From contig JAKTTT010000068.1 in the NCBI GenBank assembly GCA_030581615.1, forward strand, positions 54,049 to 118,048: a stretch of 64,000 bases of DNA. The letters run 5' to 3'. This document shows, in pieces, positions 1 to 64,000 of the stretch (position 1 is the first letter of the stretch; each line of letters begins with the position of its first letter). The DNA is from Alloascoidea africana (Eukaryota; Ascomycota; Alloascoideomycetes; Alloascoideales; Alloascoideaceae). Below the pieces are notes generated by a model. The model did not search any database. It was not told where the DNA came from and saw only the letters and a list, made by a program, of their open reading frames with translations. Both the position numbers and the translations under genes were made by a program.

Positions 1-2
1 AG

Positions 3-404
3 GAATCGAAAACATCTACTAGCAGTAGTGCTACTGCAAAGACTTCAAGCACACATAGTGAGACCTCATCCAGTTCCACGACCAATCCTTCATCATCCAG
101 CAGCACAAGTTCTTCTTCTTCTTCTTTTTCTTCTTCCTCTGAACAGGAATCTGCTTCAGTACCTAGTTCAAGTGAATCCTTTTCAGAGTCTAGATCCAGT
201 GCTGTTGTCACAACCTCAGAGTCCACGTCTACCTCGAAAGCGTCAGCCGCATCCACAAAACCAACCCACAGTTCCAATCCTCCTTCATCTTCGTCGCTAC
301 AGGCCGATTCATCAACAACGGGAAGTGATAGCAACTCGGGACAGACTTACAAGGGTAGCGCTGTTGGAGCTTTAGTCCTCGCATTACTAGTTGGCATTCT
401 CTAA
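3..404 (+). CDS. GPI-anchored Ser/Thr-rich cell wall protein, C-terminal part
   Basis: Only the 3' end is in the window: 133 codons open from the left edge to TAA at 402-404. The reading is dominated by Ser and Thr with runs of up to six Ser, typical of an O-mannosylated stalk. It ends in a classic GPI-attachment signal: a small-residue omega region (S-N-S-G), a short polar spacer (QTYKGS), then about 16 hydrophobic residues ending VGIL with nothing after. This is what cell-wall mannoproteins, adhesins and Gas/Crh-type enzymes carry, so the N-terminal function is unknown. The frame is supported by composition and the terminal signal; the other open frames here are shadows. CT-dinucleotide repeats follow at about 447-472. 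Confidence 0.85.
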   Translation, partial: ESKTSTSSSATAKTSSTHSETSSSSTTNPSSSSSTSSSSSSFSSSSEQESASVPSSSESFSESRSSAVVTTSESTSTSKASAASTKPTHSSNPPSSSSLQADSSTTGSDSNSGQTYKGSAVGALVLALLVGIL

Positions 405-1811
405 TCCTAAACACTTTACCTAATTTATAGTTTGAGCCACTCACACCCTCTCTCTCTCTCTCTCTCTCTCGCTCTTATCTAACAACTTCTTTTTCTTCTT
501 CTCCAACGTTAAGTTTATGTTCAAAATGTCATGAAAGGCAACACAGTTTGTCTTAACTCAATAAAAGAAACTTCCTTTTTTTTTATGTTTAAAAGATGTG
601 TATTGTTTAGACGTTTACCAGCGTTCTTCGATTTGATGAACCACTTTATTTTAAACATACAACTACATGCATGTATTTTATCACAGTGAAATAAAAATAA
701 ACTGATAAAGATGTTCCTTCTACTATAGTTTTGTCTTATTGTAGCAGTAGCGTTCAATCTTGGGTATTGAAAAGCTCGAAGCTCACCTGGAACATGCACT
801 CATGCCTAAACTGTACCCACACTTCATCGTCTAGTACTAACACCCATCTATTCTGGGAGAAACATTTTTCATATGGTGATCCTCAAACATTCGGTTTGTC
901 TGGAGGTCGCAGTACTCCTTTTTTCCAATCAGCTCATGTTGAAATCACCCCGGTGAATCAGGAGTCGTTGGGCGAGGGTAATGAGTCAAATCGAAAATTG
1001 AGTCATTGGATCACAATTTCTCGATTATTTAAACCCAGCAATTCCCGTCATTCTTTTCCATCATCAGCGCATGTTCATTCTTAAACACTCTCTTTAATAG
1101 CGCTCATGCTGGATACAAATGCCATGAGCGGATTACAACCAAGCTTGGCTACAAGCCTTCAGAATTGGCTTCTCACGTCTGAATTCAGAGCAGGATCTCT
1201 GAACTTGCACTAAAGAAATGGAGAGGGCGAATTCCCAAAATCATGCTACTTCTGGTCAGCTTTCTTTTCGCAGATTACTTGTTGCAGTTGGTATTTTTTC
1301 CTATAGAAGTGGGTGGCACCCAACACATCTGCATGTGTACTCCTCAGGGCGGGATCACAACTACATTCAGCCTTCATTGTCACCTCCGATTCAAGCCTTT
1401 AAAACAATTTTTGACCATGCTACCAGTCTATAGGAAAAGAGAGGGTGGGTTAGGGGACTGTTGAAAACATTGATAATTTTTGACAATCTGCTTTTGTATT
1501 ATATATGTCATAATTGTAAAGCAACATTTTTACCTATCAAAACTCTTGTTTGAAAGAGGCGTAGTTCACTAAAACCTGTACAAAACAGAACTTTCTATAC
1601 GTGTTCAAAAAAAGTCTCCAGAAAGCATCAACTTGTCTTGTCAGGTACCGAAAAATCAGAGAAAGAAGCTTCTGCTATTGACTTCAGGGGCAGCATACGA
1701 ACACTCAATAATATAATTAGCCAAATACTTTTGTACTAATCACTAATAAAAATACTATCGGTATCACTGATCCTTTTAAAACGAGTATTGCAACACGTCT
1801 TCTAAAAGTCT
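405..1811. other. Intergenic stretch with no supported gene
   Basis: It holds a (CT)n run at about 447-472 just after the wall-protein stop and AT-rich sequence. Short ORFs exist (for example 1243-1464 on +, with a hydrophobic start), but none has a recognisable motif or supporting splice signals. Confidence 0.5.
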
Positions 1812-2516
1812 TCATTCCGAGAGTTCATCGATTGTGGACTCAATTTTGTGAATAACAGGCAAGTCCTTCATCATCCGCTTAACACTCGAGATGTAAAATT
1901 CGATAAGCTGTCGGTGGTAGACTTGCCAGAACGGGACCATATTGGCCTTCCCAAATCGCAATAACACTATTTCTACACGGAACCACGATTTTTTCAAACT
2001 GGGTAGTAAAAGAAGTTTGTTCCACCCAATTTACTTCGAACGGCGGAGGAGCCACCAACCGTCTCGTGAAAATAATCGAGGAAACCCAGGCAGAAACGCT
2101 CAATGATGGCAAAGGGGTTTGAACGACATACATTATCATTCGTCTAGGTTACAAGTTACACGAGGTCAACTCCTGGGAACAATGGAAAAAGACAATGAAA
2201 ATGCCAGTTCCGCAAGGTTTGTAGGGTTGGCACAAACCTGGGGCCATTCCCATACAACGGACAAACAGTAAAACTCTGCCTTCACTCAATAGGACATGAC
2301 ACATCCGCTCCAATTATCATAGAAATACTTTGCTATAGTTGTGCAGAATGCCTTTCCTGTACAATAGTTTACCACTTTTGTTTGTGCCAAAATGAAATCA
2401 GAAAACTTGTGCAGGACACTGTATTCACGTGATATGTCATAGGGCTTATTATTAGGCCTTGGAAATGACCACCAAAAAAGGAAAGCAACGACAACTCTAT
2501 GCTCAATTTTACACAC
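1812..2516 (-). pseudogene. Possible degenerate or intron-split unknown gene
   Basis: Three short minus-strand ORFs lie in succession here (2516-2286, 2139-1879 and 1997-1812). Each has protein-like composition: a stretch ending DFILAQTKVVNY in the first, and a charged helical end (MMKDLPVIHKIESTIDELSE) in the last. They could be exons of one gene, a frameshifted relic, or chance. I found no convincing donor/acceptor pair to join them and recognise no family. The first would start about 100 bp from the RPS29 5' intron, so the two would share a divergent promoter. Confidence 0.2.
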
Positions 2517-2615
2517 TGGTCTTGAAACTCCACCATCTGTTATTCACTTTCTCCCTTGCAATTCCAAAATCTCTAAATCGTGCAACACCTTCAACGTCTA
2601 CGACTTTAGCAAACT

Positions 2616-2756
2616 GTAAGTAACAAACATAACAATGATATGGAGCATTTGCTATGGAAGAATTGGAATACTCTCGATCTGTTTATGAGAACCAAGTCCG
2701 GTGCTTTTGTTTTGTATGGATGCAAAACATTGAAGTAGGTTACTAACAGATTTCAG
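2616..2756 (+). other. 5'UTR intron of RPS29
   Basis: Donor GTAAGT at 2616-2621, perfect branch site TACTAAC at 2741-2747 and acceptor CAG ending at 2756 define a 141-nt intron. It ends 12 nt before the RPS29 ATG. Exon 1 is non-coding, because an in-frame TAG lies at 2607-2609. Confidence 0.85.
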
Positions 2757-2768
2757 TATTCTGTAAAG

Positions 2769-2939
2769 ATGGCTCACGAAAACGTTTGGTACTCTCACCC
2801 ACGAAAATACGGCAAAGGATCGCGACAATGTCGTATCACTGCAACCACTACTGGTGTCATCAGAAAGTATGGAATCAACTTGGGAAGACAGTCCTTCCGT
2901 GAGAAGGCTGCTGATATCGGTTTCCACAAGTATCGATAA
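2769..2939 (+). CDS. RPS29: Small ribosomal subunit protein uS14 (Rps29), 56 aa
   Basis: The 56-residue product matches eukaryotic Rps29 end to end: MAHENVW start, [35 protein letters not shown] end. Rps29 sits in the head of the 40S subunit near the decoding site. In other yeasts four cysteines (21, 24, 39, 42) bind zinc. Here only Cys21 remains; the other three positions are Thr, Gly and Ser. Three arginines use CGA, a codon usually avoided in highly expressed yeast genes. A 5'UTR intron precedes the ATG (see separate entry). The reading frame upstream in exon 1 has a stop, so ATG 2769 is the start. Identification is firm; whether this is the only Rps29 copy in the genome cannot be seen. 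Confidence 0.95.
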
Positions 2940-3379
2940 TTTGTTACTCCTGCTAAAGCGTGCGACTACTCTACTACAATACTAGATAGTAGTATGCTGA
3001 CCACCATGTTTTTATACTACTTCCCCTGGACAGAAAGAAGGGCAGAATATGTTTGAGAAAAAAAATGATTGGTTAAGATTCACCTGTTTTATTTAATCTA
3101 ATGTATCATGTTTTTCTCTGTTTACCGTTCCTTGCGTAGCTGAAGTATACTATTGGACTGACGTTTCTACTGCTTTGGTCTCAGACAGTGCCATTTCTCC
3201 ATAATAGCACATTCATATCAAAACCGAGCCGTGATGTGATTTTTCAAAATAAGCTTTGCAAAATGGATTCCCAACACAATTCATCAGATTCGTTAAAGAC
3301 CATGTTTACACTATTAGCAAAACTATAACAATAAAAGGAAACGTACATGCTACTAACTCATCATTATCACATATAGGGC
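2940..3379. other. Intergenic between RPS29 (+) and the glucokinase gene (-)
   Basis: Convergent 3' ends. AT-rich with A and T runs suitable for polyadenylation. No gene or RNA structure was recognised. Confidence 0.6.
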
Positions 3380-4783
3380 TTAAGCGGTAGAGGCGCAAAG
3401 AGCAGCACCCACACCTGATCCATCTTTGGCTACCTTAATTCTAATCTTCTTCTCCCCATCCACTCCGATATACTTACAAAGCCTCATTGCTTCTCTCATC
3501 TTTTTTTGAAAGTCCGGATAGTATTGAACGACGCTGCCGTCGACTCCAATGTCTACTGCAGTAAGCCTTTCTAGAGCGCCAGTCTTGTGCAGAATTCCTG
3601 CAAGTGGGATCGCACTCAAGTAGGCTGATCGTTTTGAGATTGCTCTGACCAGAACTTGAATTGCCTGGCGTTCCTCAAAAGTGGTGGGGATGTGGATGGA
3701 CTGGTTGAAAACCAGCTCGGTAAGCCTCTGGGAAGTGGAGTCATCAATCTCAACAATTGAAAGAATAGAGGAATCCAGAGTCCATGGTTTAAAGAACTTT
3801 TCACCCATGTCCTTAACCGATTGGAAAATCAGCTTTTGTTCGTATAGGTCTACCAGAATCTGTCTCAGCGTTTCTCCCAGAAACATGCCACTGACTCTTT
3901 TCTCAAACATGTGGAAAGTAGGATTGGGGGTCAGTTTATCAATAGCCTCATCGTATTTTGTCACTGGTAGAACTGTGAGGTCATTGTCAAAGGAACCCCA
4001 CTCGGTGTTTATAACCATATGAGTAACTCCAGCAGGTATTTCACTCCTGTCCAGCTTGCCAATATTTTCAACTGGCTCCATGTAGCAGCCGTTGGTTCCG
4101 GTGCCAAAAATGCAACCAATAACAGTTTCGCTGCCATCTTCAGACTCGTTTGAGTAAGCGCCAGACATGAATGTGCCAACAGTATCGTTAACAAGCGCAA
4201 CAACCTCCGCGTTTAAGTTCTTCTCGTCTAGAGCCTGCTGGAGTAACTGGACAACGTCCTTGTCGACAGCATCAGCAATGCTAAATCCCTTGGTCCATCT
4301 GATCAATGTGCCCCGAGCCAAGGAAGTTTGGTGAACTGGGAAGCTAAAGGTGAAACCAATCTTTAAAGGCCCATGCTGGCCCCCTTCTGAGGCAAACCGA
4401 TCAGAGTGATGGACATCCAAAAAGCTGGCAACTTTATCAGCAAAAAAGTCAAAAAGGGGTTTTGATTCTCCAGATAATAAGTCCTTTGGAATTGGGTGTT
4501 TGATATGTTTCATTTGGAAAGCGTGGTTGCCATTCAACCGGACCGAACAGACTCGGAAATTCGTGCCGCCAAGGTCGAGGGCCAGGTATAGTCCTTTTTC
4601 TGTACCTGTTGGAGCACGAGTGACGAAAGATGGGATCATCAGTAGTCCTCTTTTGTTTGCTTCTGAATTGAGGCCTTCGTTGGCCAATTGGATGAAGCGG
4701 TCCACGCCCTTGTCTATTGTCTCGGGAGAGATTTCAAATAGTTGGGCGATTTCGTTGATTTTGTCAAACAGTGCTTTAGACAT
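3380..4783 (-). CDS. GLK1: Glucokinase/hexokinase family sugar kinase, 467 aa
   Basis: It phosphorylates glucose with ATP at the head of glycolysis, in the cytosol. Visible motifs in order: phosphate-1 loop LALDLGGTNFRV, sugar-binding TFSFPVHQ and RWTKGF, the catalytic Asp in VALVNDTVGT, the adenosine region IFGTGTNGCYME, and a C-terminal VDGSVVQYYP / DGSGVGAAL. Length and sequence resemble yeast glucokinase (Glk1/Emi2) more than Hxk1/2: the N-terminus lacks the basic KKGSM-like regulatory segment of Hxk2. I chose the second Met (MSKALFDK, ATG at 4783) because the seven codons before it read through the leader. A TATA-like CAATATAAA lies about 65 bp upstream. Divergent from TUB1 across 1.3 kb. 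Confidence 0.92.
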   Translation of the reverse strand: MSKALFDKINEIAQLFEISPETIDKGVDRFIQLANEGLNSEANKRGLLMIPSFVTRAPTGTEKGLYLALDLGGTNFRVCSVRLNGNHAFQMKHIKHPIPKDLLSGESKPLFDFFADKVASFLDVHHSDRFASEGGQHGPLKIGFTFSFPVHQTSLARGTLIRWTKGFSIADAVDKDVVQLLQQALDEKNLNAEVVALVNDTVGTFMSGAYSNESEDGSETVIGCIFGTGTNGCYMEPVENIGKLDRSEIPAGVTHMVINTEWGSFDNDLTVLPVTKYDEAIDKLTPNPTFHMFEKRVSGMFLGETLRQILVDLYEQKLIFQSVKDMGEKFFKPWTLDSSILSIVEIDDSTSQRLTELVFNQSIHIPTTFEERQAIQVLVRAISKRSAYLSAIPLAGILHKTGALERLTAVDIGVDGSVVQYYPDFQKKMREAMRLCKYIGVDGEKKIRIKVAKDGSGVGAALCASTA

Positions 4784-6073
4784 GATGTATAGTTTGTAGA
4801 TCAATAGAGGAAAGGAAAAAGATGCGACTAAAAAGATCCCCAGGTGTCTTTATATTGAGTAGTTGTTCCGTGAGAAGAAGGAAAACCCTTGGCAGTTTCA
4901 ATTTTTTGCTTATGCTTAGACTTCCCGGGCCCGATTATAGTTTAATTGGGGGGGCATCACACCATGTAGTGCTCTCCCCATGTTTCTTTTTGTGTGTGCC
5001 ACTTGTGTTCGGAAAAAACTATTTGGCAAGTTTTTCCAGAGTGCGTCAACTGTGCATTACTACTCTTGGGACGGAACATTTAGCGAACAAATATTTGGCT
5101 ATTAGGTTTTTGGGCTGGCTTGCTCCTCACTTTTAATACAACTGGGGTAGCGGGTGTTAAATGATTGATCATCGACTGGAGGGTTCAATTTCCTTGTTTC
5201 TTTTTTCCAAAGTGACTGCTCCATGGGTCACATCACGAGATCCATATTCCCGTCACCATTCTCCATGACTGTAGTTCTGGGGTTACACCACCTGTTCTGT
5301 CTGCAGTGCGAGCATCAGGGAAACCTTATATTCATCTCTTTTTTTTACCCGCAAGTAGAACGAGAGCAGAGAGCAGAGAGCAGAGAGCAGAGAGCAGCGG
5401 GGCTGGGGAAACTGGATCGGATAAAACTAGTGGGTGTATCTCTACCGAAAGGGCCGGCTCCAATGGTCCGAGCCCCGCCATAAGGACTATTTATTCTATT
5501 TACTGTGTTTGCACGCAATGTGTGATTGTAACAAAACAAGACACTGTTGGAGTTTCCAAGAATTGGCCACGCCATGAGATTTCAACTCCTATGAGCTGAC
5601 CTTTTGTTCAGAACACCTCTGATGCCATTTCCAGTATCTGTTTGGGGTCACCAGAAGCCATGAGTCGTTTGTTCAGGGCGTTTTGCACGAAACAACATCG
5701 ATACGACTCGTTCTTTTAATGGTCAAAACTCGCTCCTGTCCACAGATACCGGTTTATTTGAATTATCAATTTCCCTTCCCCAAGAACATTGACGGATTGA
5801 TAGGCGTATGGGTGTGTGTGTATTCAACAACCATACACCCACAAAACCCGCATGGTCCGGGTAACATCCATCACCACGGCAACCACCTCCTAGTGTTTAC
5901 AAATTCTGCTGCTAGCGGGATTGCGGGCTGTGATTGGCCAGCGCTGTGTGAACACGATGTTTTTTCCTCTTCTCCAAATTGGCTGGAGCCCTCTTCTTTT
6001 CTCGTACTCGCGCCCTACCTTTTTGGATCCATATTCTGTATTTTGTTTCCAACACTAATCTTTCCGCACAACA
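4784..6073. other. Divergent promoter region between GLK1 and TUB1
   Basis: 1.29 kb with no supported gene. It contains a short tandem repeat (unit AGAGAGC, about five copies, 5363-5397), a TATA-like element serving the glucokinase gene near 4848, and a GT-rich run near 5812-5825. ORFs crossing it have no recognisable content. Confidence 0.6.
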
Positions 6074-8005
6074 ATGAGAGAAGTTATCAGCATTAATGGT
6101 ACGTTACACAGCGTTCCGTTGTCTGTTATGGATGTGTCCACGACCCAGATCCCGATGTGGATCAGAGCTAAGCGATGAAAGCTGATGATGCGTTTCCATT
6201 TCATCTTCCGCTCGAGATTGCCAATTCAATTATGTACAAAGTGGATTCTTTTCACATCTTCGGAGTTGGTACTGGGTTGTCGGCTCATAGTCCATCGTTT
6301 ATCCAGTTTTCAGTGGGCCCTGCGTGCTGATATTTTGAACGGAATGCTAACATTTTCTTGTCTCTCTAGTCGGCCAAGGTACGTTACCACCCCATTCAAC
6401 AAATTAATAATGAAATAAAAAAAAAAATGGAAAAAAGGGGCCATAACGGTCCTTTTGCCAAAGGGCCTGCCACACACATGAGCAGTTTTGTAGCCCTCCC
6501 CGTCCAGTTTGTTCTAACCTGATGGGAATGTAGCTGGATGCCAGATTGGTAACTCGTGTTGGGAGGTATGTATAATCAATCAAAACAACTGCACTGGCCA
6601 CTTCTAACACAAATCCCCATAGTTGTATTGTCTTGAGCATGGTATTCAAGTAGGTATCGCGATGGAACTTTGGCACAAGAGAGCAATTACTAATGAGGCG
6701 ACAGCCTGATGGATACCTCCAAGAAGGTCTTACTAGACCCAAGGGAGAAGACGGGTTCAGCACTTTCTTTTCTGAAACTGGTATGTGCAGGTAGGCTTTT
6801 ACAAAATCGTGTTATGCTGACCTTTCCTGGAAATAGGATCTGGTAAATTTGTTCCAAGAACCATCTACGTTGATTTGGAACCCAATGTGGTCGATGAGGT
6901 CAGAAATGGTACCTACAAGGACCTTTTCCATCCAGAGCAACTGATCACAGGCAAGGAGGATGCCGCCAACAACTATGCCCGTGGCCATTACACCGTGGGC
7001 AAGGAGCTGATTGACCAGGTCATGGACCGTGTCAGAAAGGTTGCGGACAACTGCGGTGGTCTTCAGGGGTTCCTCTTCACCCACTCGTTCGGCGGTGGTA
7101 CCGGTTCCGGTTTTGGAGCTCTTCTGTTGGAGCAATTGTCTGTTGACTTTGGCAAAAAGTCCAAGTTGGAGTTTGCCGTGTACCCAGCACCTCAAGTTTC
7201 AACATCTGTTGTGGAGCCTTACAACTCTGTTTTGACCACACATACCACTCTAGAGCATTCGGACTGTACCTTTATGGTCGACAATGAGGCCATTTACAAT
7301 ATGTGCCGCCGTAATCTGGACATTGCCAGACCATCGCACGACAACCTGAACCGTATCATCTCCCAGGTGGTTTCCTCTGTGACGGCCTCGTTGAGATTCC
7401 CAGGATCGCTGAACGTGGACTTGAATGAGTTCCAGACAAACTTGGTTCCATATCCAAGAATCCACTTCCCGTTGGTTTCCTATGCACCGGTGATCTCTGC
7501 ATCCAAGGCACATCACGAATCGAACTCGATCCAGGAGATTACAAACGCCTGCTTCGAGCCCAGCAACCAGATGGTGAACTGCGAGCCCCGTAAGGGCAAG
7601 TACATGGCAACATGTTTGCTGTACCGTGGAGACGTTGTGAACCGTGAGGTGCAATCTGCCGTGGCCACGATCAAATCGAAGAAGACGATCCAGATGGTTG
7701 AGTGGTGTCCCACCGGTTTCAAGATTGGTATCTGCTACCAGCCCCCACAGTTTGTGCCAGGCGGAGATTTGGCCCAGGTCACCCGTGCTGTTTGCATGCT
7801 GTCCAACACGACGGCGATTGCGGACGCATGGACCAGGTTGGATCAGAAGTTTGATCTGATGTACGCCAAGCGGGCATTTGTCCACTGGTACGTTGGCGAG
7901 GGAATGGAAGAAGGCGAGTTCAGCGAGGCCAGAGAGGACTTGGCGGCTCTTGAGAAAGATTACGAAGAGGTCGCCGCGGATACCACGTACGAGGAGGAGT
8001 ATTAG
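6074..8005 (+). CDS. TUB1: Alpha-tubulin, six exons, 445 aa
   Basis: Alpha subunit of the tubulin dimer, building the spindle and cytoplasmic microtubules. Exons by my reading: 6074-6098, 6370-6378 (9 nt), 6534-6565, 6623-6649, 6705-6780 and 6837-8005. Joined, the start reads [20 protein letters not shown] then [14 protein letters not shown], the canonical tubulin N-terminus, and the total is 446 codons including stop. All five introns begin GT (GTACGT, GTACGT, GTATGT, GTAGGT, GTATGT), end AG, and have branch-like TGCTAAC, TTCTAAC, TTCTAAC, TACTAAT or TGCTGAC boxes 10-20 nt before the acceptor. The GTP loop GGGTGSG and the catalytic Glu in [11 protein letters not shown] are intact. The protein ends EEEY, so a C-terminal aromatic is kept. 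CTG codons fall on conserved Leu sites (RRNLDI, DNLNR). Confidence 0.96.
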
Positions 8006-8793
8006 ATCTACAGTATTGCGAGAGAGAGATTGGTTTTTTCCTTTTTTTCGTCTTTTCAAACTTTCACTATTGTTTCCTGTTGTTTTTGTTTTTGTTTTTC
8101 CCGCGTTGTGTGTCTGAGCGAGAGCCGTTAACCTTACTAATTACCAGTCCGTTTAATAAAGGACCATACCCAATCTGCTGAGTTCCCGCAATATCTTGCA
8201 CTTGAAAATCGATGACATCGTAATGTGTAAATGTGTGTCCGGACCCCAATATACACATGGCGGTGCTGTGCGCTGTGCGCCAAACACCCATGCACCCGCC
8301 TCCTGGAGCTGGGGGAAAACCACTCCTTTTTTTCTCACTTTTCTCTTTGGACGATCTTTTCACCTCCCATCCAGTATACAAGTTGCCTTCAACCTCCCGC
8401 TGCCGTCTTTTCTGCCTGGTGATAAGAAAAGAGCAATTTTCATAGAGTAGAGGATTCTCCGACTCTTCTGTGTCCACTTTTCCGTCTTCGTCTGTTGCCA
8501 CCAGTTGCGCACACAACACTGTGGTGTGTACAGTTCAAGAAATAGGTCTACTCAACCTTCTGTTTCTGTTCCCAGCTTCAACTCATCAAGACGAGCTTTT
8601 GACTAAGTCCTCGTCTCGTGTCCGTTATTGCACCTTCATCTTCCTGTCCTCGCGGTAACAGAAGAGACTCTTTTCCACGACTTTACCTGCTCCACTGGCT
8701 CCCCCACAACATTACCAGCAAGACGCTTCTAGTGACTAACCGCCAGACACACTCACCTCCATATAATCATAATACTCCTTCACCATCTCCCCA
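8006..8793. other. Intergenic between TUB1 and the cyclin gene
   Basis: About 790 bp serving as TUB1 terminator and cyclin promoter/leader. T-rich after the TUB1 stop (8035-8100) and C/T-rich on the strand leading to the cyclin start. No gene was recognised. Confidence 0.6.
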
Positions 8794-10377
8794 ATGTCCA
8801 GCACCAAGACAAGCAGTACCTTGTGTACCTCCATCCCTTCCTCCTCGTCCTACATCAAGTCTCTGTCCACAGCCGGTTCTTTCGATCAGCAACCGTACCA
8901 ACCCCAGCGCTCGCATCATCACCAGCATCAGCGGATGTACGACATTCCATACGAACATGCCCATGCCCGTATGACCACCACCTCCTTGCCCGCACAAGTC
9001 CAAGTCCAGGACACCATCCCCGTCCCCGTCCACTTCAACGCCCAGGCCATGGTAGGCTACTCGGCCCCTTCGTTCCACCCCTGGACCAGTAAGCCCCTGT
9101 CTCAACACAGGCGGCAGCACCAGTCGTTACCCCCTCTACAGATTCACTACGCTCCACCTCCCCCTATGGACCAATCATCTGCTATTGGTGGTTCGGGCCC
9201 CGACTACGACGTTCGTGAAATGGCAAAGTTCCTTTCCGTCATGGGCTACGGGATCCTTAAACCTATGGAGACGCTGACTGGCAAGATGAAAACGGTCATG
9301 CAGTCAGTGCTTAGCGCCACAAGGTTACCAAAGTCCACTGTCATTCTGTCCCTGGTCTACCTGGCCCAGCGGAAATCTCTTGACGATCAGATGGTCCACT
9401 CACAGCTAAACTTGGATTTATCTTCGGAAGGTAAATCCATCGACTTGGAAACCCAGGCATTCAAGATTATCATAATATCGCTGCTACTTGCGAACAAGTT
9501 TAACGATGACAACACTTTTACAAATAGATCCTGGTCCGATGCTACCCATATCCCTATTGCCGAAATCACTAGGATGGAACGTGAATGGCTGGCTCCTATA
9601 AAATGGAACCTACATTTGGATGAGAATGGCCGTAAAGGTTGGGAAAGATGGAACGACTGTTGGGAGCTGTGGATGAAGAAGAGAGCTTCTAGAAGATCCG
9701 CTCCAACTTCCCCATCTTTCAACAACAGCTTTTCCCCTGTTTCTTCAAGATCGACCTATATCCCTTCTCCTCCTTCATACTCTATTCCCAAATGGTTTGA
9801 AGAGCAGCAGAGAAAACAACAAGAGAAGCAACAGCAACAACCTCATAAGCAGTCATCGTCTACGTCGTCTCTTTCTTCATCTTCAGGTTCAACCCAGTCG
9901 TTGATAACGTCTATTCCTGCTTCTCAAGAATCGCTACCTGCTCTTTTACCACAATCAGCAGCTTCACAACAGTCAGTTCCTATCCCTGTCTCGATTCCCA
10001 TTCCTATCCAGGTCCCTGTCACTGTTGCACCCCCTAGTCTCCGGCTCCCTCTATCCATGGTACAGCCAATGCCGTTACCTCAGTCAATCAACACCTCTAA
10101 TCAACCTCATATCTTTGCTCCTATAGAACCCAACGGCACAAAGTATGTCTCTTATTTCCAGCGGCCGTTAAGTGAAGATGAAAACTTGGTTTGTAATAGA
10201 TATAGCCAGGTTGGATGCCGCACATATCATCAGGAACAAATACCGCAGTCTGCATCCACAAGGCCAAATGGCCATGCTGTTTACTGCAACTGTCATTTTT
10301 GCTCCTATGAGCCCTACTTTGTCAATCAGATGGATTGGACCAGATCCCAAGGCCAAACACTGGCAACAGTTTGTTGA
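8794..10377 (+). CDS. Pho85-type (PCL/CLG1-like) cyclin, 527 aa
   Basis: A cyclin box spans about residues 140-276 in the PCL style: SVLSATRLPKSTVILSLVYL, then ALANKFNDDN-like helices with NRSWSDATHIP and the signature ITRMEREWL followed by IKWNL. Proteins of this class activate the Pho85 cyclin-dependent kinase and link nutrient or cell-cycle cues to substrates. The N-terminal 140 residues are low-complexity (Ser/Thr, His/Gln, Pro), and the C-terminal half is Gln/Ser/Pro-rich and probably disordered. The length and the long flanks resemble Clg1-type cyclins more than the short Pcl1/Pcl5 types, but the sequence alone does not decide which paralogue it is. A Cys-rich tail (CNCHFC) is unusual. 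Confidence 0.8.
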   Translation: MSSTKTSSTLCTSIPSSSSYIKSLSTAGSFDQQPYQPQRSHHHQHQRMYDIPYEHAHARMTTTSLPAQVQVQDTIPVPVHFNAQAMVGYSAPSFHPWTSKPLSQHRRQHQSLPPLQIHYAPPPPMDQSSAIGGSGPDYDVREMAKFLSVMGYGILKPMETLTGKMKTVMQSVLSATRLPKSTVILSLVYLAQRKSLDDQMVHSQLNLDLSSEGKSIDLETQAFKIIIISLLLANKFNDDNTFTNRSWSDATHIPIAEITRMEREWLAPIKWNLHLDENGRKGWERWNDCWELWMKKRASRRSAPTSPSFNNSFSPVSSRSTYIPSPPSYSIPKWFEEQQRKQQEKQQQQPHKQSSSTSSLSSSSGSTQSLITSIPASQESLPALLPQSAASQQSVPIPVSIPIPIQVPVTVAPPSLRLPLSMVQPMPLPQSINTSNQPHIFAPIEPNGTKYVSYFQRPLSEDENLVCNRYSQVGCRTYHQEQIPQSASTRPNGHAVYCNCHFCSYEPYFVNQMDWTRSQGQTLATVC

Positions 10378-11751
10378 TGACTGAGAAAATTTTTATTCAA
10401 TTCTCATCTGATATGCTCAGCAAAGAAAAAGAAAAAAATAATCCCCAGGTTTTGGCAATTTGAGGTAAGGAGCTATACATTCTCTTTTCATATTCCTCAA
10501 GAGTTTTTATCTGTTTTTCTGCTGCCTATTTATTTCTCAAAAAAATTTCGTTGATTAAATTTATATCTTGAAAGCCATGGTAAAGTCCAGTTTTGTTTTT
10601 GCTTTTATCTTGCTATTTTTTACAAAGAACATGGCTCAATGCAGCAGTTTCTTATGGTTTTTTCGTCTTTTTTTATCATCTTTAGAGTTTTGGGACCGTT
10701 CAACTAGTCCTCGTTTGGGTTTTTATTACATCTACGTCTGTTGATATAAACTTGCAACTTCTTTTTGCGCTTTTTCTGTCGTCTATTTTGTTTTTTTATT
10801 CAGAGGAATAAGCGAATGCTACTCTATCGTTTTTCCCATTCCTTTGCTTTCATTTCTTAAAAAGATACTTGCCTAAAAAAAGAGAAATGTTATATTTGTT
10901 TGTTTTTCAAGAACTATCTATGAATATGAGGGTTTTTTTATATGTTGAAGATGAGAATCTATTTCCTTTTTTTTCATTTTTGTTACCAAAATATCTATTC
11001 TGTTCATTTTTTTTTTTGTTTTCGTTTTCGTTCTTGTTACATTTTCGTCATTGATATCGTTGAGTCTAATATCTGCTTCACATATCCTTTCTTAAGGTTA
11101 TATAACTCTACTTGCTCTATGAACCAGGAAAAAAAAAATTCAAAAAATTAGATTGGATTGAATCATATTCCATCTTATTTGCTTTTAACCTATTATAAAT
11201 TACCTTACAGTTTTTGCAATCTTCTTTTTTCAATTACTTTAGTCGCTATATATCCAAGTCGCCCTCGTTTTTATCTCATACATCGTTTATCAGTGATTTT
11301 TATTTTTACAGTGTGAGAATGTTTTGAAATGATGGTTATGTTTTTATCTATAATACGGTTGTGAGAGGTCTTTGATCCTCTACTGTTCTTTTATCTTGTT
11401 TCTTTGTGTTAGTTGAACACTTCAACTGTTTTTCAAGTTGTAAGGGGTCAAGAAGGAAACTTGATTGGGGATGTTGGAGGACATGAAGTCTTAATCCTAC
11501 CCTACACATTAAAAGATCGCATTTTTATATTTACTGCCTTTGAATCAGTCTATGGTGACCTATTTATATAAGTACCAATACGCATGCAGTGAAAGAATAT
11601 ATTTACCAAATCAAAGAATGATTTTGCAAACCAGTAACTTTTATTTGTCTACTTAAAGTAGATGCTTTAGATTATGTACAAGCATGAATGCAAACGAAAT
11701 CAAATGAACAAAATCAAAATTTAAGATCCAAACCAACCAAAACAAAAATCA
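10378..11751. other. Convergent intergenic stretch
   Basis: 1.37 kb between the cyclin (+) and the F-box/WD40 gene (-). Very T-rich with many T6-T9 runs on the + strand, as expected for long 3'UTR and terminator sequence. The two overlapping ORFs at 10869-11151 are just T-rich (Phe-rich) noise. Confidence 0.6.
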
Positions 11752-13593
11752 TTAAAACAAGTTTTGCAACCCAAATAAGGAAGACTGTGAAGCGTTTCTT
11801 CGCTTCGAGCCAGAGAGTTCTTCAAGAGATGAAGGCATAAAAGAGACAATGGTCAGTTTCAAAATGTTCTGCTTGTTTTGTGTGAACAGAATGATACTGT
11901 CATCTTGAATTTTGGAAAACCAAATCTTGTTGAGGGCATCTTCCTCTTCACCGTCCAGTTCAAGCTGCTCATCTCTGTAGCTTTGGTATTCGTAGCCATA
12001 ATCATAGGAAGATGGAAAATCCTGTTGTGTCCTTGGAAGGCCAAACCCAAAGTTGTATTTGCTATCATGAACTCCCAGAGTCATTGCTGCATCGATTGAG
12101 TCTGTGTGGAAGGTTTTCTCTCGTTCCTGTCTTCCAGACTCCAAGATTGAAGACTTGAGCTTCCGTCCGGTGGAAATGCGCCACAGTGAAAGCTTGTTGG
12201 CTTCGTTCTTGGCCAAAAGAATATCCTTTGAGAGATCTACATTAATGATCTCATGATCTGGGAAGAGTGACATGTGTAGAGAGCGCGAAGAGCTTGGACG
12301 ATGATGGTGGTGGTGGTGATGACGATGACGATGACCACTTCTCTTGCTCTTCAATGAAGAAACGTTCCCGTTCAAATCCCAAACATGTAGAAATCCACAG
12401 GTTCCCAAGCATGAAAGTTTGCCATTTTCAAAACGATATGTGTTGGGAAGAATATCTGTTGACTCATGTAGGATCATAGTAGATTCCAGTTTCCTCTCAG
12501 CATCCTCGAAAACAGACCAGATCTTTATCTCTCCACTGAAAGAGATCTTTGCAACCTTGTCATTTTCGACAAGAACCGAATGGACCATATCGTCAGATCC
12601 TTCTTCTAGAGTGTGTAAAACCTCTCCGGTATTAATGTCCCATAGTTTGCAGCGACCATCATAGCCACCTGTAACGAGCCAGTTTCCAGTGGCATCAAAG
12701 CACCTGACGGACTCTTCGTTATCCCTGTTTATCACAGCAATCGGAAATATCTCGTCAGTGCCGTTCCGTGGAAGCTGTTCCAAGTTCCAAACTTTGATCG
12801 TCTGGTCTGCAGAGAGGCTTATTGCGAGCTGCGAATCGCGTATTGATTGAATACTTGTAATTTTGGACTCATGAGCCGGGATGGAGGTCACAGCTTTGCC
12901 TGTCTTCAAATCCCAAGCTCGAATCCATCCTTGTTCAAAAGTGTTGGACAAAAGTATATCATTGCAAATGCACATCTGGTACTGGCCCAAGTCTTTAAAG
13001 CTGTCTCTCAACAGGTGAAGCAAAGAGCCATCGGTGGAGAGCACATGGATGGCATGCTCGTGTCCAATAGCACCAGCGGTTTCTCGCGAACTGCCCGGTC
13101 GGACGGGACGGTACTGTTTTTCAAGTAACGGAACCACAACGTACTTTTCAGAAACAACTGGTTTCAGAGAGCCCGCCATCGTGCAATCATGGAAGCTGAA
13201 ACAGGACTGTTGGTGGCATTTGGCGTGCTTCCATGACTTGGCAAGGCATTTGTTGAACTTGAGCTGTTCCCTGTGCAGCGGCCGACGCTCTCGTTCCAAT
13301 ACCTCTCCAATCCTATCGTAGGAGTTTACATCCATCTGGTCCATAAACTGGACAAAGCTTGGTGACAAGTCTGTGGTTCTGCCACTTGAAGCTCTGCCAG
13401 GGTTCTTGCTCGCCTCGGCCCTTGCACACTGTGCTTGCCATGGCTCGTCATCTTGAGCCAGTGAGTTCCAACTCCTGCTAACAAGAGATGCATTTAACAA
13501 CGTTTTGGGGTCAGTGAGCTCTGAAAAGATTTGGAGACTGACTTCGGGAGGAAAAAACGCCACAGGATCCCTTCTGATTTCTGTTTCCGTCAT
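11752..13593 (-). CDS. F-box and WD40-repeat protein, 613 aa
   Basis: Probable substrate receptor of an SCF ubiquitin ligase. An F-box lies at about residues 10-50 (AFFPPEVSLQIFSELTDPKT, then SLVSRSWNSLA), then WD40 repeats from about 165 with clear cores such as SLSADQTIKVWNL, TGGYDGRCKLWDI and FSGEIKIWSV. A His-rich insertion (HRHRHHHHHHHR) and an acidic stretch follow. The order F-box then WD40 is that of Cdc4, Met30 and Ufo1; I cannot choose among them, so no symbol is given. The open frame extends 70 codons upstream, but the start is set at MTETEIRRDP (ATG 13593): the extension reads through the leader, and a TATATAA box at about 13701-13710 sits roughly 110 bp upstream of this ATG. Confidence 0.85.
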   Translation of the reverse strand: MTETEIRRDPVAFFPPEVSLQIFSELTDPKTLLNASLVSRSWNSLAQDDEPWQAQCARAEASKNPGRASSGRTTDLSPSFVQFMDQMDVNSYDRIGEVLERERRPLHREQLKFNKCLAKSWKHAKCHQQSCFSFHDCTMAGSLKPVVSEKYVVVPLLEKQYRPVRPGSSRETAGAIGHEHAIHVLSTDGSLLHLLRDSFKDLGQYQMCICNDILLSNTFEQGWIRAWDLKTGKAVTSIPAHESKITSIQSIRDSQLAISLSADQTIKVWNLEQLPRNGTDEIFPIAVINRDNEESVRCFDATGNWLVTGGYDGRCKLWDINTGEVLHTLEEGSDDMVHSVLVENDKVAKISFSGEIKIWSVFEDAERKLESTMILHESTDILPNTYRFENGKLSCLGTCGFLHVWDLNGNVSSLKSKRSGHRHRHHHHHHHRPSSSRSLHMSLFPDHEIINVDLSKDILLAKNEANKLSLWRISTGRKLKSSILESGRQEREKTFHTDSIDAAMTLGVHDSKYNFGFGLPRTQQDFPSSYDYGYEYQSYRDEQLELDGEEEDALNKIWFSKIQDDSIILFTQNKQNILKLTIVSFMPSSLEELSGSKRRNASQSSLFGLQNLF

Positions 13594-16500
13594 CGTGGTA
13601 TATATATGGGTATAATAGTGTGTGAACAGGGGAGGAGGTGTCAAGCACAGGCGGTCTCTTGTTTTACCTGTTTTTGAGAAAGGAATGGCGAGGAGCAGGA
13701 GTATATATAAATGTTTTCGAAAGGAGGGGCGGTTTGAATATTTGTGTCCATGGCTTAAGTAATTCGGATGGATAGAGAAAAAGAAACAGAGACAGAAGCG
13801 CAATTCGGAGCAAACAGTTCCTTATCATTTTCACGCTTTCTCATCTCGGAGCTGCAATAGGAGACGCTGCACTTTTCAGATCCAGCCGCAGTGCCAATTC
13901 TGAACTTTAGCACCTGGCAAAATTGCACGGAAGGCCTCGTGAGCGAGAACACTTGTCCCAGTGAGGCATCTGGGTCTCCATGAGAACGCGGAATAGAATT
14001 AAATTGCATGCGTAGCTTATCTCAGTTAGGCTGCAGTGCTCAGATCCGAGATCCTTTTTTCGTGCCTCCTGGGCCCTTTGGCAAGATTCGAGCGCCGTTA
14101 ATATTAAATACTGCGTCTGTGTATGTTCCAACTGTTTTTCCTTCTCTTCGTTCGGATTGCCGGAGCGTGGGCAGAATCGGGCAGCGCCATAGGGTCGGGC
14201 TGCTCCTGGTGTAGACCATAAATTTTTGCCCTGTGCTTCTGGTTAGTCCGGATCTGCTGCCCAGTTAAAACGATTCTCCAGATCGCAACTGGGAAGGAGG
14301 TCTCAGACGTTGTGCTGGAGAATCGGTATCAACATCAGGCTTCCCAACACAAGGCGTCCTCTATGCTCTTCAACATGCACTGCTATGGAAGGAGAAGAGT
14401 CCACCAGAGAAGGGAACTAAAGAAATTGGACCCTCTAAGGAGGACACCATCCCGCATGAGTGACGCTCGGGCTTCTTAAAGGGGCAATGGACATGCAAAG
14501 TCACTGCATCGTAAAACCCTAAACGGCAGTTTGCGCCTCTGAAATGCCCACATGTGGCCAACACCTATGCATCTGCCTTAAATAGACTGTGTGCAGATGG
14601 TGAATCCGAGACAAAAATATGGAAGCTGGCTATGGCTTGCCACAGTGGCGGAGATGACCCTGGTAACAAACTGGGTCACAATAGAAGTATCCAGATTCTA
14701 GGGACCTTACTCTATTGTGTTAGGTATACACGTTTAGCGTCCTCTTCATGGCTGTGGAAATGTGAAGTTTTGCTAGGATTATTTCTCGAATTATTTGTTC
14801 AGAAATTCACCGCCGTCTTTAGAACCTTGCATGGATTCAATTCTGTGTAATTTGACATCTTCAGAATATGCGGATCAGGCGGTTGGTAAAATATGTAAGC
14901 GTGACGATGATAAATAGTCCTATCTATTTGGCACACTAAAAGGGCCGCCTGGACAAGAAAGATGGTGATGCCATGGCCTTATTGTCAAAATAACCGGAAA
15001 TTATGTTTGCCTTTTGAAAAGATGTATGCATCTAACACAGTTCCGTAGCACTGCTAGCTCTCTGAACCAAGGGAAGTATCCGGAATTGAGAATTCGTTAC
15101 CGAAAGAAACATCCACTTCCTTGCTTTTCTTACTGCGAGCTGGGCATGTCTATAACCTCTAAATATTTCGCTCGTGCAGGCTTCCTAAACCAGAATTGGA
15201 AATGATTTGGGTCAATCCCTACGTACGGATGATCCAAATTGCCTTCCCAAAAGAAAATCATGGTTCTTTTGACATTTGCGTTTGATGGGAGGACTGTAGT
15301 TGATCCGTTTTCTCAGATACAACAAAAAATTATTTTCTTCTGTCTTGCAAATGCGGGGATTGTGTGGCTCAAGCTGTTCAAGCGCAAATATGGAGTTCGG
15401 TTTCGAACTTTTTTATAGTGCTATCTTTTGGAGAGTGGCTCAAATAGATTTTTTTGAAATCGTTCTCAGCGGATCAAGGTGGTTTAATACTTGGAGAGTC
15501 TAGATATATGATAAACCCAAAGAGATGAAATATCTTGGTTGAATCTGAAGAGTTTTCAATATTCAATTGTTTTTCTACTTATAGGCGACCAGAAACCTTG
15601 ACGATCTGAAAATTTATGTTAATCTTTTGCTCATCTTGACATAAATGTTGCTGTTAAAAAGTTCAGATGTTTGATTAGATTTTGGTGGATACACTGCTCC
15701 AGCGAAAACAAAGCACCTTTGATCTCAACACCTACTTTCCGCCGTATGTTCCCAGTATAGGCCTAATTAACTAATCTCTTGCCTCATTTTCAGTAGCCTT
15801 CATTACTTCCAGCTAATGATAACCATTTCATTTGCTACTTTGTAAAGCGATATTATTGCTTTGGTTTCGCAAAGCGTCCTTTATGTCAAGAAAGAAGAAG
15901 CAGTACGATTGTTATCAGTCTAAATCGTGTCACGTTAACACTTCTAGTTAGACATGGTAATTTCCAGTTACCCACAAACATAATTACCATTTCCTTCTTA
16001 ACTAGGTGCTTTTGTGCTGGATTCTAAGGTTCTCTATACTGAGGGTCTGTTCCTGAGGTTTTGTGATGACTTGCGAGAGATGTTATTGGTTGTAGAGCAA
16101 ACATCAAAAATCAACCCGTCTTACAAAGGGCAATCCTTCAAAGATTTTCAGCTCGCTATCCTTCAATGCTTGGGCCTTGGTGTTGTATAAGCTTCCAATA
16201 GAATCGCTTTTTCCGCTTACACTTTATTCTCAACGTCCTTGAGGTTGCAAGACACCTCTGCTCATAGTAGACGTCTCGCCCTTTAAAAATTTAAACTCAC
16301 AACTAATCAAGTTATCGACCCTTGGTTCGATCTGATTAGGTCTCAATTTTAAAGAAAGTCATTTGGACTAAAGCATAAAAATAAAAGAGGCAAAACTAAA
16401 GTGTAGAAGAGATAAGTATGAAAAAACTACCTTATGTAATTATACAAACAAGAAACAAAATGATTAAATGCGCTTAAATTTTTTTCATCTTACTAGTAGT

Positions 16501-17179
16501 CTATACCGAATGTTAATGGAATGGTCATTCTTCTAGCTATTGAAGATGTCAGAAATAGGATAACATCAACCCTTCTGAGGGGAAGCTCTTTCTGGGCCCT
16601 AATTAGAAAAGACACAAATAGATCTAGTTTTATCTTCAATAAAAGATTATCGGTCAAGTCTATTCTTTCACCACTCTCACAGAAGACACTCAACTCATCA
16701 ACTCATCAACTCATCAACCCAGTAAGAACTTACAATGTTGCCATATAAACTAGAGCCTTCATGCTTACTTGTCCTTTCTTGATTAGATTGCTTATTTATC
16801 AAGACATTTCATTCTTATTCAATATATGATAGGGAATTTGGAAAACAACTTACAAAATTGACAAACCGTTGATCATGTCAAGGGAAAATTGAACGACAGA
16901 ATAGATTGACTGTCTTCCTCTTTCTACCAATAGTTATTCTAAAAGTTTGAACTTTATCTACTACTTTCTGCACATGGTGCACCGATATCACTATCATCGT
17001 TTAGTTTTAATTTGGAATTTTTATTCATTCAATAGTATTTGGAAAACTCCAACTAGTACCAAACGTAGCATAGTTTATCCAAGCTTCGAACTCAGGATAA
17101 GAATTCTTTAAAGGACTCTAATAATTCCCATCTTCCATATATTGTTGGAAACATTCATTTCCATATACTCGGATTCCTC
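13594..17179. other. Gene-poor region, 3.6 kb
   Basis: No ORF above about 100 codons and none with a recognisable domain. It includes the F-box gene promoter (TATATAA at about 13701-13710) and an 8-bp tandem repeat (CAACTCAT, three copies, 16690-16717). I looked for tRNA B-box sequences; the closest (GGTTCGATCTG at 16324) has no matching A-box or arms. I see no gene here. Confidence 0.5.
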
Positions 17180-17633
17180 TTAACGCTTTGATTCTTCAAC
17201 CTTTTCTTGACCCTTTCCTAGAGCATCAGAAACATAGTTCTTCGCTGTGTTCAAGTACTCTGTTGCTGTATCTCTGGCTTCCGCCAAGTACTCAGATGTA
17301 GTCTCATTAAGACTCTTTCCCTTATCCTCTGCAACATTGCTGGCATTATTAAACTGTTTCTTTGACTCGTCAGCGGCTGCCTGGTAATTCTTTTTAGATG
17401 CATCAGCTGCATCTTCTAGATTCTTTTTGGACTGGTCTGCAATGTTTTGAAGTCCCTTCTTGGACTCATCAGCATATTCAGAGACAGTGTCTTTTGTTCT
17501 GTCTATAGCGCTCCTCTGAGTTCCTGGAGTGTACTCATCAACTTTCTTGGAAACTTTCTGGTTCACTAGTTTTGTTTTGTTAGGAGGCTTCTTCTAGCAC
17601 TGGCAATTGAGGCAGGTACTCACAATCCGACAT
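17180..17633 (-). CDS. HSP12/LEA-like stress protein with 11-residue repeats, 131 aa, two exons
   Basis: Exon 1 is 17633-17624 (10 nt) and exon 2 17565-17180; the 58-nt intron has donor GTGAGT, branch TCCTAAC and acceptor TAG. Spliced, the protein starts MSDLNQKVSKKV. It is highly charged, lacks Cys and Trp, and carries four consecutive 11-residue repeats of the type ADxSKKxxxxA (ADESKKGLQNI, ADQSKKNLEDA and so on), then a helical C-terminus with EYLNTAKNYVSDALGKGQEK. This is the pattern of group-3 LEA proteins, and the MSD start and tail recall yeast Hsp12. Such proteins are unfolded in solution and form amphipathic helices on membranes or during drying. The ORF without splicing has no ATG start, which supports the intron. 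Function is inferred from composition only. Confidence 0.75.
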
Positions 17634-18724
17634 TTTTATGCTAACAATGAAAAACTAGACAGATGGGTTTTAAAAATATTGGAAACTTTCGGAAATTGAC
17701 CTCTTTAAATGCTTCTCAGTTTGAATTGATGAGTTGAGCAACAGTAACAATAGTACACTTTGAAGGTCACTCAGAGCAAACGTCATGATTCTAGAACAAT
17801 CTCTATTCCTTGTTGGTTATTCAATGTTGCTCTTTAGACTTGGTAGCAATAATCTGCTTCAATTGGAAGAATAAGGAAGGCATCGGGTCATATTCGTTAA
17901 TTGGACACAAGTATTTTGATGAAGCCCATTTAGACTATCGATGATGACAGATAAACGTTATTTGGCGGGATACCGGGTATTAACTTTATCTTTCTCCTCC
18001 TTTACCTCATCTCATTCACATTATGTGAAAGTTTGTTTTAAATAGGCCAAACTCTTCTAGTATATCTAAAATCTGGAGAGCGTTTTTTTTTCATAGCAAT
18101 AACAGTCATTGTCTTCCGGCTGTAAAATGTAAACATTTGACACCTGAAAGCTCCAAGCCAAGTGCATTTGGACACTTTGTACTAGTCCCTAACGACTATG
18201 TTAGTCCATTCTGATAGCAATCATGTAGAATAATAGGTTACAAGGTTTTACAACTTGAACTACCAAGCAAACTCTTCTAAACTATGAGAAATGGGGACAC
18301 CCTTTAATGTTTTTGAGTTTGACATGTTTTTTTGTCCAGTAGCTAACAAAAACATCAATGGTAATAAGAAGTCGTGGAACAATTCATTCTGCCAGACATG
18401 ATGACGAAATGGGAACTATCCATTTTTAACTTGGGTCTCACAGCGGCTAGTGTGTTCTCCACAAAACTAAAGTCATCTTCTTGTTGCTCCCCCAATGAGT
18501 GGCGCACCTAGGCTTTGCTTGCTTTCATTGATCCATATCCTCGCATTGATCTGCGAGAGTAAGCACGAGAACAAGGCAAATCCAATTCGCATAATTGCCA
18601 AAGTTGGAAGGCATCATCCATGTGTGAGAGTTTATGACAACGGCCTTCCAGAATAGATATTCCCAGCATCTACATCTCATGGAATCTTCCACCATGCGCA
18701 TTGTAAAGCATTACGTTTCGTTTA
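17634..18724. other. Intergenic, no gene seen
   Basis: 1.1 kb upstream of the HSP12-like gene. AT-rich, no ORF with content. No STRE (AGGGG/CCCCT) stands out within the first 500 bp. Confidence 0.5.
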
Positions 18725-18967
18725 GTGCAGATCTACCTTCGATCCATTTCGATGACGCCAGAAAAGGCTGTTCTACTCCAATTGAGCAATGATTTGATCG
18801 CTTACCACATGGAAAGGCGCGGAGGTGTGGTGGGTCTTGCTTTACCATATGAATTAATGCCATGCCATTGGTTAGAAGATTCTCACGATATTCTTCATTT
18901 CGATCTTCAGAGAATGGATGACAGAAAAACCACTATCGACGGTCCTCTCTACGAATTGTTTAGATAG
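18725..18967 (+). CDS. Unidentified small ORF, possibly a gene fragment
   Basis: An 80-codon ORF (first ATG MTPEKAVLL at 18755) with globular-looking content (GGVVGLALPYELMPCHWLED, then DSHDILHFDLQRMDD). It ends at TAG 18965-18967. Only 8 nt later a second ORF begins (ATG 18976, MTSLFYLALADLANKEPELI) and reads through RDVAVIVRRLKPNA to a GTGAGT donor-like site at 19096. The two could be parts of one decayed gene, or exons whose partners I cannot find. No family was recognised. Confidence 0.25.
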   Translation: MQIYLRSISMTPEKAVLLQLSNDLIAYHMERRGGVVGLALPYELMPCHWLEDSHDILHFDLQRMDDRKTTIDGPLYELFR

Positions 18968-19540
18968 AACCAACAATGACATCCCTTTTCTATTTGGCAC
19001 TCGCTGACCTCGCGAATAAAGAACCGGAGTTGATTCGTGATGTAGCAGTTATTGTGCGTAGACTAAAGCCAAATGCAATCAACGGCGAGTTGGAGGTGAG
19101 TAACAATTTCTCTTGTTTTGACAGTTCCCTTGTACAATCATAAACTGACAGCCTTTTTGTGTTAAAGCTACCATAGTGTGAATACAGCTCTAAAGCACTC
19201 GATCAATGACACCAGATATGTACCTTAAATCCTTAAATTGTTAGCTTTTTGAGGAAGCGTCCAGTACCACCATTAAACCTTGTGGTAACAATAGATAAGG
19301 CTATCCCAGATCATTCGGTAGAATCTTTGCCCTATGAATCAGTATTCACTTTTCACTACTCCCGAGACACTCGGGAGATGCCTCTATAGAGAATACAATT
19401 CTCCACAATTACAGAATCGCGGGTGTAACAATTTGCACGTTGTTCCTATAGAAACCGATCAAAGTGTCTCAGGATCCTCAAACAGGAGGTGATAGAGGTG
19501 TTACAAGATGACACTACGTAATCACTTAGAGAAAGATTGA
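18968..19540. other. Intergenic with a second short ORF
   Basis: Contains the short reading frame at 18976-19100 noted in the previous entry, then AT-rich sequence with no recognised signal. Confidence 0.4.
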
Positions 19541-19852
19541 ATGTGGTGGGGATTCAATTCCTTATGGAAAAACAGACAATTCTCACAAACTATCGAACCG
19601 CGGTACGAATTCTCCGAGGCACTAAAAATAAATATAGAGGGATTAGAGATAATACTAGATACCGATCAACCGAGACGATTATTAGAAAGTTTAAAGCATT
19701 CAGGAAAGTGTATACAAACTTATAATGGGGCTTGGGTCAGTAGTGCTGAAGAGAACTTTTTCAAAAGTATTAGAGTGCTATCAGAGGAAGAATACCCAGA
19801 GCAGAATAGTGGGGAATACAAGAGTATCCCAACAAGACTGGATCATATTTGA
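19541..19852 (+). CDS. Hypothetical small protein, 103 aa
   Basis: ATG 19541 to TGA 19850-19852. The product starts MWWGFNSLWKNRQ and has a balanced, amphipathic composition (KINIEGLEIILDTDQPRRLLESLKHSG, here shortened), a central GAWVSSAEENFFKS and an acidic/Pro tail. It looks more like a genuine protein than the neighbouring noise ORFs. No domain, signal peptide or membrane segment was recognised. It stands alone in a gene-poor region, so it may be a small orphan gene. Confidence 0.4.
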   Translation: MWWGFNSLWKNRQFSQTIEPRYEFSEALKINIEGLEIILDTDQPRRLLESLKHSGKCIQTYNGAWVSSAEENFFKSIRVLSEEEYPEQNSGEYKSIPTRLDHI

Positions 19853-21402
19853 ATGATTTCAAGTCAGTCAATTTATTAGTTAGAGTCATGGACGGTTAGA
19901 TTGCCGTTCCTTCAGGTTAAGAGCTATCCTGTGTAGAATGGATCACAATTTTTGAGCTTTTGAGAATGGAGAATGCACAATGGCCAGCTCCAGTTTTATC
20001 CTTCTATACAGAATCTCAAAGAGACAGTGTAAACAGCGTCCACCTGTGAATCGACAGTTAGGAAGAAAGCTCCTCAGACTAGAAAATATACAGAAGAAGA
20101 AAGAGGAAACGCTCGAAGTGTCTGGTAAAAAGCACTAACAGTTTCGATCTATGTTTGTACTTCGGGAACTGTAAAGGCAGGTTATATATTAGGGAAGCCC
20201 TAGTTTTGGCACCTTAGAACTCCTACTACATTAAGCCAATCCTAGTAGCCATAAAAATGTCAGTCTGCAGTTCCGTTCTAGCTTGCGCACACCTCTTGAC
20301 CAATACCAGTTCTGATATGTACACTGGGAGATCATTTGATAACGCATAGCTCAAAAGGCCAGGAAACATCCCATCAAGGTCCAAATTGATTAGTTCCTGG
20401 AAACTTCCTTCCTAAGATTGAATTAATCTTAAAACCAGCATATGTGTACACAGAGAACCCTACGTTGCTTCCAAGAACGGATTTAAAATGCCATTGGAGG
20501 GGTTGATTTTTGGAAATTGGACGAGGGAGCCGTCCCTGAAATGATCTAATGATAATAGGAAAGGTTACAGATCGATTGATGGGGACTAAATAAAGCGAAA
20601 TGCAGAGCAGCCAACGAGGTCTGATTGATAGGAAAAACTTGTTCATTTCGCCCAAGATTGGGAACATGTTAAAGCGTTCACTGTTTGACTGGGGGTTGGA
20701 ATAGTTTGATTTTGTGCTGATTCATTTTCTAATTGCGCTGGCAAAAATCGACCCAATATCAGCTTGTTATCTTCTAGAAGTCTACAAAGATATTGGGGGC
20801 AGTGGGTCTTACAGAACATCTCTTGGTTGAATCAAATCCGCGAAGCATGGACGTTTGGACCCAAAAAGTTACCTTGAACAATTCACAGGGCTATTCAGAA
20901 ATAAAACCTGGACATTTTCCACTTCTTGCGACCAAAGCTCATCGGCATTGCTCAGAAGAACAGCATTTCCGTACTCGTGATTTGGCTCAGTGCTTGGTGA
21001 TTAGATCAGACTTATCCAGGTACACAACGCCAGTCTCGAACCCCTTTCCAGGTCGTGCTCCGCCATACAGAGGAACATTGCCGTGGCTCCAACTCCAGTT
21101 GCCAAAAGTGACACCGTACCAACTAGCCTGACTAAGGCTTTGATCTCACTAACCGCAGTCCATGCGCCAAAATCTGGGGTTCAGAGCCAAGATCACGAGT
21201 GTACGGGTGTATCCATAATAGGTAATTTCCACATTCGGACACGACGCGTAGCTTTCGCGTCGCTGCCGTTTTGGGAAGGCGGAATGGACAAAAATTTTCC
21301 TTTTTGTGTCACACCCGTACACCACAATACCAGCGTACTGAAGCACTCCCACATTCACAATTCAAAATCAACAACATCGCGATTTAAAACAGCGGTCCGG
21401 AT
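19853..21402. other. Intergenic, 1.55 kb, no supported gene
   Basis: Minus ORF 20374-20667 and plus ORFs 20793-21131 and 21083-21406 have no recognisable motifs. The last 300 bp are the promoter and leader of the next gene. Confidence 0.5.
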
Positions 21403-22779
21403 ATGATGTCTCCAGCAAAGACACCGACACATAGCAGACAGTTTTCTGAAGCCATACAGAGTCTTGCAACACCTAGATCGGCAAGGTCTCTTTTTCGAGT
21501 CGTGCCTTCGACAATTGGAACGGGTAGAGGCAGAAGTAAACATCGAAAGATTGCAAAGACACTTACAGAAAAGCTATTGATAGTTGCAGATGGCCTGAAG
21601 GAAGAGCACGAGGACAAGGAAGATTTTAGCGCGGATCCTATTAGAAGAGAAGATGGGCCTACGACTGAAGATGTTCTACAATTGACCTCAACTCCCAGAC
21701 CCGAGTCTGGTTCAAAGTTTCCCACAAAACGTGCGATTATTGAAACAGGATTCGATGAAACAGATTTAGAAGATATTTCGGACCAGGAGGAACATGAGAG
21801 TTGCTACTTGGCATCTCCTTCAAAGACGAGGAAACGGAGAGCCATCCAGCTTCCCTGCTCCCCATGTCCTGAGGAAGAACAAGAGGAGGAGGATGATCAT
21901 CATCACAATTCTTCCCTACCGCAAACGCCAGAGTCAAAACTTATTCCTCTTGACGTAAAACTGCTATCAGAGTTTAGAAGAATACATGGGTATTCATCCA
22001 CTGGCTTAAAACGGCAACACGCAAATGACGAAGATGATGACGACGATGATGAGGATTTTGATAGCAAGAACCATCTTATCAAGACCGCTAAACTCAGAAA
22101 TCCATTCACAACGAGGGATTCTTCTACTCAACCTTCACTGCAGGGTGTTGGAGTGGAGATTCGAGGCTCTTTTCCGCGTCGTCGTCTACAATCTCAGTCC
22201 ATAAAAACAGAAATGCCCAAATCACACGAAGAGAGAGATTTCGGAGCTTTTGTACACAATGGCAAAAAAGTCAAGAGGCAAAAGATCGACCTTTCAGGAT
22301 ATGCACCAAGAAGACTATTTATGAAAAATCAAAACGCCAAAGACCTGGTGGTAGCGGATGAGGAGAAACCTAGGTTGGATCCAGACCTTTTTGATACAGA
22401 TTCAGACCTTGACGACGGGGAGTTTTTTGAGAATCAAGAAGAAAGCCCAACGACTCCGAGCCCCGTATCTTCCTTACTTTCTAAAGTTCACGAGCAACGC
22501 CAAGATACGGCTGAGCCACAAAAAAACGAGTTTCTAGGAAATGGCGCACATAGAGGATTTTTAAATGCAGGTCGTGGTTCCTTTAAGCCCAGTGGAGGTC
22601 CAAGGAACACTTCCAAGCATGCTCGATCCACCTCGTCTAAACTCGGATTCAGTATTTGGAGTGATTACCCACAAGGTCCCTCGGATTCAGAAGGCGAAAC
22701 TGACCAGGAAGATTTGGAGGAAATAAATTCTCAGTTTGAGAGATACCGAATGGCAAGAGCCAGTCAGTATAGAAGATGA
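21403..22779 (+). CDS. Disordered protein rich in CDK-type sites, 458 aa
   Basis: No known domain was recognised. The N-terminal third carries clustered S/T-P sites (MSPAKTP, LATPRSAR, TSTPRPE, LASPSKTRKR, PCSPCPE, LPQTPES). Strings of Asp/Glu separate basic patches (KTRKRRAIQ, GKKVKRQKIDL) that could be nuclear localisation signals. The C-terminus has a conserved-looking FSIWSDYPQGPSDSEGE followed by a short charged helix ending ASQYRR. The pattern suggests a nuclear, cell-cycle-phosphorylated regulator, but that is inference from composition. Two ATGs are adjacent (21403 and 21406), and either could be used. Convergent with the RGD2-type gene downstream. Confidence 0.7.
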   Translation: MMSPAKTPTHSRQFSEAIQSLATPRSARSLFRVVPSTIGTGRGRSKHRKIAKTLTEKLLIVADGLKEEHEDKEDFSADPIRREDGPTTEDVLQLTSTPRPESGSKFPTKRAIIETGFDETDLEDISDQEEHESCYLASPSKTRKRRAIQLPCSPCPEEEQEEEDDHHHNSSLPQTPESKLIPLDVKLLSEFRRIHGYSSTGLKRQHANDEDDDDDDEDFDSKNHLIKTAKLRNPFTTRDSSTQPSLQGVGVEIRGSFPRRRLQSQSIKTEMPKSHEERDFGAFVHNGKKVKRQKIDLSGYAPRRLFMKNQNAKDLVVADEEKPRLDPDLFDTDSDLDDGEFFENQEESPTTPSPVSSLLSKVHEQRQDTAEPQKNEFLGNGAHRGFLNAGRGSFKPSGGPRNTSKHARSTSSKLGFSIWSDYPQGPSDSEGETDQEDLEEINSQFERYRMARASQYRR

Positions 22780-23667
22780 CCAAAGACAGCAATTCAGAGT
22801 GAGCAGCTTTATTACCTTCTTATTAGCCACTGGGCGTTCTATTCTATTCTCCTGCTTTATCGATGGAACTTCATTTTTGATAATTTTTTTCTCATTTTTT
22901 TCCCTTTTCGCGTCGTTCATATGTTGGGGGTTTTATATGACTTTATCCATGTTTTTCTTTTTACTTATTTATCTATTATTCTATTGATTTTATCGGTGTT
23001 CTGAGTATACTAGTCGCTTGCCTGCTCATCCGTTGGATCTTATTTGCGATCATTATTATGGTTACTTGCCCAAGAAAGAAAAGATAAACAAGATCTGGCC
23101 AAGGAACCCTATTTTTTATTTAGAGTAACTCAAGAAAGTACAGCAAAGGAATGTAAACGTTCACGGATGTATCTATGATGGTTTTCACAGTCTTGTCCCG
23201 TTTTTTTTTACCAAAATTGTTTATTGTTTGAATTTAAATTGTCAAAAGATGCGTTGAATTTGGTCTCATTTGTCTGGTTTTCAACAGCTTTCCCTTTCAA
23301 TATGTACTATTGATCGATTGTTTCTCTAGTTATTATTAATCTAATGTTGTGTAGCCTTTTAGGTATGGTTTTCTTTTAATTGCTTGCCATTTTATTTTAC
23401 TTTACTCGTCAAGTATGTTTTTAAAATCAATTGATATCGATGCTAATAGTTCTATAAAGTGTTGGGTCATTTTGGACTAACCCAAGCAAACAATGATATA
23501 AAACAACTACCAGAAAAATAAGTAAAAAAAAAAAATAGTGCTGATTCCGAAATCGATCCAGGATAGGATAACCAGACTCAATCCCATTCCGAAATTAATT
23601 CACCAATGACGTAAACTCCTCGACACAAAACATGAATAAAAATCAAAGCTTGGAATCAATCTCTTAT
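22780..23667. other. Convergent intergenic stretch
   Basis: About 890 bp of T-rich sequence (+ strand) between two convergent genes. No gene was recognised. Confidence 0.6.
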
Positions 23668-26255
23668 TCAACTCTCCACATTCTGAGATTGTTCAGCTTG
23701 CGCATCCTTCTCAGCTTGTTCCCGTTCCTCCTGGTCTATATCCCTTGATTTGAGTGGCTTATATCGTGCCTTTGGGAGTGGCTGAGAAGTCAGAGACGAT
23801 TTACGAATCAGGCCAGGTGAGTCTGGCGAGACACTGGTACTCTGAATCTCAGAAACTTGGGTTGTGGAATTGTGTTGGGAAACTTTTTGTGCCAACTCGG
23901 AGTGTGAAGGGACAGGAGGCACTGGATGAGAAGAGATTGAGGAGCTCCTCTTCAATGCACTACTGCTTACCCTTGAACCAGCTCTCGAAGAGTTTCTCCG
24001 TTTAAGAACGGAAAATATTTCATCCCGATAAGTTAACAGGTCTGTTACCAGTCTCACAACATGCCTATCACTAAGAGTAAGATTTGTCTGAGTACGAGGT
24101 CGGAGAATACAGTCGCACAGCTCTTGAGCAATTCTACTCTTGAAGCTTGCCTTAGCTTTAATACCAGCAATATCGTTGGGTTTCCCATCAGTTTCTGATT
24201 TGTCGACGTTAGGATCATCAGATGAAGGCGTACTCATAATACTGATTAGACGGGCAAAATGTCTAGTTATAACGTCCAAAGTGGCAATGTTACATTTGGA
24301 TAACTCAGAGAGGGTATTTTGGATTGCCGAGATTCTCATGTTGGCCTGGTCCGCACTGTCGTTAGGAATGGAACCGCCAAATTGAGCATAAATTGCCTTG
24401 AAAACATCGTAAAATTCCATAGGGATGAGGGAATCTGGAAGTTCTAAAAAGTACAGTTTCAAGGCGCTGGCGACAATGGCAGGACTGTGTTTTTCTAGCA
24501 CATGTCTATCGATGGGTCCAGGAGTGTTGAGTTCTCTTCGAAGAGCGTGTGTCTCCTGTAGTTTTGGACGGTCAGTCCAGGTACGGGACCTTGCCTCATC
24601 GTTCTCCATGACAGGATAAACCGAGTCCATGTAACTGAAAATGCCAGAAACAATCAAAGGAACTTTCTTGCTATCGACTCTGCATCTTGATTCTAGCTCA
24701 ACTCCAAAGACTTGGGAATCGGAAGAGCGGTAATAGTTGTCATAAATGGTGACCTTTGGTGCATAGGAACCTGTTCTATAGTTTTCGAGTAAGAAATTCA
24801 GATCATTTTCAGGTCTAATTGTTTCCTGATAAAGCATCAGTTTCTCCACAACCGAAGTCAAGCTTGCAATTTTGTTTGAAATAGCAGCGGAAAAGTCGAG
24901 AGTGGCCTTTTTGAGACCCCTCAACCTGTCCAATTCACACTGCTCCATAAAGGTCAAGTGGTCGAATATATGCTCTTCCAGTTTGCATCTATTTTCGTCC
25001 AGACTATTTACCTCACTTTCATACTTCTTTTCCAATTCTCTCACTTCACGAGTCAGTTTCTGCAAGTTTGTCTCTGGAACTCCATTGTTGGTAAACGTGT
25101 TTGTGCCAATAATATCACCAAAATACTCGGTCATCGTGCTGGTTGAGGACGCTACAGTCTTACCTGCCTCTCTAAAAGACAGCGGCTTCCATTGATAATG
25201 GAGAGTAGAGCTGTTGGCAAAATTATTGCCAACCGAGCCGACCAGCCTCAGGTATCCCAGGTCCACCAAGTCTTGTCCAAACTCTTCTGCTTTGGACATT
25301 TTTGACAAGCCCAATCTTTTTTGGAGCCATTCGACAATGTCAGATCCAATGGATACGTTCTCATACTTGCCCAAGATGGGCACTTTGTAGGAGGATATTG
25401 GAATTTCAGAAAGCATGGACGAAAACAAGCCCCTTCTATGCTTGGAGTCGAATTCAACGTCCCCAATGGTAACGGCTTCTTCCTCAACGTCGGCATCAGC
25501 GTCAGCGTCAGCGTCAGCATTGTCGTCTGCGCCCTGGGCATCTGCGGCGCTGGTATCGGTTGTGGTGGCCCCTTCAGGTTCTTCAGAAAGTTTCACTTTT
25601 TCACCATCGGCGCTCTCCGTATTTGGGTCTTCCGAGGTCAGTTTTTCCTCCTCCAAAAGACGGCACTTGTTGAAATATTTTTTCCTGGCCTTTTCTGCTT
25701 CGTTGACCGATTTTTCGTATGTTTTCAAGTGAGACTTGAGGGTGTTGAGTGAAAAATCCACCCGGTGCTTGTGTTCTCCAGTCCATTTGCCAAAAGGTTC
25801 AATAACCATAGATTGGATATTTCGGGCCACTTGAATATGGTACTCGCCTTCTCTGCCAAGTTCAGCGTTTATACCTTCAAATGCTCTTTTCAAGCTTGCA
25901 CCGTCGTCTCTGCCGAATCCACCCGGTCTCGAGCTGTGATAGTGAGGGATATCGTCTAGGTCATTACCGTAGCGAAGTTCGGCCTCCATTCGAGCCCGGA
26001 TCAGATCCAGGAATTCTTCATTTTCGGTGCATCCCTGGTATAATTTTGTATACAGAACGTTAAATCCTAGACAGGGTTAGTCGTCATGGTTTCGCCAAAG
26101 TCTCTCTTGCTCTCTCAATATGGTCCCCCCTGGCCAAGCCAAACCAGGCTGGGGATGGGGCACGAGAGAGAGGTGTCAGTTCCAAAAAAAGATTTGACAG
26201 TTGCCATACCTGTTGAGTAATCGGTCGACCAAAAGCTGTCTGTGAATGATGGCAT
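23668..26255 (-). CDS. RGD2: F-BAR/DEP/RhoGAP protein (RGD2-like), 814 aa, two exons
   Basis: A Rho GTPase-activating protein of the Rgd2 type, acting on small G proteins at the membrane during polarised growth. Exon 1 is 26255-26210 and exon 2 26066-23668; the 143-nt intron has donor GTATGG, branch GACTAAC and acceptor TAG. The joined start MPSFTDSFWSTDYSTGFNVL completes the F-BAR opening that exon 2 alone lacks. Domains: F-BAR N part about 1-150; a DEP domain at about 231-311 (LFSSMLSEIP, then GSDIVEWLQKRLGL); a second coiled-coil part to about 440; RhoGAP about 465-700; then a Ser/Pro-rich tail. DEP set between the F-BAR halves is the Rgd2 layout. A tandem Asp-Ala repeat lies before DEP. 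The usual RhoGAP arginine-finger motif (EGIFR) is not obvious; the segment reads YPVMENDEARSRTW. Divergent from the lectin gene. Confidence 0.9.
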
Positions 26256-26851
26256 TTCCGCTTACGCCAGCTGTTGCAAAACCGTTGATAACTGGGAAGG
26301 AGTAGATTGGACACTGGCTGGGCTGAGGACACAAAATATGGGTTGAGCAGGAGCGATGGGAGACGATATTTGAAGCTCTCATGGGTGAGCGATTGCGGCC
26401 GGGTAACGCGTGAGGGTGTGTGTCCATCCGATGAAGATTTGGACTTGGGGGGTATTAAATACGGTGCTCGTGATGCCTTCGCCAGAGCCAGAGTGAAAGC
26501 CAGAGCCAGAGTCCTTGCGAAAGCGAGGCTCCAGGAGTCGTTTCTGTCTTGCGGTCTGCCGTGTTGGCAATGCCAGATTGGATTAGAGAAAGACGTGGTT
26601 GCAGTTGCAGTTGCAGTCGTGCTCTTCTTTCATTCCGCAATATGTAGCGTAGCAGAAACAGCGACTCCAAACATTGTTGCAGGCTGTTTTCTACCCAAGA
26701 GTACTTTTTTCCCTATTATTGGGGCCAGAAATAATATCCGGTTTGCTTCTCCAATGCCATATCAACACGTAGCATATTGGCGAGTGGAAATATATAAAAC
26801 GCCCGGCGTGTTCGCTTCTAGTACTGATAACCAATAGACAGTTGATTGAGA
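26256..26851. other. Divergent promoter between RGD2 and the EMP46/47 lectin
   Basis: About 600 bp. A TATATAAA box at 26791-26798 lies 54 bp before the lectin ATG. It also contains short near-repeats (AGCCAGAG and TTGCAG units around 26484-26620). No gene was recognised. Confidence 0.6.
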
Positions 26852-28350
26852 ATGAGGTTCTCTCCTACACAAATAGTTGCAAGCTTTTGCTTACTGATAG
26901 CACACTCCAGGGCATTCGAGCTCCTGGACAAAGACATCTCTCTACCGGATTTTGACGAGTTTGCGCCAAATGCTGGTTTAGAGCAAATCACAAGGAATTC
27001 ACCTGGTAAGTCGAAGAAACCCCAAACCTGTATACTGCTGTTTTGGGTATGCTAACACTCCAGTGGCCATCAGAATGGAAATTTAGTGGAGATGTTGTCT
27101 TCAAGTCGAGCCATCTCTCGCTGACCTCCGTGGTGCCAGGCCAGAGGTCGCTATTGTTCAATTCCAAGTCCAATGACTATGCCTCTTGGTCTGTGGATCT
27201 ACAATATACACACAGGCCAAACCACCTCAACAAAGATAACGGGCTTGCGGTGTGGCTGGCAGACGAGGCCAATTTGAAGGAAGCGCCGGGACTAAACGTT
27301 GGAAACACGATTCTGGGGGGTCCTCCCATCTGGAAAGGAGTGCTTGTTCTGATAGATAGCGACAATGAGCTTAGAGTCTACACAAACGATGGGTCTCTGA
27401 GATACGACTCGTACATGTCTCTCGTGCTGAGCCAGGCTTCGTCATCGAGCTGCCAAGCTGACCCCAGCAAGTCGTTCAACACTTTGAAGATGAGCTTCAG
27501 AGAAGGTACCTTTGAAGTGATACTCGACGGCACGGTGTGTGGCACCTACAACTATATCAGGTTTGGAACGAGTCCGCGCTTTGCACTTTCAGCATACTCT
27601 GGCACCGGCAACGTTGGAGGAGTCTACGATGTGAGATCGTTCAGAGTGTATGGTTCCGACTACGGGAAACAGCAGCCAGAAGCTGGGACAAAACAGACTA
27701 AGGTTGATGAAGAGACCACGGGCCAAGAACCCGAGGGAGACCCCAACCCCATTGAGCCCTACGATCTCACTGCCGTGGATCTCAACACGGTGCCTTCGTC
27801 CTCGAAACTGCACCATGCTCTGGCCAAGATCCCCCAGCTGGAAATGCAGATCAAGTCCTTGGGCCGTGTATCGGAGGCAGGCAAGATCTTGGCGGTTCTT
27901 CACTCGTTCAAAGGCGATTTGGAAGAGCTGACGGACCATCTGGACGCCGTGGAACTGCAGTCGGACCGAATGCAAAAGGCCAAGGATATGATTGACACAC
28001 TTTTCGAGCGGGACAAGACGAACACGGAGACGATCAACAAGTTGAAGAGGCTGCTTGACGAGGAAAAACTCAAGCTACAGGATCTATCGCAGCAGTTTAC
28101 GCAGTATAAGAATTCACAAAGGTCCTCGTCGGATACGTTGAACCACATTCAACGGAAGCAGCACGAGCTGGAGAGATCGGCCCGAACGCAGGAGGAGTCG
28201 GTCAACACTCTGAGGGTATTGAAGAGTGAAAAGGGCATGGCTGGGCAGTTGATCAAGTACACGCTGTTGCTTCTCGCAGCAGCCGTTGCAGTGCTGGGGA
28301 TTCTGTTCTACCGTATCAAATCGGATGTTAAAAAAATGAAGATGTACTGA
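26852..28350 (+). CDS. EMP47: L-type lectin cargo receptor (EMP46/EMP47 family), 476 aa, two exons
   Basis: A type I membrane protein that cycles between ER and Golgi and helps export glycoproteins. Exons 26852-27005 and 27074-28350; donor GTAAGT, branch TGCTAAC at 27050-27056, acceptor CAG ending 27073. The nearer CAG at 27061-27063 is only about 8 nt from the branch A and gives a frameshift and stop, so the second AG is preferred; the junction then reads TRNSPEWKFSGD. Features: signal peptide MRFSPTQIVASFCLLIAHSRA, lectin domain about 27-260 (SLTSVVPGQRSLLFNSK, NGLAVWLAD, LDGTVCGTYNYIRFG), a long coiled coil about 310-430, one membrane helix, then a short cytosolic tail ending KMKMY, a KxKxx COPI-retrieval signal as in S. 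cerevisiae Emp47. The symbol marks the family; Emp46 and Emp47 cannot be told apart here. Confidence 0.9.
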
Positions 28351-30247
28351 GGCCGGGCCACTGGTGTTTGTTTTCCCTAATCTTTCTCTTGTGATTGCAT
28401 AGTTTGTTTTTGTATTTACCATTAGCACATAGCACAGCGACTATCTAACTTAAAATCTGAAACCTAATTACGGATGTGCCAAAAGCCAGAGGATAAAGTA
28501 AGATTGGAGGAGGGGGGCTCTATTAAAATCGGTATTATGTGGTGTGGCTAAAAAGCTTGGAGGACTGGTTTTGTGTGTGTAGGCGATTGTGAATTTTGCC
28601 AATTGGGGGAGGTTGAAAAATGAATTGCGTCTCGTCTCACGTCACTTGCTAGCCCAAAAGTTACGGGGATGTGCCAATTTCTCAGATCCGTGGGACTAAA
28701 GCAGAGTTTGAACATGGCATGAAGAATTTGAGCAGGAAAGCACAAAGCACTTGTCTGTTGCCTGTCTGTCTGTCCCACATTGCTAGCCCATATGGGTCCG
28801 GATCCAGCCATCTTTCTGGTTTACGCTTGTAAAAGGCCGGAAAGGAGCGAGGTGGCTGATGGATCTGAGACACGGTGACAAACTGGTGGCCGCCCTTACT
28901 GGATCAGAACTGGATCAGAACTGGATCAGAACTGGATCAGAACTGGACGGGCGGCGGAAACAAGCATCTAGAGGCCGAATCCGAATGCTTTCAGAGCTTC
29001 CGGAGCTGGCCAAGGTCATGTTTGGAGAGGTAGCGGCTGGCTATACGGAGATACCTGACATTTGAGTCTTTTGTACCCCGTGCTTGAAACACTTTCTAGC
29101 GACACCCCTGCTGTCGAAAAGCGTAGATCTGGACAGGTGCCATCTGGGATGCCGCGTACGGTACCTGAGAAACCTGAGAAACCGGGCCCAAAGTGGCGTG
29201 TCTTTGCCCATTGAACTGGCGACTGATCACGGATGGGGGAGATCAATTGCCAGAGGTTGAGACCGAGGCCCTCAGGATTTGGGATTTGGGATTTGGGATT
29301 TGGGATTATGGCACGCCCCAGCACCAAATGCCAGCCCCAGCTCTGTGTATGATGCGATTATTATAACGCCTTTTAATTGCAACATACGCTGGATTTAATT
29401 CTGCTTTCTGCTATGTGCTTTTGTGCTTTTGTGCTTTTGTGCTTTGTGCTTTTCTGTGCCTTGCTGTTCTTCATGCCCTGGGCGTTTCAGAGTAATTATC
29501 ATTTCCGCTCCAGACGTTTTACCATGCCAGAGAGCTCTTATCTTTTTCTGCGCAAATAGACCAGATACATCGGTGCAAGGACAAGGACAAGGACAAGGGC
29601 CATGAAGCAAAAAACCGAAACACAAAACACAAAAAATTACAAAGGGCGTTTAATAATGATGTGTAATGTGTGCGCATGTCCCGCTCAGCAAAGGCCATCT
29701 CGAAAGATTCCGGAGCTATGGATAAACGATTCCCATCCCGAAAGTAGAGTGCAAGGTCAAGATCCAACCTTTATTGTCAGCTTTCCCGGCAGGCATGTGT
29801 TTATGGCATCAACCGATATTTTTTTGGCATTATAATGGAGGTTTCTGGTGAATAAATATGAAATTTACAGATTGTAGGGGGAAAAACTATGGGTTTTTAG
29901 ATAGATGCACACGGCGTCTTCTCGATCATTAAAATAGCCTATAAGGTAACTCATGAAAATGAAAAATTGGAATAAGAAGACGTTTTGAACAAAATAAAAT
30001 AGAAATAGAAATAGAAAAGAAGAATTAAAAAAACATAAACATAAACATAAAAAAATTTAACGGATGCAACAAGTTCACTCACTCATGTATGTGTATATAT
30101 AAAAGTACTGAAAAAAGACATAGCAGAACCAAAGAACAAATAACAGGGGAAGGGGGTGAAAAAAAAAAAGTATCGATATCGTCAGTTATGGATGATGGAT
30201 TTTGGACAGAGTGCTTTAGAAATGGACCACGAATTTAGGGGACCTTG
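28351..30247. other. Convergent intergenic region with minisatellites, 1.9 kb
   Basis: No supported gene. It carries several short tandem repeats: CTGGATCAGAA x4 (28899-28942), GGATTTG x4 (about 29275-29306), GTGCTTTT x4 (about 29416-29455) and ACAAGG x4 (about 29576-29598). After about 29830 it is A-rich on the + strand, fitting the 3' region of the minus-strand Myb gene. Confidence 0.6.
28899..28942. repeat. 11-bp tandem repeat, four copies
   Basis: Four perfect head-to-tail copies of CTGGATCAGAA, followed by a broken fifth (CTGGACGG). Confidence 0.9.
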
Positions 30248-31675
30248 TCAAATTGTATTCTTCCTCTTTTTGTCATCGGTCATGGGCAGGGAATCGAGAC
30301 ATGCCCAGCCATCTTCGGCAACAACGTAGCAGAGACTGCTTCCCAACGAGCTCAAGCTTTCTGCAACTCCAAACATTTCTTTGAACTTTTTCTGGCACGC
30401 AGTGCTTGTTATCCGCTTGTTCTGCAAGTTGGACAGCTCTGCGGAGATGTACTTCCACTTTGCACGTTCTCCGGACTCGAGAAGGTTGATCAGAGCATCA
30501 ATGTCGTCCGAGTCCCAGGACGATATTAACGAGTTTATGGCGAGATTGAGGCCGTTGTTGGGGTCTGCGGGCTGGTTGGGATTGGCATTCGGGATTGTTC
30601 TGGCGGAATTTGGAGAGGAAGGGGTCTGGTTTGGGGATTGCTGGAGGAGTTGATGCTGGTGCTGGTGCTGGTGCTGATGCTGATGCTGATGGTGGTGATG
30701 TTGGAGATCGAGCCTCTGGTTGTGCTGGCTCAGCAGCCACTGGTATCTCGTCTTTGCGACCTGGATGGTCGGGCACCCCGTGAGAGACGCGATTTCCTCC
30801 CACGACTTGCCGTCCTGCTTCATTTGGAGGATGGCCTCGTCCTGCCGAGGCGAGAATCTGGGGCCGGGAGCCGCCTGGCCCGTGGTCGAGAGGGAGTTGG
30901 CAGCTGCGCCGGACACGGAGCCCGGAGTCGGTCTCCTCCTCTTCTTCAGTCTCTCGTCGCCCGAGTCCGTGGCGCTGTTCGTGGAGGTTGTCGTTGTCAG
31001 GGGCGAGCCGGAGCCGCTGTTGGTTCGCTTCAAGGAGGACGGAGCTGAGGCCGAGGCCGAGGTTGAGGCAATGCCTGAGGCAATGCCCACGCCCACGGGT
31101 CCCACGGGTCCCACAGGTCCCACGGGTCCAGGCGATAGGCCTATGCCAGCGGTCGTGGCGATCGAGGAGGTGGCCGGGGTGGCCGTGGTCGAAGGGGCCT
31201 GGAGCGACGGGGACGGCGAGGAGGTGGCCAGGGCCTTTTGCGAGTAGGAGTAGTACGAGGGCATGACGCTCGCGTTCATCGCGTTCAGGTGGTTGCCGAT
31301 GCCCATGTTCATGGGCTGGGACGACGGCGAGTAGGAGCCGATGCCCATCTGCTGTTGTTGGTGTTGGTGTTGTTGGATCTGGTGGACTCGCTGCTGCTGC
31401 TGCTGCTGCTGCTGTTGTTGTTGTCTCTGGCTTTGGTGCTGCTGTTGCTGGTGCTGTTGCTGGTGCTGGGCCAGCCCCAGACCGGAGGCCGAGAGCACGG
31501 AGTGGTGGCCCGTGGCGTAGGGCATGGAGGAGCCGGTGGCGTAGCCCAGGCCCTGCTGGTGTTGGTGAAGCTGCTGGGACTGGGGCAGGTATCCGAGCTG
31601 GCCGTAGAGCTCTTGTTGCTGGTGTCTGGGCTGCTGTTGCTGCTGCTGGGGATATATGGACGAGAACTGGTGCAT
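30248..31675 (-). CDS. Gln-rich protein with Myb/SANT-like domain, 475 aa
   Basis: Likely a transcription factor. The first half is poly-Gln and Gln/His with a tandem GPV run (SPGPVGPVGPVGPVGVG). A basic cluster (ERLKKRRRPTP, about 241-251) precedes a Myb-like helix-turn-helix at about 272-316 (FSPRQDEAILQMKQDGKSW, then EEIASLTGCP and AKTRYQWLL). A (QH)n tract follows. A second conserved block at about 388-445 (DSDDIDALINLLESG, then KWKYISAELS and ACQKKFKEMFG) looks like another SANT/trihelix-type unit. Acidic/aromatic C-terminus, end KKRKNTI. No close named relative was recognised, so no symbol. ATG at 31675; a (GACGAA)n/(CAGAA)n repeat lies in the leader. Divergent from the GFD2-like gene. 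Confidence 0.75.
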   Translation of the reverse strand: MHQFSSIYPQQQQQQPRHQQQELYGQLGYLPQSQQLHQHQQGLGYATGSSMPYATGHHSVLSASGLGLAQHQQQHQQQQHQSQRQQQQQQQQQQQRVHQIQQHQHQQQQMGIGSYSPSSQPMNMGIGNHLNAMNASVMPSYYSYSQKALATSSPSPSLQAPSTTATPATSSIATTAGIGLSPGPVGPVGPVGPVGVGIASGIASTSASASAPSSLKRTNSGSGSPLTTTTSTNSATDSGDERLKKRRRPTPGSVSGAAANSLSTTGQAAPGPRFSPRQDEAILQMKQDGKSWEEIASLTGCPTIQVAKTRYQWLLSQHNQRLDLQHHHHQHQHQHQHQHQHQLLQQSPNQTPSSPNSARTIPNANPNQPADPNNGLNLAINSLISSWDSDDIDALINLLESGERAKWKYISAELSNLQNKRITSTACQKKFKEMFGVAESLSSLGSSLCYVVAEDGWACLDSLPMTDDKKRKNTI

Positions 31676-32626
31676 GTTCGGATATATGGAGTAGACGGGT
31701 GTTGAAGAACCTCAGAGACTGTGCGATTGTGAGGGCACAGACTGGACTAGACGAAGACGAAGACGAAGACGAAGACGAAACAGAACAGAACAGAACAGAA
31801 TCCAAACAAAAAGAGAAAGAGGAAGTTGAAAAGGAGGAGGAGGATATTAAATGCTTTTTGCGATCAGAAAGGGGCTTATTTAATATCCGCTGCATGCGTG
31901 CAGATCGGGAAACGGAAGTGGCGTCCTGCACGCGTGCAGAACAAGGTGCGTCTGCCTCTGCAGCTGTCATTGGACTGGGCGGACGCTGCGCATGTGCATG
32001 CGCATATGCCGCCACCGACCAATCACGGCTCGCGAACTACGACGCCATAAGCCCACTTTTGCCAATCCGGCAGCTGCATGCGTGCAGCCGCATCGGGTCG
32101 CGGTCCCGCGGGTCTGTTTCACCCTTTTTTGACTTTCCACCTCCAATTTCCAATCTCAGAGATTTCTGGTGCTGGGTTCTCAGATCTTAATCCTAATCCC
32201 AATCGGCGTTTGTATTTGTATTTGTATTTGAAAACAAAACTCACAGTGCTAAGCGGACGTGAACTTCAGATGCTCGCCGGATAGCCCGTCAGAATATAAT
32301 CATGAACGGCAACTTCGACCTGAACAAACTGCAAATCCAAGACCCTTTCCTCCCACAATACACAATAAGCACGCCTATTCTTAATATGAACAATCTGATC
32401 TCATCCCAATAAACTACCCTGGATAAACTCAATCTTGAACCTGAAAAATGAAAATCATAAAATCGCAAATTAAAATCAAAAATCAAAAATCAAAAATCAA
32501 TCCGCACACGGACCACAAACTACCCGCATACATACCCCCTGGCGCGTACTTCTGGGTCCTCTCTTCCACACCCATACACCCTCCGGTCTCTGCCAAAAAT
32601 CCAGTTTTTCGCTTTTTGGAGCCAAC
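31676..32626. promoter_or_regulatory. Bidirectional promoter with three CTGCAYGCGTGCAG palindromes
   Basis: The Myb-type gene (-) and GFD2-like gene (+) diverge from this 950-bp region. It contains the 14-bp palindrome CTGCACGCGTGCAG at 31926-31939 and two one-base variants CTGCATGCGTGCAG at 31890-31903 and 32074-32087. A related near-palindrome, TGCGCATGTGCATGCGCA, lies at about 31987-32004. The leader toward the Myb gene has GACGAA x5 (31750-31779) then CAGAA x5; the leader toward GFD2 has an A-rich AAAAATC repeat near 32475-32500. The binding protein is unknown. Confidence 0.6.
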
Positions 32627-33656
32627 ATGCCGAACCTCAGACTCCCTTTTTCACTAAATCCGGGGATTCTCGCTCGACCAGCTCGACCAGCTCGACCAGC
32701 TCGCCATGCCCTGCTGTTCCGTAGACCACTGGCTCTGTCCTCACGGGCCCCTTTCCACCATTCACGACGCCTCCTGGACTCGCAAACTCCTCCAGAACAA
32801 CCCCCCGTGGCGCCAAACTTGGAATCGTTCGAAACTGCAGCCAAGTACTTGCAAGACCCCACAAAAGTGCTCATATCCATAGACTTGGAGGCATACGAAC
32901 GCAGCCCAAAGCTCATCACCGAAGTCGGCCTTTCGATCTACGATCCCAGAGCCCAAAAGGGCTTTCTCACCCCCGATATCCAATGCTACCACTTTATAAT
33001 CCGCGAAAACAAATCAAAACTCAATGGCAGATTCGTCCCAAATAACAAAAAAAACTTTGTCGGCGGCGCTTCCATTCTGATCGACTCAAGACCTATGCGG
33101 CTTCTACTAAACTCTTTTTTCCATCACTATACCTCCTCCAACGAAGTTCAGCCCGTTCTGGTCGGTCACGATATTGAAAACGATATCAAGTTTTTGAAAC
33201 GAATAGATGTTAAATTGCCTCCCTCCATCCTCACTATAGACACCAAAAAGATTTGGAAATCAGTTACCACCTCCGGCAAAACAAGCCTCGCCTATCTGTT
33301 ATCAGTCATGAACATTCCTCACAGCTTTCTCCACAATGCAGGTAAATATCTCTCTCCATCTGTTTAAGCTGTAGAGAACTCTCACTCTCTAACATTTCTT
33401 TTTTTCAGGAAATGACGCCTATTACACAATGTTACTTGCGTTCAAACTGTGCGATCCAGAATATAGAAAGCTGAAAAGACTGGATAAAGGCGTTTATCAT
33501 CCTTATTTGGGCAAAATTCAATCCCATTTCACAGAACTCGCTCGCCAAAAGAGAAAGGGAAAAAAAACACCTTCTACAAATGATTTTTTACCATCTCTCA
33601 AGTTTGAAAATCCAAAAGACCTCCTCAATCTCCTCATCGATCCTTATAAGTCCTGA
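32627..33656 (+). CDS. GFD2: GFD2/YDR514C-family DEDD 3'-5' exonuclease-like protein, 320 aa, two exons
   Basis: RNase H-fold exonuclease family that includes yeast Gfd2 and YDR514C; Gfd2 is linked to mRNA export. Exons 32627-33341 and 33409-33656; the 67-nt intron has donor GTAAAT, branch CTCTAAC and acceptor CAG, joining FLHNAG to GNDAYYTML, the conserved HNAGND motif. Acidic active-site residues are in place: ISIDLEAYE, VLVGHDIENDIKFL and the HxxxxD of HNAGNDA. Family-typical ITEVGLSIYDPR and NGRFVPNNK are present. The N-terminus is Arg/Pro/Ala-rich with a tandem ARP run (from a CTCGACCAG repeat at about 32670-32703) and could be a mitochondrial targeting sequence. The symbol denotes the family; exact orthology is not settled. 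Confidence 0.88.
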
Positions 33657-34364
33657 TTGTTTTGGTACCATGTAAATATATCCATCCTCAGCATTTATAT
33701 ATAAGTTAAATAGTGGTGAAATTGCAATCCCAACCACTTTTTGCGTTGCTATTGTTAATGCACATGCACGTGTTGGGAAATAAAGTTGGTACTCGTATCT
33801 GGCACCTGCAGCTTTGCAAGTCCCAATTAGGAAGAAATCGACCTCTGCCGGTGTTGTGACTTGGCCCGATCGGGAATCACAACAACATTTTGCCAACTAT
33901 TTATCTCCACTTTGTGCTCTGACTACATTCGAAAATTGCACCTTTATGCTGCTCTTCCCCCACTAATACCGGTCCAAACTCATCTAAATTGTCCTGCTTG
34001 GCTTCAATTGCTCATACATATTCACATTTAGCATTAGTAAAAAAAAATTGTCCTCAGTAGGTGAAAAAAGTCAATTAGTTTGCCTTTCAAAACAACTTTT
34101 TCGGCTAATGAAAGGCAGCATTGACCAAGCAAGGTATTTCTTCCAAATACCTAGCAACTCTAAAAAACTTTGAAGAAAAAGATAAATTGGCTTTGGTTGC
34201 AAATTCTGATTTCGGCATTGAGTAAATACAACACCTGCCAGCACCTTTTCTTTTCCTTTTTTGTTTCTTCTTTTCCCTCGATAGAATCTTTCCGTTGTTA
34301 TCACTGTTTGGATTGTTTCTTTGGCTCCATAGACACGAGAAAATCTTGGAGCAAAAATAACAAC
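33657..34364. other. Intergenic upstream of ACE2-like gene
   Basis: About 700 bp. The open frame of the next gene extends back to 34170, but that part is hydrophobic/Cys-rich read-through of the leader. No separate gene was recognised. Confidence 0.6.
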
Positions 34365-36425
34365 ATGGACAGCAATGTAGTTGATCCGTTCAATTGGCAA
34401 GCCCAAGATGAACAGTCAGATTTGCTTCATCTATTACCATCTTCATCATCATTATCATTATCATCATCATCACATCGGGGGCTTGTGCAAAAATCAGATA
34501 CCACAACACCAAATCAACTCGACAGTTTGGACATGTTTAGTTCAGAACCGCCGTCTCTGGGGACAGATGCTTCAGAAGAGCTTACCCTAGATGTTGTGGA
34601 TTACGATGCAATTTTGTCTGAGGCACTATCGACTCTTGAAAGTCTGGATATTCCTAGCGTTTCGGAATTGGATCTCCTAGGCATGATGAAAACTTCGAGC
34701 GAGGGTTACAAATCAACTGCTTTATTGGATAATCTGTTTGAAAACAAAGATGGCAACTATCCACTGGGTTCAAACTTGTTATCCCATCACCGTCGAGAAT
34801 CTAGCTTTGATCCACGGTTACGGGGCCATGAGAGAAAGCTAACGGGAACCGCAATCTTTGGCATTTGTCCAGAATCTTTACAATTTGTCGAAAAGCCCAT
34901 CTTTGATGAGGATTCGAGTTTGAAACCGCCTATACCTGCAAATATCAAGAATACCAATACTGATCCTTTCCTTCAAACCATTATCAACATGAAGGGTCCA
35001 GAAATTCCAATCACTTCTTCAGATTCAAGTTCCAAAACATTGCCTCTCCAAATGAAGACACCTCCTCGATCTAAACAACGAATGAATATGATGCATGATT
35101 TTGAAAACCTCAATAAAGAACCGTTTAAATTTCCACCTAGTCCCAAACCCAAACCCAACGCCGCTGCTTCTCCTTCTTCATACCTAAACGAGCCCGACGA
35201 GTATGAACGGACAATTATCACACCCACTACATATTACCACGACGCTGCCTACCTGGGCAAGCTGTCCAGAATCGCAAACGGAAAAGAGGATTGCAATACA
35301 CAGGTAGAATATCCCGAATTTCTTACTTTCCCAGAATTGGAAGAGCTTCAAAACCCCCAATCCCAGTTTCATTCTCCACCCAAAGATTATCAAGAGAAAC
35401 AAAGCTTTCGTACTGGACAATTACTCGATTCTCCTTTTCTCGAATCAGCAGCGCCTTCTTCCCCTTCACCACCATCTCCTCCTATACAATCTCAGCCACA
35501 GTTTTTAAACAGTCCAAATCTCCTGCCAGCGTTTACACAATCCCCGGGACCACAACTTTTACCGAAAGAATCCCCTGTCTATGATTTTAGTCATTCAGAT
35601 GGTCAACTTGCAGGTGGCCCAGACCTAAGCATTTCGCCAACTCATCTTCCACCTTTCCCACAATCGCCCTCGTCCAGGTCGCCATCTCCACAGCGGTTGA
35701 TTCGGTGGAAACCTCCTAAAACACCCAACGGTAACTTTACGGAAAGCAAAGCCGCGATAAAGACACGGATGCAAGGAAAGTTAGAGTTGAATCCAAGGTT
35801 AAACCTCAGTCCTAGCAAAGATGGTTCAACAATGGTTCTTTCAACTAGTCCACTACGACGCCAGACCCAGGGCCCGGACTTGGTAGATTCTTACATGATT
35901 TGCCTTAGTCCAAGCAGCGGTAGAAACAAAGGACGAAACGACCCGGAAAACAACCTTGGGGAGAGATACAAGTGTGGATATGGAAATTGCGGACGCACTT
36001 TTAAGCGAAGGTACAACTTGCGAGCACATATTCAATCTCACCTTGAGTATCGGCCTTTTGTGTGTAATGTGTGTGAATCGCGGTTTGTGAGACATCATGA
36101 TCTACGGCGGCATCAAAAGATGCATCAGGCCTATGAGCACAAATGCAAATGCGGTAAAGAGTTTTCAAGACATGACGCTTTGGTTAGACATCAGATTCGG
36201 AACATTTGTGCTGGGGGCATAGGTGGCGGTGATACCAACAATACCAGCAATGCGGGAAGTGGAGGAGGTGACGATGATGAAGGGATTTCCATCTCTGGTT
36301 CCAAGACCCCATCATCGACGACTCCAAAATCTCCAACCAAAAGAGGAAGAAAGAAAAAATTTCCTGAGCCTGAAGGCTTTGCCACGTTTATGCAAGATGG
36401 GAATGGTTTTGAGCAAATCGCTTAA
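34365..36425 (+). CDS. ACE2: ACE2/SWI5-type C2H2 zinc-finger transcription factor, 686 aa
   Basis: Activator of daughter-cell/M-G1 genes in yeasts. Three zinc fingers at about 533-615: YKCGYGNCGRTFKRRYNLRAH, FVCNVCESRFVRHHDLRRH and HKCKCGKEFSRHDALVRH ending NIC, the exact Swi5/Ace2 arrangement with the odd third finger (here each quoted only in part of the repeat). A basic NLS-like PTKRGRKKKF follows the fingers and is preceded by TP and SP sites (GSKTPSSTTPKSP), the layout through which CDK controls nuclear entry in the S. cerevisiae proteins. The N-terminal part is long, Ser/Pro-rich and disordered, with acidic segments suited to activation. I start at MDSNVVDPF (ATG 34365); the upstream open frame is leader. 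Ace2 and Swi5 cannot be separated here; the symbol marks the family. Confidence 0.9.
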   Translation: MDSNVVDPFNWQAQDEQSDLLHLLPSSSSLSLSSSSHRGLVQKSDTTTPNQLDSLDMFSSEPPSLGTDASEELTLDVVDYDAILSEALSTLESLDIPSVSELDLLGMMKTSSEGYKSTALLDNLFENKDGNYPLGSNLLSHHRRESSFDPRLRGHERKLTGTAIFGICPESLQFVEKPIFDEDSSLKPPIPANIKNTNTDPFLQTIINMKGPEIPITSSDSSSKTLPLQMKTPPRSKQRMNMMHDFENLNKEPFKFPPSPKPKPNAAASPSSYLNEPDEYERTIITPTTYYHDAAYLGKLSRIANGKEDCNTQVEYPEFLTFPELEELQNPQSQFHSPPKDYQEKQSFRTGQLLDSPFLESAAPSSPSPPSPPIQSQPQFLNSPNLLPAFTQSPGPQLLPKESPVYDFSHSDGQLAGGPDLSISPTHLPPFPQSPSSRSPSPQRLIRWKPPKTPNGNFTESKAAIKTRMQGKLELNPRLNLSPSKDGSTMVLSTSPLRRQTQGPDLVDSYMICLSPSSGRNKGRNDPENNLGERYKCGYGNCGRTFKRRYNLRAHIQSHLEYRPFVCNVCESRFVRHHDLRRHQKMHQAYEHKCKCGKEFSRHDALVRHQIRNICAGGIGGGDTNNTSNAGSGGGDDDEGISISGSKTPSSTTPKSPTKRGRKKKFPEPEGFATFMQDGNGFEQIA

Positions 36426-36635
36426 ATCAATACCATCCTTTTTTTAAGTTATTTATAGAGGATGCTATTTGTAGCAAATTGGGATTTTTATGTCAATTAC
36501 GAACTTTCAAAACACACATTTAGGATAAAAAGGGCCAGCTTCAATTATCTTTATCTAGCCTACAAATAAAAAAAAAAAATTAATCATGATTAGGTGCGTA
36601 CGTCCCATTGGAAAACATAAAAATCGTAAGCAATT

Positions 36636-38333
36636 TTACTCCGCATTAGTGGCAGCAGACATTTCAGCCTGTTTAACCAAGTTCGAAGGAGCATCAAATT
36701 TCTCCAACATGACCTCGAGTAATCTGATCTGGGTGGGTTCAGAAAACTCCTTGTCGTTGAGAAGGTTATCCATCTCCCCGGTCGTGCTAACTTTGACGGA
36801 TGTGTAGTTCTTGGCGCCAAAAGTGGGCAAGAGTTTTGTGTGATCCCAAGACTGAATGTCGTTATAGGAGGCATTGGGACCATGGATCAAACGTTCTATA
36901 GTGTAACCGTCATTGTTCAAAACAACCAGATAAGGATTGAGACCCCATTTTATCATTGTGGAGATTTCTTGTACGGTCAACTGCAAAGAACCGTCACCAA
37001 CAAAGAGAATGACTCTCTTTTTTTTGTCAATCTCTTCTGCAGCCATTACGGCGCCAAGAGTAGCGCCTACAGAAAAGCCAATCGAGCCCCATAGAACTTG
37101 GGAAATGCCGGTTGTATTGGGTGGGAACTGTGTTTGGACAATGCCGAACGAGGAAGTGCCCGTCTCGGTGATGACCACATCACCAGGTCTCAACCAAGAA
37201 GAGAACCTGGTCCATAACCAGGTTTGAGTCAATGGAGTCTCTGCTGGAGCTGGAGTGTTTAGCACTTTGGGAGTCGCAATGGGCACGGGGTTATAGTTCG
37301 TAATGTAACCGCCAATGGCATCAATCAGCTTTGGAAGCACATATTTCATCTTCACGCCGGGGAACGTGGCGGACTTGATTTTGATGTGATCCGAGTGCAA
37401 CTCGACCACGTTTTTCGTCTTGTAAGAGTAGGAGAAGGAACCCGTGTTGAAATCCGACAAGATTCCGCCAATTGAAAGGATAAAGTCCGCACCTTCAACC
37501 TGGTCTTTCACCTCGGGATAGGACAAAGAGCCCACATAGATGCCTCCAAAGCGAGGATTGTGCTCGTTAAAATTTCCCTTGCCCATAGGACTAACAAAGA
37601 CGGGGAATTGGGTGATTTCCGCAAGCTTTGCAGTCTCTTCTTTGACCTGGTGTCTACTGGCACATGCGTCAACGAGAATCACCGGGTTTCTTGCCTGTTC
37701 GACCAATTGAAGAATTGAGTTCACCACCTCAATTTCGGATTCTCTGTCATTGGGCTCCAACTTGAGGTCAATTCGCGTGTCCAATAAAGAGGCCGGGACC
37801 TGGGCATCAACGTAGTTGGAAGGGAACCCGATGTAGACGGGCTTCTGGTAGACGTATGCGTCTCTGATAACCCTATCGATTTCCGCAGGAGCGTTATGGA
37901 CATCTCTCAGGATGGTGGTGGTTTGGGAGATGCTTGCCGAGATGCGATGGAAGACGGTGAAATCGCCATTTCCCAGAGTATGGTGTAGCAAGAGTTGCTT
38001 TGACTGGGCAGCGATGGACGGGATGCCGACGACATGGACCACGCCGATATGTTCCGCGTAGGATCCAGCGACCGCATTGATAGCAGATAGCTCGCCAACA
38101 CCAAAAGTGGTCACCAAGCAGGCCAGGTTCTTGACTCTGGCGTAGCCATCGGCGGCGTATCCGGCGTTCAATTCATTGGCGTTTCCCACCCACCTGAGGC
38201 CGTCAATTTCGTAAATCTTGTCCAAGAGAGCAAGGTTAAAGTCTCCTGGCAGACCAAAGATGGACTTTACATGGAGTTGACGGAGACGGCGGAACAGGTA
38301 CTCGCCAAGAGATATTGTTTTTTCGGAAGACAT
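36636..38333 (-). CDS. PDC1: Pyruvate decarboxylase, 565 aa
   Basis: Thiamine-diphosphate enzyme converting pyruvate to acetaldehyde and CO2, the entry to ethanol fermentation, cytosolic. Full length for the family. Catalytic residues visible: Asp in FGLPGDFN, Glu in NANELNAGYAADGYAR, the paired His in LLLHHTLGNGDF, and the cofactor motif from GDGSLQLTVQEIST to LNNDGYTIE with the catalytic Glu in TVQE. The promoter side has a TATATAAA-like element (CATATAAAAG, 38421-38430) about 90 bp upstream and an AGGGG stress-element-like pentamer at 38415-38419. The 5' leader contains AATTC x5 (about 38346-38370). The presence of PDC supports fermentative capacity. Confidence 0.97.
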   Translation of the reverse strand: MSSEKTISLGEYLFRRLRQLHVKSIFGLPGDFNLALLDKIYEIDGLRWVGNANELNAGYAADGYARVKNLACLVTTFGVGELSAINAVAGSYAEHIGVVHVVGIPSIAAQSKQLLLHHTLGNGDFTVFHRISASISQTTTILRDVHNAPAEIDRVIRDAYVYQKPVYIGFPSNYVDAQVPASLLDTRIDLKLEPNDRESEIEVVNSILQLVEQARNPVILVDACASRHQVKEETAKLAEITQFPVFVSPMGKGNFNEHNPRFGGIYVGSLSYPEVKDQVEGADFILSIGGILSDFNTGSFSYSYKTKNVVELHSDHIKIKSATFPGVKMKYVLPKLIDAIGGYITNYNPVPIATPKVLNTPAPAETPLTQTWLWTRFSSWLRPGDVVITETGTSSFGIVQTQFPPNTTGISQVLWGSIGFSVGATLGAVMAAEEIDKKKRVILFVGDGSLQLTVQEISTMIKWGLNPYLVVLNNDGYTIERLIHGPNASYNDIQSWDHTKLLPTFGAKNYTSVKVSTTGEMDNLLNDKEFSEPTQIRLLEVMLEKFDAPSNLVKQAEMSAATNAE

Positions 38334-39019
38334 AATGATGGTGACAATTCAATTCAATTCAATTCAATTCTGATGGAAGGTATGGGACAAAAGAAAAAGA
38401 GAGGAGATGGAGAAAGGGGACTTTTATATGCGGAACGAGAGAAAGAAAGCTCCTTTGTTGGAAAGGCAGTTGTATCACATGGTGTTCTGTTTCTCTATGT
38501 CCAAGTCATTAATGTGTGGGATCAAAGTTGCAAGCATTAATTCGGCGGGAGACCATCCGAGATCTGCCTCCTCCCCCCGCCTAAGTGTACCACAGCCCGC
38601 ACCACCGTGCTATCACGGGAGTTAGAGTTCAAATACTACACAGTTGATCAACTGATGCTAATTAGAAACTAGAAACTGTAGATGTAGTGGAAAAAACTAA
38701 ATCAGGCCAGAAGGGAACGTAGAGAGCCAAACCAAGAAAGAATAATATATATATGAAAAAAAAAAGGAAGGGTATGATGATCATGTTCTAAAAAATGTAA
38801 ATCAAAACTGATGATAACAGCACAAACGGTCCAGGATATCCAAAAAAGAAACAGGAAAAAGGAAAAAGGGAAGAAAAAGGAGAAAGGAAAGTGTGGTATA
38901 AACAAGCATAATAAAACAAAAGGCTGGTGTGGTGCTATTCTATTTCTGTTGCCAAAAGCTATTTCTCATAATAAAAGGTGTGTCCTCTAGAAATGATGCA
39001 CATTGGACAAAAGGAAAGA
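38334..39019. other. PDC promoter and downstream region of the next minus gene
   Basis: About 690 bp. Holds the AATTC repeat in the PDC leader, TATA and AGGGG elements, then A-rich 3' sequence of the SKG6-like gene. No other gene was recognised. Confidence 0.6.
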
Positions 39020-40957
39020 CTAGATGGTTTCCTTGAACCGACTCAGTCGGTGTATATCGCCATACTGTAAAGCCTGCGCTGGTGCCTCGAGTTCAGCGGA
39101 AGAAAACGAGCCCAAAGATGATGATGAAGATACAGAACGGTGAGTATTTACGGATGATGACCGCAGCAACTCGGTTGCCGCTGAGGGACTCGGAGGCGAT
39201 AGTAGAGGATCCGGGTTTCTATTGAAAGATTTCTTAAACTGCCGATAATCGTAGCTCGAGCTCGAGCTCGAGTCTTGTAATGGCACCGCCGAGTATTTTG
39301 CTCCGTCCTGGGCCATACGATGGCGGTTTGAAAAAGGGTTTTGTAAGCTTGATTCTTCATTATCGTTATCGCTGTCGCTATCGCTTTCAGCCTCGTTTTC
39401 GCTGATGCTGTGGCTTCGCTGATGATGGTAGTACCGTGGAGAAGATCCAGGCGAAGCTGTCAGGATTGGAGAGACAGAGGCTATTGAAGTCCCTCTATGA
39501 GAGGTCTGGCCTCTCATAGACCTAGAATGGCTCTGTCTTGAAGAGGTTGAAGAGGAGCTTCTCGCTCGAGGAATGGCTCTAATAGGCGCATATATGGACC
39601 CTCTAGATGCATCAGATCCTGGTGTGTTTCTAGAAAGTTTTGACCTGTTGGAAGATTTGTTAGATAGAGTGTCTTCATCGTCCTCTTCAAACAGGGTTTC
39701 TATCGCACCGGGCACAAACACACGGTTATCGTAAAAAACGTTTTCTTGGCCAATTGATTGCACGGAGCCTCGCCTCAAGTCCGGAGAAGGGGAGGACATG
39801 GAGGTTGGAGAAGATGGGGACGAGGATGGGGACGGGGACGGCGGTGAGCTTCGAGGAGGGAAAGTGTAGGCTTCATTAAGGGGGCCTGGCTCAGGACCCA
39901 CAAGCCATGGATAGTCCTGTTCCTGAACTTCCGAATGGGAGAGCGAGTATCCGGCGAGGTGAGTTTCGCTGCCGGATAGCTTTAGTCTACTTGTTTCTGT
40001 TGGAGACGGAATGTCTAGGGCAGGCACCATGGGCGGGTGGTCAGGAATAGGAGGTGGATTTGGCCGAGGAGGGGCCTTAATGCGGTTTTTGCCCATGAAG
40101 AATAGCTTTCTCTCAAGCAGCTGGGGTTTTGGTTTGGGTTCAGATTGAGGTAGTGATCTTGATGTAGATTTAGACTTTGGCGAGACTGAAAACAGGGAGA
40201 AAAACGACAGAGCGTTTTTACTGTCAAGATGTTTTCGCTTTTCATGGGGAGGAACAGCAGCAGCAGAAGCAGCAGCGGTAGCAGCGGTAGCGCCGTTTAC
40301 AGGATTTGCAAACCTCGGCTTTTTTCGGGAGGTTTTGCAGAAGAAAAGCAGGAGAATCAGAATGACGGCCAGACCGACGACAGAGCCGACGACAGTGCCT
40401 CCGATGGCGCCAGGCTTCATGGAAGAGTTATGGTGGGGCTGGGAGGTCTGGATGGTGGCATAGAAGGAGCTGGAGGCTTCTCCGTCTTGCATCAGGGCGG
40501 TTCTGTAGAACATGAAGTTTGAGGTGATAGTCGGTGCGGAAGCCAGTGTAGTAGGGCAAGTGAAATGGGTTGTAGTAACGACGGAAGTGGTAAAAGTGGT
40601 GTGGGTATCAGAAATGAGATAGACCTGGGTATAGGAAGCGTCGGAGGAGTAGGACGAAAAGGACGAGGACGAAGCACTTGATGAAGCACTTGATGAAGAA
40701 CTTGAAGAAGCACTCGATGAAGGGTAATAGGGGCGGAGGGAGGAGTCGGAGATGGAGTTGGAGTTGGAGTTGGAGCTGGAGAGGAAGCGAGACCGGCTGG
40801 CGGAGGACACAGAGATGGTCGAATAGGATTTTGTGGAGGCCGAGCTGGGACTAAAGCTGCTGGCCTTGGACTTTGAGCTTGCGGTGGAGCGGGAGCTTGA
40901 GACGAGGGTCGAGTCCCTGGAGAAGGAAGACGAATTGGAGTGTGGTTCTGTCAGCAT
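39020..40957 (-). CDS. SKG6/AXL2-type single-pass membrane protein, 645 aa
   Basis: The first 180 residues are Ser/Thr-rich (long poly-Ser runs) with a small cysteine-containing block (TTHFTCPTTLASAP) near the membrane. One membrane helix at about 183-207 (GAIGGTVVGSVVGLAVILIL, then LLFFCKTSRKK) matches the alpha-helical transmembrane unit of yeast Skg6/Tos2/Axl2-like proteins. The 440-residue cytosolic tail is Ser/Pro-rich with many SP and RS-type phosphosites and a poly-Pro patch. These proteins mark polarity sites or bud necks. No cleavable signal peptide follows the ATG at 40957, although a TTTATATCCTGCAG just before it could be an intron acceptor for a hidden signal-peptide exon; I could not find that exon. 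Exact orthologue undecided. Confidence 0.65.
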   Translation of the reverse strand: MLTEPHSNSSSFSRDSTLVSSSRSTASSKSKASSFSPSSASTKSYSTISVSSASRSRFLSSSNSNSNSISDSSLRPYYPSSSASSSSSSSASSSASSSSFSSYSSDASYTQVYLISDTHTTFTTSVVTTTHFTCPTTLASAPTITSNFMFYRTALMQDGEASSSFYATIQTSQPHHNSSMKPGAIGGTVVGSVVGLAVILILLLFFCKTSRKKPRFANPVNGATAATAAASAAAVPPHEKRKHLDSKNALSFFSLFSVSPKSKSTSRSLPQSEPKPKPQLLERKLFFMGKNRIKAPPRPNPPPIPDHPPMVPALDIPSPTETSRLKLSGSETHLAGYSLSHSEVQEQDYPWLVGPEPGPLNEAYTFPPRSSPPSPSPSSSPSSPTSMSSPSPDLRRGSVQSIGQENVFYDNRVFVPGAIETLFEEDDEDTLSNKSSNRSKLSRNTPGSDASRGSIYAPIRAIPRARSSSSTSSRQSHSRSMRGQTSHRGTSIASVSPILTASPGSSPRYYHHQRSHSISENEAESDSDSDNDNEESSLQNPFSNRHRMAQDGAKYSAVPLQDSSSSSSYDYRQFKKSFNRNPDPLLSPPSPSAATELLRSSSVNTHRSVSSSSSLGSFSSAELEAPAQALQYGDIHRLSRFKETI

Positions 40958-41351
40958 CTGCAGGATATAAAGCTCATTGGAGAGTCGGAGCTAGCGAGTG
41001 TATGAGAAGCTGCGAGGGTCTGTGCCAGGGTTGGAAGACGGAGAAGGAGGAGGAAACAGCGAGAAGGAGGAGGAAAGCAGGAGCAAAGACAGAGATGAGC
41101 ACAGGACGGTACCTTTAGTACCAGCAGCACTGGGTTTCGCGCGTTCGTACCGCCAACGGGCCAGTGGCAGGGCCAGTGGCAGGGCCCGGCAGGGCACAGC
41201 CCACAGGCCCAAAGCCAAAGCCCAAAGCCAAAGCCAAAAGGCGAAGCCAAAGGGCCAAAAGCCAAAGCCAAAAGGCTCTTTCTTTTAGTTTAGACTATAT
41301 TTGCTAACTTGTGCTTTGCTAAGGTTTCTCTATTTTTGGGATATGGTACAC
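40958..41351. repeat. Intergenic with GGCCAGTGGCA and AAAGCCA repeats
   Basis: Upstream of the SKG6-like gene. It contains GGCCAGTGGCA duplicated at about 41158-41180 and a degenerate AAAGCCA/AAAGCCCA tandem tract at about 41210-41275. No gene; the ORFs here are products of the repeats. Confidence 0.6.
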
Positions 41352-42983
41352 TTACTGCGGACCGAGCCTCGCGACCCGGGACCGGCCCATGCAGAGCAGC
41401 ACCCGCCCGTCGCCCCGCCACGCGAGACCCGCACAGGCAGGTGACTCGGGCTCTGCGACCCGGACGGCGGCCACGTTCTCGGCCCAGCTCCGGGTCTTTT
41501 TGTCAAAGTGCCCGACGCTCACCGCCGCGCCGGCCCGGATCGCGAGATAGCGCCCGAACTGGTCGAAGCCCACCTCCACGGGCCCCAGGGGACTCTCATC
41601 ACCAGTCTCTGGTGCAAGGAAGCGATGGCTCACCGCGGCCTTGCGAAGGTCCCACAGAGCCACAGCGCTGCCCGTGCTGGCCGCCAGCCAGATCCCGTTG
41701 TTGGCAAACGCCAGCCTGCCACGGCCAGCCTGGCTCTTGTCCTCGCTCTCGTCCTCCAGCGTCGCGCTCAGGCTGCCCTGGACCACGTCGAAAATATCAA
41801 TCTGCCCGCTGCCGAAATACACCGCGAACAGCACGCCGTCTGGGTGCAACTCAGCGTCCAGCACGGCGCCCTTGCTCGCGTCCAGTTCCACCCTGAGCAG
41901 GCTCTTGTGCGAGCCCAGGTCGTGCAAAATCCAGTCGCGGTCGCTCACCGAAATCACGTACTCGCTTCCAGCCGGATGCTGCACCACTTTTTTCACTGAC
42001 GGTCCCAGCGAGTATCTGTCTTTTCCATTGCCCACGTACACGGCTCCATCCTCCAAAAACGACGCCGGTACAGACTCCTGAGCATCGGCCCATCCAACAC
42101 TAACAACTCTCCTCTCAAAATTCAAAGATTCGACTACCTTGTCCTGCTCAATATTGTACACCTTGACCTCGCCCGAATCGAATCCAATCACCGCAATCGT
42201 CTGCTCCTTATTCAGCTTGTAGCTCGTTATAGTAGATCCCTTCTTATTCCCCAATCCGGAGCCTGAGTCCAAAGCCTTAAACGTCCCAATCTCCTCCACG
42301 CTAGGATAGCCCTCTGGTAACCTTTTCAGTGCTGACTTTCTAAACGACTTTAATTCATCCTGCTTGTTCATTATCTTAACCTCAACCTCATTCGGTAAAC
42401 CATTCTGTCCTTCCTCATTATTTGTCCCTGTCATCGTCATCTTCATCTTCATCGTCGTCGTCTCACTTGTCTTCCCCGTCGTCACTGCATTCAACCCATT
42501 TTTCCCAATCGAAGCTGATAACTCGGCCAAGGCATTCCTAGCATCGTCCCGTTCCACCAAAAGCCTTGCTGCAACCCTTACTGCCGCATCATGGTGGTAA
42601 AGTGCACTCGACAGCTCTTGCTTGGCTTGGTATAACTGTTTCCGTAAGCTAAACACCTCCAACGCCAGTCCATCCCATTCGTTCTGGAACGCAGACAGCA
42701 ACGACGGTATCGACGTCAGACTTGGAGGCCGCGCTGGCAACACAGGACTGGTTTTCACGCTGATAAGCTCTTCCACCGACAGACTCTCATCGTTTATAGG
42801 GTCTGTCCCATGCTCCTTGATGTAATCTTCAATTAACTTTTTCTCGAAAACACCTCCAGATTTTGGCGAAACAACTGGCTCCTTAGGTAGCACTCCAGAT
42901 ACTTATCACATATCATGTTAGTCAATACTGTCGAAAATTAATTTCTGAGCAAGAAAAAAATTGAACTTACAAGCACATTCCAT
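41352..42983 (-). CDS. PRP19: Prp19 pre-mRNA splicing factor / U-box E3 ligase, 520 aa, two exons
   Basis: Core of the Prp19 (NineTeen) complex that stabilises the activated spliceosome. Exon 1 is 42983-42971 (13 nt) and exon 2 42901-41352; the 69-nt intron has donor GTAAGT, branch TTGACTAAC and acceptor AAG. Spliced, it begins MECALSGVLPKEPVVSPKSG, the Prp19 U-box start; without the exon there is no ATG and the U-box lacks its first Cys. The U-box is followed by VKTSPVLPARPPSLTSIPSL and the coiled coil for tetramerisation (WDGLALEVFSLRKQLYQAKQ, then ELSSALYHHDAAVRVAARL), a low-complexity MKMKMTMTG linker, and a C-terminal WD40 propeller (VKVYNIEQ, IDIFDVVQ, VALWDLRK). The last third has raised G+C compared with its neighbours. 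Confidence 0.93.
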
Positions 42984-44005
42984 GGTAACTAAAAGTCGTT
43001 GAAACACGTCTTGTTTTGATTTTTAGTATTATTCTGATTTTTTTCGTTTTAAACTTGGGTGAAGAAAAATTACAAGGCGGGGTAACCAACGTCATTTCTT
43101 ACTACAAACTGTGTGTGCGTGTGAAAAGATGGATTAGTATCAAAAAAGAGGTAAAAATAAATTGAAAGTGTTTTGAGAAAGTAGGTCATCTTATGGTCAT
43201 TTATTTGGATCACCATGCTTATTGTTCTAGGAAATCTAGTGATTTTGCCGCTCAATTTGTAAGCCTCATCGCTCAGATGTACTGTACTCTATTATCTACT
43301 CTTCAAATGTACACAAAAGCCTCAACTCTTGCCATGCAATGCGGCAAAAAGATAGTAGTAAACAGAAAATGATTAGAATACTAGCAACAGTTGAATAATA
43401 ATCCACTGAGAACTAGTGCGATGATGTACTGACCTAACACCAGCATTTCATAGTTGTAAAAAGACCTATCTTTCAGCCACCATCTACAGTTTTTCACTGT
43501 AGAAAGAACCGCGAATGGGTCTCTCTCAGACACTGATTAAAGTCTACTGTTGGGCTGGATAGCATTCCACTTTCAGAATAACTTGTTTAGAACGATTTCT
43601 TATTTAAAGATCATAATAATAGCGAACGCGCTCTCGGTCCTTCTTTCTTTTTCCAATAAATCCGCGCACACCCCTTCTGTGGCTGACATTACGTATATGC
43701 ATTCTAAACACTAAAAAAACACCTCTCAACATAACTTCCCAAATACTCTTTTTTTCAGCCATTAAACCACTGAAATTATACTATAATTTACTAGTAATCA
43801 TGATAACACAATCATTCTACAAATTCATCTTAATAAAATGATAATACCATTCATTAAACAGTTTGGTATCTAAAAACAATGACTTTGAACAAAACAGCTA
43901 ACCAAGAATTTCAAATCTATAACCTCAAGATACGTAGAGTTGCCGAGTAAAAATTGTTACTATCCACCCACTATCCTTCATTTAAATGTCAATAAAAAAG
44001 ACAAC
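42984..44005. other. Intergenic, 1.0 kb
   Basis: AT-rich sequence between PRP19 (start) and the mini GPI gene (3' end). No gene was recognised. Confidence 0.6.
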
Positions 44006-44296
44006 TTAAAGACCCAAGATAGCAGCACCGAACAAGGCAACGGCACCGGCAACGGCGTAAGAAGCACTGTTGGCACCAGCGGCACCAGTGTATTCTGGGA
44101 TGGTACCGTTAGATGCGTTTTTGGTAGGAGCAGCAGCAGAGTGTGACTTGGCTGGGCAGGAGGTAACCTCGGGGCCACAAGAGGTGACAGTGGCGTAGAC
44201 GGTGGAAAGGGCTGTGTCGGTCTCAACAGAGGTGAGGTTGAAAGCAGAGACAGCGCCAGCGGCAGCAATGGCAGAAACAGCAGTAGAGAACTTCAT
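44006..44296 (-). CDS. Very small GPI-anchored cell wall protein, 96 aa
   Basis: Signal peptide MKFSTAVSAIAAAGAVSA, then about 50 residues rich in Thr, Ser and Ala with VYATVTSCGPEVTSCP, then a GPI signal (GAAGANSASYAVAGAVALFG ending ILGL). The TSCGPEVTSCP block with two cysteines recalls the repeat of Sed1/Spi1-like wall proteins (TVT..C.PE) but in one copy. Probably a short covalently linked wall protein. G/C-rich, Ala-GCC-biased codons suggest high expression. TATA-like TATATA at about 44354-44359 lies about 60 bp upstream of the ATG. Confidence 0.75.
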   Translation of the reverse strand: MKFSTAVSAIAAAGAVSAFNLTSVETDTALSTVYATVTSCGPEVTSCPAKSHSAAAPTKNASNGTIPEYTGAAGANSASYAVAGAVALFGAAILGL

Positions 44297-45936
44297 TGTT
44301 TGTGTGTTAAAAGAGAGACTTTGGTAAGTTGTTTTATAAGCGAAACGAGCGACGATATATAGAAAAGAAGAACCAAGAGAGAACCGATTGGTGTCCTTTT
44401 ATACTGTTCTTGCCATGTATTCATTTGACAACAAGGCCCGCGCATACCCACCACGCCCTATGCTAATTTTTACCTTTCATAGGGGAGTTCGAGACACATA
44501 CATTCCTGATGTTTCTTACAGACCAAGATGTGGATGCGTCCAGTTTCCCAACCTTCTTTGATATTAGCTGCATGTCATACCAAATTCGGCCGCGTACACT
44601 CATAAAAGAAATCTCGTATCTGCACCGTATATCCTCGTATCTCTCTGTTCTTTGCCATAAGCTCGACCGCTTCGACCGATATATTGAGATGAATAATTGC
44701 GTGGAAAAAACACAAAATAGACAGATCTGGCACTGTGTTCTTCCCATTCTCGTTCTGCAAGCCCTCAAAGAGTGCTATCTCTAAAAATGATAAGTAACAA
44801 ATGTGTTTGTTATGCGTGTGGCGCTTAAGGGCGTGTACGGATCAACGCGCATCTGCTATCAGAAATGGAAAAATTAAACATGTCACTATGACTATCTCTC
44901 TCTCCTATAGATGGAATGAAAATGAAACAAATGGTTCCTGAATCTATAAATATGTATAGCTCCGGTCAACAATACACTGGGACAACAGGACTATTCACCC
45001 TTTTTTTCCGCAAATGCATGAGCCAGTAAGTCTCAGCAACATTATGTGAATGAACGTGTATTCTCCTCATTCAAATTTCCACTCTCACACATACTCATGA
45101 TCGAGGGATATAACAAGCGAGTACACACTCTCATACATACATTTGTTCTGAATCTTTTGATACTTTCGGAATTAGAACATGAAAATGGAAAAATTTTATG
45201 GACCGGTGCAGCTTTTAAATCAGGACAATGTTTCTTTTCAATCCCGTTTGTCTAGTAGTCTAATCTTACGCGAAAGATGGAGGCGAGATCGCAGAATAGA
45301 GTTAAACCTAACAAGTTTAAATTTACAGACCCCGTCTAGTTCCATAATATACATTAATATAGCCTGACTGATAGCTGAAACGTCGCTCTAATATATTTTC
45401 GGCCTTTGAGTTCTAATGTTGTATTATCTCTAACAGCTATTAATGGTCCCAAAGATAAAACTGAAATGGAAAGAATTAGTGCTAGCTGTGTAGTAACTGT
45501 GATATCTAGAAACACCCAAAAATATGGGAAGGGATTTTATTCTGAGACTCTTTTTTTTTTCATAACTATGGATGAAGTTATGGTCCCCATCCTAATGTTA
45601 AAGTATGTAATTACCAACGAGCTAAACAGGGCTCAAGACATGTATGTTAATCTTTTCTTTCCTTTTTTTCATATACTAGCCTGACAAGGTCAGCCTCTGC
45701 CAATTCTAATAGGGTAAAACAAAAGTTAAAAATGGAGCCCAATGTTAACTGCATTAAGCATTCCGAATTGCACGCCTAGACCGAAACGAGAATAAGTCTT
45801 CACAAAAAAGAAACAGGTATGGAATAGAAATAAGAATTATGAATATGCTATTATTGCTTGATTTCCCTTTAGCTTCCCATTTAGACAAGTGATTGACATT
45901 TCCCAGAATTGAATCTCAATCAGCAACATGCTTTTA
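44297..45936. other. Gene-poor stretch
   Basis: About 1.6 kb. Starts with the promoter of the mini GPI gene; the rest is AT-rich with short ORFs that show no motifs. Confidence 0.5.
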
Positions 45937-46224
45937 TCATGGGAGACGAATCATCCTAACAGATAAATGTTTACTAGAATCATTTTGTATGGCTTTCCGA
46001 ATTCCCCCAACTCTTACAAAACTCACATTTTGACGGGGCCCTTCTTCAAGACCCTTGCACTTGCAACCGTTGTTAAATTTGTTCTTGTATTGTTCTGTGT
46101 TCGCTGATGCAAGGGAAATCAAATTTCTAAACCTGGATAAAATTCGGCCAATTGACCTTGCGAGTTTCTCTTGAATTTGCTGAATACCTATTGTAAGCTT
46201 CACTAGGTGCGAATTAAAAACCAT
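45937..46224 (-). CDS. Hypothetical helical small ORF, perhaps first exon of a spliced gene
   Basis: ATG 46224 opens a 95-codon frame whose first 55 residues are strongly helical (HLVKLTIGIQQIQEKLARSI, then ILSRFRNLISLASANTEQY). A GTGAGT donor-like site follows residue 66 (GPRQN|), after which the composition changes, so the real product may splice to a downstream exon that I could not place. The helical pattern resembles small subunits of multi-protein complexes, but no family can be claimed. Confidence 0.3.
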   Translation of the reverse strand: MVFNSHLVKLTIGIQQIQEKLARSIGRILSRFRNLISLASANTEQYKNKFNNGCKCKGLEEGPRQNVSFVRVGGIRKAIQNDSSKHLSVRMIRLP

Positions 46225-47234
46225 CTTTCTCTCTTTTTTATGGGGACATGATCAACTGCTCGCGATTTAGAGGAGGAGCTAAAAAGTTCATTAAGATCAG
46301 CACGACAAAAGTGACAAAGAATTACTTTCCTTTTTCTGAGTTAGTCTCAAGATACCAATCTCCGCGACTTGGTGAGCTGCCTACTGATAATCTGTATTTC
46401 ATACTGAAAGTGATACCAAAATTTCGTCTCATTTACTATCATTTGTTCGCGTATCTCTGGGGATTCAATAGCTGTCACTAGTTTTTTCGACTGCCTCTAG
46501 TAGAAAACTTTCGTTCACAACCAACTAATAACATCCCAGCTTCGCCTATACTGTCTATTTGTTATAACATATCTAATAGTTGTAAAAAACGATCTATACA
46601 GTCAATGCGAGACCTAGCTGAGTCTATATTCCAGCCGATAACCGTTAACTCTTTGTCGCAAAGAGTTTCACTTTGCCCTGTTTTTCATTGTTCTCTTGAC
46701 TGTGGGAGATCAGATTTGCCATATCTCGTTTATGAGATATGGAACAACCCGGTTTCCTGCTCTAGACCCATTCTGTGAAAATCACTTGTTTTGTTTTAGT
46801 TGATTTCTGGTAAGGTCAACTTCCACCATTACAATCTTCATTTATGCCCCGAGTAGTCCGCTGGAAACATAGTTGGCGCGGAATGCGTTTTCTAGCCGAA
46901 AAACCATTAGGAACGGGACAACTTTATTTATCATTTTGAAAGGCAGTGTGTCAATAGCGTACTTACTGATCATATTAATATTAGTTTATCCTGAGGATGT
47001 GGAAACTTCCGAAGAAAGAGAAAAGAGCTCAAGTATAGTTAACGCATGTTACTTGGTTTCTCTTTAAATAGCAGTTACCTGGAATCTATACCAAGCAATC
47101 TCATATCTACAAGTCAATGTATACTGTTAGGCTTTTCTCATTTCACAGACTACAGGAAGGGGTGAATGGATGTTGTCTATGTGACACGCAGCATTTCTCT
47201 CCACCAAAGCTCTTCCAGTAGAAACTAAACGAGA
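46225..47234. other. Intergenic, 1.0 kb
   Basis: AT-rich. It contains a local inverted repeat, ATATCTCGTTTATGAGATAT, at about 46721-46740 (perfect arms ATATCTC/GAGATAT). No gene was recognised. Confidence 0.5.
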
Positions 47235-47824
47235 ATGATAAAGTCAGAACAGCAGCCAGACTACCCACCATTCCCGGATATTCTAGAAAATACCCCTGTC
47301 GGCCATGGTCAGAATGGAAGCTCTAAAGCTGATTCCACAGAGGATCTTCATAGCTCCATAAGAAAGGTGCATCTGCTGCAAAAGAAGGTATTACTGCTCT
47401 CATCAATAATCGATAGAGTTCTCTTCTAACGGAATTTATTTAGATATACCAGGTTAGATCGGAGCTGAGCGAATTTCTTGTGGGACTGACTCGTATAGAT
47501 TCTCACACAGATGGTAGGCTCTTTTGCTTTCAATCTTTGATTACACAAGCTGACCTTTACTTGCTAGCTTTGACCCTCTACTCGCGAACAATGAGCCAAG
47601 TAGAACAGATTGAGTCCCACATAAAAGAACTTACAACCAGTTTCTGTGAACTGGCTCCTATGGTGGAGTCTATCAAACGGAAGCAGCAGCAGTGGTCAAT
47701 CAATGACGTTATACCTGAGTCTATAATCATCGACTCCCAGATGGAGGATCCAGTCATCGGAACTTCAGCTATCGCAAGCTCTTATGGATCAGGAGGGACA
47801 GCCTCTCAGCCTATTCTTCTATAG
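47235..47824 (+). CDS. Hypothetical coiled-coil protein, about 159 aa, three exons
   Basis: Exons by my reading: 47235-47387, 47444-47513 and 47568-47824. Intron 1 has GTATTA, branch TTCTAAC and TAG; intron 2 (54 nt) has GTAGGC, branch AGCTGAC and TAG. Intron 2 is in frame and without stops, so retention would still give an open product; splicing gives the better helix (LHSSIRKVHLLQKKIYQVRS, then ALTLYSRTMSQVEQIESHIK). The C-terminal 60 residues are acidic/Ser/Gly-rich. Size and coiled-coil content resemble small subunits of kinetochore, Mediator or BLOC-type complexes; which, if any, I cannot say. It lies 116 bp upstream of HOP2 on the same strand. Confidence 0.6.
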
Positions 47825-47939
47825 ACTTTGCAGAAAAAGCTTCAGTGAGAAGGGCCAGCGTAGAAACGACTGGAGAGGGTATTAAGAGCTGACTTGCACT
47901 CACTGCCACAACCACCATCACTACACACCACTAGTAGCC

Positions 47940-48820
47940 ATGGCCAAAAAGTCCGACAAATCTTCCACCACAAAGCAAGAGCAATGTGTGTTTGGTTTCA
48001 CAGCGTTCGGTATTGAAGCAGCATTGCTAAATTAAGCCTTCTATAGTTGAGCCCGTGATTCTAGACTATTTGAAGCAGCAAAACAGGCCGTACTCTGTTA
48101 CAGACATTGTACAAAACCTTCACAACAGAATCAGCAAAACCAATACAGTGAAAGCATTGGAGGCATTGAGTGCTGCCGGAGACGTGGATTCAAAAACTTA
48201 CGGAAAACAGACGTATTATGTTATTAAACAGGTGAGGGTTGGAGTTTGCCACTTTTTGCCAGTGTTTGTGGTTAACAAGTGTTTATTTGACTGAATAGTT
48301 CCCCTCCCAAGACGAGCCATCTGTGTCCGAATTGAATAATGTCGTAGAGAATCTGATTGAAGAAGAACATTCCGTGTCCAAAAGATTACTGAGTCTGAAA
48401 TCTAGTATGTGAGACGTTCTTTCACGAAAGAGTAGAAGCCAAAGAGTCTAAAACTTTGAAAAGAATATACAGCCCTTGTCGAAATGCGTTCAACCTCGGA
48501 TTTGATGAATAACGTGACGCAACTCAAATCTGAAATAAGTATCTTAAAGCCCAAGCTCGAGAGCCATAATTCTGAGAGCTCTCAATTGGCGTCTGTGGTT
48601 GATATTGAATCGGCATATCACAAAAACTCTCTTGCTGGTGAGGCATTTGCCACAAGAAAAAAAATGGTGAGGAAGTTTGAGCTTCCAATATACCAAAGTA
48701 ATCTAACATTCTTAGTTTATGGCTTTTTGGAAAGCAATTGAAGAAGGGGCACCTGACCCCAAGACTATCGTTGTAAGAGAAGCTAAACGACGCATCAATT
48801 TTGAATCTACCCTAAACTAA
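47940..48820 (+). CDS. HOP2: Meiotic recombination protein Hop2, about 215 aa, five exons
   Basis: Partner of Mnd1; promotes Dmc1/Rad51 strand invasion and correct homologue pairing in meiosis. Proposed exons: 47940-47987, 48037-48231, 48299-48404, 48473-48666 and 48716-48820, giving 216 codons with stop, very close to the 218 aa of S. cerevisiae Hop2. Exon 2 holds the winged-helix DNA-binding domain (ILDYLKQQNRPYSVTDIVQN, then LHNRISKTNTVKALEALSAAG). Exons 3-4 give the leucine-zipper-like coiled coil (VVENLIEEEHSVSKRLLSLK, LMNNVTQLKSEISILKPKLE) and exon 5 the C-terminal helices (WKAIEEGAPDPKTIV). Introns 2-4 have GTGAGG, GTATGT and GTGAGG donors. Intron 1 is least certain: the in-frame donor would be GTGTTT at 47988, next to a better-looking GTGTGT that is out of phase. 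No early stop was seen, so the gene looks functional. Confidence 0.85.
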
Positions 48821-49293
48821 TGAGCACGAATTAGAACAATTTAGGAGTCGAGTTTCCTAATGCAGCCCCTATTGATCTTAATTCGGTCTAGCAGTTCTTT
48901 TTTAGAGCTTGTGCTCAGACAAACCCAGCATGAGAACCCAAGATGCAAATTGGGATCTGTTGTTTATCGCTATCAATCAAGTATGGGTTTTTGTTTTGAG
49001 CTTTGGAACAACCATTTCCCCAGATCCTTAGACATGGTCTTTCTTTTTGCAGGTTAAAAAATGTCTTGTCTCTTTGGCTTCAGATATAATTGTAATTATC
49101 CGGTTCACGGCGTTTTGTCACTATTGAGAAAAGTAGTTATATGTTTTTGAGCGTTCAGTTAATAAAAGGTCGCAAGCTATATGCGAGCCTCTAGCTTTCC
49201 ATTACCCTTCAGCATTCAACATATATCTAAAACACAACTCTATAAACGTTTTCTTCGCTATTACTTGTTTACTAGAATCTGTAGATCATTCCA
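48821..49293. other. Intergenic between HOP2 and a solo LTR
   Basis: About 470 bp with no recognised gene. Confidence 0.5.
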
Positions 49294-49567
49294 TGTAGCG
49301 TGTTGCTAGCGTTGTAAATTGGTTTAAAGAAAACATTGAGGAGATGAAAAGGTTTAATTGCGTAAGAATTGTAGATTCTGATTTCTATGTAAGGAAAGAG
49401 TACTTTATTTAAGTAATACTAAAGAGGGATAATTTATGATGATGTGTTATAAGGTTACTTGTAACATATAATAATGATGTAAAAAGTTTAAGAGCATAAT
49501 AAGGAATAAGATGGATTCAAATTGATAAAGGTAAGTGGGGTGTGACTTTGTCAGTCACATCTAGCAT
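49294..49567 (-). mobile_element. Solo LTR of the Ty3/gypsy family present at 61.8-63.4 kb
   Basis: This stretch aligns along its length with 61775-62038: shared TGTAGCGTGTTGC at the left end, ACTATTTAAGTAAT-like and ATGATGAT blocks in the middle, GTTTAAGAGCATAATAA, and a GTCAGTCACAT / CTGTCACAT block at the right end. Orientation is as in the minus-strand element. No pol sequence adjoins it, so it is a solo LTR left by recombination. The right boundary is approximate and no clean target duplication was seen. Confidence 0.7.
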
Positions 49568-49599
49568 TAATATTAGATCATGTTATTTCCAGAAAAAGA

Positions 49600-50545
49600 A
49601 TTTGATATTAAGGATAAATGCTATGTCAAAGGACTAAGCGCTCAGTTTAGGCCCAACCCAGGCCATTCTGAATTTCTTGGAAAACAAGTTTTAAGAGACA
49701 AATTTCGACACAAATGACACTTAAGACTTTCAGGTACTGGCATTGTCTTAGCACGACTTTTCAATCTCCAATGTCTGTATCTCCATATGTTTTTCTTTAT
49801 CCGTAACTTCCTTTTTCACCTTCGTTCGAGTCACTTGGTTCGCTTTATATCATCTACCAAAAACATCCTGAGATCGCTGAGATGAAGCGATGAAGTTGTC
49901 ACTACGTGGAGTGTTGTAATGCAAGATTTCCAACAAGTCTCTTGCAACGATGGAACCCCTAAAGTCTGCAGAAACATCGACGATAGCACCACAGTCTTGA
50001 CTCACTTTCCCCTCCGCAAGCATTTTTCTTTAGTTTGAAATTGAGTCTTCTTTAGTTTGGGGTGCCAGAGCATTGGATGAGGAGACAGTAAGATCCATTT
50101 GTAACGTTCAAAATGCACACATGCAGAAACTTTTTTATCTTGGTCACAGAGATATTAAATATACTATTAATTCTTGAAAATACAAGCAAACAATTAGTTT
50201 TAAAGTCAGGTTCAAAGTTGTCGATGATTCCATCATGATTGATAAGTGTGTGTCTGAAGTGAATTGCCCTTTACTCCACCTTCGAAGACAAAACTTTCTG
50301 TAGCGGTATTCCTCTCGCCAACTTGTACTTTTCGAGACGCTTGGAAAAGACTTGGTGCCAAACTCGTGAACAAAAATCTCTTCCCAAACAGCGTCGTTAT
50401 GAGCAATTCTTTTCCACTTTCTGCAAACGCAACCCGCTTGGTGGAGCAAGTCGGAATCCAGTTAACCAATGATCTGTACCAGTATCGTATCAAGCAGATC
50501 ATTGATTTCTGTCTCTTGTGATGTGACTTTTTGCCGGATAACATT
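49600..50545 (-). pseudogene. Decayed, internally deleted copy of the neighbouring F-box gene
   Basis: Reading from 50545 down, the sequence follows the intact F-box gene at 52042-53784: the ATG region, a damaged F-box with a stop, then GCVCRKWKRIAHNDAVWEE, FVHEFGTKSFPSVSKS and WREEYRYRKFCLRRW, and IIDNFEPDFK in another frame. It then jumps to an internal block (ADFRGSIVARDLL, then SQRSQDVFG; 50030-49860). Next it jumps directly to the last codons of the gene (RTKVKK) and its 3' flank. At least two large deletions, several frameshifts and stops show it is dead. The match past the stop codon shows that a genomic segment, not a cDNA, was duplicated. A solo LTR lies just beyond its 3' side. Confidence 0.85.
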
Positions 50546-52041
50546 GAGTAACGGTCTATAAGATGCGTCAGCATCACTTGCTTTACTAGTAAATTTTGGT
50601 TTCAAATCGCCGTATCTTGTTGAAACCTACTCACTGCTCTATTTATTCTATTCCCGGCTGACCCAAAGACAGGCCAACCCCTCGAGTCATTCCTCTCTCT
50701 CTGACAACACCTTTTACGTGTTTGGCGAGGTGTTAAAGTACACAAGCAGGCTTGGTGAGATCAAATATTGCAGAATATTCAAAGTCCAGGGTCGGAATGG
50801 TGATAGGTAGGAGAAAGTCAATCACACTTTCTTGCACGCATTTCCAATTTGCAGTAAGACTAATGGGTTCCGGACAAGCTGAGAAAACTGTTCAGGTTTC
50901 AATAACTCTGTTTGATGACAATACCAGTAGCTTACCTATTTACACAGAATATTTTTGTGCTATGTTATGCGGCCTAGATTCGAGAAATTATTAAAAAAGA
51001 GCGTCATCGAGGCTACATCACAAGGCAATACGAGGCATTGCAGAAAAAGCGAAAATTTGGTGGTTGACAACTGGAAAGCCTGATGAGTAGATGAGTGTCA
51101 GACTAGCTTTAGATAAAAGAGAATGTTATTGTAAAAAAGAGCTAGTGAAATAGTAGCTAATCAGAAACTCAGATATGGCGATGGTTTCTTAATAATCCAG
51201 AGCCATCCGTTCGCAGAAGAAGCACGGCTCTATTACAGGTTTTAAACCAAAATGCTATCCAATCATTTCGTTATTGTTTTGAAGAAAATGCTGGTGGGCT
51301 TTCTAATTAAAAAAGGAAAGTAGGAGATGTTATTTACCTGAAGAATAACGGCCTCCATGAAACCACGAAAACGATTGAAAAATAATGGAACTGAAGTGTC
51401 GCAATAGTTATCTCAATTTCCAGATTCAAACCCAATCGATAATCTTTTTCTACTCTAAAGGTAAAGTCTGATGATTATTCAGAACCACCTTCTGAAATCA
51501 TTGAACTTCAAACAGGAATTGACCACATTTACAAAACAATTCCCATCTCTTTCAGTCAACTCACGATCAAGAGCACATCAAAAATAGATGCTGAGTTACA
51601 AGAGATTTGGAGTTACATTGATTGTTGAAGAGATTCATTTACAGGCTTTTTTATTATGATTTTGTCCCACCACAGAATGATTACATCCCAAGAATACTTT
51701 TTCCAAGTTGCCATGAAATACCTAAAATCTTTCAATTTAGCTATAGTCTAATCTCAGATCCATTACTATACTATCTCACCAAAAGCAAAGAAACGTAGCG
51801 CCGACGATTGAAAAAAAAAAAAAAAAAAAAAGCGATGCGATCATTTTGTGGCCCACTGTTATTGAGACAAAGGCAGTAAGCAACTCAGCGTAGACAGTTC
51901 TGAATTTCTTCAGAAACAGGTTGTAGGAACTTCTAATAAGACCAGTGATATTAAGACGACCTTTAGATGCTGGTGTTGTCTCAACACTACTTTCCAGACT
52001 CAATTGTCAGTATCTCCATGTTTTTCTGTGTTCGTACTTTC
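50546..52041. other. Intergenic between F-box pseudogene and its paralogue
   Basis: 1.5 kb. A poly-A run of about 20 lies at 51810-51830. The part adjoining 52041 is the 3' flank of the intact F-box gene and is shared with the pseudogene flank. No gene was recognised. Confidence 0.5.
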
Positions 52042-53784
52042 CTACTTCGTCTTCGTTCGAGCCATTCTCGACTTTATATTACTGATTTTCTCTGTCAAAC
52101 GAAAGATCGTCGTCGAAGTCGTCCACCACCAAGCCTGGTAATTCTTTTCCATTTTTGCACTTTTGCCTGTACAAAATTTCTTTTTCTGCAGCGAAAAAAT
52201 TTTCCCGATTGCGCTATTCCCATAACTAAAGTATTGTACAGTATTACCACCCAGAACAACAGCTCCAGCACACAACTCAGGATTGTCATCCACTCTGATA
52301 AATTCAACTTCCGTTCTAGCTCCGGGCCAATGTATCGTATGTTGAGCAATATCTTTGGGAATTTTGATCCAGAACAAAAGAACTTTTGTACCAGTGAGAG
52401 CATCATACACAACTATGCTTCCACCATTCATTCCACCACGAAGACCTACCAAAACAACCAGAGAGTTGTTTACAATGGTGGATATGTTCCAATGCGCAAT
52501 ACTTGGCTCGTAAAACACATTTGATATACCAGCATCCCAAAGAGGATCTCGGATGATGGCTGTCGGCTTCAGCCATTTTTCATCTGAGTGCTGACGGATG
52601 TCAAATATGACAATTTCACCAGTTGCGATCAGCACAGTTGCCAAACATGCACCTCCACCAACAAGTGATTTGTCGTATGTCAGTAGTGATGTCTCATCAA
52701 TTGAACTATCGACAATGCGCTGCTCGTTTTCCTTACCAAGCGCGACATCAAGCTTTAGAGTCTGTGAAGACCATTTGGGAACCCCATCTTGGCTTTGTTT
52801 CATGTCATATCGAATAACCTCATTGCCCTTCCCTATTACACAATATCCTGCAGCAAAGTCGACCTTGAAGATGATATCTCTATTCGATCTCCGGGGAAAA
52901 TATGACCAAAAACATCCTGAGATCGCCAAGATGAAGTCGTCACTATGTGGAGTTTTGTAATACAAGCCTCCCAACAAGTCTCTTGCCACGATACACCCCT
53001 TAAAGTCTGCAAAAATATGAGTAATAGCATCGCAGCCTGTATCTACTTGCCACTCCGCAATCATTTTGTTGTGTTTGAGATCCCAAGCTTGTATCTTACC
53101 CCCGTTATCTCCAGTATAAAGCGAAGTTTTGTTGTTGTGGATATCTTGCTTGTTGAGGCATAGAGCCGTAAACCTGTCTGGTGAGGGTGGTGAAAGTGTA
53201 CCACGATGATAACTTGTGGATTTGTCTCGTGAGAACAACACTGTTCTAATTGAGCCTTGTTGAAGTTCAAGTGCCAGTGCATCACAATAAGAGATAGCAA
53301 GAAGCCTATTGTAAGGTTCAGATTGCATCCTTACAGAAACCTGTTTAATATATAGTTCATCAATATTAAGATCACCAGTTAATGTTGAATATGTCAACAA
53401 ACGATTATTTTTGAAGTCAGCTTCGAAATTGTCAATAATGCCACCACGATCGATAAATGTCTGAGAACTGAGTTGCCCTTCACCCCACTTTCGAAGACAA
53501 AGCTTTCTATAGAGATACTCCGCTCTCCAGCTATTACTTTTTGAGATGCTTGGAAAAGACTTGGTGCCAAACTCGTGAACAAAAGTCTCTTCCCAAACAG
53601 CGTCGTTATGAACAATTCTTTTCCACCTTCTACAAACAGAACCCGCTTTTAGGGTCCAACACTGATCCAGATAACCAAAGATTAGTACAAGTATTTCATC
53701 GGGTAAAGAATTGATATCTATCGCTTTTGCTGTACTTTCGCATACAGCTTTGCTTGACTTGGGAGAGTTTTTAACTGACAACAT
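52042..53784 (-). CDS. F-box protein with C-terminal beta-propeller-like region, 580 aa
   Basis: The F-box is at about residues 23-65: IDINSLPDEILVLIFGYLDQ, then LKAGSVCRRWKRIVHND and VWEETFVHEFGTKSF. The rest has repeated strand-like blocks including one good WD-type core (LYTGDNGGKIQAWDLKHNKM) and others like GEIVIFDIRQ and GSIVVYDALTG, so a degenerate WD40 propeller is likely. That makes it a candidate SCF ubiquitin-ligase receptor. Reading frame intact from ATG 53784 to the stop, C-terminus basic (KSRMARTKTK). A dead duplicate lies 1.5 kb away on the same strand. It is unlike the F-box/WD40 protein at 11752-13593 outside the general fold. Confidence 0.78.
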   Translation of the reverse strand: MLSVKNSPKSSKAVCESTAKAIDINSLPDEILVLIFGYLDQCWTLKAGSVCRRWKRIVHNDAVWEETFVHEFGTKSFPSISKSNSWRAEYLYRKLCLRKWGEGQLSSQTFIDRGGIIDNFEADFKNNRLLTYSTLTGDLNIDELYIKQVSVRMQSEPYNRLLAISYCDALALELQQGSIRTVLFSRDKSTSYHRGTLSPPSPDRFTALCLNKQDIHNNKTSLYTGDNGGKIQAWDLKHNKMIAEWQVDTGCDAITHIFADFKGCIVARDLLGGLYYKTPHSDDFILAISGCFWSYFPRRSNRDIIFKVDFAAGYCVIGKGNEVIRYDMKQSQDGVPKWSSQTLKLDVALGKENEQRIVDSSIDETSLLTYDKSLVGGGACLATVLIATGEIVIFDIRQHSDEKWLKPTAIIRDPLWDAGISNVFYEPSIAHWNISTIVNNSLVVLVGLRGGMNGGSIVVYDALTGTKVLLFWIKIPKDIAQHTIHWPGARTEVEFIRVDDNPELCAGAVVLGGNTVQYFSYGNSAIGKIFSLQKKKFCTGKSAKMEKNYQAWWWTTSTTIFRLTEKISNIKSRMARTKTK

Positions 53785-55439
53785 CGAGCAACGGTCTGTA
53801 TGATGGTCAAATGTTGCTTACACTTTGTTAAGTTGTCTTAGGCTATGGCGCAGAGAAAGGGGTTTTGTGAGGACGGAACCCGAAAGAGCCTAAACTCATC
53901 AGAGGAATCATCTTTAATGGGCGATCATGTTTTAATAGACTGACAAGTGTAAGGCATGAGCCAGCAAAAATCACAGAAAACGTGTAAGGAGCTTATTATT
54001 TTTAGATATAGACAGAATTAGGAGTTTCATTTCCCCACAAACCCGAGTTTGTAATCTTTCATTTTTGAACTACTGTCACCGCTCCAAGTTTTTAGTCACG
54101 CTTCTACTCTTTGCTTGTTTGAAAGGTTTGGCAAACTAAGTTTAAAACGCAGTAGGAATTATTAAATGGGTGTTGTGTGTGGGTTGACAGGACAATGCTT
54201 CGTTTTCGAGCATCGACTTAGCTTTTGGCTGGTTAAAATTCGTAAAAGGAAAACCTATATAATGAACTAATGTTTTCAGTAGTTGCTTGACCTCCATCGT
54301 TTGAAAAACATCTGCATAGGATTAGCCGGATTTTAACAAATAGACACTGGAAATCTTACCTAAACTTCTTCAGTTATGCTTTCAAGTTCGGCGATACTAG
54401 AACGACGCAGGCGTTGAGTGTTGCCCAAGTTCTTTTCGGATGCTGATAATTGGGTCTGGATTGGAAGACTGGAGGCTACTTTTAAGTCATGGTAACAGCC
54501 ATTTTTCAATTTTGCTGACTGTGCGCTTTGGAACAGTCAGCTGCCAAACATTTTTATACTTCTATTTGCTTTCCATTTTCCCAAAAAATCCACTAAGAAG
54601 ATTGTTTTAAATATAGGCAGTTATTTTGAAACCAGTCTTGCAATGTCTTAGAGCATATAGACTAATACACACGCAGAAAAAACTGACTTTTTTCACCGTT
54701 TAACTGTTTTCTTAATTTTGTTGGTTTCAACTCCGGACCCTTTAGCTTTGGAACATCATTCAGACTTTGGCATGTTATGATCAACCTCGATTATTTTATT
54801 AAATTGTAGACACTTCCACTAGCCAGAACTCTTTGTCGTTTTCCATCAACCACCAGTCTTGTCCAGCAGTAGAGAAAGCCTTATGTAAAAGCGTTGGTGG
54901 CCTTCCCTCGTCGTTTTCTCAATCATCAAACCTGAGTATTTTCTCACTCTAGGCATTTTATTCGTAATACGCTTACAATTGCTTTTGAGGCCATTTCTCT
55001 TTTCCACAAACCTTTTTAAAGACCAAGTTATGATTGCACTTTTTAACAAGCTGGAAGTTTCTCTAATGCTGACCATTACAAGCTCATATTGGGCCTAATC
55101 TACAGATTATATATTTCACATGTGAACGGACCCTCCACAACCTTTCAAATTTCAACAATTATTTAAGACGCAAAACACATAACCGCTTTATTCGCTATTA
55201 GTTGTTTAAATGTCTCTACTGCTTCTGTTATGTTTTTTTCGAGTTAAGTCCTTTCTCCTAGCACCACAGTGCCGAACGGTTGCCATGTTCTGTCTCCAAA
55301 CATCGTCAGGTTGTCTCATTTCCGAGATACTTTCTAATCCGATAGACTGAAATCATTCTTTACTGTAACAGCTCCCCTTTGCCCTATCCTTCCATACTTG
55401 GACCTTTTAGCACTTTCAAATTGATTTGATCTCATCACG
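53785..55439. other. Gene-poor stretch, 1.65 kb
   Basis: No supported gene. A short block at about 54838-54862 (ATCAACCACCAGTCTTGTCC) is weakly like the 3' coding end of the F-box gene (CGTCCACCACCAAGCCTGG), perhaps another fragment, but the match is too short to rely on. Confidence 0.4.
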
Positions 55440-55982
55440 CAGGATGGCCGTCTCAAAGGGCCGCGATCCTTTAAACATCACCGGTAACTTGCAGAACTGG
55501 TGTTGGAAAGCTGACTTCAATACCTTACATCGCATCCATCATCTGGACGCGGTTGGGTCACTACTTAACACCAACTATGATCTTTAGAAGCCAACTATGG
55601 CTAAATCGATTACCAGCTGTTGGATGCCATGCTTCATGATTGTGTCCGCCATATGAATAAGCCGTCAGAGATAATATTTGGGCCTTTGCACTTAAGGAGC
55701 GTATTATTCAAAGAGGCAACGACCAGAGAGGCAAGTGCGAATATCCAGCTGTTATTCGTAATAGCGGAAGTGACGGAAAATGGAATTCATAATTTTGACA
55801 AGATTGGCTTTATGACGGATATCATTCAGAGCAGACGGACGAGTTTCACAGAAACAGAGAGGTGTAAAAATCCTAAACCACTGCTACCTGAACCAAAAAT
55901 GGGTTTCAGTTTTACAATGCGAAAAGATGAGTTTATGATTGTATGGCCCACAGGTTTTTTAAGCCACATTACATTACTGTGA
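55440..55982 (+). pseudogene. Unidentified reading frames, probably a decayed coding fragment
   Basis: A frame from about 55444 reads MAVSKGRDPLNITGNLQNWC and continues WKADFNTLHRIHHLDAVGSL before a stop. A second frame, 55620-55982, carries 120 codons with protein-like content (SEIIFGPLHLRSVLFKEATT, LLFVIAEVTENGIHNFDKIG, MGFSFTMRKDEFMIVWPTGF). The two are offset, as in a gene broken by indels. No family was recognised. It lies in the same decaying tract as the kinase relic and retroelements. Confidence 0.35.
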
Positions 55983-56594
55983 ATGAAGACAAATACAATC
56001 GGGAAAAAAACGTGTCTGTTCTTGCCGATGAGGAAAGCGTGGTTTCGAAGTTTGATGTTCGACTAAGGAGCAGACTATGAAGGCAGCTCAACCTCATCGC
56101 AAACATTCCACGAACGCTCTGTTCGGACAAAATATTTGTCTGAAAATAAGAGAAGTGGATAGCATGGCGGTTTTGACTTGAATCAATGTGTTTTGACTTG
56201 AAATAGTGTATAATGATTTTGTTGTCTTTTCCTTTTCTTTTACTTGCCCTTCGTTGATGTCTTCTTGTCTTGATTAATTTACAATCTTATAGGCCGTGGA
56301 GGTAGGTGAACTTTGCCTGAAAGATTCCAAAAGTGCAATGTTTGAAACAGAGCTTTGTCTGAGGATAAAAGTAGCAGATTGCATAGCATTTTACCTGGCA
56401 TGAACATTAACATAAAAACGAGTGTACTATACTTTATAGTATTGTATACTGTTACAATTCAAAACTCCAAGTAACGACAAGTAAAAGGTAAAGCAAAAAA
56501 AGTTTTTGGAAATTCAAATGTGCAATCTTGGTCTTTCAAAGTCTTAAAAAAACCCTGCTCTTTTTCCTTAATCCTATCAAAAGAAGTCAAGTAG
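55983..56594. other. Intergenic, 0.6 kb
   Basis: AT-rich, no gene seen. Confidence 0.5.
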
Positions 56595-57352
56595 TCAATT
56601 TCTTCTATGGGGGTTTCTGCACCGGGGAATATTCGTGCAACTTTGCGTCCTCCCCATCATAATGTTGGCATAGAGCTGGCATATCCCCTCTGACCAGAAG
56701 GGTAGTCGAAAAAACACCAGCTCATATGCTACAACACCGAGAACCCACCAGTCGAGGGCCTCTGGATCCTTAATGGGGATGAAGTCCCAGAACGGTTCCG
56801 AAGCGAGATAGTCGGGCATTTCTTCCTTTGGAACTTTGAAACTCAAAGCATTCTGGCGCCAAGTTGAGAGGCCAAATTGACACAAGGAGATGTGCCCCTT
56901 GGCGCCTATCACAATGCTTTCGAGCTTAAGGTCTCTGAAGATTATTTCGTTGGCGTGCAGAAAGTCCAGGGCTTCTGCCAGCTCAGCAAGGTAGAATCTT
57001 GCTTCGCGCTCAGCGCCGCGATAGCTGCTGGAAGAGATGAGTCTGTACTAGTCTCCTCCTGGATAGAAATCCATGGCGAAGAAAATCTTGTCGGGGGGAT
57101 TGATAAGCAACTTTGAGCGTGGTGTTGAAAGCGCCGTGGCTGAGTTGCTCCATGATGCGTCTCTCGCTCGGTGTGTTTGGTGGCTTCTCTCTCTATCAAT
57201 TTGGCTTCGAAGATGACCTTTACGACATAGAGTCTGGTTTCTTGCTGGTATTGATAGCGAGTAAGATAGACTTTTCCAAAGCCGCCTTCGTCTAATTGAC
57301 GGAAGGGCTGGAGGAACAGAAAATCTGGTTTGGAAAGTTCGTAAGTAAACAT
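56595..57352 (-). pseudogene. AGC-family Ser/Thr kinase relic (YPK-like), frameshifted
   Basis: Pieces of one kinase domain lie in order but in three frames. The glycine loop and Lys block (LDEGGFGKVYLTRYQ, then LYVVKVIFEAKLIEREATKH) comes from ATG 57352. The hinge block PDKIFFAMDFYPGGD is in a second frame. The catalytic part (AEALDFLHANEIIFRDLKLE, then SIVIGAKGHISLCQFGLS) and the APE-like PDYLASEPFWD with WWVLGVVAYELVFFRLPF are in a third. GHISLCQFGLS parallels the GHIALCDFGLC of Ypk/AKT-type kinases. Even in frame it would be inactive: the Asp of DFG is Gln and the Asn of the catalytic loop is Ser. The product is truncated soon after subdomain IX. Confidence 0.8.
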
Positions 57353-57506
57353 GGCAGTTTCTCTGAGCTTTTTGAAGCAGAAGTAGATGAAATAAAGCGG
57401 AATAAGATATAAGAGGGCATTTGGAGTTGATACGCCTTTTTTTATAGACATTTGAGATAGGGGGACTATGGTTTGAATTGGCTTTAGACAAGCCAAATAT
57501 TCCTCT

Positions 57507-57639
57507 TGTTAGGTCCGGAGGAAGCTAGGGGTCAGTAATTCACACAAATAGTTGTTAAATTGCTATAGAATAGGGATCTAACCTACTTATATAGCTATAA
57601 ATTGATTTTCCCGGAGTGGATATCACCCGAGTCCTAACA
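57507..57639. mobile_element. Short element with TGTTAGG...CCTAACA termini (candidate mini solo LTR)
   Basis: 133 bp bounded by the inverted heptamers TGTTAGG (57507-57513) and CCTAACA (57633-57639), with further loose matching inward (TCCGG / CCGAG). TG...CA ends and an internal TATATAG fit a small copia-type LTR; a MITE is the alternative. No exact target-site duplication was seen. Confidence 0.4.
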
Positions 57640-58043
57640 TCTCTAGGAGTTTTTATTTGCAGCACCCCTACTACACATGACCTACGTTTTGGGTCACTCT
57701 CCGACCTCTAAAAGACTAAGGTATGAATTTCCTTCTTCAATACTCGGAATTGCTTCTATGAAGATAGTTTGAAGTAAAACAATTCTTGGCAATATCAATT
57801 TTCTGAGTGTTGGTGATAGGCATGCATGAACAAAGGATCATTTAGTTTTATGTCCTTTGTTGACAAGAAACATGTATGAACAAAACACCATTTTGGTTTT
57901 CTTTTTGTTTCTCTTTTGCGGCTCTTTTGTTTCTCTCTGACTGATAGATATTGATGTATAAATAGTGATATATTTCCCATCATTTCTAGGGTCCTAGAAT
58001 ACAAATTCTTTCATTCTTTTTAGTTCCTTGATCATCTTCTCTC
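57640..58043. other. Intergenic before a short ORF
   Basis: AT-rich sequence with a TATAAATA-like element near 57956 that could serve the short ORF at 58044. No gene was recognised. Confidence 0.4.
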
Positions 58044-58329
58044 ATGGATTCGTCATATCCTTCTCCTCCCTCTCAGAGCTCTTCCAAGGCTTCTTTCAGT
58101 GTTGAGGAACTCATGTCTCTGCTTGCAAAGCAACTTCAGAGCACACAATTCCGACACTGAGCATACATTGCATGAGATTTATAATATTATTTGCCGAAAA
58201 AGAAGTCAACACTTTAATGGGGGGAAGTTTGTTTTGAACGTTGTAGACACTGCCAAGTTTTTTGTTGGAGGTTGTATTGATCTATGGAGGGAAAAATGGA
58301 TAGAGACTGCTATCACTCTTCGAGTCTAA
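58044..58329 (+). pseudogene. Possible Gag-like N-terminus, frameshifted
   Basis: ATG 58044 gives a 38-residue Ser/Pro-rich peptide (MDSSYPSPPSQSSSKASFSV, then EELMSLLAKQLQS) that ends at TGA. A different frame continues with helical content up to 58329 (VVDTAKFFVGGCIDLWREKW). The Ser/Pro start followed by helical sequence is typical of retrotransposon Gag proteins, and retroelement pieces follow directly. This remains an inference without a database match. Confidence 0.35.
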
Positions 58330-58423
58330 GAATGCCTGTCTCTCCAAGAGCAGTGAAAGGGTCTCGCTATATAGTCCGATCTATGAATACGTGAGCGGCT
58401 TAGCCTAGGCCGTTACACCCTTC

Positions 58424-59170
58424 CTAGACTTCAAACCTCTTCCCGTTGAAGTTTAGTCCTTGTGTGCGGGCGTATGCTCGCAAAAGCTCTGGGGCCGTCC
58501 TTATCAAGGACGATAGAGTGACCCAAAATGTATCACCCGTGAATTTTTCTTTGACTTTGACACTGAAACCTCTCCCGCGTTTGGTGTGATCAAGTATAGA
58601 GTCGATTTCCACCTCACCAGTCCCATCCGAGTATTCTTTATGGGTTCTTGAGTCATGGGCATCCGGGGCTGGGATTACCCCATCGCGTGTGTAGGGCTTT
58701 AGCTTGCTGACGTGAAAGGTCGGGCGAAGTCAACTGGATGGGGGAAGCGCGAGTGTATAGTTGTCATTGGTCTAAGTTGTGACGATTTCGAAAGTGCCAC
58801 AGTATCGGCCGCCGAATGCTGGAGGTAACTTGTCCTGGTCGCTATCCGGGATGGTTGTCATGCCCTGAGTGGAAACAAACACCAGATCGCCAATGGAAAA
58901 ATTTATATTCGTAAAATTTCTTTTGGTTTGCGCGCTTGCCTTCTCTAGGTTGTTCCTCGCTGTGGCAAAGAGCTCTCGTTGTTGCGCAATGATATCCGGA
59001 ACCGGCCTCCGAGGATTGTTTCCACAGCGGTTGAGAAAAGGATGTCGGCCGGAGATCGTGGTTGCTCTCCTAAGCAAGCCCGAAAAGGTGACATTCCGAT
59101 TGCAGTGTTGACAGAAGAATTGAGATGAAATTCTGCCAAAGGAGTAGATCTGACCACATTTCGAGGCTCT
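58424..59170 (-). mobile_element. Ty3/gypsy integrase C-terminal fragment, degenerate
   Basis: Minus-strand pieces match the end of a gypsy pol polyprotein. First, PLAEFHLNSSVNTAIGMSPF and ACLGEQPRSPADILFS (integrase end). After a frameshift near 59010, NPRRPVPDIIAQQRELFATA, then KRNFTNINFSIGDLVFVSTQ and FGGRYCGTFEIV. After stops, a last piece (58612-58424) EIDSILDHTKRGRGFSVKVK. The final piece resembles the chromodomain-like tail of such elements. It differs clearly from the gypsy copy at 62-63.4 kb, so it represents another lineage. Confidence 0.8.
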
Positions 59171-60440
59171 TCTCGGTATACTGCTTTAAAAAGTCTTCTT
59201 CCATCTTCTTTGCCTGCTCTACAGAGGTGCTCATATACACCTACTTTCAGAGTACATATAATCGCTCTCTCTTTTGGTAGTTCTCAAAGCTCTTGTTCTT
59301 TCTCTCCTCCTTTTCACTTGCCTAATACAGATTTCTCCTGTCTAGTTCTCCAATGTATTCTTTTAGTCCTTCACTGCCTCAGTGTGTATTGTTTTCGCAA
59401 GACTATATCTGCCATTCTAACAAAGCTATAGCTCAAGTTAGGCACCAAAATACACTAAATGAAATGGATCTGAAGAGAATAAAGTAAAACGGAAGCAAAT
59501 CCTGTTGGATATATATATGTGTGTATCATATTATTGCCCAATATTCTAACATGCTCGTCCGTGATAGCACAGGACTCTTAATGGGTTGTCATTTTTCCTT
59601 GGTTACAGGTGACAACAAGAACCAGTTTCGGTGCTGGGTTGGTGTTGGATATATCTTTCGAGGGTTCATATCACAACAAATTTAGTAAGAAGCTTCGTAG
59701 ATCTACAATCAATTTCTGCAGCATGGTTTGAACTCTAACCCACAGTTAAAGTCACCGAACTATTTCTACCTTTTTGCAATGTTTTTCTAATACAAACAAA
59801 TAATGGTGTATTCTATCTCTTTTCTGTTTGTAATCTCCTCATTTTACCGATTTTGAGATGTTACATAATCTTAAAGTTCAAAATTGCCCACATGTTCCCT
59901 AAAAGAGTTTTCCATATCTGTAGTTTATAACCATCTTAACAATGGCATAGTTGGGCTTTGAAATTCGGAAGTCAGATCACAGGAATACAACTATTCCAGT
60001 TAGCGTATCAATCTGAATCTATATACTAATGCAATACACATCCACTCATTTTTATATATCTTTTGTATATGTATACAACTGACTCTTGTGAAAATTAACA
60101 AAATCACTTTATTAAAAACAATCTGGTCTGTGTTCTTTACGATCAAAAAAACCAAGACATGAGCACACTTATATAAAGAAGAGAAAAGGCAAACTTCTAA
60201 AGACTGTTGAATCGAATTTGAGTAAGGGAAAAGCTGCACAAGACAAGTATAGGCCACAATACAACGAATGGCTACATAAACGATAGCTTGTGTCAGTACA
60301 GCAATATTCTTCAGCTAGAAGAGTAAACAATTGTGATTTGAAAATACCAAGGAAAATCAAAATAAAATAAACAGAATCTCAAACACATTTGAGTTATGAT
60401 CGAGCTCTAAAAAAACTAGAAAGTAAAGAGAGAGTAGTTG
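59171..60440. other. AT-rich tract with possible copia LTR traces
   Basis: TGTTGGATATAT occurs twice (59503 and 59651). The first could start a 115-bp TGTTG...CAACA unit ending at 59617, as in copia-type LTRs, but the termini are short and the call is weak. No gene was recognised in the rest. Confidence 0.35.
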
Positions 60441-60940
60441 GATCAATAATACTAATGAAAACACCTGCGGCGTTGATTGAGGACATAATTCAGTTTCATC
60501 ACCTTTCAAATGGTCCCTAACAACATGATACTTCAGATCTATATGCTTGGCTTTCTGATTAATAGCCTATTGAGAAGTCAAAAACAAAGCAAATAAATCA
60601 CAACCACTAATATCAACAAAAGAAACAGAATATTGGATTAGATCCATGAGATTCTAGAAGCAAAGAACTGATTTTTAAAGGTCAAGGCATGGCCAAGCGC
60701 AATATGCTTCTCGAGGATGGTGGAATCCTCTTCGGCAGACAAAACGGTTTCGAAGTTCACGTCGGTGGCTTTGATGGTCCACAGCTTTCCAATTTTGGGA
60801 ACAGATAGAATCAACTTGTTTCCTTTAGTCACAGTGACAAGGTCTTTCTCCAAGATGATGACGTGACCAGATTTGGTGAGAAGACTTCCAGAAATAATAT
60901 TCCTATTCGTTCTCGGCATCAGCTTGACGTTGTTTAAGTG
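60441..60940 (-). mobile_element. Ty1/copia pol fragment, left arm of an inverted pair
   Basis: On the minus strand from about 60930 to 60680 the reading is copia pre-integrase sequence (MPRTNRNIISGSLLTKSGHV, then LVTVTKGNKLILSVPKIGKL and EKHIALGHA). It breaks off at about 60680. Further on (60575-60470) comes the copia RNase H tail AINQKAKHIDLKYHVVRDHL. The middle of the polyprotein (integrase core, reverse transcriptase) is missing. This is an internally deleted element in the minus orientation. Confidence 0.8.
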
Positions 60941-61575
60941 CAAATTACCAAGGGTGATGCCAAGAACCAACAGAAACATCATCTCTGGAAGCCTATTGAC
61001 TAAATCAGGCCATGCCATCATCTTGGAGGAAGATCTGGTCACGGTGACTAAGGGAAACAAGTTGATTTTGTCAGTTCCGAAAATTGGCAAGCTGTGGACA
61101 ATCAAGGCCACAGACGTGAACTTTGAAACCGTCTTGTCTGCTGAAGAGGACTCCACCATCCTCGAGAAGCATATTGCGCTTGGCCATGCCTCGACCGCCA
61201 CCATCAAGCAGCTGTACCCCGAGCTGACGCTGGAAAACATATCTGCCGCGTGCAAGGAGTGCGAAGTGTGTGCTGCCCAGGTTAACAAGTCCCACGGTTC
61301 TAGTGCTGCGTCCAAGAAGGAATTCATCCCCGGCGAAATGATCCAGGTCGACGTTATTGGTCCCATTGACCACGCTTACGCGCTGGTCATGTCCGACCGA
61401 GCCAGCAAGTTTGTCATGCACAAGGTTATGTTGAAAAAGTCCGAAGTCTCTGCCACCACCGTCGAGTTGTTGAAAAGATTCCAGAATCTGTTGAGTCTCA
61501 CGTGCCGCAACGTCTGCGCCCTGCGTGCCGACAACGAATTAGATACCAAAATCTTTCAGTCATACTGTGTCGACA
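60941..61575 (+). mobile_element. Ty1/copia pol fragment, right arm (pre-integrase and integrase)
   Basis: The plus-strand frame continues from MPRTNRNIISGSLLTKSGHA through the integrase zinc motif (EKHIALGHASTATIKQLYP, then ACKECEVCAAQ: H-x4-H...C-x2-C) into the integrase core with its first two catalytic Asp (GEMIQVDVIGPID and LRADNELDTK). Homology stops near 61560, before the catalytic Glu, so the element is truncated. Codons in the last 400 bp are G/C-rich compared with the AT-rich surroundings, suggesting a more recently active copy. Confidence 0.85.
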
Positions 61576-61774
61576 TAAAGAACGAGGACAATGTGAATGG
61601 AAATCAAATAAGGAAGGGAAACTTGTATTGGTAAAATGTAAAAAATGTAGTGATAAAAAGTGGTAAGTAAGTGGGATGGAGGTCGAACCCAAGAAGTGGG
61701 AATCGACCTCCTTATATATTCTAGCCATGGGCGGGTAAACTCCTTAAGGCCAGCACAACAATAAATTAGGGCTC
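61576..61774. other. Short spacer with a hairpin
   Basis: Contains GGAGGTCGA (61678-61686) and its inverse TCGACCTCC (61703-61711), a 9-bp stem with a 16-nt loop, between the copia fragment and the gypsy LTR. No gene. Confidence 0.4.
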
Positions 61775-62038
61775 TGTAGCGTGTTGCCAGTTGTTTAAAG
61801 TGGTTGAATGCGAACATCAAGTCAGGAAAAAGGTTTTATTGTCAGAAAGTATGGATATGATTTCTTTGTTCTTTCTATCTAAGGAATGAATGCACTATTT
61901 AAGTAATTCTACTTGTGCTAACGATAGATTATACATGATGATTATTCAAGAAGATAGGGGCTTCTTGAATGATGCTCTATGAGGTTTAAGAGCATAATAA
62001 TAGTAAATAGGATGTTGCCATGTCTGTCACATATTACA
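61775..62038 (-). mobile_element. 3' LTR of the Ty3/gypsy element
   Basis: 264 bp with TGTAG...TTACA ends (on the minus strand it opens TGTAATATGTGACAG and closes CGCTACA). A purine tract ACCGGGAGG on the minus strand (62039-62047) abuts it, the expected polypurine tract for second-strand priming, and the pol stop lies 9-18 bp further. A related solo copy is at 49294-49567. Confidence 0.75.
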
Positions 62039-62056
62039 CCTCCCGGTTTAAGATGA

Positions 62057-63403
62057 TTAAACCTTTATTTCAGGGTGCTTTTTCGAATATTCTTGCAACA
62101 TGTCCAAGGCTGTTTTGCGGAGTTCGCTAAGCCGTATCCATCGGATTGAGTTGTCAGTAAATTCAACTTTAATTGTGTATCCTCTTGCCTTTTTTTGGTG
62201 ATCTAGGATTTGTTTTAGTTCCATTTCTGTCGCGTTGTCCTTGTATCGTTTGTATCTTGGTGCTTCAGGTTCTGGTGCTTTAAGGCTGTTTTTTGGAACT
62301 CGATGTTGTCTGGATAGTTGTGATATACGAAAGACAGGATCCATTTTGTACGAAGGTGGTAATTCTAGTTCGTAGTTTACCGGTGACTTCTTTGCAATAA
62401 TTTTGAAGGGTCCAACAAACTTGGTGCGTAAGGACCTTGGTAGGTTTTGGTTGTGAACATCGCCTGTTGGGACTAGAGATGTGTTGATATAGACGGAGTC
62501 GTTTACTTCAAATTCAACATCTTTGTGCTTTTTATCGTAGTACTCCTTGTTTCTGATAGAAGCGGCTTTCATACTTCTCTCGGCGGCTTGTTCCGCTCGT
62601 TTCGAATATTCCCGTAATTCGTCCGCTGTTTTTCCCCCTTCTTCTGTTGTAGAATATAGTAGATCTGTAATGCCATTTGGATTATACCCCAAATCTACTT
62701 CAAAGGGTGACTGGCCTCCCAGGCCGATTTTGGGTGCTTTGTTAAGTACAAATTCCGCTGTGGGTATTAACTTTATCCAGTCTTTGTCATCTTCAATGTA
62801 GAGGCGGAGGTATTCCTGGATTGTGCGTATTGCTCGCTCAACTTTGCCGTTGCTCTGGTGGTGAGCGGTCACTGACAGGTTATGGTTGATCTGAAGGGAT
62901 TTGAAAAGAGTTGTCATTGCTTGACTTGTGAATTGTGGTCCACGGTCGCTTGTAATCGACTTGGGTATTCCATGGATAGGGAAGTAATTTCTGAAGAGTA
63001 GGTTTGCAAAATCGTTGGACGTAAAGTTTTTGCTTATGGGGTACAGGTGAATTCTTGATGAGAATTTGTCCACTATTACAAGGATCGAATCGACTTTGTC
63101 GTTTTGGATTTTGTTCTGAGGGAACCCTGAAACAACGTCGATGCAGATGTCGGACCAGCGCCCTGTGGCTGGTGTTGTTTCCTGTAACGCCCCTATGCTT
63201 TTGTTGTTAGGCTTTACTTCCATGCACTTTCGACAGGATCGAACATAGTCGGTAATTATTTTTTCGAAATCTGGAAAGTAGAATTTGGGTCTTAGCCAAA
63301 CCATCATCCTGTTGATTCCCGGATGTCCAGCTAGGTGTGTATGGTGAAACTGGTCTAGGAGGTGCTGTAGGTTGTTTTGGGGGATACACAGTCTGTCGTG
63401 CAT
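62057..63403 (-). mobile_element. Ty3/gypsy integrase region of pol, open reading frame of 448 codons
   Basis: One uninterrupted frame: zinc-binding HTHLAGHPG...SCRKCMEVKP (HHCC), then the integrase core with all three catalytic acidic residues (WSDICIDVVSGF; ITSDRGPQFTSQ; GKVERAIRTIQ), a GPFKIIAKKSPVNYELELP module, and a chromodomain-like end (LKQILDHQKKARGYTIKVEF). The frame begins inside pol: the family's GxLx(M/Y) lead-in (GCLF) is present, then a TAA in frame. The 5' part (protease, reverse transcriptase, RNase H) is missing from about 63410. The intact catalytic residues show recent activity, but this copy is 5'-truncated and cannot be complete. Confidence 0.9.
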
Positions 63404-63420
63404 GAACAGGCATCCGTCTT

Positions 63421-63798
63421 ATGAAATTATCAAATTATGATCTCACGACAGTTAATTTTTTTATTCTTATCTATTATTATTCTTATCCTTATCTATTTTT
63501 ATTCTTATCCTTATCTATTTTTATTCTTATCCTTATCTATTTTTATTCTTATCAATATATATTATTATTCTTATCCTTATCTATTATTATTATTATCCTT
63601 ATCTATTATTATTATCCATTAGTCATTATTATTAGTCATTATTCTTAGTCATTATTCTTAGTCATAGATATTACTTGAAGTCTATATAAAGGAATCCTTT
63701 TCCTTTATATTGATCTTCATCGATTTAACAAGTTACGATTTAACAAGTTACCTATTCAAGTTACAATTTTCACAGATTTCCAATCTTTATCCTTAACC
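63421..63798 (+). repeat. Low-complexity TTATC/TTATTC repeat block and leader
   Basis: From about 63440 to 63660 the + strand is built of TTATTCTTATCCTTATCTAT-type units (period about 22, then 6-15). A TATATAAA box at 63683-63690 and a duplicated GATTTAACAAGTTAC (63723-63748) follow before the ATG at 63799. The block begins exactly where the gypsy element loses homology, so it may be part of a later insertion. Confidence 0.7.
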
Positions 63799-64000
63799 AT
63801 GACAAAATTCAAATTTAATGGAGACATCACCTTTGACGTTTTCCACTCTGTTATGGAGTCAATCAAAGCATCCAAGGAGGAGAAATACACTGAAGGTTAC
63901 TACTGGCCCTTATTCAAATCTTGGTTGGATAAAAAGCTAATCAACTCGGTCTCTACCGCTGACTTTGACCTTGAAAAATTTGTCACTGCTGACGATGTTG
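63799..64000 (+). CDS. 5' end of an unidentified ORF, cut by the window (Gag-like?)
   Basis: ATG 63799 opens a frame running to the window end (67 codons): MTKFKFNGDITFDVFHSVME, then KASKEEKYTEGYYWPLFKSW and LDKKLINS. The size and the F-x-G-D-I start recall the N-terminus of copia-type Gag proteins, and the location next to retroelements fits, but there is no zinc knuckle in the visible part. A host gene is possible. It has a TATA box and a simple-repeat leader. Confidence 0.5.
   Translation, partial: MTKFKFNGDITFDVFHSVMESIKASKEEKYTEGYYWPLFKSWLDKKLINSVSTADFDLEKFVTADDV

Follow-up and report, generated by a model that had tools for sequence, protein, structure and literature searches.

A cytosolic uS14 of Alloascoidea africana without the four-cysteine zinc site

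The RPS29 locus of Alloascoidea africana encodes a cytosolic uS14 (Rps29) in which three of the four zinc-site cysteines are missing. This raises the question whether the locus represents an ordinary ribosomal-protein gene, a divergent paralogue or a defective copy, and whether such a protein stands alone among the yeasts. To answer it, the locus was analysed within a window of 64 kb (the whole stretch of DNA under study), in which no Rfam match at gathering scores was obtained and ARAGORN reported no tRNA.

The RPS29 gene and its protein

The features of the gene are as follows:

2769..2939, + strand: RPS29 (uS14) coding sequence, C-minus form, 56 amino acids plus stop, assigned by its PF00253 match and the Rps29 alignment
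2829..2831, + strand: codon TGT for Cys21, the sole zinc-site cysteine kept
2838..2840, + strand: codon ACT for Thr24, replacing Cys24
2883..2885, + strand: codon GGA for Gly39, replacing Cys39
2892..2894, + strand: codon TCC for Ser42, replacing Cys42
2616..2756, + strand: probable 5'-UTR intron of RPS29, placed by sequence motifs only (GTAAGT donor at 2616, TACTAAC branch point at 2741-2747)
2748-2749 or 2754-2756, + strand: candidate acceptors of this intron, by motif reading

Translation of the open reading frame at 2769-2939 (+) gave Cys, Thr, Gly and Ser at positions 21, 24, 39 and 42, and the PF00253 profile matched residues 7-55 with 44.7 bits (curated cut-off 27). Both results confirmed what an earlier note on this DNA had described, namely an Rps29 that is intact end to end and carries Thr24, Gly39 and Ser42, with only Cys21 left. 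Alignment with seven other Rps29 proteins was gapless over all 56 residues, with identities of 54-79%. Among the 28 columns that are invariant in these seven proteins 26 are retained, Cys21 included; the two altered ones (L30V and L36I) are both mild exchanges at positions where Kluyveromyces lactis and the PDB chain 9axt have Leu. The pair of CxxC motifs that marks the zinc-binding C2-C2 form (at 21/24 and 39/42) is thus replaced by C/T/G/S, and the absence of the four-Cys site places the protein with the C-minus forms of uS14. Judged from its translation, A. africana Rps29 cannot form a C4 zinc site, and it is a real and probably zinc-free protein.

A sequencing error or a decayed pseudogene could in principle produce such a reading, and no point in favour of either was found. 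To reach the nearest Cys codon, ACT and GGA would each need two base changes and TCC one. The total of at least five changes, all in-frame, without an indel and located exactly at the zinc sites, makes a sequencing error implausible. The open frame, the near-complete set of invariant columns with two mild alterations and the lack of any other detected copy likewise speak against decay, and we give this explanation practically no chance.

The earlier note had further read the CGA codons of the gene as a hint at modest expression. CGA accounts for three of the seven Arg codons in RPS29, for 9/60 in eight other ribosomal-protein genes (matched segments) and for 52/414 in 14 long open reading frames of the window (Pfam was used to check three of these as genes). 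The share in RPS29 is the highest of the three and is based on seven codons only (Fisher p=0.10 against the other ribosomal-protein genes), and the other ribosomal-protein genes do not differ from the window frames (Fisher p=0.54). Since ribosomal-protein genes show no avoidance of CGA, the codon is a poor sign of low expression, and this hint had to be abandoned.

Copy number and genomic neighbourhood

The genome (23,180,953 bases, 23.2 Mb, in 138 contigs) was searched for a second uS14 with PF00253 at E<=0.001 and at E<=10, with the A. africana Rps29 protein and with the four-Cys chain of Saccharomyces cerevisiae, in a loose first pass in which scores were given to the best candidates only. 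A second cytosolic uS14 was not found at E<=10 in the 23.2-Mb assembly, neither with PF00253 nor with the two protein queries. The only two other PF00253 matches at E<=10 both lie on contig C17 and correspond to the two exons of the mitochondrial homologue, the second of which scores below the family cut-off:

1312-1730 of the locus on contig C17: MRP2 (uS14m), in two exons separated by an intron whose donor is GTAAGT

MRP2 is likewise single-copy in the PF00253 search at E<=10. Its intron, which is flanked by protein homology on both sides, shares the GTAAGT donor with the probable 5'-UTR intron of RPS29 and has the branch point CTAAC. The suggestion that the locus holds a divergent paralogue thus found no support in this assembly, which may be incomplete: with no second cytosolic uS14 detected, RPS29 at 2769-2939 is an ordinary gene unless the assembly misses a copy. 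With the same reservation, a zinc-responsive C+/C- pair of the bacterial type is not present, as no four-Cys copy was detected at E<=10.

Other families behave differently from RPS29. Two loci each were found for eS26, eS27, eL37, eL42 and NUBM (all five families that were searched by accession). The DNA of the two loci is 77-83% identical across the matched part, and in two of these five pairs a flanking segment matched as well (70-74%). NUBM, a complex I subunit, scored highest against the PDB chain 6gcs, presumably from Yarrowia lipolytica (942 bits, with 873 for the second-best), so that a position among the budding yeasts on the Yarrowia side is probable. The sequence comparison suggests that the A. 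africana genome is largely doubled or hybrid, resulting from a whole-genome duplication or belonging to a hybrid yeast, in which case the single RPS29 could be due to loss of the other gene or to a gap in the assembly. If a second, four-Cys RPS29 were missing from the 138 contigs, the copy described here would be the divergent one, and the five families with two loci, against which a single RPS29 stands out, favour this idea. Two other genes of the window are as follows:

3380-4783, - strand: hexokinase gene (Pfam match), convergent with RPS29
7022-8005, + strand: tubulin gene, downstream part; its open reading frame begins within the GTPase domain, so that upstream exons are expected

A search with the hexokinase protein hit six places in the genome, the window gene itself among them. 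The best other copy lies on contig C39 (68% identity) and has different neighbours within ~20 kb; neither RPS29 nor any other shared gene was found in the ~20 kb around it, and hexokinase was the only match when the 30 kb around RPS29 were compared. When the ~20 kb around the C39 hexokinase were searched with Rps29 proteins, no E-value below 0.16 was obtained. This result, the empty searches at E<=10 and the fact that MRP2 is single too argue against a missing copy, which we consider very improbable. We are instead confident that RPS29 of A. africana is an ordinary gene that encodes the only detected cytosolic uS14, a protein from which the C4 zinc site has been lost.

C-minus uS14 in other yeasts

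For a comparison with solved structures, residues were examined in 13 chains out of the 61 distinct uS14 chains that matched in the PDB. Three of the 13 are C-minus and come from two organisms. The chain 9axt, presumably from Schizosaccharomyces pombe, whose sequence it matches identically, has C/T/S/S at sites 21/24/39/42. The K. lactis chain has C/S/D/S and is the same in 3j80 and 3j81; PMC4217140 gives K. lactis as the source of the 40S in the complex deposited as 3J81. The four-Cys chains among those examined are 3j6x, 4u3m, 7pzy, 7olc, 7r81 and five more. Of these, 3j6x is presumably S. cerevisiae and 7pzy C. albicans, 7olc and 7r81 are presumably fungal too, and the five unnamed chains appear to be of vertebrate type; 4U3M is assigned to S. 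cerevisiae in PMC13090322.

Two other yeasts with C-minus Rps29 are thus already represented in the PDB, and A. africana adds a further example of a state that is not new; the absence of the same three cysteines in K. lactis and 9axt had been missed in the earlier note. Given the fact that these chains are C-minus, such a uS14 sits in solved ribosomes. The K. lactis protein resembles that of A. africana in its 56 amino acids (44/56 identical), in the retention of Cys21, in the loss of Cys24, Cys39 and Cys42 and in Ser42, but has Ser24 and Asp39 in place of Thr24 and Gly39. The 9axt chain (42/56 identical) shares Cys21, Thr24 and Ser42 and differs by Ser39 and by A-H between Cys21 and Thr24. 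S. cerevisiae Rps29 (3j6x, 4u3m), of equal length and with 41/56 identical residues, differs in being a C2-C2 form with all four zinc cysteines present.

Among the matches listed, no treatment of cysteine loss in yeast Rps29 was found in the open-licence literature. In PMC13090322 (2026, section 2.5), Rps29 is counted among nine proteins that maintain their zinc motif across diverse eukaryotes, with 'some variations' allowed, on the basis of six model organisms with S. cerevisiae as the sole fungus.

How often the site was lost was approached through the 52 residues that remain when the four sites are set aside. Here K. lactis shares 44 residues each with S. cerevisiae and 7pzy, 43 with 9axt and 42 with A. 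africana, while A. africana shares 42/52 with K. lactis and at most 40/52 with the four-Cys forms; a protein of 56 residues groups weakly, and few residues separate the comparisons. These identities, which are weak evidence, do not point to a common C-minus ancestry for K. lactis. With K. lactis grouped among the four-Cys species S. cerevisiae and C. albicans, and with S. pombe placed outside the budding yeasts, three separate losses are the simplest count. The most likely course is that yeasts lost the zinc site on several occasions.

A single old loss would be conceivable if the fungal ancestor had possessed two RPS29 genes, one four-Cys and one C-minus, of which each lineage kept one. Ser42 is common to the three C-minus forms, all of them have Thr or Ser at position 24, and A. 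africana is slightly nearer to K. lactis than to the four-Cys forms; in addition, bacterial S14 occurs as C+ and C- paralogues, as stated in PMC13090322. However, K. lactis stands at least as near to four-Cys S. cerevisiae as to the other C-minus forms, position 39 differs in all three (Gly, Asp and Ser), and Ser is one base from Cys, so that the common Ser can be due to chance. Sorting of old paralogues is therefore judged quite unlikely.

Zinc, fold and the relatives in bacteria and mitochondria

The loss had also been proposed to lower the zinc demand of ribosomes. In the zinc ribosomal-protein set used here (eS26, eS27, eL37 and eL42, with eS31, eL34, eL40 and eL43 outside it), two CxxC motifs were found in both copies of each of the four families (8/8 genes). 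At most one zinc is saved per ribosome among the families tested, and the proposal was overstated; since the other families keep both motifs, any saving is small. The same count bears on the idea that the loss was selected as a zinc-sparing adaptation to low-zinc life. One zinc less per ribosome would fit, as would the expression of the bacterial C-minus S14 paralogue under zinc limitation (PMC13090322). On the other hand, all eight other zinc ribosomal-protein genes retain their motifs, and no C+ copy was found with which the C-minus form could be switched, which leaves zinc sparing as an unlikely cause.

For the repeated loss that we prefer, the following explanation is proposed. In the 40S head uS14 would be wedged between 18S rRNA and neighbouring proteins, and its fold could survive without zinc; by analogy with zinc-free bacterial S14, rRNA and neighbours would most likely hold it. 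Thr24 and Ser42 may serve as small polar stand-ins for the cysteines, and Cys21 would stay because it packs or forms hydrogen bonds regardless of zinc. The site, being unneeded, may then have relaxed more than once in yeasts, mostly neutrally or under weak selection, and so have been lost. A single-sequence AlphaFold2 model of A. africana Rps29 was poor (mean pLDDT 68.5), and Foldseek with this model found no match in the PDB at E<=0.001, uS14 included; the model does not bear on the fold.

More tentatively, and in our view less likely than not, yeasts may have made uS14 zinc-free repeatedly and convergently, each time keeping Cys21 while small polar residues took the places of Cys24 and Cys42, such that a C-x-x-T/S remnant replaces the zinc knuckle in a metal-free manner and Cys21 has a conserved role of its own. 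If this is true, the 'conserved eukaryotic uS14 zinc motif' fails for several yeast lineages. The loss in A. africana Rps29 is in itself mildly interesting. It indicates that eukaryotic ribosomes can do without a zinc site that is often taken as conserved in them, and the three C-minus yeasts (for two of which ribosome structures exist) offer a natural test of the purpose of the zinc. A general redox or zinc-store switch of the Rps29 cysteines is impossible via the C4 site in these three yeasts.

The likeness to the C-minus S14 of bacteria, which had been pointed out in the earlier note, proved apt. The S14 chain of 11bq, presumably from E. coli, keeps the first Cys and has Thr at the second site (C-R-Q-T, compared with C-R-I-T in A. 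africana). In mitochondrial uS14 the first Cys is kept in all five distinct proteins examined, A. africana MRP2 included, and the second site is Thr or Ser in four of them; A. africana MRP2 reads C-V-D-T at the first zinc pair. The recurrence of the first Cys in three fungal C-minus forms, in E. coli and in mitochondrial uS14 suggests that Cys21 has a role independent of zinc. The mitochondrial proteins are an imperfect parallel, as a Cys is kept at the third site in MRP2 of both A. africana and S. cerevisiae and at the fourth site in 9evs. Bacterial S14 and uS14m thus resemble A. africana Rps29 in lacking a four-Cys site, in keeping the first Cys and in often having Thr or Ser at the second, but they are longer (101 amino acids in E. 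coli, 113-155 in the mitochondrial chains compared), have a different N-terminal half and show a site spacing that is two residues shorter. The bacterial and mitochondrial loss of cysteines is a separate event from that in A. africana.
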